Shown here: in pieces, positions 1-40,520 of the stretch
Layout of the letters: the number at the start of each line of letters is the position of its first letter
Numbering within the stretch: the first letter of the stretch is position 1
From: Planctomycetota bacterium
GTDB lineage: Bacteria > Planctomycetota > Phycisphaerae > Phycisphaerales > SM1A02
Reading direction: 5' to 3'
Assembly (NCBI GenBank): GCA_017859745.1
Contig: JAFMML010000028.1
Coordinates: 1-40,520, forward strand
Length of the DNA: 40,520 nucleotides
Program-made: the position numbers and the translations under genes
The notes under the pieces: model-generated
Database searches by the model: none
What the model was told of the DNA's origin: nothing
What the model saw: only the letters and a program-made list of their open reading frames with translations

Positions 1-1672
1 CCGCGAGGCTGTTGACGTTGCGGGCGGCGCGTCCCATGGTCTGGATCAGGCTCGACTGGCTCCGCAGGAAGCCCTGCTTGTCGGCATCGAGGATGCAGAC
101 GAGCGAGACCTCCGGCAGGTCGAGGCCCTCCCGCAGCAGATTGACGCCCACGAGGACGTCGAACTCGCCGAGGCGAAGGTCGCGCAGGATCTCCAGGCGC
201 TCGATCGTGTCGATCTCGCTGTGGAGATAGCGGACGCGGACACCTTCGCGATGGAGGTAGTCGGTCAGGTCCTCGCAGAGACGCTTGGTGAGGGCCGTCA
301 CCAGCGACCGCTCCTTGCGGGCGGCCCGGTCGCGGACGAGCTCGAGCAGGTCCGCCACCTGGGTCTTCGCCGAGCGCACGTCGATCGGCGGATCCACGAG
401 CCCGGTCGGGCGGATGACCTGCTCGGCCACGATGCCTCCGGAGCGTTCCAGCTCGTGCTCGCCGGGCGTCGCCGAGACGTAGATCGTCGTCGGCGTCATC
501 GGTTCGAACTCCTCGAACTTGAGCGGCCGGTTGTCGAGGGCGCTCGGCAGGCGGAAGCCGTGGTCGACGAGGGTCTGCTTGCGGCTGCGATCGCCGAAGT
601 ACATCCCGCGAATCTGCGGAATGGTCACGTGGCTCTCGTCGACGATGCAGAGCCACTCGTCCGGCCGGCAGCCGGGCACGTGCGAGAAGTAGTCCAGCAG
701 CGTCCACGCCCGTTCGCCGGGCCGTCGTCCGTCGAACCAGCGGGCGTAGTTCTCGACGCCGGGGCAGGTGCCGGTCTCCTCGAGAAGTTCGAGGTCGTAG
801 AGCGTGCGGCTCCGCAGCCGCTCGGCCTCGAGCAGCAGTCCCCTCGATCGAAACTCCGCGAGACGCTCGTCGAGCTCGCCGCGGATGCCCGAGAGGGCGT
901 CCTGCATGGTGTCCTCGGGCGTCACGTAGTGGACTGCCGGGAACACGAAGACCTGCGGAACGTCGCCGAGCACCTCGCCCGAGGTCGGGTCGAAGATCTC
1001 GATGCGATCCACCTCGTCGCCGAAGAGGTCGAGACGAATCGCGTGTTCCTCGTGGGCGGAGTGGATCTCGATGCAGTCGCCCCTCACCCGGTAGTGCCCG
1101 CGTCCCGGATCGATCTCCTTGCGCTGATACTGCATCGCGCCGAGGCCGAGAAGGAACTTCCGACGATCGAGGGACTCGCCCCGACGGACCATCATGATCC
1201 GCTTGCCGTACTCCTTGGGTGAACCGAGTCCGTAGAGGCAGGACACGCTGGCGACCACGATCACGTCGCGGCGGCTCAGCAGGTTGCTCGTCGCGGCGAG
1301 GCGAAGTCGGTCGAGATCCTGGTTCCGGGCGGCGTCCTTCTCGATGTAGATGTCCCGCTGGGGGATGTACGCCTCCGGCTGGTAGTAGTCGTAGTAGCTG
1401 ACGAAGTAGCTCACCGCGTTGTGCGGAAAGAGCTCCTTCATCTCCTCGTAGAGCTGGGCGGCGAGGGTCTTGTTGTGACTGACCAGCAGGGTCGGGCGGT
1501 TCACCCGGGCGATCACGTTCGCCATCGTGAAGGTCTTGCCCGTGCCGGTGGCGCCGAGGAGCGTCTGGCAGTCGCGACCCTCCTCGATGCCCGCGACGAG
1601 TTCCTCGATGGCACGAGGCTGATCGCCCGTGGGCTCGAAGGGGCTTTCGATCTGGAAGCGCTCGTCGCTCAC
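1..1672 (-). CDS. uvrB: Excinuclease ABC subunit B (partial, C-terminus off the window)
   Basis: UvrB is the damage-verification helicase of nucleotide excision repair; it is loaded by UvrA and recruits UvrC for incision. The 557 residues present show the Walker A motif GATGTGKT (residues 40-47), the DNA-clamping beta-hairpin region [13 protein letters not shown] (92-104), the DEAD-like motif IVDESH, and the C-terminal helicase segment [15 protein letters not shown]. Family members are usually about 660-700 residues, so roughly the last 100, including the UVR domain that contacts UvrC, lie beyond the left edge. The start is a GTG at 1672, which gives the standard short N-terminus before the PFEPTGDQP motif; I see no strong ribosome binding site. 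It begins 22 bases after the stop of the upstream ABC permease, so it is probably co-transcribed with it, though no functional link is evident. Identification is certain; only the start is open. Confidence 0.97.
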
Positions 1673-1694
1673 GGACGGATCGTAGAGGCGGCCG

Positions 1695-4310
1695 TCATCC
1701 CGCTCGCCCGCCGGCGAGGAGCTCCACCGTGGAACGTCGCATCAGGCCGGCCGCGGCGGGAGCGCTCGCAAGCAGCGTGATCGCCACAAGCAGCAGGCAT
1801 CCGGCGGCCAGCGGCACGAGGGGAAGCACCCAGCCCAGCTCGATGCCGACGAGTTCCCGGTAGGCCCGCATGCCCATCCAGGCGAGGTGCATGCCCAACG
1901 CCATCCCGACGACCGAGGCGGTCGAAGCGACCAGCAGCGCCTCGGCGAGCACCAGGCGGGCGACGGTGCCGGGGCCGGCGCCCACCGCCCGCATCAGGCC
2001 GAACTCGAAGCGTCGCGACGCGATGCCCGCGGCGATCACGTTGCCGACGCCGAGCGCGGCGAGCAGCAGCGCTCCGCCGGCCACCGTGGCGGCCACCCCC
2101 AGCATCGTCGCCGAGACCCGATCGACGATCTCGCGAATGCCACGACCCGTCGCGAACACCGAGCCGGGCACCGCGGAGACGATCTCCTCGCCGAGGACGG
2201 CTTCGCCGGTCTCGCCGAGGTCGTCGGCGAGCGACAACTGCATGATGAAGGCCTCGCGAGTGCCGAAGTGCCGCGCGACCGCGTCGAAGTCCAGGAACAC
2301 GCAGCTGATCGCCTGCTCGTTGTAGAGGCTGCGCATGCCGAAGAACTGCGTGGCCATGTCGAGGCCCGCGGCACCGACGACGCCCACGATCTCGAACTCG
2401 ACCTCGCGGCGACTGTTGCCGAGGGTGATGCGGTCGCCGACGTCGACCCCTCGAGCGTTCAGAAACGCCTCGGCAACGAGGACCGCATCGCCGTCGGCGA
2501 GGCGCGGCAAGGCCGTGTCCGCGGTGCCGCGGATCCACTCGAGACGGTTCAGGCGCGTGAATCGCTCGGGATCGAACCCCACCGCGATCACGTTCGGAGG
2601 AGCGAGCCCCTCGATGCCGAAGACCTGCTGCCCCATGACCTCCAGGGGCATGTAGCCCACCGGACAGCTCTCGACGATGCCCGGCAGCGCCGCGATGCGA
2701 CGCTGCGCCTCGGGCGACAGGCCGTTGGCGCAGAACACGAAGCCGTCGGCGAACCGAAGTCGCTCCTGCAGGCTCCGTTCGAGCGCGACGCCGTTGCTCC
2801 AGGTGCTGACCAGGATCGACAGGCCGACCATGAGGGCACCGGCCGTGAATCCGAACCGGAACGGCGTCGATCGCACCGAGCCCTCGAGCACGCCACCGGG
2901 CAGGCCGAGGAGGCGGCCGATCGGGCCCGCGGCGACGCTGGCGACGACCGTGAAGATCGGCGGCGCGAGCAGAAACCACCCCACATGCAGGAGCGGCATG
3001 CCCACGAAGCTGTAGACGAGGAACCGCTCGTCCCGTCCGGGCACCAGCAGCAGCAGCAACTGTGCCGCGATGGCGGCTGCCCCCGCCGCGGCGCAGAGCA
3101 GCATCATTCCGGGGCGGGGCGTGCGTGCCCGGACCCGCATCGCCTCGAGCGGCGGGACCCGGCTGGCCTGCACCGCCGGCCAGGCCGCACCGATCAACCC
3201 CGCCCCGATGGAGCCGCCGACCGCAAGCAGGATGCCGTAGGGCGGGACCACGAGGCCTGCGGTCAGGATGTCCGGTGCCGCCATCGGGGCGAGTGCAGCG
3301 ATGCCGATGCCGAGCGGGACACCGAGGACGCCCCCGATCGCGCCCAGAGTCGCGCCGGCGAGCAGTTGCCCGATCAGCAGGGACCGGCGGCGGCCCCCGA
3401 TGCAGCGGGCGATCGCCAGCAGGCGCTGCTGCTCGACGACGGCGGTGGTCATGCCCGTGGCCACGATGAAGCTGCAGGACAGGAACGCCAGCATCGAACC
3501 GAGAGTCAGGCCGAGGCGGGTGCCGGCGACGGTGCGATCGAAGCCTCCTCGGATCCGCTCCGACGGCTCCACCACGAGGTCCTCCTCGGAGGCAAGCAGG
3601 ACCTGCCGGTCCTCGCACCAGGTCCCCACGTCGAGGCCCTCCTCGAGAATCAGCGAGATCGCGGTCAGACGTCCCTCGGCGCCGATCGCCTCGCCGAGGG
3701 TGCCGCGGTCGAGGTGACCTGTGGGCCGCTGCAGCGCGCCGAGTATCGGTCGCTTCTGGATGCCCACGATCTCGAGTTCGATCGGATCGCCGAAGCGCTG
3801 GACCTCGAGACGATCCCCGAGCGAGACCTGCATGCGCTCGGCGGTCAGCGGATCGACCACGAGTTCGCCGGGCGCCCTGGGCAGCCGCCCTGCCACGAAC
3901 TCCAGCTGATCGAACCGTTCGGCGTTGGCCAGATCGAACCCCCGACACTCGATGGTGGTGCGGCGAACGCGTCCGTCCTCGTCTCGCCGCCCGTCGGCAT
4001 GGACGAGGGTCAGCGATCCACGGAGCCGGCCACCGGCGGCCTCGACCCCGGGCCAGCGTCGCACGTCCTCGACGAGGCTCGAATCGAAGTCGGCGCCGAA
4101 CTGATGCGCGACGATCGCATCGGTGGTGCCGATCGACCGATCGATTCGTCCCTCGACCGCCTTCTGCCCGGAGGAGACGAGCGACACCACCACGACCACG
4201 AGGGCCGAGGACAGAAGGATGGCCGCGACGAGCAGCGTGGACCTAAGCCGGCGGCCGAGCAAGCTCAGCCGCACGAACGGCCACGCGGCCCGCATCCATC
4301 CCATCGACAT
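1695..4310 (-). CDS. FtsX-like ABC transporter permease (MacB/LolC-type, duplicated)
   Basis: This 871-residue inner-membrane protein has the layout of mechanotransmission-type (type VII) ABC permeases. There is an N-terminal membrane helix (about residues 22-46), a periplasmic domain (about 50-255), a block of three helices with FtsX character (about 265-375), more helices around 400-450, a second periplasmic domain (about 500-720) and a final three-helix FtsX block (about 730-865). It therefore looks like two fused permease halves in one chain. It overlaps the ATPase gene by 68 bases, so translation is likely coupled; later in-frame ATGs at 4304 and 4295 would shorten the overlap and are plausible starts. 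Such systems act on lipoproteins, lipids, peptides or macrolides rather than in ordinary import. No MacA-like adaptor lies nearby, so the substrate cannot be named. Confidence 0.9.
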
Positions 4311-5046
4311 CGAACGCTCCCGCGAGGATTCCGTCTCGAAGCACGTGGACCCGGCTGCACCTCGCGGCGGCGCTGGGCTCGTGCGTGACCATCAGCACCA
4401 GCATTCGCCGCTCCGAGGCGATCCGGTTCAGCAGTTCCCACAACCGCGTGCTGGTGGCGCTGTCGAGGTTGCCGGTGGGCTCGTCGGCGAAGAGGACCGG
4501 TGGATCGAAGAACAGGGCGCGGGCGATCGCGACGCGCTGCTGCTCGCCGCCGCTGAGCGCGTCGGGACGGTGGTGGCCGCGATCACCCAGTCCCAGCTGG
4601 TCGAGCAGGGTGGTCGCCCGCTCGATCAGGTCGGCCTCCCGGCCGCCGTCGAGACGGCCCGGCAGCATGACGTTGTCGAGCGCCGTCAGGGTGGGAAGCA
4701 GGTTGAACTGTTGAAAGACGATGCCGATGTCGCGTCGGCGGTAGTTGGTCAGCGCGGACTCGTCGAGGCGGTCGATCCGGCGGCCGGCCACCTCGATCTC
4801 GCCTCCGTCGGCGAGATCGAGTCCGGCAAGCAGATGGAGCAGGGTCGTCTTTCCGCTTCCGGACGGCCCCATGACCGCATGAAACCCCGGGCCGCGGATG
4901 TCCAGGTCGAGTCCCCGAATCGCCTCGACGGTGCGGGGGCCGCTTCGGTAGGTCTTCCGAAGGCCCCGAACTCGAACATGGTCCGACGACGGGGCGTGGC
5001 CTGCGAGGTCGGCTCCCGGCGAAGGTGGAGCCTCGCGTTCAGGCAC
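4243..5046 (-). CDS. ABC transporter ATP-binding protein, LolD/MacB type
   Basis: This is a 267-residue ATPase that should power the FtsX-like permease encoded downstream. All nucleotide-binding motifs are intact: Walker A GPSGSGKTT, Q-loop VFQQFNLLPTLTALDNV (typical of the LolD/MacB/FtsE class), signature LSGGEQQRVAIARAL, Walker B VLFADEPTGNLD and H-loop VTHE. I chose the GTG at 5046, whose codon overlaps the end of gcvH (GTGCCTGA), because the reading frame further upstream lies inside gcvH. This leaves a 33-residue non-conserved leader before the ATPase fold begins. The stop codon (TAG) lies inside the permease gene. The overlaps on both sides suggest a single transcript with gcvH and uvrB. 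Confidence 0.93.
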   Translation of the reverse strand: MPEREAPPSPGADLAGHAPSSDHVRVRGLRKTYRSGPRTVEAIRGLDLDIRGPGFHAVMGPSGSGKTTLLHLLAGLDLADGGEIEVAGRRIDRLDESALTNYRRRDIGIVFQQFNLLPTLTALDNVMLPGRLDGGREADLIERATTLLDQLGLGDRGHHRPDALSGGEQQRVAIARALFFDPPVLFADEPTGNLDSATSTRLWELLNRIASERRMLVLMVTHEPSAAARCSRVHVLRDGILAGAFDVDGMDAGRVAVRAAELARPPA

Positions 5047-5422
5047 CCGAGATGCTCTGGTCGTAGGACGCCGCATCCATGAGGGCTTCCAGCGGCGTCG
5101 CGTCCCCGGTGCGGATGCGAACCATCCAGCCGTCGCCATAAGGGTCGGTGTTGATCAGCGACGGATCGCCCGAGATGGCGTCGTTGACCTCGACGATCTC
5201 GCCCGCGATCGCGGAGTAGATGTCGCTGGTGGTCTTGACCGACTCCACTTCACCCACTCCGCCTCCGACCTCGATGGCCGTGCCGACCGGTCGCATCTCC
5301 GCGTAGGTCACGTCGGTCAACTGGTCTGCCGCGAACTGGGTGATGCCCATCGTGACGACGTCGCCATCGACGCGGAACCACTCGTGAGACTCCGAATAGC
5401 GCAGATCTGCGGGGCTGGACAT
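5039..5422 (-). CDS. gcvH: Glycine cleavage system H protein
   Basis: GcvH is the lipoyl carrier that shuttles the aminomethyl group between the P, T and L proteins of the glycine cleavage complex. The 127-residue product has the usual family length. It has the N-terminal YSESHEWFRVDGD segment, GITQFAADQLTDV, and the lipoyl attachment loop VGEVESVKTTSD with lysine 63 as the modified residue. The C-terminal segment INTDPYGDGWMVRI is also typical. The ATG at 5422 was chosen for its match to family length; the open frame continues upstream without conserved sequence. No gcvT or gcvP is in the window, and the next genes downstream are an ABC transporter and uvrB. The protein could therefore serve a remote gcv set or act as a lipoate carrier. 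Confidence 0.95.
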   Translation of the reverse strand: MSSPADLRYSESHEWFRVDGDVVTMGITQFAADQLTDVTYAEMRPVGTAIEVGGGVGEVESVKTTSDIYSAIAGEIVEVNDAISGDPSLINTDPYGDGWMVRIRTGDATPLEALMDAASYDQSISGA

Positions 5423-5635
5423 GGTGTAGGAACCGATGCGGGGTGCGATCTTGGAAGGCGAAGGGGCGGATGATACTCGTCCGGAGCGCGGGCCTCGTCT
5501 GGTCCAGGGACAGCGAGACGAGTTGGATGGTCGAGGCGGAGTGTCGACCTCGCTGCGGCGTGGGGGATCGAACATTCGGCATGGTGCGGCGCGGGGCCGC
5601 AGGGCCCTGACCGGCGGCCTCGCATGACCCAACGA
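5423..5635. other. Leader region upstream of gcvH, no gene seen
   Basis: No open frame here has codon content or similarity that I trust. On the minus strand it contains a short hairpin with arms GGTCGA and TCGACC (5529-5549), about 110 bases upstream of the gcvH start. I looked for a glycine riboswitch and did not find its conserved elements. Confidence 0.4.
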
Positions 5636-5666
5636 GAAAGCGTCCGCCGAGTGGACGGACGCTTTC
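5636..5666 (-). terminator. Terminator-like hairpin at the end of the structured RNA region
   Basis: An 11-base-pair stem (arms GAAAGCGTCCG and CGGACGCTTTC) extends by two more G-C pairs past a one-base bulge and closes on a four-base loop. Read on the minus strand it is followed by TCTCGTT, a weak pyrimidine tract; read on plus it is followed by a purine-rich stretch. This favours termination of a minus-strand transcript just upstream of gcvH. Confidence 0.45.
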
Positions 5667-5986
5667 CGGAGGGGAGAAAGATGCTTGACTGAAGACGCGT
5701 GGCTGGATGTCGCCTGAGGTCGCTCGGGCGTCCTGTTCTGGAATCACCCGTCTCGCTGCCCAACTCAGCTCGGACAGCATGTTCAGGCCGCTTGTTGGTC
5801 AATCGCGTGACCCCAAACAACCTGTCCGAAGGCAGGAACGCAGATTGGGCAAACCACCCTGCTTCTCGGACCTCGGAAGACTACCAATCTTGCCCAGTTT
5901 CGCAACTGCACTGACCAGATCCTCACGATTCGACCCAGTCGTGGGGTCTCCGAGGCGTCGCCGTTGGACCCCAAGCGTGAACTGGG
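5636..5986 (-). ncRNA. Candidate structured RNA of about 350 nucleotides, family unassigned
   Basis: This stretch looks less GC-rich than its surroundings, contains no convincing protein gene and carries a run of hairpins. These are 5725-5750 (CGGGT/GCCCG), 5755-5778 (GCTGTCC/GGGCAGC), 5792-5820 (TTGTT..GGTC/GACC..AACAA), 5821-5836 (a C(UUCG)G tetraloop), 5846-5896 (TGGGCAA/TTGCCCA) and 5924-5943 (CACGA/TCGTG). An alternative nested stem lies at 5934-5986 (CCCAGT..GGGGTC/GACCCC..ACTGGG). The terminator-like hairpin 5636-5666 closes the series. The UUCG loop forms only in the minus-strand RNA, and G-U pairs complete two stems only on that strand, although one further wobble would favour plus. 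I could not match it to tmRNA, RNase P RNA, 6S RNA, SRP RNA or a glycine riboswitch. Exact ends are unknown. Confidence 0.4.
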
Positions 5987-6270
5987 GGCCTCCGCATCAC
6001 CCTCTCGTTCGCTGCCGCTGCGGGTCGGTTCACTTGGCCAGGCGCTCGCGGCCGCTCGAGCATCGGCGGCCTGCGGCCGGTGCGCCCGGCACGGGTGCCT
6101 GAATCGAGATGATCCGCCCGGTAGACTTCGCGACGCTGTACTGCCATCCGCACGCCGGGGTGCCCTCGTCTGTCCTTCAAGAGGCGCGATTCGGCGGGAG
6201 GACGAGCGTCCCGCCCGCAGCCTCGAACCACCCTCGTCCTACGGAATCGCCCACCTTGCAGGCCCCGATC
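5987..6270. other. Intergenic region upstream of the TIM-barrel gene, no gene seen
   Basis: The plus-strand frame of the downstream gene stays open back to about 6109, but that part lacks conserved features and reads like non-coding sequence. No clear sigma-70 promoter was found on either strand. The promoter of the minus-strand RNA candidate and that of the downstream plus-strand operon would both have to lie here. Confidence 0.4.
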
Positions 6271-7074
6271 ATGCTGATCCTCGAAGCCGGAAGTCTGGCT
6301 TCGATGCTGGTGGGCGGAGGTCGCAAGACTGCGAGTCTGCAGTTGTGGGACATCCCCTCGGTGGCGATCGAAGATCTGGGTCTCCGCGGCCTGTCGATCC
6401 CGGCGTCACTGCTGGCGGGGCGGTCGATGCGGGATCTCGACCGCCTTCGCGATGCGGCCGACAAGACCGGTTGTCCGTGTCTGGTCCTCAGGGACGAGAC
6501 GCCGTTGGCATTCGGAAGCCCGCGAGCGGGGGCCGGCGAGGCGGCCATGGATCGACTGCAGCGGCTCGCCACGGCCGCGTCGCACCTCGGTTGCAGCAGT
6601 CTGGCGATCGCCTGCGAGGACCACCTTGGAGACTCCGACGCCTTTGCGGCGGCGGTGCGAGAGGGGGTGAAGCTGGTCGAGCGTCGGGAGCTCAACTTCC
6701 TGCTGACCCCCGGTGGCCGATCCATCGATGGCGCGGATTCGGTGATCGAGTTGATTCGCGCCGTAGGAGGATTTCGAATCGGGTGCATGCCGACCTTCGC
6801 CCACGCGATGGGGACCTCCGATCCCGAGGGCACGCTGCGGCGTCTCGCGCCGTACGCCTCGGCCATGCTCGGTGAACTCGAGGCCGTGAAGACGAAGCGG
6901 GGAGAAGACGCCGATGCGCTCGTCGCCACGTGGATTCGCGCGGTCCGAGCGGTCGGGTTCGCCAGCACGCTCGCCCTCGGCGCCGCAGGTCGCTCGCCGA
7001 TCAAGCGAATCGCCAGCGCCCGCGAGCATCTCGAGCAGGCGATGGCGGCGTCGGTCGAGGAAGAAGGCGAGTGA
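6271..7074 (+). CDS. Xylose isomerase-like TIM-barrel protein (sugar phosphate isomerase/epimerase family)
   Basis: The 267-residue product shows the alternating strand-helix pattern of AP endonuclease 2/xylose isomerase-like TIM barrels: a strand carrying a conserved acidic residue (LAIACEDH), another strand near RRELNFLLTPGG, and a third near FRIGCMPTFAHAMG. I do not see the full metal-binding Glu/His/Asp set of characterised isomerases, so catalytic function is uncertain. The start at 6271 follows ribosome-binding-like purines weakly; the frame is open upstream, but the fold begins close to this ATG. Its last codon overlaps the GTG start of cmk (GTGA), so the two are translationally coupled. 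It heads a four-gene operon of nucleotide, lipid and RNA enzymes. Confidence 0.65.
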   Translation: MLILEAGSLASMLVGGGRKTASLQLWDIPSVAIEDLGLRGLSIPASLLAGRSMRDLDRLRDAADKTGCPCLVLRDETPLAFGSPRAGAGEAAMDRLQRLATAASHLGCSSLAIACEDHLGDSDAFAAAVREGVKLVERRELNFLLTPGGRSIDGADSVIELIRAVGGFRIGCMPTFAHAMGTSDPEGTLRRLAPYASAMLGELEAVKTKRGEDADALVATWIRAVRAVGFASTLALGAAGRSPIKRIASAREHLEQAMAASVEEEGE

Positions 7075-7781
7075 GTCCCGCAGCGCCGAGCGTGGTCGTC
7101 ACCATCGACGGGCCCGCCGGCAGCGGCAAGTCGTCGGCCGCGGAGGCGCTGGCAGGTCGTCTGGGATGGCAGGTGCTCGACACGGGGGCGATGTATCGCG
7201 CGGCCGGTGTTCTTGCGTTGGAGCGAGGCGTCGATCCTTCGAACGGGCCCGCGGTGGCGGCGGTCCTGCGGCAGAGCGTGATCGACTTCGACTGGTCGAG
7301 CTCTCCGCCAGAGATCCGTCTCGACGGTCGGCCGATCGGCGAGGCGATTCGATCGCCCGCGGCGACCGCCGCAGCCTCCGCGGTGGCGCCGCATCCCGAG
7401 GTCCGGGCGTGCCTGGTGGAGTCGCAGCGGAGAATCGCCGCCGAGCATCCCCGGCTGGTCAGCGAGGGCCGGGATCAGGGGTCGTTGGTCTTTCCCGACG
7501 CGCTGGTTCGGTTCTATCTCGACGCTCCGGTCGAGGAACGAGCGAGACGTCGAGTCCGCCAATGGGAGGCCGAGGGTCGGATCGTCGAACTCGCCGACGT
7601 CGAGCAGGCGATTCGCGAGCGGGACCGCCTCGACGAACATCGCGAGGTCGGACCGCTCCGACGCCCCGAGGCCGGCGTCGAGCTCGAGACCGGCTCGCTC
7701 GATCTCGAACAGGTGGTCGATCGCCTCGAGTCCACGGTTCGCGAGGCGATGGCCGAGCACCGGATCGTCGCCGAGGCATGA
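7071..7781 (+). CDS. cmk: Cytidylate kinase
   Basis: Cytidylate kinase phosphorylates CMP and dCMP with ATP in pyrimidine nucleotide recycling. The 236-residue protein has the P-loop GPAGSGKSS near residue 14, the substrate motif DTGAMYRAA, the SEGRDQGSLVFPDA strand (usually GRDIGTVVFPDA in the family) and the lid/NMP segment RDRLDEHREVGPLRRPEAG, a variant of the usual RDxxDxxRxxxPL. The start is a GTG whose bases overlap the preceding stop codon, and its stop overlaps the ATG of the acyltransferase gene (ATGA). A cmk followed by a plsC-like gene is a common bacterial arrangement, which supports the call. Confidence 0.93.
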   Translation: MSPAAPSVVVTIDGPAGSGKSSAAEALAGRLGWQVLDTGAMYRAAGVLALERGVDPSNGPAVAAVLRQSVIDFDWSSSPPEIRLDGRPIGEAIRSPAATAAASAVAPHPEVRACLVESQRRIAAEHPRLVSEGRDQGSLVFPDALVRFYLDAPVEERARRRVRQWEAEGRIVELADVEQAIRERDRLDEHREVGPLRRPEAGVELETGSLDLEQVVDRLESTVREAMAEHRIVAEA

Positions 7782-8485
7782 GCGAGTCGCGTCGCTGGTG
7801 GCAGTTTCGACGGCGGGTGCCGGGCCGGTCGATCCCCGCGATCATCTGGTTCGGAGTCTGCCGAACGATCGTCGCGGTCACGCTGCGGGCGTTCTACCGC
7901 TACCGCGTCCTCGACCGGCGACGCATTCCGGCGTCGGGGCCGGTGCTGGTGGTGGCGAACCACGAGTCGTTTCTCGATCCGCTGCTCGTCGGATCGGCGA
8001 TGAGCGACCGCCAGTTCTCTCCACTGGCGAGGGACTCGCTGTTCCGATTCGGTCCCTTTGGGGCGCTGTTGCGAAGCTACGGCTGCATCCCGGTACGACG
8101 CGAGGGCGGCGACGCGGCCGCGATGCGGGCGACGATCGGGGAGTTGAAGGCGGGCCGCTGCGTGGCGGTCTTCCCGGAGGGCACCCGCTCATCCGACGGG
8201 CGGATGCTGCCGTTTCGGCGGGGGGTCCTGTTGATGCTGGGCCGGGTCGACTGCCTCGTGGTGCCGATGGGGGTCGCCGGGACCTTCGAGGTCTGGCCCA
8301 AGGGACGGTCCCGCCCGCGATGGCGGGGCCGCACCACCGTCGCGGTTGGCGAGTCGATTCCTTCGACCACCCTCCGCGAGTTGCCGGCCGACGAGGCCAT
8401 CGCCGTTCTCGAGTCGGCCGTCCGGGCTCAAGTCGATCGAGCCCGTCCGGTCTCCGGTCTCCCGGCACGCGGGATCGACCGGTAG
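7778..8485 (+). CDS. 1-acyl-sn-glycerol-3-phosphate acyltransferase (PlsC family)
   Basis: This 235-residue acyltransferase probably makes phosphatidic acid by adding the second acyl chain to lysophosphatidate. It has an N-terminal hydrophobic segment (about residues 20-38) that would anchor it to the inner membrane. The catalytic motif NHESFLDP (HX4D) is followed by the glycerophosphate-binding motif FPEGTRSSDG and a later VVPMGVAGT segment, all in the expected order and spacing. The start ATG overlaps the cmk stop. A role in acylating a different lipid cannot be excluded from sequence alone. Confidence 0.9.
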   Translation: MSESRRWWQFRRRVPGRSIPAIIWFGVCRTIVAVTLRAFYRYRVLDRRRIPASGPVLVVANHESFLDPLLVGSAMSDRQFSPLARDSLFRFGPFGALLRSYGCIPVRREGGDAAAMRATIGELKAGRCVAVFPEGTRSSDGRMLPFRRGVLLMLGRVDCLVVPMGVAGTFEVWPKGRSRPRWRGRTTVAVGESIPSTTLRELPADEAIAVLESAVRAQVDRARPVSGLPARGIDR

Positions 8486-8495
8486 GCTTTCGCCC

Positions 8496-9734
8496 ATGAG
8501 CACGCCGAAGTCCTCTGCATCGACGGTCCTGCGGGATCGCGCTGCGTCGGTGGCGGGACGCCTGATCGCTGCCGGACACGAGGCCGTGTTCGCGGGGGGG
8601 TGCGTCCGAGATCGCCTGCTCGGCCTGACGCCGCGGGAGTACGACATCGCCACCTCGGCGACGCCCGAGGAGATCAGAGCGGTCTTTCCTCGGGCGGTCG
8701 GGGTGGGCGAGGCGTTCGGCGTGATGCTGCTTCGAGAGCGGGATGCCACGTTCGAGATCGCCACCTTCCGATCCGATCAGGCCTACGAGGACGGTCGACG
8801 GCCGACCGGCGTCGTGTTCACCGATGCCGCCGAGGATGCGAGGCGGCGCGACTTCACGATCAACGGTCTCTTCGAGGATCCGCGATCCGGCGAGGTGATC
8901 GACCACGTCGGTGGGATCGAGGATCTCGAGCAGCGGGTGCTGCGGGCGATCGGCGATCCCCGCCAGCGACTCGCGGAGGACCGGTTGCGAGCGATCCGTG
9001 CGGTCCGGTTCGCCGCCGGACTCGCCCTGCGCGTCGATCCGGCGACGGATGAGGCGATCGTCGCACTTGGCGGCGATCTCGGCGGAATCAGTTGCGAACG
9101 CCTCGGTCAGGAGTTGCGCCGCATTCTCGCGCACCCGAGCCGCTCGATGGCCGTGGATCTGTTCGAGCGATGGTCGCTCGACGTGCCGCTGCTGGGGAGT
9201 CACCGCCGTGGCGGACATCCAAGGGTGGAGAGTCTGCCCGAAGATGCGTCCATGGAGACGGCCTTGGCGGCATGGCTGCTCGATCGCGAGTCCGACCCTT
9301 CGTCGGATCCGGCAGGGCGAGCCGCGGCCCTGCAGCAGCGACTCGGCCTGTCCAACCGCGAGCGCGAGATGCTCTCGTCCATCGTTCGCCTGCACGGATC
9401 GCTCGCCGACTGGGAGACCGCCTCGGTCGCAACGCGTCGGCGGCTGGCGATGGAGGAGGCCTTCGAGGCCGCCCGTTCGATCGTGGCCGCCGAAGACGAG
9501 GGCGACGCCCGCCGGATCCAGCTGGATCTCGAGGCCTTCGGCGTCGAGCGGCATCCTGAACGTTGGGTCCGCGGTCAAGCGCTTCTCGATGCCGGCATCC
9601 CTCCGGGCCCGCGATTGGGCAGGGTGCTCGAGGCGACCTTCGACGCCCAACTCGAGGGCCGGGTCTCGACCCCCGACGAGGCCGTTCGGTTCGCCTTGGA
9701 CCTCGCGCGTGGGAACCCCGATCAGGCCTCTTGA
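8496..9734 (+). CDS. CCA tRNA nucleotidyltransferase / poly(A) polymerase family protein
   Basis: This is a class II nucleotidyltransferase of 412 residues that adds CCA to tRNA 3' ends or poly(A) tails to RNA. Visible motifs are GGCVRDRLLG (34-43), the catalytic strand REYDIATSATPEE (47-59) and RRRDFTINGLFEDP. The segment GGIEDLEQRVLRAIGDP and the RLAEDRLRAIRAVRFAAGL helix mark the specificity neck. The usual DxD metal pair appears as E48-x-D50, a conservative but uncommon change at a catalytic position. The C-terminal half is helical and poorly conserved, with no HD domain seen. The start ATG at 8496 lies 10 bases after the previous stop. Which of the two activities it has cannot be decided here. 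Confidence 0.88.
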   Translation: MSTPKSSASTVLRDRAASVAGRLIAAGHEAVFAGGCVRDRLLGLTPREYDIATSATPEEIRAVFPRAVGVGEAFGVMLLRERDATFEIATFRSDQAYEDGRRPTGVVFTDAAEDARRRDFTINGLFEDPRSGEVIDHVGGIEDLEQRVLRAIGDPRQRLAEDRLRAIRAVRFAAGLALRVDPATDEAIVALGGDLGGISCERLGQELRRILAHPSRSMAVDLFERWSLDVPLLGSHRRGGHPRVESLPEDASMETALAAWLLDRESDPSSDPAGRAAALQQRLGLSNREREMLSSIVRLHGSLADWETASVATRRRLAMEEAFEAARSIVAAEDEGDARRIQLDLEAFGVERHPERWVRGQALLDAGIPPGPRLGRVLEATFDAQLEGRVSTPDEAVRFALDLARGNPDQAS

Positions 9735-9792
9735 CGGCCCTCCCAACCGTCCCGGTCGGCCCTCGGAGTTCCACAGGTCCTCCCGGGATCGG

Positions 9793-9822
9793 TTGGACTC
9801 GCCCCCGAGGCGGTGCCACAAT
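9793..9822 (+). promoter_or_regulatory. Possible sigma-70-type promoter upstream of the Clp-fold genes
   Basis: TTGGAC (9793-9798) and CACAAT (9817-9822) are separated by 18 bases in the 251-base gap before the gene at 9986. This would leave a leader of about 155 bases. The match is moderate and could be chance in GC-rich DNA. Confidence 0.25.
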
Positions 9823-9985
9823 GAAGGAAGACGTCCTTGGCCGGCATCTTTCGCGGCCTTCGGGCGTATGACTTGTGGAGGGCGACCTCCGTGGCGACCG
9901 TATCGTCCGGACCCGTGACGTTGGACCGTGATTCGCCCGAGGCCGTCCGCGCCCGCCGCCCCACCCCTCAGGACCTGGAGCCCGC

Positions 9986-11161
9986 ATGTTCGAACGAAGC
10001 GACTCGACCACGCCATTCCGCCCCGGAACCCGCCTCGCTTCCGCAGGGGTCGTGCTGATCGCTGCGGCGATGCCGGCGATCGCGGAGACCGGCACGCAGG
10101 ACCAGGCGGATGCCGACGGGGTTCCGGTCATCTATCCGGTGCCGATGCGGGGTCAGATGGGCACGGACATCCATCCGTCCGCGTACGAGGCGATCGTCGA
10201 GGATGTCAAGAAGGTTCAGCCGGACCTCGTCGTCTTCATGTTGGAGTCGGCGGACATCAACAACGTCTTCTACCTTCGTGACGACGACCGGGCCGAGTCG
10301 GGCCTCGGCCTTCTGGGCGAATATCGGGAACTCGTCGGTTCATTGCGAGACGACCTCGCCGCCTATCCCCAGGTGATCTGGGTCGAGGACTCGGTGGGCT
10401 TCGGATCGCTGATGGCCTTGTCCTGGCCGACGATGTACATGAAGCCCAACGCGCGGCTCTGGGGATTGCAGAACGTCTCCAGCATGGCGGGCGGATGGTC
10501 CGACCCCGACGTCGCCGCCAAGATGATGGCGGCGTGGACCGGCATCGGAAAGGGATTTCTCCAGAAGGGCGGGTACCCGCTGGAACTTGGCGAGGCCATG
10601 ATGCGTCCCGAGTACCAGCTGTCCGCCAGCTTCGAGGGCCGCGACGTCACGTGGAAGCTCGACACCAACGGCCACTGGGTGGTGGACAGCTCCGACAAGG
10701 AGGTGACCAACCTCCGCGCCGAGTTGGCCGAGGACCTCGGTGTCTGCGCCGGCCTCGCCGAGAATCTCGACGACGTCGCCTTCCTGAGCGGTTGGCGCGA
10801 ATACCGGCTGAACGAGAGCGGCCAGAAGCTCATCGAGGACTACGTCGAGGACTGGCGTCGCACCTACGACCGGACCAAGGAGTGGATGCGGGACGCCCAG
10901 CAGGCCGAGAGCCGCGCGGGTGGAGACGACACCGTCCGCTATCTCGGCAAGGCCAAGAACGACTACGAGCGGGTGATCGCCGCGATGCGCCAGTATCCGG
11001 CGGTGGAGAACCGCTGGAAGCGGGAGGGCGTCAACCGCATGCAGCTGGAGATCTACGTCGAGCAGCTGAAGGAGCAGATCCTCGGCATCCGTCGCGGTGG
11101 ACGCGGCGGAGGCGGCGGCATGAGCGGCGGCCGTGGCGGAGGCCTCAGCCCGGGCGGTTGA
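9986..11161 (+). CDS. Secreted ClpP/NfeD-fold protein without the catalytic serine
   Basis: This 391-residue protein has an N-terminal signal peptide (hydrophobic about residues 18-33, ending near AIAE). Its core (about 47-270) follows the ClpP/crotonase-like fold of NfeD and SppA proteins: strand VPVIYPVPMRGQMG, then QPDLVVFMLESADINN, then VGFGSLMALSW. Aligned to the neighbour at 11324, the position of its serine (ISGG) is glycine 138 here (VGFG), so it is probably not a working peptidase. The later segment VTNLRAELAEDLGVCAGLAENLDD is the counterpart of the NfeD LTAEEA..GLADG..SLEE region. A helical part (about 270-365) follows, then a tail of Gly and Arg (about 368-391). Its adjacency to an apparently intact paralog suggests a partner or regulatory subunit. 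Confidence 0.75.
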   Translation: MFERSDSTTPFRPGTRLASAGVVLIAAAMPAIAETGTQDQADADGVPVIYPVPMRGQMGTDIHPSAYEAIVEDVKKVQPDLVVFMLESADINNVFYLRDDDRAESGLGLLGEYRELVGSLRDDLAAYPQVIWVEDSVGFGSLMALSWPTMYMKPNARLWGLQNVSSMAGGWSDPDVAAKMMAAWTGIGKGFLQKGGYPLELGEAMMRPEYQLSASFEGRDVTWKLDTNGHWVVDSSDKEVTNLRAELAEDLGVCAGLAENLDDVAFLSGWREYRLNESGQKLIEDYVEDWRRTYDRTKEWMRDAQQAESRAGGDDTVRYLGKAKNDYERVIAAMRQYPAVENRWKREGVNRMQLEIYVEQLKEQILGIRRGGRGGGGGMSGGRGGGLSPGG

Positions 11162-11323
11162 TCGTCGCCGGCGACATGCCGCATCCCGGTCCGGCCACGC
11201 GCCGACTTCGGAAGTGAAGTTCGGACTCGACGTCGGAACCGACAGCAAGCTCGGCACACCGTGCATTCCCCCTCTCCCCGATTGACAGACCCCTGACCCA
11301 CGTTCCAGTTCCTCCGAGGCATC

Positions 11324-12724
11324 ATGACCAAGTCGCTGCTTTCCATCCTCGTCGCCGCCGTGTGGGCCGGCTCCCTCGCGGTGCTGCCGACGACCGCCGC
11401 CGCTCCGCTCGCCTCGATCGCCACTCCGGCGGAAGATCACTTGACCTTCCGAAGCGGCCGATCGTGGCGGGGTGACGTCGGAGACCGGGTTCGTGTCGAG
11501 TTCAGCGAGAACGGCGTCGTCCAGACGCTCGAGGGCACGCTGACGCGCATCGAGAAGCGGTACCTTCAGGTCGAAGGGGAGATCGCAGGCCAGACCGCGG
11601 TCAAGACGATCTTCCTCTCCGACATTCGCGACATGACCTCGATCGGCGCCGGGGCGACCGGAGGCGCGGCGCCCGAGTCGCCGCGACGGGGTGGATCGGG
11701 CGACGCGGGTGGTGCTCGTCCCGAGACGGCTCCGGCATCGCCCAGCCGCGAGCTCGCGCCTTCCGCCGACGACGGGGTCAATCGCAGCGCCGCCGGCGCC
11801 GAGTGGCCGGGCGTGTTCCTGCTCCCGCTTTCGGGCACCCTGGGAATCGGCCTTCGACATCAGGAGATCGAGAGGATCGCCGAGGAGGCCGACAAGTACG
11901 GTCCAGGGCAGATCATCGTGCTGCTGATCGACAGCCCGGGTGGGCTCGTGATCGAAGGCGACAAGATCAGCGACAGCATCAACCGCATCAAGAAGAACCA
12001 TCGCGTGGTGGCCTGGATTCGCGAGGCGATCTCGGGCGGCGCGTTCACCGCGCTGCACTGCGACGAGAACTACTACATGAGCTTCGGGGCGCTCGGGGCG
12101 ATCACGATGTTCGCAGGTCAGACCGCGGCGAGCGGCGCCGAACTGCAGGCGTGGCTCCAGCGCTGTGCCGATGTCGCCGAGGCCGGCGGTCGCAACAAGT
12201 ACGTCGTGCAGGCGATGATCCACGCACCGCTGCTCGTCTCCTACGACCGCGACGAGGACACCGGGCGGGTCACCTACTACAACACCCTCGAGGGCGAGTA
12301 CGACCTCTCCGACGAGGTCAACAACCTCACCCTCAACGCGAGCAACGCGCTCCACTCCGGGTACAGCCAGGGCACTGCCGACACCGAGGAGGAACTCGCC
12401 AGGCTGATGCAGCTGCCCGAGTGGAAGGAGGCCGCCAACGGCGTCGGCCGTCGGATCCACGACGACTGGCAGCGAAACGTCGAGCAGGCGCAGGAAGAGG
12501 TTCCGAAGCTCGTCCAGCGCCTGAACTTCAAGGGCTCTGGAACGGGCGATCCGGCCGTCGTGCTGGGGACGCGGATCCAGATCCTGCAGGAGATCCTGCG
12601 CTGGTACGACCGGTGCTATCCGGTGTGCGTCTACGAGGTCGGCCTTCCAGGCGATCCCGAGCCGTTGAAGCGTCAGCTCGAGGAGTTGCGCTATCAGCTC
12701 GGCCAGATGCGTCGTCGCAACTGA
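11324..12724 (+). CDS. Secreted ClpP/NfeD-like serine peptidase fold protein
   Basis: The 466-residue product has a signal peptide (about residues 1-26). A small beta-rich domain follows (about 38-107), then a low-complexity linker (about 108-160) and a ClpP-class fold (about 163-370). The fold shows strand VFLLPLSGTLGIG, the typical IIVLLIDSPGG and the nucleophile segment EAISGGAFTALHC with serine 237. The helix GGRNKYVVQAMI and the LTLNASNALHSGYSQGTADTEEEL region match the NfeD pattern. A clear general-base lysine is not obvious; K292 is a possibility, so activity is likely but unproven. The protein should act in the periplasm. NfeD-type peptidases are often encoded beside SPFH/stomatin genes and cleave membrane-associated substrates. 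Here three SPFH genes begin about 2 kb downstream. Confidence 0.78.
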   Translation: MTKSLLSILVAAVWAGSLAVLPTTAAAPLASIATPAEDHLTFRSGRSWRGDVGDRVRVEFSENGVVQTLEGTLTRIEKRYLQVEGEIAGQTAVKTIFLSDIRDMTSIGAGATGGAAPESPRRGGSGDAGGARPETAPASPSRELAPSADDGVNRSAAGAEWPGVFLLPLSGTLGIGLRHQEIERIAEEADKYGPGQIIVLLIDSPGGLVIEGDKISDSINRIKKNHRVVAWIREAISGGAFTALHCDENYYMSFGALGAITMFAGQTAASGAELQAWLQRCADVAEAGGRNKYVVQAMIHAPLLVSYDRDEDTGRVTYYNTLEGEYDLSDEVNNLTLNASNALHSGYSQGTADTEEELARLMQLPEWKEAANGVGRRIHDDWQRNVEQAQEEVPKLVQRLNFKGSGTGDPAVVLGTRIQILQEILRWYDRCYPVCVYEVGLPGDPEPLKRQLEELRYQLGQMRRRN

Positions 12725-12784
12725 CGCGACGCCTTCGTCGCCACGGCGGACACCCGTCTCGAACCTCGACCACTGCCGTCTCGA

Positions 12785-13390
12785 ATGCCCGAGGATCCAT
12801 CGGTCAGCACACCGCCCGCGGCCATGCCGCCGCCAGTCCCCGAGAGCGGATGGGCCACCGGTCTGGGGGTGGTCGCGATCGTCTACGCGATCGCGGGCGT
12901 GCTGGTGAACGGCATCGGCCTCGCGGTCATGAACCTCGGCGACCAGGCGATGACCGGGCAGTCTGGACCGTTGCAGTGGACCTTCTCCGGGGTGGCGATC
13001 CTGCTGGGCGTGCTGCTGCTCGCCGGTGGCATCGGCCTGCTGCGAAGGCGGCGGTGGGGCGTTCGCGCCGTGACGACCTGGGTGGTGGCCCGCCTGATCC
13101 TGTTGCTGGTCGCCGGCAGCTACGGTTGGCTGATGCTGCCGGCGCAGGTGGATGCCCAGGTCGGAGCGATCGAGGCTCGCATGGCCGAGGAGCGCCGTGG
13201 AGGCGGGACCAACGGCTCGCGCGGCGTGCGGGTGGAGGGCAGCGTCTCGCTCGATCGCGAGGCCATGCTGAAGTGGTCGAAGCTCGCCTTCGTCGGGGGC
13301 GTCGTGGTGACGGGAGCGTTTCCGGCGGTGACCGGCTGGGTCGTCTCGAATCGACGTCGCCGGGAAGAGGTCGCCGCCTGGTCGGGATGA
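12785..13390 (+). CDS. Four-helix membrane protein of unknown function
   Basis: I do not recognise this 201-residue protein. After a proline-rich cytoplasmic start (about 1-22) it has hydrophobic segments at about 25-50, 65-86, 94-117 and 160-182. The last two are separated by a polar stretch rich in Gly, Arg and Glu. The pattern resembles small planctomycete membrane proteins, with no catalytic motif visible. It lies 60 bases after the Clp-fold gene on the same strand, probably in its operon, and ends at a strong hairpin (13400-13450) facing the convergent ABC permease gene. Confidence 0.65.
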   Translation: MPEDPSVSTPPAAMPPPVPESGWATGLGVVAIVYAIAGVLVNGIGLAVMNLGDQAMTGQSGPLQWTFSGVAILLGVLLLAGGIGLLRRRRWGVRAVTTWVVARLILLLVAGSYGWLMLPAQVDAQVGAIEARMAEERRGGGTNGSRGVRVEGSVSLDREAMLKWSKLAFVGGVVVTGAFPAVTGWVVSNRRRREEVAAWSG

Positions 13391-13399
13391 GTCGCGTAG

Positions 13400-13450
13400 A
13401 ACCGGCCCGGCGGATGGTTCGGGGACGCTCGAGGTTCCGCCTCGCCGGTT
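13400..13450. terminator. Bidirectional terminator-like hairpin between convergent genes
   Basis: Outer arms AACCGGC and GCCGGTT (7 pairs) enclose inner arms GGCGGA and TCCGCC (6 pairs), separated by two unpaired bases on each side and closed by a 21-base loop. It fills almost the whole 63-base gap between the stop codons at 13390 and 13454. There is no T-tract on either strand, so termination would depend on the stem alone or on Rho. Confidence 0.6.
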
Positions 13451-13453
13451 GCG

Positions 13454-14494
13454 TCAGCCGATCTCCCGACGCTGGAACAGCACCGAGGCCAGGGCGAGGA
13501 TCGCCACGATCATCATCAGTCCGTAGGGGATCGCAACCGCCAGATAGGACAAGGGAATGGAACTTCCCTGCGTGATCGCATCGGTGAGCCAGAAGATCTG
13601 GAAGTTGGGCACGACCGCGTAGGCGACGCGGCACCCCCAGTAGGCGAGGTGACTCGCGTCGATCGACGAGAGTTCGCCGGCGGGCATCTCCGCGAAGCGG
13701 GACTCGAACGCGGCGATGGTTCGACCGAAGAGCCAGTCCGACAGCAGGCCCAGCACGAACACCACCAGCGTCGCCGCCAACGTGGGAAGCTGTCCGAGGC
13801 GGGTGCTGGCGGCGATCGCCACCGCCACCAGCATCAGCAGGCCGATCGCGAGCGAGAGCACCGCGATCACGATGTCCGGCTCGAAATCGGTGCCGATGGC
13901 GTGCGGCGTCCAGTCGGGCCCGAAGAGCAGGCTGAGCACGTACGCCAGCAGCAGAAGCGGCACCCCGAGAAGCACGGTGGTGCTGGTGAAGGCCCATCCG
14001 TACAGGAAGTTCGCCGTGGCTCCGGCCAGCGTCGCGAGCACCACCGCCGAGGTGCCGAACGTCAGCACCGGCAGGTGGTGGGGCGTGGTGACCGTCTGCA
14101 TCGCGCCGTGGATCTCGGCGAGCAGGAAGACCAGACCCAGAAACGCCAGCGACGTCAGCAACGCGGCCGAGACGCCGAGGTACTTGCCCAGCACGAAGGT
14201 GGGCCGAGAGACCGGCTTCGACAGCACCGTGAGGGCGGTTCGGTTCTCCAACTCGCGATTCAGCACGCTCGTGGCGAGAAACGCGGCCAGCACGACCTCC
14301 GTCAGGAAGATGGTGGAGAGGGCCAGGTCCACGAAGAGGCGCTGATCGTCGTCGAGCGTGAAGCCGGAGAAGGGATTGGACAGGATCACCAGGATCGTTC
14401 CTGCCGTGATCGCGACCAGCAGCACCGGTTGCCGGATGCCCTCGGCATAGGTCGTGCGGGCAATCGCCCAGAGTTGTTCGAAGAAGGGAAGCAA
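13454..14494 (-). CDS. ABC-2 type transporter permease
   Basis: This membrane protein (346 residues from a TTG start) has the N-terminal amphipathic entry typical of ABC-2 permeases (LWAIARTTYAEGIRQPVLL). Six or seven hydrophobic segments follow. The coupling-helix region LSKPVSRPTFVLGKYLG (91-107) resembles the matching region LMTKPIARTRYLLGKWVG in the permease at 20608. The TTG at 14494 places the start right before the conserved region; a GTG at 14545 or an ATG at 14749 is possible, but the latter would overlap the divergent SPFH gene. No ATPase lies on its own strand nearby, so its likely partner is the ATPase at 19406. It is divergent from the SPFH operon. Confidence 0.85.
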   Translation of the reverse strand: MLPFFEQLWAIARTTYAEGIRQPVLLVAITAGTILVILSNPFSGFTLDDDQRLFVDLALSTIFLTEVVLAAFLATSVLNRELENRTALTVLSKPVSRPTFVLGKYLGVSAALLTSLAFLGLVFLLAEIHGAMQTVTTPHHLPVLTFGTSAVVLATLAGATANFLYGWAFTSTTVLLGVPLLLLAYVLSLLFGPDWTPHAIGTDFEPDIVIAVLSLAIGLLMLVAVAIAASTRLGQLPTLAATLVVFVLGLLSDWLFGRTIAAFESRFAEMPAGELSSIDASHLAYWGCRVAYAVVPNFQIFWLTDAITQGSSIPLSYLAVAIPYGLMMIVAILALASVLFQRREIG

Positions 14495-14553
14495 GGTCGA
14501 GGTGGCGGGGGGACTCGTCGGGAAGTCGCGGCGGCGTCGAACCACTCGCGAAC

Positions 14554-14566
14554 CGGTACAGTACCG
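14554..14566. promoter_or_regulatory. Perfect 13-base palindrome in the divergent promoter region
   Basis: CGGTACAGTACCG is its own reverse complement around a central base. It lies between the divergent ABC-2 permease (start 14494) and the SPFH gene (start 14733), where a shared operator would be expected. If the GTG at 14545 were the true permease start, it would sit just upstream of it. No regulator gene is nearby. Confidence 0.3.
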
Positions 14567-14732
14567 ATCCAACGCCGAAGGGGGCGGCGAGGTTCTGCCA
14601 AAGCGGCACTCCAGGAGCGAGTCCTCGGAGCCACCGCGGGAAGCAGGTCTCGATCCGCCCGGTGACCGGAGTCGCTCCTCGGCGGAAGGAATCGATCGCG
14701 TACCCCGAAGTCTTCTCACGGCACGGAACCCG

Positions 14733-16910
14733 ATGCGGACAGACCACATCGCCTACCAACGGGCCACCCGGATCGCGGGACTCGGCCTGATCATGCAGCT
14801 GGCCATCGGCCTCACCCTGCTCATCTACGGGAGCGTCTCGGGTGCCAGCGTGTTCGTGGTCGGCTCCTGCTACGTGCTTGCCGGCACGCTCGTCTGGGCG
14901 ACCCTCGCCCTGGTCTTCCATCAGCACCGCCTCGAGCGGATCGAGGCGATGGAGTTCGAGGAGATCGAGGCCGCCGTGGAGTCGGGGGCGACGATCTTCG
15001 AGGGCGAAGGCGCCGACGCCCGGGTGGCGGCGCGCCGTCTCGAGCTCATGCATCGCTGGCTCGTGCCTTCGGCGAGTCTGCTGTTCGCGGTGATCCTCGC
15101 GGTGCTGGCCTGGCGAACCCTGGTCTGGTTCGATCTTCAAGACGATCCCAACTCCGACGTTCGGAGCTTCTCCACGGGCGGGGCCGCCGGCTGGCAGCTC
15201 GCGGTGGCCGCGGGACTCGCCCTCGCGTCGTTCATCTTCTCGCGGTTTCTCGCGGGCATGGCCAAGCAGGCCGCGTGGCAGAACCTGCGGGGCGGCGCCG
15301 CGATCATGGTGGGCAACGCCCTCGTCACGCTCGCCATCGCGGTCGGACTGGTGTTCCGTCTGCTGCAGAAGCCGGAGATCCTCGAGGACATCGCCTACGG
15401 GATCTGCTTCTTCCTGCTGGCGGCGGCCGCCGAGGTGGTGTTGAACCTGATCCTCAACCTGTACCGGCCCCGGCGCGCCGGGGAGATTCCGCGGGCCGCC
15501 TTCGACTCGCGGATCCTGAGTCTGTTGGCGACGCCGGACTCGCTGGTCCGCTCGATCAACGAGGCGATCAACTACCAGTTCGGCTTCGACATCACCAGCT
15601 CGTGGGGCTATCGCCTGCTGCTGCGGAGCGTGGCGTGGCTGCTGGGATTCGGAGCGATCATCCTCGTCCTCCTGTCGATGGTGGTCGTGATCGAGCCTGG
15701 ACGGCAGGCCGTGATTCTCGACAAGGGCCGGTTGCGGGCCGATGTGCATCGCGAGGGCATGCTGTTCAAGCTGCCGTGGCCCTTCCAGCAGGCGGAGATC
15801 CACGACGTCGCGTCGATCCGGGAACTGTCGCTCGGCGGCGTGGCGCGGACTCCCAAGGCCGTCAACCTCTGGGGCGAGGAGGGCTCGTCCGATCCCACCC
15901 GCCGACCGTTCATCGTCGCGGCAAGCGCCGAGGTCGCGTCCATGACCTCGGCGTTGGAGACCCTCGACGGCGGCAGCGCGTTCTTCGGCGGGACCTCCAG
16001 CCTGCTCGGCGGCACGAACCCGACGGTCCCCGCGACCGAGTCCGACGGCGGCGTGGCCAATCAGTTCGCCCTGGTCGACGCCGACGTGGTGCTGCGCTAT
16101 CGGATCAAGCCCGACGGGCTGCTCGATTGGCTGGGGTTCTGCAACGACTCGAGGACCCGTCGCTCGACGCTGGACATGCGTGAACGTGCCCTGCGCGATC
16201 TGGCGATGCGGGAGGTGACCCAGCACTTCTCCCGCCAACCGCTGGATCGGGTGCTGTCGCCCGAGGGCGACTCGCTCGTGACGGAACTCCGGCGGCGGAT
16301 CCAACGCTCCTACGACGAGCAGTCCACCGGCGTGGAGGTCGTTTCGATCTCGGTGCCTCGCTTGCGACCGCCGGGCGACCAGGAGGCGGCGCGGTTCGAG
16401 GAGCTGTCGATCGCGGCGCAGAACGTGCGGAAGATCGTCGAGCAGGCCCGCCAGACCATCAACAGCACGATGGCGTCGCTCATCGGGGACGCGGCCCGGG
16501 CCGACGCCATCGTCGCGGCGATCGAGGATCTTCGACAGATCGGTCGCAACGAGGGCACCGAGAGCACCGCCTATCTCGAGCGACAGGTCGAGGTCGAGCA
16601 GATGCTGCTCGACTCCCGCGCCCTGACGGCGGCGGTCATCAGCACCGCCCGCGCGAAGCGGTGGGAACTGCACATGGAAGCCCGCCGCAACGCCGAGGAG
16701 GTTCTCGGCGAGGCGCCCGCCTACGCGATCGACCCGGAGCTCTACCGTCAGCGGGCCCTCATGGCGGCGCTTGCGGAGGCGCTCCCGATGGTCCGCGTGA
16801 AGTACATCCTCGGCGCCGATCCCGAGCGGATCCGTCTCGACGTCAGCCTGCAGCAGCCCGACTCCGGTCTCAACCTCGCCGACACCATCGGCGAGTCCTT
16901 CAACCCCTGA
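14733..16910 (+). CDS. Large polytopic SPFH/band-7 protein (HflK-like)
   Basis: The 725-residue protein has an unusual N-terminal membrane module. Hydrophobic segments lie at about 13-33, 38-60, 115-132, 158-176, 192-210 and 220-240. The usual single anchor (about 298-320, ending MVVVIEPGRQAVIL) leads into an SPFH domain (about 322-590). Within it are HREGMLFKLPWPFQQAEIHDV, as in HflK, and a DADVVLRYRIKPD strand. A helical coiled-coil-prone C-terminus follows (about 560-690). HflK is normally about 400 residues with one anchor, so about 290 residues of membrane domain are extra. A 36-base gap separates it from hflC. SPFH proteins form large membrane rings that organise proteases or transporters; given its neighbours, a scaffold for the ABC-2 machine is the natural inference. 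Confidence 0.85.
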   Translation: MRTDHIAYQRATRIAGLGLIMQLAIGLTLLIYGSVSGASVFVVGSCYVLAGTLVWATLALVFHQHRLERIEAMEFEEIEAAVESGATIFEGEGADARVAARRLELMHRWLVPSASLLFAVILAVLAWRTLVWFDLQDDPNSDVRSFSTGGAAGWQLAVAAGLALASFIFSRFLAGMAKQAAWQNLRGGAAIMVGNALVTLAIAVGLVFRLLQKPEILEDIAYGICFFLLAAAAEVVLNLILNLYRPRRAGEIPRAAFDSRILSLLATPDSLVRSINEAINYQFGFDITSSWGYRLLLRSVAWLLGFGAIILVLLSMVVVIEPGRQAVILDKGRLRADVHREGMLFKLPWPFQQAEIHDVASIRELSLGGVARTPKAVNLWGEEGSSDPTRRPFIVAASAEVASMTSALETLDGGSAFFGGTSSLLGGTNPTVPATESDGGVANQFALVDADVVLRYRIKPDGLLDWLGFCNDSRTRRSTLDMRERALRDLAMREVTQHFSRQPLDRVLSPEGDSLVTELRRRIQRSYDEQSTGVEVVSISVPRLRPPGDQEAARFEELSIAAQNVRKIVEQARQTINSTMASLIGDAARADAIVAAIEDLRQIGRNEGTESTAYLERQVEVEQMLLDSRALTAAVISTARAKRWELHMEARRNAEEVLGEAPAYAIDPELYRQRALMAALAEALPMVRVKYILGADPERIRLDVSLQQPDSGLNLADTIGESFNP

Positions 16911-16946
16911 CCCGTTCCGATCGCCCCCGCGGGGGCGCCGTCGACC

Positions 16947-17867
16947 ATGAACAGAACATTCGCCATCCTGCTCGGTCTTCTCATCCTCGCGGTGCTGGTG
17001 CTGTTCAACACCACCTACACCGTGAACTTCCACGAACTGGCGGTGAAGACCCGATTCGGCCGACCCGCGGGGATCGTCGGCGAGGGCCTCCACTTCAAGG
17101 CGCCGTTCTTCATCGAACGGGTCTCGAAGCTCGACACCCGCCTTCAGCTCGTCGAGAGTCCGCTCGAGACCGTGATCACTCGCGACGGGCAGCAGGTCGT
17201 CGTCGAGGCGTTCCTGCTGTGGCGAGTCGATCCCTCCGAGGACGCGGTGATGCGCTTCTTCACCAGCTACGGCACCACCGAAGCGGCGAGCCGCGAGTTG
17301 GAGACGCGTCTGCAAGGCGCGGTCCGCGCGGTCGGAGGCTACGAGTTCCGCGAGCTCGTCGGCGACGACAGCCGCCTGCCCGAGATCGAGCAGTCGATCC
17401 TCGCCGATCTCGTGGAGAACGCGGTCGTGGGCATCGAGCCGGTCTCCGTGGGCATCAGTCGAGTCGTCCTTCCCCCAAAGACCACCGTCGCCGTGCTGCA
17501 GCGGATGGCGGAGGTCCAGAACACCCTCGCCAAGCTCGAGGACGCCCGCGGTGCGAGCGAGGCGGAGGCGCTTCGAAGTCAGGCGGCGGCCCAAGCCGAC
17601 GCGATTCGAAGCTTCGCCGAGCAGTGGGCCGCCCGCATCGAGGCGGTGGGCAACGAGGAGGCCACCCGCTACTACCAGCAGATGAAGGCGGAATCCGAGC
17701 TGGCGGTCTTCCTCGCCTGGCTCGACACCCTGAAGGCGGGACTTCGCGGCAGCACGACCTTCGTGACGGACACGGCGCAGGCGCCCTTCCATCTGCTGGA
17801 GATCGATGCGCAGCCTGGAAGCAGCGGCATCCCGCAGCCGGCCGAACGCGGGGAGGGCGACTCGTGA
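16947..17867 (+). CDS. hflC: SPFH/band-7 protein, HflC type
   Basis: The 306-residue protein has one N-terminal membrane anchor (residues 4-22). The band-7 domain starts at VNFHELAVKTRFGRPAGIV and includes GEGLHFKAPFFIERVSKLDTR, DGQQVVVEAFLLWRVDP and the VVGIEPVSVGISRVVLP strand. A long helix follows (about 195-255), where HflC coils against HflK, and then a short polar tail. In Enterobacteria HflK-HflC form a cage around the FtsH protease; no ftsH gene is in this window. Its stop codon overlaps the GTG of the third SPFH gene (GTGA), so these proteins are made together and probably assemble together. Confidence 0.9.
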   Translation: MNRTFAILLGLLILAVLVLFNTTYTVNFHELAVKTRFGRPAGIVGEGLHFKAPFFIERVSKLDTRLQLVESPLETVITRDGQQVVVEAFLLWRVDPSEDAVMRFFTSYGTTEAASRELETRLQGAVRAVGGYEFRELVGDDSRLPEIEQSILADLVENAVVGIEPVSVGISRVVLPPKTTVAVLQRMAEVQNTLAKLEDARGASEAEALRSQAAAQADAIRSFAEQWAARIEAVGNEEATRYYQQMKAESELAVFLAWLDTLKAGLRGSTTFVTDTAQAPFHLLEIDAQPGSSGIPQPAERGEGDS

Positions 17868-19318
17868 GCGAGCACGCCTCCGATCCCCGGAATCCCGAGG
17901 CTGGCGACGTGCCGGTCGAGGACGTGCCGGTCGAGGAGTTGCGCCGGACCGCAAGCGCCGAACTGGACGGTGGCGGCGAGGCCGGGAGCGCGGTTGCGCT
18001 GCGGGATGCGATGGACCCGGCCAACCAGTCGCTTGGCGACGCCCTGCGTCTCAGCTACCGCGTGCTTCAACTGGGCATTCTGGCCCTTGTCGCGACGTTC
18101 CTCTTCTCGGGATTCCAGACGGTCCGAGAGGGGGCGATCGGGGTCAAGACCCTCTTCGGCGGCATCGTGGGGACCCCGGGCGACGAGGCGCTGCCCCCCG
18201 GTCTGCATCCGTTCTGGCCCTATCCCGTCGGGCAGATCGTGACGGTCGAGCTCCGGCGGCCCGTCGAGGTCGACCAGGCGTTCTGGCCGTCGTATCGGCG
18301 CGGCGCCACCACCCTCGAGGAGGCGACCGATGCCGCGGACCTCAGCAAGCATCTCCAGCCGGGCACCGATGGTTCGCTGCTGACCGCCGATGGAGATCTC
18401 GCCCATCTGCAACTGCAGGCGGAGTACGTGGTCGAGGACCCGACGAGCCTGTTGCGCACGCTTCGACCCGAGATGGTGCCGCAGGTCGTGCAGCTCGCCC
18501 TCGAACGGGGGGCCGTCGTCGCCGCGGCGAACTTCACGCTGAATGAACTCACCGAACTGCGCGAGCAGCCCACCATCGCGATCCGCGAAGCCGCCCAACA
18601 GGTGCTCGACGAGATCGCGTGCGGCATCGAGCTCGCATCGGTGACCGCGCCGATGCGGATCACGCCACTGGCGGTCCGCAAGAGCTACGCCGAGGTGCAG
18701 ACCCAGCGAGAGCGGGTCAAGACCGCGGTGGAAAGGGCTCGACAGCAGGCGGCGACCACGCTGACGGCCGCGGCCGGACCGGCGGCATCGGGGCAGTTGA
18801 TTCGCCTCATCATCGAGTACGAGAACTCCTTGACCCTGGGCGACGACGCGGCCGCCGACGAGGTGCTGGCCCGCATCGGAGAGCGGTTCGCCGCCGGCGA
18901 CGTCGGCGGCGAGGCGGCGATGATCGTCGCCCGGGCCGAAGCTGCGATCTCCGCGCGGCGTTCGCAGCTTGCCAAGGAGGTGCGACGCCTCGAGGGCCTG
19001 CTCCCCGCGTACCGGGAGAACCCCCGCCAACTGGCCCGGCAACTCTGGCTCGATGCGGTCCGATCGGTGATGGAGGACGACGAGGCGGAGGTCTTCTCGG
19101 TGCCTCCGGCCCTCGCGGCGATCGATCTGGCCGTCGACAGCTCTCCGGACGTGATGCAACTCAGGCGTCGCCGTGAACTCGAGCGGAAGAAGGCCGAAGC
19201 GGACGCGGCGGCCCTCAGTCTCCAGCCGTTCACCCTCGACACCCGAACGATCATGATCGACCAGGCCGGACGTCGCCTCGAGCGCGATGCCAGCCGCGGA
19301 CTCGGCAACGACGGCTGA
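17864..19318 (+). CDS. Third SPFH/band-7 protein (HflK-like, divergent)
   Basis: This 484-residue protein starts at a GTG overlapping the hflC stop. Residues 1-60 are cytoplasmic and polar, with a tandem DVPVE repeat. One membrane helix (about 67-86) leads into an SPFH domain (about 88-310): VREGAIGVKTLFGGIVG, LPPGLHPFWPYPVGQIV, LQLQAEYVVEDP. A long helical region with charged heptad-like stretches follows (about 290-470). The position between hflC and an ABC-2 ATPase gene suggests a link between the SPFH complex and the transporter. The 87-base gap before the ATPase gene contains no visible terminator. Family is clear; orthology to HflK is not. Confidence 0.83.
   Translation: MSEHASDPRNPEAGDVPVEDVPVEELRRTASAELDGGGEAGSAVALRDAMDPANQSLGDALRLSYRVLQLGILALVATFLFSGFQTVREGAIGVKTLFGGIVGTPGDEALPPGLHPFWPYPVGQIVTVELRRPVEVDQAFWPSYRRGATTLEEATDAADLSKHLQPGTDGSLLTADGDLAHLQLQAEYVVEDPTSLLRTLRPEMVPQVVQLALERGAVVAAANFTLNELTELREQPTIAIREAAQQVLDEIACGIELASVTAPMRITPLAVRKSYAEVQTQRERVKTAVERARQQAATTLTAAAGPAASGQLIRLIIEYENSLTLGDDAAADEVLARIGERFAAGDVGGEAAMIVARAEAAISARRSQLAKEVRRLEGLLPAYRENPRQLARQLWLDAVRSVMEDDEAEVFSVPPALAAIDLAVDSSPDVMQLRRRRELERKKAEADAAALSLQPFTLDTRTIMIDQAGRRLERDASRGLGNDG
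17906..17935 (+). repeat. Tandem 15-base repeat within the third SPFH gene
   Basis: GACGTGCCGGTCGAG occurs twice in direct succession and encodes DVPVE twice in the disordered N-terminal tail. It is in frame and looks like a recent slippage duplication. Confidence 0.85.
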
Positions 19319-19405
19319 TCGGCAACCATCGCGCTCGGAGCGAACCTCGCCCCGTCCGGGGACGAACCACTCGAACCACCCACCTCGCCAGCGAGCAGAT
19401 CCGAC

Positions 19406-20611
19406 ATGGTCAACGCCCCCGATTCCCGAGAGACGATCGTCGAGGCCGCCGGCCTCGTGAAGGTCTTCAGCGACTTCTGGATGCGGACCAAGGCCCGCGC
19501 GGTCGACGGCATCGACTTCTCGATCCGCCGTGGCGAGATCTTCGGTCTGCTCGGTCCGAACGGATCCGGCAAGAGCACCACCATCAAGATGATCCTCGGC
19601 CTTCTGAGGAAGACCCGAGGCCGTCTGACCATCTTCGGCAAGGATCCCTCGGACGTCTCGGTCAAGAAGCGGATCGGCTACCTCCCCGAGGAGTCGTACA
19701 TGTACCGCTTCCTCAACGCCCGCGAGACGTTGGAGTACTACGGCCGCATCTTCGGCCTGCGTGCCTCGGTCCGCCGTCGGCGAGCCGACGAACTGCTCGA
19801 GATGGTCGGCCTGGGCACCGCGGGCCTTCGACCTGTCGGCGAGTACTCCAAGGGCATGACCCGTCGCATCGGCATCGCCCAGGCCCTCATCAACGATCCG
19901 GAGTTCCTGATCCTCGACGAGCCCACGTCGGGGCTCGATCCGATCGGCACCCGACAGGTGAAGGACCTCCTGCTGGACCTGAAGCGTCGCGGCAAGACCA
20001 TTCTGCTCTCATCCCACCTCCTCGCCGATGTCGAGGACGTCTGCGATCGCATGACGATCCTCTATGGCGGCAAGGTCAGGGCGTCGGGCACCGGCGAGGA
20101 ACTGCTGCGCGACACCGCGCACACCGTGATCCGCACCGCGCGCCTCGACGACGCCACGATCGCCGAGATCGAACGGGTCCTGTCCTCGCGGGAGGGCCTC
20201 TCCGTCGAGCGGGTGGAGCACCCGCGGCAGCGACTCGAGGACCTGTTCCTGCAGATCGTCGAGCGTGCTCGCGTCGAGCACGCGGCCACGTCCGGAGCCG
20301 CGAGCGGCGGGGCCACCGCGAAGTTCCTGCTCGGCGAGGAGGAGAGCGAGAGCGGCGAGGGGCTGATCGAGGATCTCGTCGAGGGCCGATCGGAGATCCC
20401 GGCGGCGGCGAAGGCCGTCGTCGCGCCGGTCCAGCCTCCGGCGGAGGAGGCGACTTCCGCGGTCGTCTCCGAACTCGTCGACGACGGGCCACGCCCATCC
20501 GAGCCGAAGAAGGCTCCGCCTCCCCCGGCGGGAGTGGACGACTCGGTGATCGAGGGCCTCCTCGGCGGGGACGACGACGACACCCCGAGATCCGGAGATC
20601 GATCGCGATGA
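19406..20611 (+). CDS. ABC-2 type transporter ATP-binding protein with acidic C-terminal tail
   Basis: The ATPase core (about residues 10-245) has Walker A GPNGSGKSTT, a Q-loop region near YLPEESYMYRFLNARE, signature YSKGMTRRIGIAQAL (the SKGM form is normal in ABC-2 ATPases), Walker B FLILDEPTSGLDP and H-loop LLSSHLL. After residue 285 comes about 115 residues rich in Ala, Glu, Pro and Asp with no recognisable fold, probably a disordered cytoplasmic tail. Its stop overlaps the start of the permease at 20608 (ATGA), so ATPase and permease are made as a pair. The divergent permease at 13454 may be a second partner. Confidence 0.92.
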   Translation: MVNAPDSRETIVEAAGLVKVFSDFWMRTKARAVDGIDFSIRRGEIFGLLGPNGSGKSTTIKMILGLLRKTRGRLTIFGKDPSDVSVKKRIGYLPEESYMYRFLNARETLEYYGRIFGLRASVRRRRADELLEMVGLGTAGLRPVGEYSKGMTRRIGIAQALINDPEFLILDEPTSGLDPIGTRQVKDLLLDLKRRGKTILLSSHLLADVEDVCDRMTILYGGKVRASGTGEELLRDTAHTVIRTARLDDATIAEIERVLSSREGLSVERVEHPRQRLEDLFLQIVERARVEHAATSGAASGGATAKFLLGEEESESGEGLIEDLVEGRSEIPAAAKAVVAPVQPPAEEATSAVVSELVDDGPRPSEPKKAPPPPAGVDDSVIEGLLGGDDDDTPRSGDRSR

Positions 20612-22656
20612 CGGGGTGGATCGTCGATCTCTACCGACGTCTCGAGGCGTGGCAGGAACGCCTGGGCGCACGCGTGTTTCTGAGCATCCTCGCGCTGGCG
20701 ATCGTCGCCGGCGCGGCTTGGCCGACGCTTTCGGTCGCACGACGCCTGTCCTACGTCGAACGCGGCATCGTCGAGGTCCTCGGCGAGGCGAACCTCGCCA
20801 TGCAGACCGCCGAGGCGATCCAGTTCATCGAGTCCGGCACCGTCGACTTCGAGGGGCGCACCTACGGCGACGGCAGATTCGCGGGCGCGGTCGATCTCTT
20901 CGACGAGGCCGGTGCCTTCCTGGCGGCTGCGGGGCTCGCAACCGTCCTCGCCGCCGAGGAGATCCCCGACTGGTGTCCGAACTTCATCGTGCAGACCACG
21001 TGGACGCCGATCGGCTACGGACTGCTGGCGCTGGCGTGGCTGATGCTGGCGATCTGGGCGGGTGCCTCGATCCCTCTGCTGGCCACCACGCTCGTCGCCA
21101 CGCTCGTGGCGGTGCCGTCGTGGCTGCTGGGCTTCGTGCCCGCGACCTTCGCGATCGCGGGGATCGGCGTCCTCGGGTTCAGCTTCGTGCTGTTGATCCG
21201 GTTGGAGTTGATCCTCCTGGGCTCGTGCGGTCAGGTCGGCGCGGTGGCCTCCACCGTGATCCGCGAGGCGGTGAGACAGAGGGGATTCGCGGCCTTCATC
21301 GTGGGCCTGATCGTGGTGCTTCCGCTGGTGCCGCTCTGGCTCGATGCCGAGATGCCGCTGCGATACCAGTTGCAGACCTTCATCGGCCGCAGCCTCGGCA
21401 TCACCTTCGCGGTCGCAGCGTGCCTGACGCTGGTGCTGGGCTGCGCCACCGTGGCCTTCGAGATTCGTGATCGTCAGATCCTGCAGTTGATGACCAAGCC
21501 CATCGCCCGGACCCGTTATCTGCTGGGCAAGTGGGTCGGCATCATGACGCTCGACGCGGCGCTGCTGGCGGTGTGCGGACTGAGCATCTTCATCTTCATC
21601 CAGTACCTGCAGAGCCGCCCGGCCGCCGACGCCTTCGATGCGCGGGCCATTCGCGACGAGGTTCTCGTCGCCCGGGTGAGCATGAAGCCCGAGTACGACC
21701 TGCTTTCGACCTCCCGACTGCTGGAACTGGTCGACGCGGCGATCGACGACGATCCGATGCTGCGGGACGACATCGAGCAGGGGACGGCGGACGAGTACGA
21801 CGTCCGCCGCGATCTGTTCATCGGATTCCAGAGCGAGCACCTCGCGGCGCAGCGATCGATCGCGCCGGGCGCCGATCGGATCTACCGGTTCGACGGCCTC
21901 GCGGCGGCTCGCGATCGGGGCGCGAACCTCACCCTCCGCTACCGGTTCTACGCGGGAACCAGCGACGAACTGGAGCAGCTTCCGGTCATCTTCCGCTTCG
22001 AGAACGACGGTTCCTGGACCGATCGCAAGTTCGTGCCGGCGCAGCGCATGGTGCTGCCGGTCCCGGCGAGTGCGATCGACGAGGACGGCGTGCTCTCGCT
22101 GGCGGTCGTCAACGTCGGATTCAATCGGGACGCGCCGGAGGGCACCATGCCCTACTACCCGGGGCCGTACAGCATCTCGTTCGAGTCGGACGACTTCGAG
22201 GTGCTCTACCCGGTCTCGAGCTTCGAGGCCAACTTCCTTCGGGCCATGCTGGTCACCTGGATCAAGCTCGGCTTTCTGGCGATGCTGGGGGTCGGCACGG
22301 CGTCGGTCCTTTCGTTCCCGGTGGCGTGCCTGACCAGCTTCGCACTGTTCCTCTCCGCCGAAGCGGCGCCGTTTCTGGCCATGTCGATCGACACCTACCG
22401 GATCTGGGACCGCGACGGCAACGTGCTGTGGCTGAAGTGGACGGGACTGAAGATCGCCACCGGCGTGGAGTGGGCCCTGCGATCGTTCGGGAACACCCGG
22501 CCGAACCCGGCTCTGGTCGAGGGACGACTCGTCGGCTGGGGCGAAGTGCTGCAGACGGCCGTGGTGATCGGCGTCGGCTGGTCCGCCGCGGTGCTGCTGG
22601 TCTCGATGCTTCTCTTCCGCCGCAAGGAACTCGCCGTCTACAGCGGCCAGAGCTGA
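20608..22656 (+). CDS. ABC-2 type permease with large extracytoplasmic domain
   Basis: The 682-residue protein starts with a membrane helix (about 22-40), followed by about 90 polar residues and a block of helices (about 134-280). The coupling segment LMTKPIARTRYLLGKWVG lies at about 294-311, with another helix just after it. Residues about 335-545 form a large non-membrane domain with beta-rich sequence (ANLTLRYRFYAGTSD, PVIFRFENDGSW, DGVLSLAVVNVGF), probably facing the periplasm. Helices return at about 548-600 and 650-670. The ABC-2 core matches the permease at 13454, which lacks this external domain. Overlap with the ATPase gene upstream and a 4-base gap to the next gene show tight coupling. 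Substrate unknown. Confidence 0.85.
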   Translation: MTGWIVDLYRRLEAWQERLGARVFLSILALAIVAGAAWPTLSVARRLSYVERGIVEVLGEANLAMQTAEAIQFIESGTVDFEGRTYGDGRFAGAVDLFDEAGAFLAAAGLATVLAAEEIPDWCPNFIVQTTWTPIGYGLLALAWLMLAIWAGASIPLLATTLVATLVAVPSWLLGFVPATFAIAGIGVLGFSFVLLIRLELILLGSCGQVGAVASTVIREAVRQRGFAAFIVGLIVVLPLVPLWLDAEMPLRYQLQTFIGRSLGITFAVAACLTLVLGCATVAFEIRDRQILQLMTKPIARTRYLLGKWVGIMTLDAALLAVCGLSIFIFIQYLQSRPAADAFDARAIRDEVLVARVSMKPEYDLLSTSRLLELVDAAIDDDPMLRDDIEQGTADEYDVRRDLFIGFQSEHLAAQRSIAPGADRIYRFDGLAAARDRGANLTLRYRFYAGTSDELEQLPVIFRFENDGSWTDRKFVPAQRMVLPVPASAIDEDGVLSLAVVNVGFNRDAPEGTMPYYPGPYSISFESDDFEVLYPVSSFEANFLRAMLVTWIKLGFLAMLGVGTASVLSFPVACLTSFALFLSAEAAPFLAMSIDTYRIWDRDGNVLWLKWTGLKIATGVEWALRSFGNTRPNPALVEGRLVGWGEVLQTAVVIGVGWSAAVLLVSMLLFRRKELAVYSGQS

Positions 22657-22660
22657 CCCC

Positions 22661-24613
22661 ATGATCCGAGATCGATTCATCCAACTCGTGGCGGCGATCG
22701 TGGCGGTCGTGGGCTTCGTCGGCGCAGGCCTTCTGCTGCCGCGGGCCGTGGCCGAGAGCGAGAAGGCGGATCTCCGCTACACCGACATCGCCATCGAGGG
22801 GGCGCCGCCGATCGTCGCGCTGGGCACCGCCATCGGCGCGCTGCGCGGCGTGATCGTCGACTACCTGTGGATCCGTCTGAGCCTGATGAAGGACAAGGGG
22901 CTCTTCTACGAGTTGATGGCCGACGCGGAGCTCATCACCAAGCTGGCGCCGCGGTTCCCTCAGGTCTGGGCGTTCCACGGCCACAACATGGCCTACAACG
23001 TCTCGGTCATGACCAACACGCCCGAGGAGCGTTGGAACTGGGTTCGTTCGGGCATCGATCTCGTGCGCAACGAGGGCCTCAAGTACAACCCCAACGACAT
23101 GGTCCTGCACCGGGAACTGGCGTTCTGGTTCGGCCACAAGCTCGACGGCAACGCCGACGACGCCCACCTCCACTACAAGCGGGAGTTCGCCCGCGAGTGG
23201 CATCTCCTGCTGGGCCTGCCTCCCATCGGGCACACCGAAAGGATCGCCTGGATCAAGACGCTGGCGGACGCTCCGCGAACGCTCGAGGACGCGGATCGCG
23301 TCACGCCCGGCACCCGCGGGCTCTACGACGAACTGGTCGAGGCCTCGGGGGAGTCCGGTCCGCCCGGAGTCTCCTTCGACAAGCGGCTGCTGCTCGCGTA
23401 CGGCGAGTGGGAGGCGGTCAAGTCCTCGCCCTACGCCCGGCTTCTCGGTCTCGAGAGCCAACTGCGGGCCAACAGCCCGGTGTTCCTCGCGGTGGACTCG
23501 ATCTTCGCCGATCCGGAGCGGAAGCCGCAGGTCGACACGCTCATCGCGTACCTGCGACGGACCGTGCTCGCCGACGAGTACAACATGGACGTGGAGCGGA
23601 TGCTCCGCTACACCACCGAGCTCGGCCCGCTGGACTGGCGACATCCCCAGGCGCACGCCCTCTATTGGTCCCGCAAGGGGACGGAGATGGGCGAGCGGCG
23701 CGTCGACGATCCCGACGACATCTACAAGATCGTCAACAACGATCGCGCGCAGATCCACGCGATGCAGTCGATGGCGCGGTCCGGACTGATGAGCGTGGAT
23801 CCCTTCAGCGGCGACAACCCCGGGCGCATCTCCGATCCCCGCTGGATCAAGGTGATCGATCGCTACTTCCGCGAGCTCTACGACAAGCACTACGAGACCC
23901 GCGGCGCCGGCGGCGACACCTTCACGGACTTCCACGAGAACTTCATGACCTCCGCGGTGCGCGAGCTCTACCGCGCCGGCGACATCGAAGGCGCTCAGGA
24001 GATCCTCGACGAACTCGATCGCCTCTACGGTCGCGGGGGCATGGTGCCGAACACCAAGTACGCTCGCGATCTCAAGACCTTCGTCGACGAGACCACGGTG
24101 GGCGAGTACGAGATGCAGCCCGAGGTCGCCCGTTCGGACGTCTACGCGGCGCTGCAGCGGGGCTTCCGCGAGGGGCTCCTCCTGAATCGGCCGAAGATCC
24201 TCGAGGATGCCCGCGTCTTCGCCCGAGACCTCATCGACTACTTCAAGAACAGCAACTACTTCAACCTCGTCAACAAGTTCGGCGAGAAGCGGATGGGCGA
24301 CCTGATCGGCGATCTGGAGGACAGCGAGCGGGTCGTGCTTCAGCGAGTGCTGCTCGACTCGGCATTGCCGTTGATCGACCGACTCACGATCTACAACCGC
24401 GCCGGCGAGGAGTTCCAGCGGATCGTGTTCGACGACGTGCGAATGCCCCTCGAGGGCGAGTTCCTCTCCACGCCCATGTCCCGAACCCTGACCTTGGAGC
24501 AGGTGCTGCCGGAGCCGCCGGGCATGGAGGCGTATCGGGCCCAGCGGGCGGCCGACGTCGAGCGACGTCGCCGCGAACAGGAGGCTGGAGCGGTGGAGAT
24601 GGAGTCCAGCTGA
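22661..24613 (+). CDS. Membrane-anchored protein of unknown function, last gene of the SPFH-ABC cluster
   Basis: I do not recognise a named family. The 650-residue protein has one N-terminal hydrophobic segment (about residues 8-28) and no lipobox, so it is an anchored periplasmic or secreted protein. The remainder is mostly helical and rich in Trp, Tyr and His. Helix-pair segments such as RFPQVWAFHGHNMAYNVSV and ERWNWVRSGIDLVRNEGLK resemble TPR-like repeats. The 4-base gap after the permease indicates translational coupling, and no hairpin separates it from the transporter. A periplasmic subunit or substrate-handling partner of the ABC machine is the simplest inference. Confidence 0.7.
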   Translation: MIRDRFIQLVAAIVAVVGFVGAGLLLPRAVAESEKADLRYTDIAIEGAPPIVALGTAIGALRGVIVDYLWIRLSLMKDKGLFYELMADAELITKLAPRFPQVWAFHGHNMAYNVSVMTNTPEERWNWVRSGIDLVRNEGLKYNPNDMVLHRELAFWFGHKLDGNADDAHLHYKREFAREWHLLLGLPPIGHTERIAWIKTLADAPRTLEDADRVTPGTRGLYDELVEASGESGPPGVSFDKRLLLAYGEWEAVKSSPYARLLGLESQLRANSPVFLAVDSIFADPERKPQVDTLIAYLRRTVLADEYNMDVERMLRYTTELGPLDWRHPQAHALYWSRKGTEMGERRVDDPDDIYKIVNNDRAQIHAMQSMARSGLMSVDPFSGDNPGRISDPRWIKVIDRYFRELYDKHYETRGAGGDTFTDFHENFMTSAVRELYRAGDIEGAQEILDELDRLYGRGGMVPNTKYARDLKTFVDETTVGEYEMQPEVARSDVYAALQRGFREGLLLNRPKILEDARVFARDLIDYFKNSNYFNLVNKFGEKRMGDLIGDLEDSERVVLQRVLLDSALPLIDRLTIYNRAGEEFQRIVFDDVRMPLEGEFLSTPMSRTLTLEQVLPEPPGMEAYRAQRAADVERRRREQEAGAVEMESS

Positions 24614-24743
24614 TGGCGGCGACGTCCGCCTTCCTCGTCGCCGAGGCGCGGCCGAGGCGTCTCGCATGCCCGCCCGCGGGAGGCACGCCGCCGCGCCTTG
24701 CGACGATTCCCACGAAACGCCACGCTGCAGTGGAGGGGCGATC

Positions 24744-25415
24744 ATGAACAGAGCCGTCGCGCCGCCGCCCGCGATCATCGCCGTCGGACGCAACTACGCC
24801 GATCACGCTCGGGAGATGGGCGGTTCGATCGAGGCCCACCCGACGGTGTTCATGAAGAATCCCGCCGCGACGATCGGCGACGGCGAGGCCATCGTGATTC
24901 CCACGATCTGCCGAGAGCACGGGCCTCAGGTCGACTTCGAGGGCGAACTCGCGGTGGTCGTCGGCGAGGGGTGCGTCGACGTGCCCGAGTCGCGCGCCCT
25001 CGACTTCGTCGCCGGATACGCCGTCGCCAACGACGTCAGCGCTCGCTGGTGGCAGAAGCAGGGGTCCGGCGGACAGTTCTGCCGCGGCAAGAGCTTCGAC
25101 ACCTTCTGCCCGATCGGGGCGATGCGATCGGCCGCCGAGGTGGGCGATCCCAGTGGACGCCTGTTGACCACCCGCCTGAACGGCGAGTTGATGCAGTCGT
25201 CCTCGACCTCGCTCATGCTCTTCTCGGTGCCGCGGATCGTGGCGGAACTCTCCCGTGGCACCACTCTGCTGCCCGGCACCATCGTGCTCACGGGAACACC
25301 GGCGGGGGTCGGCGCGGGCCGCACCCCGCCGCGATTCCTGCGCGACGGCGACGTCGTCGAGATCGAGATCGAGGGGATCGGTTCGCTTCGAAACCCGGTG
25401 CGAGAAGCCGACTGA
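24744..25415 (+). CDS. Fumarylacetoacetate hydrolase family protein
   Basis: The 223-residue protein has the complete C-terminal FAH fold: start motif IIAVGRNYADHARE, metal-binding VDFEGELAVVVG, GYAVANDVSARWWQ, the RGKSFDTFCPIG loop, and LLPGTIVLTGTPAGVG near the end. Members hydrolyse or decarboxylate acylpyruvates, fumarylpyruvate, oxaloacetate or related diketo acids using Mg or Mn. The size fits the small acylpyruvase/oxaloacetate decarboxylase type. The ATG at 24744 follows GGAGGGG at a good distance, which decides the start. A 130-base gap separates it from the ABC cluster, and no pathway gene sits next to it, so the substrate is open. Confidence 0.9.
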   Translation: MNRAVAPPPAIIAVGRNYADHAREMGGSIEAHPTVFMKNPAATIGDGEAIVIPTICREHGPQVDFEGELAVVVGEGCVDVPESRALDFVAGYAVANDVSARWWQKQGSGGQFCRGKSFDTFCPIGAMRSAAEVGDPSGRLLTTRLNGELMQSSSTSLMLFSVPRIVAELSRGTTLLPGTIVLTGTPAGVGAGRTPPRFLRDGDVVEIEIEGIGSLRNPVREAD

Positions 25416-25425
25416 ACACTGTTTT

Positions 25426-25442
25426 CGCGACGCCGCGTCGCG
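25426..25442. terminator. Short GC hairpin between convergent genes
   Basis: Arms CGCGACG and CGTCGCG (7 pairs) close on a three-base loop, in the 37-base gap between the FAH gene and yidD, which converge here. TTTT precedes it on plus, but no T-tract follows on either strand, so a terminator role is only inferred. Confidence 0.35.
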
Positions 25443-25452
25443 TCCGCGCCGA

Positions 25453-25713
25453 TCAGGGTACGGGGTCTTCGCCGTGCGGCCCCCAGGGGTGGCAGCGGCA
25501 GATGCGACGCACGGTGAGATGTGCGCCCCGCAGAGCGCCATGGCGGGCGATCGCCTCGAGACCGTAGTTCGAACAGGTGGGCGAGAACCGACACCGACCT
25601 CCGAGCAGGGGGCCGAGCGTCCGCTGGTATCCCCGGATTCCCAGGATCAGGAGTCGGGCGACGAGGCCCGGTCGTCGTGATCGGGTGTGGGCGGCTGCGG
25701 CATCGTCTGCCAT
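25453..25713 (-). CDS. yidD: Membrane protein insertion efficiency factor YidD
   Basis: The 86-residue protein carries the full YidD signature: an N-terminal amphipathic helix (LVARLLILGIRGYQRTLGP), CRFSPTCSNYGLEAI, HGALRGAHLTVRRICRCHPW and the C-terminal GEDPVP. YidD helps insert membrane proteins together with YidC at the inner face of the membrane. It overlaps rnpA by 67 bases, the classic rnpA-yidD arrangement. The usual yidC does not follow: the next gene downstream is the convergent FAH gene. Confidence 0.95.
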   Translation of the reverse strand: MADDAAAAHTRSRRPGLVARLLILGIRGYQRTLGPLLGGRCRFSPTCSNYGLEAIARHGALRGAHLTVRRICRCHPWGPHGEDPVP

Positions 25714-26093
25714 CGTCGATCCAGTTCCCCGGCGGCGCGGACGAGCAGGCGGCGGTACTCCTCGACGTCGAGGAGCCGATGCGGATGCACCACCACGAGG
25801 AGATCGTATCCCGTCGGAAGCTCCGCACGGATCGTCCGGAACGCCTCGCGAATGAGCCGCTTGAGACGGTGGCGCCGCACCGCATTGCCGCAGCGACGCG
25901 AGACCGAGAGGCCCAGGCGGGTGTCCCCCGTTCGCGCGAGATCTCCGTGGGGACGGGCGTAGATCAACAGGGGTCCGACCCGACGCCGGACCCGCGTCTC
26001 GTAGGCCCGGCCGAACGCGGTCGCGCCGTGCATGCGAAAGCGGCTGCCGAAGCGGTTGCGGCGCGGCGTCTTCTCGGGCCGGCTCGAGTTCAT
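25647..26093 (-). CDS. rnpA: Ribonuclease P protein component
   Basis: RnpA binds the RNase P RNA and helps it remove 5' leaders from tRNA precursors. The 148-residue protein contains the diagnostic RNR-type motif LGLSVSRRCGNAVRRHRLKR followed by LIREAFR (about residues 60-87), and the later strand GYDLLVVVHP. It is longer than typical RnpA (about 110-130) because of a basic N-terminus and a polar C-terminal tail that overlaps yidD. It starts only 4 bases after the stop of the CLC channel gene. The usual upstream rpmH (ribosomal protein L34) is absent from this position. Confidence 0.93.
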   Translation of the reverse strand: MNSSRPEKTPRRNRFGSRFRMHGATAFGRAYETRVRRRVGPLLIYARPHGDLARTGDTRLGLSVSRRCGNAVRRHRLKRLIREAFRTIRAELPTGYDLLVVVHPHRLLDVEEYRRLLVRAAGELDRRWQTMPQPPTPDHDDRASSPDS

Positions 26094-26097
26094 CGGA

Positions 26098-27948
26098 TCA
26101 GTCCTGCTCGAGCTCGCGGTTGTAGTGCCGGAGGAGTCGCGTTCGCGTCACCATGCCCAGCACCCGTCGCTGATCGTCGAGTACGGGAAGGCTCTCGACG
26201 TCGGCGGAACCGAACCGCTCGACCGCCCGGTCGAGGGTGTCCTCGACGCCCAGCGACGGGAGGTCGCCTCGCATCAGTTCGCCCACCTGCAGGAGAGGCA
26301 GCGACTCGCGGTACACCAACGCCTCCCGCAGGTGCTCGCCGACCACCAGGCCGAGGTAGCGTTCGTCCTCGTCCACGACCACGAAGTCGCTGACCGGAAA
26401 TCGCTCGGCCAGTTCGAGCAGTCGCTGGCTGCTGTCGTCGGGCTTCACCATCACCGGGGGAAGGAACGGAAGTTCCGCGACCTTCATTCGACGCAGCAGC
26501 GTGAAGTCGCTCATGCGCCCGACGCGGATGCCGGCTTCGGCCAACTCCGCGGTGTAGAGGCTTTGACCCGCCAGACGCTTGGCGATGGTGGTCGCGATCG
26601 CCGCGGTCAGGATCAGCGGCAGGATCAGCTCGTACTGGCGGGTGAGCTCGTACACCAGCAGCACCGCGGTCATCGGCGCATGGGTGGTTGCCGCGACCAT
26701 CGCCGCCATGCCGACGAGGGCGTAGACCGCGGGGCTCGCCTCCGGAAACCAGCCGGTCTGCTGAGCCCCCATGCCGAAGAGGCCTCCCACCGCGGCCCCG
26801 AGGACCAACGCCGGGGCGAAGAACCCACCCGCTCCGCCGGAGCCGAGGGTCAGGGAGATGCCGACGGTCTTCAGGAACAGCCACATCACGAGGATGGTGG
26901 CGGCCCCCCCGGCCAGCACGCCGTCGGTCGTGGCGTAGAACGCAGGGTCGAGCATCCGCCGGATGATCGGATAGCCGGTGCCGTAGAAGGGGGGAATCGA
27001 GCCCGGGCTGGATTCGGGTGTCCGCACGAAGTGCCAGAACGCGAGACCGACGGCGCCGAGAAGCAGACCTCCGAAGGCCGGCTGCAATGGCCGCGGCATG
27101 CGGCTCCACGAGAAGAATCGACCGAAGCCTCGCTCGGCGAAGATGAGCGAGCGCAGGGTGCTGACGGCGCCGACGCCGCAGACGACGCCCAGCAGCAGAA
27201 ACACGGGAATCTGCGCGACGGTGAAGGCGTCCTTCTCCGGGCCGAAGAACTCCGGACCGATGCCGAACAGCGGTTCGTTGCCGCCCAGCACCGTCTGCAC
27301 CGTCGCCGCCGCGACCACCGCGGACACCACGATGGGCGTGAACGTCCGCAGCGAGAAGTCCTTCAGCAGGACTTCCAGCACGAAGAAGATGCCCGCGATG
27401 GGGGCGTTGAACACCGCCGCAAGTCCGGCTGCGGCACCGCAGCCGAGCAGGGAGGTGGTCGAGGCCGTATCCGCGCCGAGGATGCGCCCGCTGCCCGAGC
27501 CGGCGACCGATCCGATCGCCACGATCGGACCCTCCGGACCCGCCGATCCACCGAACCCGATCGTCAGGGTCGAGCCGACCCACTGACGGAGGCCCAGCCG
27601 CCACGGAAGCCTCGCGCCGTCGCGGTGGATGCCGTAGAGCACCTGGGTGACGCCGTGCCCCGTCGTCGAGAGCGGCACCAGGGCCGCGAAGAGACCCGTC
27701 AGGAGGCCGCCGAGCGTTGGTGACAGGAGGATCGCCGCCACCACCCATCCGGCGTCCTGCCGGGTGATCTCCTGGCCGAGCAGATGCTCCATCCACTCGA
27801 TCGGGTAGATGAACGCCAGCGCGGCGAACCCCATCGCGACCCCGATTGCGGTGGCGAGAAGGATCGGGGCGGCCTCCCGCAGGGCTCCGAACCGCTCCGC
27901 CGGAGGGCGGTCGGGCCGAGGCGAGGATCGTCCGTCTGGGGTGGGCAT
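26098..27948 (-). CDS. CLC-type chloride channel/antiporter with C-terminal CBS pair
   Basis: This 616-residue membrane protein has the CLC selectivity-filter motifs: GSAGPEGPIVAIGS with glutamate 139 as the probable external gate, GSGGAGGFFAPALVLGAAVGG, and the GTGYPIIR region. About 10-12 membrane segments occupy residues 25-450. After about residue 490 two CBS domains follow, for example FVVVDEDERYLGLVVGEHL and SLPVLDDQRRVLGMVTRTRLL, which would bind adenine nucleotides and regulate gating. Whether it is a channel or a chloride/proton antiporter cannot be told here. It stands 4 bases upstream of rnpA, an unusual pairing, and is divergent from rpoZ. Confidence 0.93.
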   Translation of the reverse strand: MPTPDGRSSPRPDRPPAERFGALREAAPILLATAIGVAMGFAALAFIYPIEWMEHLLGQEITRQDAGWVVAAILLSPTLGGLLTGLFAALVPLSTTGHGVTQVLYGIHRDGARLPWRLGLRQWVGSTLTIGFGGSAGPEGPIVAIGSVAGSGSGRILGADTASTTSLLGCGAAAGLAAVFNAPIAGIFFVLEVLLKDFSLRTFTPIVVSAVVAAATVQTVLGGNEPLFGIGPEFFGPEKDAFTVAQIPVFLLLGVVCGVGAVSTLRSLIFAERGFGRFFSWSRMPRPLQPAFGGLLLGAVGLAFWHFVRTPESSPGSIPPFYGTGYPIIRRMLDPAFYATTDGVLAGGAATILVMWLFLKTVGISLTLGSGGAGGFFAPALVLGAAVGGLFGMGAQQTGWFPEASPAVYALVGMAAMVAATTHAPMTAVLLVYELTRQYELILPLILTAAIATTIAKRLAGQSLYTAELAEAGIRVGRMSDFTLLRRMKVAELPFLPPVMVKPDDSSQRLLELAERFPVSDFVVVDEDERYLGLVVGEHLREALVYRESLPLLQVGELMRGDLPSLGVEDTLDRAVERFGSADVESLPVLDDQRRVLGMVTRTRLLRHYNRELEQD

Positions 27949-28118
27949 GGGGTCGGGGCGGTTCGCAGGGAGCGGCGTGAGATTGCGGAAACCCGGCGGT
28001 GGGCGGTCGCGACGACGCCGTCTGCCGGTATCATGACCGATTCCCCGCAGGGTCGGGAGGCGGAGTCCAAAGACGAGTCCGCTCCATCGCCCATCCGTGC
28101 CCGGAGACCCCGAAGGCC

Positions 28119-28331
28119 ATGATCGAAGCCCTCAGCAACGACGAGATCATCCGGAAGTTCGGCGGCCGCTTCAAGCTGACCGCTCTGATCCAGCGACGCC
28201 TCGAGGAGTTGATCCAAGGCGAGCGTCCCCTCGTCGAACGGCAGGGGCGATCGGATCTGGAAGTGGTGATCGAGGAGATCCTGCAGGACAAGATCTCCCT
28301 CGTCGAGCCGGAGACGGCCGAGGCCGATTGA
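28119..28331 (+). CDS. rpoZ: DNA-directed RNA polymerase subunit omega
   Basis: The 70-residue protein resembles the short omega subunits seen in planctomycetes: an N-terminal IEALSNDEIIRKFGGRFKL, then the conserved helix LTALIQRRLEELIQGERPLV, then VVIEEILQDKISLV. Omega binds the beta-prime subunit and aids RNA polymerase assembly. The call also rests on the neighbour downstream, a coaC-like flavoprotein, since rpoZ-coaBC linkage is common in bacteria. The usual gmk is missing between them. The 170-base divergent gap upstream contains a TATCAT (28029-28034) that could be a -10 element but has no good -35. Confidence 0.75.
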   Translation: MIEALSNDEIIRKFGGRFKLTALIQRRLEELIQGERPLVERQGRSDLEVVIEEILQDKISLVEPETAEAD

Positions 28332-28371
28332 CGGATCGCGTCCCTCGAGCCCCCGTCCCGGAGACCCGCGG

Positions 28372-28959
28372 ATGGATCACGGCGACCCGCTACGACTGAC
28401 GCCTCTCCAAGGGCGTCGACTGCTGCTCGGCGTCGCCGGCGGCATCGCCGCGTACAAGATCGCTGGACTGGCCAGCACGCTGGTGCAGGCTGGAGCGGAC
28501 GTCACCGTCGCGATGAGCGAGGCGGCGATGCGATTCGTGACGCCGCTCACGTTCGAGTCGATCACCGGCCGCGCCGTCTACACCGACATCTGGGGGCCAC
28601 TCGACCGCGCCGATCCCCAGCACGTGCGCCTGGTGCGTGAAATCGATCTTGTGCTGCTTGCCCCGTGCACCATGGATCTGCTCGGTCGCCTCGCCGGCGG
28701 TCTGGCCGGCGATCCGCTGACGCTGCTGGCGGCGGTCGTCGATCGCCGACGTCAGCCGACTCTGCTCGCCCCGTCGATGAACGAGGTCATGTGGAACCAG
28801 CCCGCCGTGCAGCGGAATGTCGAGCAACTTCGCCGGGATGGCTTCGTGGTGATCGAGCCCACGGAAGGCTGGCACGCCTGCCGCACCGGAGGGCCCGGAC
28901 GCCTTCCGGAGCCCGAGGCGCTGGTCGACGCCATCCTCGAGCGCCTGCCGGCCCGCTGA
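28372..28959 (+). CDS. coaC: Phosphopantothenoylcysteine decarboxylase-type flavoprotein
   Basis: The 195-residue FMN protein corresponds to the CoaC half of the bifunctional CoaBC enzyme of coenzyme A synthesis. It has LLLGVAGGIAAYK at the start, the active-site histidine 84 (DPQHVRLVRE), the PxMNxxMW motif as APSMNEVMW (133-141), and the cysteine segment HACRTGGPGRLPEP. The PASANT-type motif reads APCTMD (97-102), with aspartate 102 where asparagine is expected. No CoaB (synthetase) domain follows; the gene ends here with a clean stop, so CoaB must be encoded elsewhere. A related flavoprotein of different function remains possible. Confidence 0.85.
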   Translation: MDHGDPLRLTPLQGRRLLLGVAGGIAAYKIAGLASTLVQAGADVTVAMSEAAMRFVTPLTFESITGRAVYTDIWGPLDRADPQHVRLVREIDLVLLAPCTMDLLGRLAGGLAGDPLTLLAAVVDRRRQPTLLAPSMNEVMWNQPAVQRNVEQLRRDGFVVIEPTEGWHACRTGGPGRLPEPEALVDAILERLPAR

Positions 28960-28984
28960 TCGCGGTCCGTCGGGCGGCGCGGTC

Positions 28985-29560
28985 TCAGACGCTGCAACTC
29001 GAATTCGGTCCGTCGAACCGGTTCCAGGGCATCGCCGACAGCACGGACGCCAGTCCGCAGGTTCCGCTGATCCCCGCGAAGAGCAGGCCCGCGCCGAAGA
29101 ACGCCGGCATGATCAGGAACCATGGGTTCAACCACAGCGTCAGCGCGCAGCCGACGAGCACCATGAACCCGATGACGATCTGAACCTGCCGCATCAGGGA
29201 GATCGGCGGAGCCTTGCCCCGCTCGACCGGCATGGCGGCCCGCTTCCAGGCGTCGAGACCTCCCGCCATGCTGAATCCATGGAGCCCCCCGGCCGCTCGA
29301 TAGCGGCCGAGGGCGTCGAGCGAGCGGCGGCCGCCACGGCAGTGGAAGACGACCTTGCGGTCGGCTCCGGTGGCGAGCAGCGGGCCGGGGTCGAACGACG
29401 AGAGCGGAATGGACGTCGATCCTTCGATCCACTCGGCGGCGCGCTCGTCGGCTTCTCGCACATCGACGATCACCGTGTCGCCTGAAGCGGCCCAGCGTCG
29501 CGCGGTGTCGGCATCGACTTCGAGAGTGGTTTCCGCCTCGGTGGCGAGGGTGGTGGTCAT
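28985..29560 (-). CDS. Rhodanese domain protein with C-terminal membrane helices (DUF2892-like)
   Basis: The 191-residue protein has an N-terminal rhodanese domain (about residues 12-120) with VIVDVREADERAAEWI, the active-site loop HCRGGRRS with cysteine 74, and AGGLDAWKRA at its end. A short hydrophobic region follows (about 128-175) with two likely helices: VQIVIGFMVLVGCALTLWL and FLIMPAFFGAGLLFAGISG. This matches the small DUF2892-type membrane extension often fused to rhodaneses. It would accept or transfer sulfane sulfur at the membrane. The ATG at 29560 starts the conserved domain. It is one of three sulfur-related genes within 4.2 kb. Confidence 0.9.
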   Translation of the reverse strand: MTTTLATEAETTLEVDADTARRWAASGDTVIVDVREADERAAEWIEGSTSIPLSSFDPGPLLATGADRKVVFHCRGGRRSLDALGRYRAAGGLHGFSMAGGLDAWKRAAMPVERGKAPPISLMRQVQIVIGFMVLVGCALTLWLNPWFLIMPAFFGAGLLFAGISGTCGLASVLSAMPWNRFDGPNSSCSV

Positions 29561-29672
29561 GTGGGACTCCGTGGGCGATCGAACTCTCCCCCGGGAATCG
29601 ACGGCATTGAGATCCACCATCCCGGCCCGAGGTTCCCGAAGGTGCGCGCAGAGCGACGCAAGAGCGCGTGCG

Positions 29673-30410
29673 TCAGTCCAGCTCGGCGCCTTGTGCCCGG
29701 TAGAACTCGGCGACGTCGGTGCGATGGACCTCGCTGAACTGCTTCTCGATGCGCTGCGACCAGGTGGTTTCCAGACCGCGCTCGGCGTACCACGACCGCA
29801 TGCGGTCGTCGTAGGCGTCGGCCTCGGCGAGCAGGACCGCATCGTCGGGGTAGAGATCCTCATGCAGCACCGCGTCCGGGGCGAGGCGTGGACGCGGGGC
29901 GGGATCCTCGTCGGGCACGCCCACGCAGAGACCGAACAGCGGGTAGACCCCTTCAGGCACTCGAAGCAGCTCTCGGATGCTTGCGAGATCGTTGCGCAGG
30001 CCGCCGACGTAGCAGATGCCGTAGCCGAGGCTCTCGAAGGCGACGCAGAGGTTCTGGGCGAAGAGGCTCGCGTCGATCGTCGAGACCAGAAAGCCCTCGA
30101 GTCGCGTCCGATACGGCACGCCCGCCCGAGCCGCCAGAAGACGGTGTCGGCGGGTGTCGCCCGAGACCACGAAGAACGCTCCACAACGAGCCACCTTGGT
30201 CTGGCCGCCGGTGAGCTCGACAAGCTTCTCCAGCGTCGCCTGGTTTCGCACGCGAAGCATCGAATACGCCTGGACGTTCGAGCTGGTGGACGCCTGCTGA
30301 CCCGCGGCGACGGCGAGGCGAACGTGCTCGTCCGGCACCGGAGCCTCGGTGAATCGTCGAATCGAGCGATGGGCGAGAAGCGTCTCGAGGGCGGGGGGGA
30401 GGTTCGGCAT
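29673..30410 (-). CDS. NfsA-type nitroreductase / NAD(P)H-flavin oxidoreductase
   Basis: The 245-residue protein resembles oxygen-insensitive nitroreductases of the NfsA/FRP group: N-terminal HRSIRRFTEAPVPDEHV (FMN contact), QQASTSSNVQAYSMLRV, the SLFAQNLCVAFESLGYGICYVGGLRN helix and PLFGLCVGVPDE. Such enzymes use FMN and NADPH to reduce nitro compounds, quinones or flavins. The single sensible start is the ATG at 30410. It is transcribed away from the persulfide dioxygenase gene and lies 112 bases upstream of the rhodanese gene on the same strand, so it may share its transcript. Confidence 0.9.
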   Translation of the reverse strand: MPNLPPALETLLAHRSIRRFTEAPVPDEHVRLAVAAGQQASTSSNVQAYSMLRVRNQATLEKLVELTGGQTKVARCGAFFVVSGDTRRHRLLAARAGVPYRTRLEGFLVSTIDASLFAQNLCVAFESLGYGICYVGGLRNDLASIRELLRVPEGVYPLFGLCVGVPDEDPAPRPRLAPDAVLHEDLYPDDAVLLAEADAYDDRMRSWYAERGLETTWSQRIEKQFSEVHRTDVAEFYRAQGAELD

Positions 30411-30563
30411 GGGCGTGTCGGCGTGGAGCGTGGTCGCGGAGAGGCGGCGATCGGATCGCGGCGTTGCGTCGCGGGTCCCCGGCTCCACGACGCCGAGCGT
30501 GGTTCGCCGGCGAATCCCGGAGGATTCTCGATGTCGCCACGTTCTCCATGGGGAGTGGGAACC

Positions 30564-30581
30564 GGCCTCCGAACCGAGGCC
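30564..30581. promoter_or_regulatory. Inverted repeat in the divergent nitroreductase / persulfide dioxygenase region
   Basis: Perfect arms GGCCTC and GAGGCC (6 pairs) with a six-base spacer lie 89-106 bases upstream of the start codon at 30670. It may be an operator half-site pair or an RNA hairpin; nothing decides between them. Confidence 0.3.
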
Positions 30582-30610
30582 TCCAACGTCTCGGCACTCG
30601 ACGAAGGTAA

Positions 30611-30624
30611 CCTGCCCGGGCAGG
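30611..30624. promoter_or_regulatory. Perfect 14-base palindrome upstream of the persulfide dioxygenase gene
   Basis: CCTGCCCGGGCAGG is identical to its reverse complement. It lies 46-59 bases before the start codon at 30670, where a repressor operator would sit. Genes for persulfide oxidation are typically controlled by thiol-sensing repressors, but no such regulator is encoded in this window. Confidence 0.35.
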
Positions 30625-30656
30625 CGGAGACCCGCCCGTCCCGACCGGTTCCGTGC

Positions 30657-30666
30657 AAGGAGGTGA
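30657..30666 (+). promoter_or_regulatory. Full-length Shine-Dalgarno sequence of the persulfide dioxygenase gene
   Basis: AAGGAGGTGA is a ten-base perfect complement to the 16S rRNA 3' end and stands 3 bases before the ATG at 30670. It is far stronger than other ribosome binding sites in this window and fixes the start. Confidence 0.8.
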
Positions 30667-30669
30667 CCC

Positions 30670-32097
30670 ATGCTCTGGCGACTCATCTACGACGAAGACC
30701 TCGCGCAGGGCGCCTACCTGGTGGGTTGTCAGAAGACCGGCGAGGCGGTGATCTTCGATCCGGAACGAGATGTCGATCGCTACATCGAACTGGCCCGCAG
30801 TCACGGCTTGCGGATCACCGCCGTGGCGGAGACGCACATCCACGCGGACTTCCTCTCCGGAGCGCGGGAACTCGCCGAGCGGATCGGGGCGAGGGTCTTC
30901 GTCTCCGGCCTCGGCGGCGACGACTGGCAGTCGGGTTGGCTCGGGGGGTATCCCCACACCGTGCTCGCCGACGGCGACGCCTTCGACGTCGGCAACATCC
31001 ACATCGTCGCCCGCCACACCCCGGGCCACACTCCCGAGCATCTGGCCTACCTGATCGAGGACCGCGGCAGCGGCGCCGACGAGCCGATGGGGGCGATCAC
31101 CGGCGACTTCATGTTCGTGGGCGATCTGGGTCGGCCCGACCTCCTCGAGTCCGCCGCCGGCGTCGAAGGGGTCGCCGACGGTTTTGCCCACGACCTGCAT
31201 CGGACCGCGAAGTCGTTCATGAGCCAGCCCGACCACCTGCAGATCTGGCCGGCCCACGGATCGGGGTCGGCATGCGGCAAGGCTCTCGGTGCGGTGCCGC
31301 AGTCGACGATGGGCTACGAGCGACGGTTCAATCCGATGCTGAGACTCGTCGAGAACGAGTCGGCGTTCGTGGAGAACATCCTCGCGGGCCAGCCGGAGCC
31401 GCCGGTCTACTTCGCCCGAATGAAGGCATGGAACCGCGACGGCGTGCCGCTTCTGGGAGAGGTTCCGCATCCGCGACGACTCCAAGCGGAGGAGATCCCG
31501 GAGGTGCTTGGCACCGGGGCGATCCCGATCGACGTGCGGCCGCAGCCGGCGTTCGTCGGGTCGCACCTGCCCGGGAGTCTCTGGGCCCCGCCCGGTCCGG
31601 CCTTCCTGATGGCGGTGGGCAGCTACGTCGAACCCGACCAGTCGGTGGTGCTGGTCTGCGAGGCCGGTCAGGTCGATCGGTTCGTGAGAAACCTCGTGCG
31701 GATCGGTCTCGATCGGATCGTGGGTTGGCTCGAGCCCGCCACCCTCGAGACGTTCATCGCCGGGGGCGGCGCCCACGAGTCGCTGCCGGAGATCGATGCC
31801 GAAGAACTCGCGGATCGCCTCGCGGTCTCGCCCGATCTCCCGCTTCTCGACGTTCGCCGCGCCGTCGAGCACGCCGGGGGATCGATTCCCGGTGCGGTCA
31901 ACATCGCCCATACCCGCCTTCTGCCCCGCATCGACGAGGTTCCCGACGGCGATCCCATCGTGGTGCATTGCCAGAGCGGCATGCGTTCGACGATGGCCGC
32001 AGCGGTCCTCAAGCGCCGGGGCCGACAGCCGGTGAACGTGGCCGGGGGGTACGCGGCCTGGTCCAGGCGTCCCGGCGCCTGCGCAACCGGTCGGTGA
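30670..32097 (+). CDS. Persulfide dioxygenase-rhodanese fusion (CstB-like)
   Basis: The 475-residue protein has an N-terminal metallo-beta-lactamase-fold domain (about 1-250) of the ETHE1/persulfide dioxygenase type. Its HIHADF motif (H56, H58, D60) has F where hydrolases have a second-metal histidine. TPGHT (H120) and D146 complete the likely mononuclear iron site. Two rhodanese domains follow. The middle one (about 275-370) has a degenerate loop (CEAGQV, C330), and the C-terminal one (about 375-475) has an intact HCQSGMRS loop (C434). This dioxygenase - pseudo-rhodanese - rhodanese order matches CstB, which turns persulfides into sulfite and thiosulfate. The next gene is a YeiH-type transporter that could remove the product. 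Confidence 0.88.
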   Translation: MLWRLIYDEDLAQGAYLVGCQKTGEAVIFDPERDVDRYIELARSHGLRITAVAETHIHADFLSGARELAERIGARVFVSGLGGDDWQSGWLGGYPHTVLADGDAFDVGNIHIVARHTPGHTPEHLAYLIEDRGSGADEPMGAITGDFMFVGDLGRPDLLESAAGVEGVADGFAHDLHRTAKSFMSQPDHLQIWPAHGSGSACGKALGAVPQSTMGYERRFNPMLRLVENESAFVENILAGQPEPPVYFARMKAWNRDGVPLLGEVPHPRRLQAEEIPEVLGTGAIPIDVRPQPAFVGSHLPGSLWAPPGPAFLMAVGSYVEPDQSVVLVCEAGQVDRFVRNLVRIGLDRIVGWLEPATLETFIAGGGAHESLPEIDAEELADRLAVSPDLPLLDVRRAVEHAGGSIPGAVNIAHTRLLPRIDEVPDGDPIVVHCQSGMRSTMAAAVLKRRGRQPVNVAGGYAAWSRRPGACATGR

Positions 32098-32154
32098 TTC
32101 CGATGCCACACCGCGACCCCGAGATCCTCGATCGTTCCAGCGTCGGGACCGACC

Positions 32155-33222
32155 GTGCCTGACGCCGACGCTTCTGCGGAGGCATCCTCGCCCTCTCCGT
32201 CGGACTCGCCGTGGCGAGCCGCTCTGGTTCTGGTCGCCCTTGTCGCGGTGGCAGGTCCCTGGGGACGCGCCGATGTCGCGCTGCTTGTCGGCATCGTGAT
32301 CGCGTTGGCCAACGTCGCCGCGTTCGTCGGCATCGCGAAGAGCGCATCCAAGTGGCTCATCCAGATCTGCGTGGTGATGCTGGGGCTGCGACTGGATCTC
32401 GCGGTGCTGCGGGAGTCGGTGGTGAACGGGCTGGCGCTGGCGGTCGGCACGATCGTGGGTGCGGTCCTCGTCGGGCTGCTGCTTGGACGCCTGCTGCGCA
32501 CCGGCAAGGAGATCTCCACCCTGATCACGGCCGGCACCTCGATCTGCGGAGGCTCGGCGATCGTGGCGGTCGGCGGCGCCATCGGCGCCTCGGCATCCGG
32601 GATGGCGGTCGCGATCGGGGCGATCTTCATGCTGAACGCCGTCGGCCTCTGGGTGCTTCCCCCGATCGGTCACGCCCTCGGTCTTTCCGAGATGCAGTTC
32701 GGTCAGTGGGCGGGCGTCGCTCTCCACGACATCGCCTCGGTCGGCGGGGCGGCGAAGAGCTACGGCGACACCGCCTTCGACACGGCGAACGTCGTCAAGT
32801 TGACGCGGGTGATCTGGATCACGCCGCTCGCCTTGCTGGCGCCCTGGTACATGGGACGATCGCGTGAGGGGGGGCGGCGGGCGCCGTTCCCCTGGTTCAT
32901 CGTTGCGTTCCTGCTCGCCAGCGTGGTCCGGACCGTCATGCCGGGCCTCGAGGGTTCGGCGGAGGCGATCGGGGCGATCTCCGGCATCGGGTTTCAAGCA
33001 GCCCTCTTCATGATCGGCCTCGGCCTGTCCCGAGCCGCCTTGCGGCAGGTCGGTTGGCGGGCGGTCGTGCAGGCGACCCTGCTCTGGCTGGTGCTGGCGG
33101 GCGCCTCCCTCGAGGTGGTCCGCCGAGGCGGCGGTCCGACCGACAGTCTCCCGTCGGAGACCGCCGCTCGCTCGACGGCATCTGGCGAGGCCAACGTCCT
33201 GGGAGGGTCTGGCAGGCCGTAA
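32155..33222 (+). CDS. YeiH/UPF0324 family membrane transporter
   Basis: The 355-residue protein has about ten hydrophobic segments and the family motifs SKWLIQICVVMLGLRLD, LITAGTSICGGSAIVAVGGA and GVALHDIASVGGAAKSYG. YeiH proteins are putative anion exporters; some are linked to sulfite or sulfonated compounds, but the substrate is not firmly established. Placement 57 bases after a persulfide dioxygenase gene, whose reaction yields sulfite, supports a sulfite-export role by inference. The start is a GTG at 32155; the first 15-20 residues are polar and unconserved. The extra C-terminal 30 residues (after about 325) are disordered. Confidence 0.88.
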   Translation: MPDADASAEASSPSPSDSPWRAALVLVALVAVAGPWGRADVALLVGIVIALANVAAFVGIAKSASKWLIQICVVMLGLRLDLAVLRESVVNGLALAVGTIVGAVLVGLLLGRLLRTGKEISTLITAGTSICGGSAIVAVGGAIGASASGMAVAIGAIFMLNAVGLWVLPPIGHALGLSEMQFGQWAGVALHDIASVGGAAKSYGDTAFDTANVVKLTRVIWITPLALLAPWYMGRSREGGRRAPFPWFIVAFLLASVVRTVMPGLEGSAEAIGAISGIGFQAALFMIGLGLSRAALRQVGWRAVVQATLLWLVLAGASLEVVRRGGGPTDSLPSETAARSTASGEANVLGGSGRP

Positions 33223-33502
33223 GTTCCGTTGCTCCAAGGAGGAATGACAAGGAGGAAGTTCAGCGGAGTCGCCTGCGGAAGCATGCCGAGCGACTGGGTG
33301 GCCCGTTCGGACTCCGCCGTGACGCTCTGGCCGGAGCGTCGGCGACGTCGCCCCCCCAAGAAGCTCCGGGAAGTGAGGGTTCCGGGTCGAATCTTTGCGC
33401 GATCTTCACCGTATTCGCCCCGTCCACACGCGCCGGGCGGCGACAGTCCCACCGGTTATCGTTCCACGACCGAACCCCCTTCCAAGCTCGAGAGGCGCCC
33501 CC

Positions 33503-34495
33503 ATGGATCGACTCCGATACGCCATCCGTCCGCTTGCCGTCCTGCTCCTTCTGGCCACCACCGCTCCCGTTTCGGCTCAGGTCGAAGTGGACAAGGACCT
33601 GCCCGAGTACACGCCGGTCCAGGCGGTGTCCGGCAACATCAAGAGCGTCGGCAGCGACACCATGAACAACGAGATGGCGCTGTGGGCCGACGGGTTCAAG
33701 GCGTTCTATCCCAACGTGCAGATCGAGGTCGAGGGCAAGGGGTCTTCGACCGGCCCGGTGGCGCTGATCGCCGGGACGGCGCAGTTCGCTCCCATGAGTC
33801 GACCCATGAAGGCCAAGGAGGAGGATGACTTCGAAAAGAAGTACGGCTACAAGCCGACTCCCCTCGAGACCTCGATCGACATGCTGGCGGTGTTCGTCCA
33901 TCGCGACAATCCCATCGCGAAGACGGGCCTGACCCTCCAGCAGGTGGATGCGATCTTCTCTCGCAATCGCAAGGGCGGCCTCAACGACGACATTCGGACC
34001 TGGGGCGATCTCGGCCTGACCGGAGAGTGGGCCGACAAGCCGATCAGCATCTACGGTCGCAACTCCGCCTCGGGCACCTACGGCTACTTCAAGGACGTGG
34101 CCCTCTTCGGCGGCGACTTCAAGGATTCGGTGAAGGAGCAGCCCGGATCGAGCGCCGTGGTGCAGGGCATCGCCAACGACAAGTACGGCATCGGATACAG
34201 CGGCATCGGATACCTCACCGCCGATGTCGCCGCGGTGCCGCTCGCCCGCGACACGGGCAGCCGGATGATTCCGGCGACGCCGGAGAACGCCTACACCGGC
34301 GAGTATCCGCTGGCCCGCTTCCTGTACGTCTACGTCAATCACCGGCCCGGCGCACGCCTCGATCCCCTTCGTCGGGAGTTCGTGAGGTTCATCTTCAGCC
34401 GTCAGGGGCAGATGCAGGTGCTCAAGGACGGCTACTTCCCGATCACCGCGGCGGTGGCGACGGACAACCTCGCGCGGGTCGGCATTCGCCGCTGA
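33503..34495 (+). CDS. pstS: Phosphate ABC transporter substrate-binding protein PstS
   Basis: The 330-residue protein begins with a signal peptide (about residues 1-26, ending near VSAQ) and no lipobox. The mature part shows the phosphate-binding protein pattern: IKSVGSDTMNNEMALWADGF, VEGKGSSTGPVALIAGTAQFAPMSRPM, GRNSASGTYGYF and the later RRWGDL-like segment RTWGDLGLTG. The loops SDTM and SSTGP match the phosphate ligands of PstS. It starts the pst operon. The 280-base upstream gap holds no clear Pho box and no convincing promoter. No phoU follows pstB in this window. Confidence 0.95.
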   Translation: MDRLRYAIRPLAVLLLLATTAPVSAQVEVDKDLPEYTPVQAVSGNIKSVGSDTMNNEMALWADGFKAFYPNVQIEVEGKGSSTGPVALIAGTAQFAPMSRPMKAKEEDDFEKKYGYKPTPLETSIDMLAVFVHRDNPIAKTGLTLQQVDAIFSRNRKGGLNDDIRTWGDLGLTGEWADKPISIYGRNSASGTYGYFKDVALFGGDFKDSVKEQPGSSAVVQGIANDKYGIGYSGIGYLTADVAAVPLARDTGSRMIPATPENAYTGEYPLARFLYVYVNHRPGARLDPLRREFVRFIFSRQGQMQVLKDGYFPITAAVATDNLARVGIRR

Positions 34496-34585
34496 CGCCG
34501 GCGGTCCGAGCTCCGACCTCGCCGTCGCCGCCCGAGGGACCTGCGTCCCGCATCCGCCTCGTCCGTCGTCCGAGGATCTCGAATC

Positions 34586-37231
34586 GTGTCCGAGCAGAGC
34601 TTCACCGGCTGGGTCCGCCGCCGCAGCACCTCGGTCCGCGTGAAGATCGCCGACGTCTCGGCACGGATCCTGATCACCGTGGCCGGTGTCGCGACGATCG
34701 TGGCGGTGGCGGGGGTGTGCGTGTTCCTGGTGAGCGTGGCGGTGCCGCTGTTCCTGCCCGGGGGAGTGCAGCGGGGGGCGGTCCTTCCAGCGCTTCTCGA
34801 CGAACGGGCCGAACCACCGACGGCGATCCGACTGGACGAGTACGAGACCATTGGATTCGCGTGGTTTCCCGACGGAGAGGTCGTGGTCTTCGCGGCGGCG
34901 GATGGCCGTGAACTCTCGAGATCGCGTCCCTTCGGAGATCGCGTGCCCACCGCGGTGGCGTTCCCGCCCGGTGGGGACGGGGCGATCGTCGGGTTCGCCG
35001 ACGGAACCGTCAGCTACGGCCGGCTGGGCTTCGAACCGGAGTTCATCGAACCGTCCGAGATCGAACCGGAGTACCGCTCGCTCCCGGTGGGCGGCACCGC
35101 GGCACGGGGAGACGGCGTCGTCGAACGGACCCCGATCGGGAGTTTTCGGCTCCAGCGCCTTCTGGCGTCCTTCAGCGAGCCCGCCGCCATCGCCGACGTG
35201 CCGATTCGACTTGTGGATCTGTCGACGCTGTCCACCGGACCGGTGCTGGCAGCGGTGGACGATCGCGGTGTCTTCCATCTGAAGGCCGCCACGGTGATCC
35301 GCAACATGATGACGCGGCGGGAGACCGTCCGGTTCAGCGGCGGCTCGGTCGCGGTCGAGCCGCCCGCCGGCGTGTCGGGACCGCCCTCCTTCTGCATGCT
35401 CGAGGGACGTGGCGACTCGGCGTTGCTGGTCTGGTCGGATGGGCAGACGGTGCGTCTCGACACCCGTGAGCGAGCGGATCTCGCCGAGGCGGAGCGTCTC
35501 GATCTCCTCGACCGCGACGGCGCCACCGTGACCGCCGCCACCTTCATGAACGGCAAGACCACGCTGCTGGTCGCCGACGATCGTGGTTCGATCGAAAGCT
35601 GGTTCCGGGTCCGACCGACCGATGCCGCGCTCGCCGGCACACTCCGAGACGGATCGCGTCTCGTGCGGGCGCACGTGTTCCCCGGGGACGCCGGCGTCGC
35701 CGCGACCTCCCTGGCTCCGTCGAGCCGGACTCGGATGTTCGCCGCCGGCTTCGAAGACGGCTCCGCTCGGCTCTACTACGCGACCAACGATCGACTGCTC
35801 GCGACCTGCCCGCCATCGGAGCGAGACGATGCTCCGGCGACGGCGGTTGCGATCAGTCCGAAGGACGACGGCCTGCTCGTGGCGGGCGCGGGGGGCATCG
35901 CGCGATGGAACGTCGCGATCCCGCACCCTCAGACCACGTTCGCCTCGATCTTCGGGCGGGTCTGGTACGAGGGCTACGAGAAGCCCGAGCATGTCTGGCA
36001 GAGTTCCTCCGGCACGGACGAGTTCGAGCCGAAGTTCGGCCTGATCCCGCTGATCTTCGGATCGATCAAGGCCACCCTCTACGCGATGCTGTTCGGAACG
36101 CCGCTGGCCCTGCTTGCGGCGATCTACACCAGCGAGTTCATGCACCCGACCAGCCGGGCGCGGGTGAAGCCCGCGATCGAGATCATGGCGAGCCTGCCGA
36201 GCGTGGTGCTGGGGTTTCTCGCGGCGCTGGTCTTCGCACCCCTCGTCGAACAGGTGGTGCCCGCGGTCATCGCATGCTTCTTCGCGGTGCCTTTCGCGGT
36301 GCTGGTCGGGGGCCACCTGTGGCAGTTCCTGCCCTCGGCCCGGGCCGCCCGTCTCGCGAGGCTTCGGATGCCGTTGTCGTTGGCGTTCGCCTTCGCCGGG
36401 ATTGGACTTGGGGTGCTCCTGGCGCCGTGGATCGAACGGACTCTGTTCGGCGGCGACGTCATGGCCTGGCTTGCGTGGAATCGCGGGACGAGCGACGGGG
36501 GCGATTCCCCCTACGCGAGCCCGGTCGGGGGATGGTTCGTGATTCTGCTGCCGTTCGCCTCTCTCGCGGCGTGGCTGATCGCGAGTCGCCTCGGCGGACA
36601 TCGGGGTCGCGACGCCGTCGCTCGAATGACCCGCGGCGGGGCGGCGGTGGTGCAGTTCGTCCGGTTCCTGGTCGGCACGCTTCTCTGCCTTGGCTTGGCG
36701 TGGGGAATCGCCGAGGCGCTCGCCCTGACGGGCTTCGATCCTCGCGGTGGGGTGGTCGACACCTACGTCCAGCGAAACGCGCTGATCGTGGGCTTCATGA
36801 TGGGCTTCGCCATCATCCCGATCATCTACACGATCGCCGAGGATGCGCTCTCCTCGGTTCCGGAGCACCTCCGCAGCGGCTCGCTCGGCCTCGGTGCGAC
36901 GCCATGGCAGACCGCGGTGCGGATCATCGTCCCGACGGCGATGAGCGGCATCTTCTCGGCGGTGATGGTCGGCCTCGGCCGTGCCGTCGGCGAGACCATG
37001 ATCGTCCTGATGGCCGCGGGGAACACACCGATCCTCGAGTGGAACATCTTCAACGGGTTCCGCACGCTGTCGGCCAACATCGCCGTCGAACTTCCCGAGG
37101 CGGTGCCCAAGTCGACCGAGTTCCGCATGCTGTTCCTCGCGGCCCTGAGCCTGTTCGTCCTGACCTTCCTCGTGAACACCGTGGCCGAAGCGGTTCGCCA
37201 ACGGTTTCGCAAGCGGGCGTTTGCGCTGTGA
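34586..37231 (+). CDS. pstC: Phosphate ABC transporter permease PstC with inserted beta-propeller-like domain
   Basis: The 881-residue permease starts with a GTG and a first membrane helix (about 27-55). Residues about 60-445 then form a large non-membrane domain. It contains repeated short beta segments such as GDGAIVGFADGTVSYG, GPVLAAVDDRGVFHL, TTLLVADDRGSIESW and MFAAGFEDGSARLYY, which read like WD40/propeller blades, probably in the periplasm. The classical PstC membrane part follows (about 490-880), including GSIKATLYAMLFGTPLALL, IPIIYTIAEDALSSVPEHL (EAA-type coupling loop) and ALIVGFMMGF. Standard PstC is about 300-320 residues; long forms with such an insert exist in some Gram-negatives. 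Its stop overlaps the GTG of pstA. Confidence 0.93.
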   Translation: MSEQSFTGWVRRRSTSVRVKIADVSARILITVAGVATIVAVAGVCVFLVSVAVPLFLPGGVQRGAVLPALLDERAEPPTAIRLDEYETIGFAWFPDGEVVVFAAADGRELSRSRPFGDRVPTAVAFPPGGDGAIVGFADGTVSYGRLGFEPEFIEPSEIEPEYRSLPVGGTAARGDGVVERTPIGSFRLQRLLASFSEPAAIADVPIRLVDLSTLSTGPVLAAVDDRGVFHLKAATVIRNMMTRRETVRFSGGSVAVEPPAGVSGPPSFCMLEGRGDSALLVWSDGQTVRLDTRERADLAEAERLDLLDRDGATVTAATFMNGKTTLLVADDRGSIESWFRVRPTDAALAGTLRDGSRLVRAHVFPGDAGVAATSLAPSSRTRMFAAGFEDGSARLYYATNDRLLATCPPSERDDAPATAVAISPKDDGLLVAGAGGIARWNVAIPHPQTTFASIFGRVWYEGYEKPEHVWQSSSGTDEFEPKFGLIPLIFGSIKATLYAMLFGTPLALLAAIYTSEFMHPTSRARVKPAIEIMASLPSVVLGFLAALVFAPLVEQVVPAVIACFFAVPFAVLVGGHLWQFLPSARAARLARLRMPLSLAFAFAGIGLGVLLAPWIERTLFGGDVMAWLAWNRGTSDGGDSPYASPVGGWFVILLPFASLAAWLIASRLGGHRGRDAVARMTRGGAAVVQFVRFLVGTLLCLGLAWGIAEALALTGFDPRGGVVDTYVQRNALIVGFMMGFAIIPIIYTIAEDALSSVPEHLRSGSLGLGATPWQTAVRIIVPTAMSGIFSAVMVGLGRAVGETMIVLMAAGNTPILEWNIFNGFRTLSANIAVELPEAVPKSTEFRMLFLAALSLFVLTFLVNTVAEAVRQRFRKRAFAL

Positions 37232-39117
37232 GCGTCGCCGCCCCACCCGCCTCGGAGTCGACGCCGATGGTCGAGCCGCGGCCTCGCGCCGCGAGGGCTG
37301 CGCATGGAGGCGGCACGCTGCTGTCCGCCGGCGAACCCGTGGTCTGGCTGATGGCCGCGGGTCTCGGCCTCGCTCTCGCGATGATCGCGGGCCTCCTCGC
37401 GATGATCCTGTGGAACGGGGGCGCGACGTTCTGGCCGCGGGCGCTGGTCGAGGTGTCCACCTCGGACGGTCGCGTCCACCTCGGGGAGGTCTCCCGCCAC
37501 GAGCGATACCGCCCCACCCCGGAGATCTACGCGAGGCTCGACCCCGAGGTCCGCGATCGAGCCGAGCATGACGCGGCGGCGCACGAGGGGACCCTCGGTC
37601 GAACGCTGCTGCGTACCGCCAACTACGACCTCACCGGCACCCACTTCACCTGGATCGACGACTTCGAGATCGAGGAGGGTGGTCGTTCGGAGCCGGAGTG
37701 GGGCGTCACCATCGAGCGACTCGAGTGGGGACGCTTCTACGGCACCCCGACTCGTGCGGTCGAGCAGGGAAGGACCGTCGCGGAGGGCACCGAGGACACC
37801 TGGGCGTGGTTCGAGGAGGTCCATCCGCGCCTGCGGTCGTTGTGGCGGCAGAAGCGATCGCTGGAGACCCATGACGTCGGACGGGTGAACCACGAGCTCG
37901 AGTCGGCACGACTGGAGCTTCGAGAGGCGGAACTGCGCGAAGGCGTGCCTCCTGAGTGGATCGGCGCGTGGGGCGAGCTGCAGCGGGCGAGGCAGGGGGG
38001 GAGCGCCGAGGAGATCGCCGACGCGGAGGCCCGTGTCGATCGGATCGAGAACGCCGGATTCGTGCCGACGCAGGCGTTTCGCGAGGCGGTCGCGGAGTTC
38101 GAGTCCCGAGAGGCTGCGGGTCGAGAACGCTTCGCCGAGATCGTCGGCGAGGTCGAGTCGCTGTCGCAGCGGATGGACGGTTTCGAAGTGGTCATGCGAA
38201 CCGCCGATGGGACGGAGGCGCCGCTCGAGGTCGCGGACATCGTGAGGGCGATCCCGCAGAATCGACTCGGGATCGTGGGACGACTTGGGGTCTATCTCTC
38301 GCGGTGGATCGAGTTCCTCGTCGACGACCCCCGCGAGGCCAACAGCGAAGGCGGGGTGTTCCCCGCGATCTTCGGCACCGTGGCGATGACCCTGATCATG
38401 ACGATCGCGGTGGTGCCGTTCGGCGTGCTGGCGGCCCTCTATCTGCGGGAGTACGCCAAGGCGGGACCGATGATCAGCGCGGTTCGCATCGCGGTGAACA
38501 ACCTCGCGGGCGTGCCGAGCATCGTGTTCGGCGTCTTCGGCCTGGGCTTCTTCTGCTACGTCGTCGGCGCCTCGATCGACGAACTGCTCTTCGAGGCGAA
38601 GCTGCCCAATCCGACCTACGGCAAGGGAGGCCTGCTCTGGGCGAGCCTGACCCTCGCTCTGCTGACCCTGCCGGTGGTGATCGTCGCCACGGAGGAGGCG
38701 CTGGCGGCGGTGCCTCGATCGATGCGGGAGGGCTCGTACGCCTGCGGGGCGAGCAAGTGGCAGACCATCCGTCGCATCGTGCTCCCGCGGGCCATGCCCG
38801 GAATCATGACCGGCGCCATCCTCGCGATGGCCCGGGGGGCCGGCGAGGTCGCTCCGCTGATGCTCGTGGGGGCGGTCAAGCTCGCACCGGAGCTCGCGGT
38901 CGATGCCACGGCGCCCTATGTTCATCCCGATCGAAGCTTCATGCACCTGGGCTTCCACATCTACGATCTGGGCTTCCAGAGCCAGAACAGCGAAGCCGCG
39001 AAGCCCATGGTGTTCACCACGACCCTGCTGCTCATCATCCTGATCATGCTGCTCAACGTGATCGCGGTGTGGCTGCGCACTCGCCTGCGACGACGGTTCG
39101 CCGGCAGCCAGTTCTAG
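37228..39117 (+). CDS. pstA: Phosphate ABC transporter permease PstA with large periplasmic coiled-coil insertion
   Basis: The 629-residue permease begins at a GTG overlapping the pstC stop. After a first helix (about 37-60) comes a polar domain (about 65-365) with a beta-rich front ([32 protein letters not shown]). A long charged helical stretch (about 200-340), likely coiled coil, follows. The membrane permease core (about 385-625) has [49 protein letters not shown] and the EAA loop [21 protein letters not shown]. Ordinary PstA is about 280-300 residues. Both permeases of this operon are enlarged, so their extra domains may contact each other or PstS. Confidence 0.93.
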
Positions 39118-39125
39118 GAGACGCC

Positions 39126-40046
39126 ATGGGGCACGCCGACGTCGCCAAGCCTCCTTCCCTCAACGCCTCGACCACCGAGACGAAGATGTTCTCGAACCCA
39201 ACTCCAAGCCAGTCCGAGATTCGACTCGACCTCGCCGCCATCGCCGCGGGAGAGCCGGTCGAGGCGGTGATCCACGAGGAGGTCGCCAGCGAGGAGTCGA
39301 TCCTCGAGATCGATCGCTTTGCGCTCCACTACGGATCCTTCAAGGCGCTCCACGACATCTCCATGAGCGTGCCCAAGGGCAAGATCACCGCGCTGATCGG
39401 GCCCTCCGGATGCGGAAAGTCGACGCTCCTCCGCTCGGTCAACCGCCTCAACGATCTCATCGACGGCGTGCGCGTCGACGGGGACATGCGTCTGAGCGGC
39501 GATTCGATCTACGGCCGCGACGTCGACGTGATCGAACTCCGCAAGCGGATGGGGATGGTCTTCCAGAAGTCCAATCCCTTCCCGATGAGCATCTACGAGA
39601 ACGTCGTCTACGCCCTTCGCATCGACGGTCAGCGGAATCGCCGGGTGCTGGACGAGGTCTGCGAGCGAAGCCTCCGGGCCGCGGCGCTCTGGGACGAGGT
39701 GAAGGATCGACTTCACGAGAGCGCTCTCGGCATGTCCGGTGGTCAGCAGCAGCGTCTCTGCATCGCGCGGGCCGTGGCCGCCGAGCCGGAGGTCCTTCTG
39801 ATGGACGAGCCGTGCTCGGCGCTCGACCCGATCGCGACGCAGAAGATCGAGGAGCTCATGGACAGCCTCGTCCCGCACTACTCCGTGCTGATCGTGACCC
39901 ACAACATGCAGCAGGCGGCGCGTTCGAGCCACTACACCGCCTACATGGTGCTCGGTCGCCTCATCGAGTACGGACCCACCCAGCGGATCTTCCAGAATCC
40001 GAAGCTGCCCGAGACCGAGGACTACATCACCGGCCGATTCGGCTGA
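39126..40046 (+). CDS. pstB: Phosphate ABC transporter ATP-binding protein PstB
   Basis: The 306-residue ATPase has Walker [10 protein letters not shown] and the PstB-specific [19 protein letters not shown]. It also has Q-loop [16 protein letters not shown], signature [16 protein letters not shown] (first residue M instead of L), Walker [14 protein letters not shown] and H-loop [18 protein letters not shown]. An N-terminal extension of about 55 polar residues precedes the usual start of the fold. The start at 39126 is supported by AGGAG eight bases upstream; an in-frame ATG at residue 21 is possible. It closes the pst operon and is followed by a strong hairpin (40059-40093). Confidence 0.97.
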
Positions 40047-40058
40047 GCCGACGCCCGA

Positions 40059-40093
40059 CGCGGGATCGTTCGAGGTCCGTGTCCGATCCCGCG
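40059..40093. terminator. Terminator-like hairpin after pstB
   Basis: Ten perfect base pairs (arms CGCGGGATCG and CGATCCCGCG) close on a 15-base loop in the 78-base gap between the convergent pstB and the partial gene at the right edge. No T-tract follows on either strand, as at 13400-13450. Confidence 0.6.
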
Positions 40094-40124
40094 AGGGGAG
40101 CGTGCGGAGGGCCTTGCCGGGTGC

Positions 40125-40520
40125 TCAGTTGCCTGCGCTGCCGGTGACGGTCTGGTCGCGGAACCGCACATCCTGGTTGATGCCGAGCGAGGCATCGAGA
40201 CCGACGTATCGGCCGCCCGCGGGACGCACGGCACGTGGAGCACGCGGGGCGAAGGGGTATCCCCCGATCTGTCGCTGGATGAAGTCCGGGGCTCGGACGA
40301 TCAGCACGCCCTGGTAGTAGCGGATCGTGGCCGCATCTCCGCCGTTGTCGACCCACGATTCCGGTTCGACCGACTCGATGATGAGGTCGACGAGATCCTG
40401 GACCTTCTCCTCCTCGCTCCTTCGCTCCGGAGCATCGCCGGCCTCGCCGAACGGGACGCCGCCACCGCCGCCACCACCGCCGCTGCCGCCGCCTCCACCG
40501 CCGAAGCCATTGTTACAACC
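40125..40520 (-). CDS. Partial secretin-system-like protein with poly-glycine linker (N-terminus off the window)
   Basis: Only the last 131 residues are present; the frame is open to the window edge. It begins with a poly-Gly/Ser stretch (about 16 residues) after NGFGG. A domain follows with VQDLVDLIIESVEPESWVDN, then GGDAATIRYYQGVLIVRAPD and FIQRQIGGYPF. The LI..SVxPxSWxDNGG..I....G.LIV..P...Q pattern is one I associate with repeats in planctomycete secretin-like proteins that fold like STN/secretin N domains; that is recall, not a database match. The C-terminal 50 residues are rich in Arg, Ala and Gly and end in TVTGSAGN. The full gene could be a secretin-like or type II secretion-related protein. 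Confidence 0.6.
   Translation of the reverse strand, partial: GCNNGFGGGGGGSGGGGGGGGVPFGEAGDAPERRSEEEKVQDLVDLIIESVEPESWVDNGGDAATIRYYQGVLIVRAPDFIQRQIGGYPFAPRAPRAVRPAGGRYVGLDASLGINQDVRFRDQTVTGSAGN

Follow-up and report, generated by a model that had tools for sequence, protein, structure and literature searches.

Small RNAs (sRNAs) that pair with mRNAs through cytidine-rich regions, the proven cases involving the Shine–Dalgarno sequence, are known from the Firmicutes. In B. subtilis and the staphylococci, RoxS/RsaE and FsrA pair with mRNAs through C-rich regions, RoxS with Shine–Dalgarno sequences, in hosts where Hfq has no global role (PMC8216469). FsrA needs small helper proteins, and IsrR of Staphylococcus aureus combines single-stranded C-rich regions with a terminator and a modelled pairing to Shine–Dalgarno sequences and start codons (PMC9410917). 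Neisseria reportedly carries two sibling sRNAs per genome, whose anti-Shine–Dalgarno seeds have a common pairing sequence (PMC5362039). Closer in phylogeny, the Rhodopirellula-1 motif of Proteobacteria and Planctomycetes is listed by Weinberg 2010 in a row without an Rfam number (PMC2864571). Among the matches listed in the literature on sRNAs in Phycisphaerae or Planctomycetes, no regulatory RNA of Phycisphaerae is described, nor does the present one appear.

The RNA considered here is encoded in a 40,520-nucleotide stretch of DNA from a member of the Phycisphaerae, hereafter the window. It resembles RoxS/RsaE and FsrA in being C-rich, in its proposed pairing with mRNAs and in its apparent independence of Hfq; it differs in that they have more than one C-rich region, other folds and proven targets and belong to the Firmicutes, with no Rfam-level homology found. 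Descent from RoxS/RsaE or IsrR yielded no Rfam match in the window or in 20 related loci, a result that holds insofar as Rfam models those RNAs. IsrR has three C-rich regions, is controlled by Fur and bears a poorly conserved terminator, whereas the Phycisphaerae RNA has a single seed directly before a covarying terminator. As in the Neisseria siblings, two sRNAs per genome carry one pairing sequence. These siblings are reportedly near-copies lying side by side; the two Phycisphaerae genes, unlike them, have only their tip in common and reside on different contigs. By the Rfam search, the RNA looks like a new family of a known kind.

The first-pass annotation had singled out an unassigned, minus-strand structured RNA upstream of gcvH, in a gene-free stretch poorer in G+C than its surroundings, with six successive hairpins, one of them closed by a C(UUCG)G loop, and a terminator-like stem. 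The setting was borne out. No gene was seen between gcvH (glycine cleavage H protein; 5042..5422, minus strand; Pfam GCV_H, E 1.6e-39) and the divergent TIM-barrel gene (6256..7071, plus strand; PF01261, E 3.6e-6, below the curated cut-off), with mechanically called open reading frames (ORFs) overlapping the stretch, and G+C is 0.59–0.60 in 5700–5999 versus 0.635–0.73 in the remaining intervals of 4000–8000. The minus strand of 5996–5636 folds better than its dinucleotide shuffles (z −3.16, 0/100 equal), with a weaker signal on the plus strand (z −1.94, 4/100 equal). The covariance-model search that the annotation had proposed gave no match at gathering score anywhere in the window, where four lay far below the cut-off at E up to 10, and in the 20 related loci gave only one tRNA; ARAGORN and Rfam found no tRNA or tmRNA in the window. 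The alternative of a divergent house-keeping RNA is disfavored by these null results, by a conserved part that consists of a 15-base seed plus a terminator, and by the several matches that some genomes carry.

The hairpins fared less well than their setting. The C(UUCG)G hairpin is absent from the minimum-energy folds, its bases pairing elsewhere. When a 391-base query was compared by blastn with 61 genomes, 18 matched, its own included, and all alignments to other genomes were confined to query bases 323–380 (window 5688–5631), so conservation does not extend over the six hairpins as a unit. A single structured RNA spanning the 361-base region was rejected, conservation being limited to its last part.

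That last part is a compact core of 52 bases (5631..5682, minus strand), matched by the covariance models R1 (E 2.1e-15) and R2 (E 5.6e-14), the window sequence being among those from which both were built. It opens with an unpaired seed, AUCUUUCUCCCCUCC (5668..5682, minus strand), complementary to GGAGG-type Shine–Dalgarno sequences, and closes with an intrinsic terminator hairpin (5636..5666, minus strand) identified by covariation and a terminator scan. The terminator-like stem of the first-pass annotation is thus real: 13 pairs join 5666–5654 to 5648–5636 around a loop of 5 (5653–5649), and the scan gave it as its sole terminator-like match, with 0.4 expected from shuffles. Many relatives have a better T-tract behind it than the window, where it is poor (TCGTTGGG). 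The first 18 sequences have 20 identical bases in common, AUCUUUCUCCCCUCCGGAAA, followed by the covarying stem, and all 18 contain the identical seed. The CCCC and UCC letters hardly vary among 89 members of the class, and CUCCCCUCCGGAA or UUUCCCCUCCGGAA persists almost without change in stronger members from several of its other families. The 5′ side of the seed drifts between families (UUUCUCCCC, UUUUCUCCCC, CUUCUUUCCCC) around a constant CCCCUCC; in all members seen, the seed adjoins the hairpin.

Covariation in related genomes, the second check that had been proposed, is extensive. All 13 stem pairs have changed on both sides in the 89 members, with 99.0% of cells paired; shuffles reach 83.0%, and slid partners no more than 56.9%. 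The covariation score is 0.507 versus 0.201 in shuffles. These figures come from an alignment fitted to the covariance model, which leans towards structure; a MAFFT alignment of 18 family members has 99.6% of stem cells paired. The 89 members represent one per locus, from 89 loci chosen by hand; before counting, eight opposite-strand palindromic matches were dropped by lowering the E limit from 1e-3 to 1e-6. The stem cells include 73 G.U and 4 A.C oppositions, which places the pairing RNA on the minus strand, as two G-U-completed stems had suggested at first sight. A reading of the opposite strand takes GGAGGGGAGAAAG for the Shine–Dalgarno sequence of a small ORF, since an ATG directly follows the motif in the window and two genus mates. 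In the window, however, the frame stops after three codons (ATG CTT GAC TGA), the other 15 first-type sequences have AT without G or another base pattern at that place, and the G.U asymmetry and the T-tracts indicate the minus strand; this reading, scarcely credible, is to judge from the sequence already contradicted.

Upstream of the core, a candidate promoter, TTGCGA-N16-TAGTCT (5878..5905, minus strand), overlaps the box GGGCAAGATtGGTA in a layout common to two genus mates (TTGCCA-N16-TAACAT and TTGCGA-N16-TAACCT). A sigma-70 promoter scan of the window found none, these candidate boxes being too far from consensus. Across the family, 23 of 25 loci have the pattern TTGN3-N16/17-TAN3T no more than 150 nt from the seed, versus 6.8% of 1000 shuffles; the exceptions are L046, with none within 260 nt, and the window, whose copy lies beyond 150 nt, at 203. 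From the pattern to CCCCTCC there are 47–74 nt, but 34 and 24 in the genus mates. Members with an AAAACA stem have a different box pair, TAAAG-N15/16-GNCGA, in 48/70 loci versus 9/3500 shuffles; both sets of shuffles came from purpose-written scripts, those for the TAAAG boxes preserving single-base composition only. The AAAACA-member boxes resemble the FliA consensus, with a spacer two bases longer. A FliA (sigma-28) promoter is unsupported: TAAAG-N13-17-GCCGATAA gave 1–2 matches per genome versus 1–3 for the control in three genomes, none of them at the RNA, a weak test, as the pattern searched is not that of the boxes which the RNA itself carries in those genomes. By eye, a box like GGGAAAGATRGGTAAAATNTG stands about 35–37 nt before the −10 element in many family loci (L003–L019), with similar boxes near some copies of the second gene introduced below (L298, L299, L307); it is possible, on sequence likeness, that these are sites of a common regulator.

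Promoter-like boxes and an intrinsic terminator thus bracket the RNA in the family, and in the window the promoter is a candidate 203 nt upstream of the seed, versus 24–74 nt in relatives. Predicted RNAs are 64–113 nt long (median 89, n=24). Most begin with a hairpin and leave the seed open, its median unpaired probability being 0.765 over the 24. The predicted window transcript is an outlier of about 242 nt (5870 to about 5629) with a seed half paired (unpaired probability 0.51). Its candidate promoter sits about 150 bases further up, hence the extra hairpins seen there: those first noticed appear to be mostly a structured 5′ extension (5684..5870, minus strand) found so far only in this species. 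The 195 bases upstream of the core (5684–5878) fold with z −3.08, 2/200 shuffles equal, and blastn found the extension neither in 60 other genomes nor at a second place in its own. A repeat or mobile element as its source was rejected, there being only one match in the own genome. The extension, of about 150 nt, would have been added in this species, perhaps as a modulating domain.

The seed is not confined to this gene. The complement pattern GGAGGGGAGAAA occurs in all 25 family genomes searched, at 54 places (reversed control, 1/25). Thirty of these places were fetched: 10 belong to the first gene, 14 to a second gene and 6 to neither. In G034 and G167 the sole match is neither RNA, and their RNA has CUCUGG instead. 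In the second gene the tip stands before GCCCCGUUG-loop-CAACGGGGUUUUU, a terminator unrelated to that of the first gene. Twelve of the 14 second genes keep all 15 bases of AUCUUUCUCCCCUCC, and the remaining two read CUUUCUCCCCUCC; locus L260 was left out of the second-gene alignment. In each of three genus genomes CTTTCTCCCCTCC has exactly two exact copies, those of the window's own genome being the window itself and G000:C47:31207-31257 (minus strand), a second gene with the seed's 15 bases unchanged; the two genes are unlinked and on different contigs. L292 holds two second-type genes in tandem, 184 bases apart, with a nearly identical terminator and the tips CTTTCTCCCCTCC and TTTTCTCCCTCC. 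The occurrence of one run of bases ahead of two stems that are unrelated points to those bases, and not the sequence of the stem, as the working part.

This bears on the proposal that the element is a conserved transcription terminator only, in which the 15-mer would serve termination or 3′-end stability with no pairing role. Such a proposal accommodates the invariable contact of seed and hairpin in the members seen, as well as the hairpin's larger share of the conserved part. It is nonetheless unlikely, given that the tip is preserved before two unrelated terminators and that promoter-like boxes lie 24–74 nt upstream in most family loci. Besides, intrinsic terminators are not known to need an upstream CCCCUCC.

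Glycine cleavage genes often have riboswitches, and in the window's genus, g1 (the window, L002 and L004), the RNA shares the strand of gcvH, starts about 195–253 nt upstream of it and points towards it in all three genomes, with the TIM-barrel gene seen on its other side in two of the three. To this extent the first-pass description of a small RNA upstream of gcvH stood, and a cis-acting leader of gcvH, an attenuator or riboswitch, would account for it. Elsewhere the description failed: in 23 of 26 gcvH-matched loci the RNA points away from gcvH, the usual order being gcvH leftwards, RNA rightwards and TIM-barrel gene rightwards. Of the 28 loci with any neighbor match, 26 have a relative of the TIM-barrel gene beside the RNA, and the cassette of genus g1 is, by its gene order, an in-place inversion between the same two neighbors, so the RNA is hardly a gcvH leader. 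Other families have different neighbors, for example secA-like and ribonucleotide-reductase-like genes (named from reading the proteins), which together with the flipped cassette means that the gene is not bound to one cis target. With orientation weighing against it, no glycine riboswitch or other Rfam match in the window, and a conserved seed and terminator in which no conserved alternative fold was seen, a gcvH leader is very unlikely.

The family is widespread in its class. At E ≤0.001, with weak matches included, R1, the model of the core, matched 160 of the 298 genomes of the class, spread over 124 of 219 genera, and 119 of the family's 181, spread over 41 of 45 genera; many of the weaker class matches are the second gene, and many of the 119 family genomes rest on E of 1e-5 to 1e-3, partly from the second gene or opposite-strand palindromic matches. 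Some families reach up to five matches per genome. R3, the second-gene model, matched 51 genomes among the 298, in 43 of 219 genera; 42 of these genomes belong to the order, and the other nine matched weakly (best E 8.4e-5). In a phylum search of 392 genomes the wider model R2 matched 37, 26 of these in the class; the 11 outside it matched weakly (best E 1.8e-5), five from model position 17 only, one from 15 and five over the whole model. No match was found in several genomes of genus g36 (R1, R2, R3) or in three of family f18 (R2). A scan of named genomes gave at least 118 stretches with the seed. A hairpin filter (stem score at least 9, distinct sequence) kept 148 places; the hairpin-bearing records carried planctomycete names only among the matches listed, mostly Phycisphaerae, Phycisphaerales, Sedimentisphaerales or plain Planctomycetota, with one Planctomycetaceae and two Planctomycetales, and those in unrelated bacteria (e.g., Peribacillus), again among the matches listed, failed the filter.

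Absence of an Rfam match, class-wide conservation, covariation, strand asymmetry and upstream promoter-like boxes together support the new minus-strand small RNA that had been suggested, and such an RNA very probably exists at this locus. The seed and terminator core, the family's promoter-like boxes at a steady distance and the unlinked second gene can be read directly from the genomes. We favor, at a probability of roughly two in three, an independent, trans-acting minus-strand sRNA whose CU-rich seed pairs with Shine–Dalgarno sequences free of Hfq. Transcribed from the minus strand, the RNA would pair through its 15-mer with G-rich Shine–Dalgarno regions (GGAGGGG...) of a set of mRNAs and block binding of the 30S subunit, lowering their translation; that the seed pairs with such sites is likely. 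The pairing would proceed without Hfq, which (as PF17209) was found in none of 120 class genomes, with 5 of 14 control genomes matched. The two genes may answer different signals and have targets in common.

The seed is complementary to GGAGGGGAGAAAGAU, and GGAGG-N5-9-ATG occurs 588 times in the own genome versus 153 for the control, 3.8 times as often; such sites are therefore used, and available as targets. Sites for a 13-mer of the seed with at most two mismatches numbered 31, 31 and 49 in three genus genomes versus 23, 27 and 90 for the reversed control, the control exceeding the sites in G002. Among the matches listed there were 111 such places; of the 30 inspected, six were the RNAs themselves, and no gene was shared between genomes. 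Likewise, GGAGGGGA before ATG occurred at 50 places, of which the 14 inspected held no gene common to genus mates. These searches covered matches of 8–13 bases in three genus genomes, and pairings of 7–8 bases are not resolvable thus. G002 also contains GGAGGGGAGGTCCGATG at least 12 times among the matches listed, with about 10 close variants, on many contigs, as an interspersed repeat. At G000:C123 (L320), a 38-codon ORF that encodes a hydrophobic stretch has GGAGGAGAGAAAG immediately before its ATG and, judged by eye, is a candidate target. Within the RNA itself, six loci (L089, L103, L109, L125, L126, L129) have CGGAGG about 40–60 nt upstream of CCCCUCCGG; on complementarity, the upstream element could lock the RNA by pairing with its own seed.

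Conceivably, the CU-rich stretch binds a protein instead, titrating it, or acts as a decoy mimicking the 3′ end of 16S rRNA. The conservation exceeds the needs of a short pairing, up to five matches occur per genome in some families, and the inspected sites of the three genus genomes held no conserved mRNA target. Against this, there is no candidate protein, and a seed whose 5′ side drifts around a constant CCCCUCC is what pairing with a Shine–Dalgarno core would produce, so that a protein-binding or decoy RNA is improbable.

Under the preferred reading of a trans-acting sRNA, the retention of the pairing tip in many genera, ahead of two terminators that are unrelated to each other, points strongly to a shared regulon, which would lie in bacteria where no Hfq was found (120 class genomes). 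A more ambitious version, rather doubtful at present, is a class-wide, Hfq-free brake on translation, in which at least two unlinked sRNA genes with one anti-Shine–Dalgarno tip would compete with the 16S tail for all mRNAs with strong GGAGGG sites. If true, the cell would be switched between Shine–Dalgarno-led and Shine–Dalgarno-free translation, rather than single genes being regulated. The RNA provides a ready probe for sRNA work in the class, and its covariance model can annotate many genomes.
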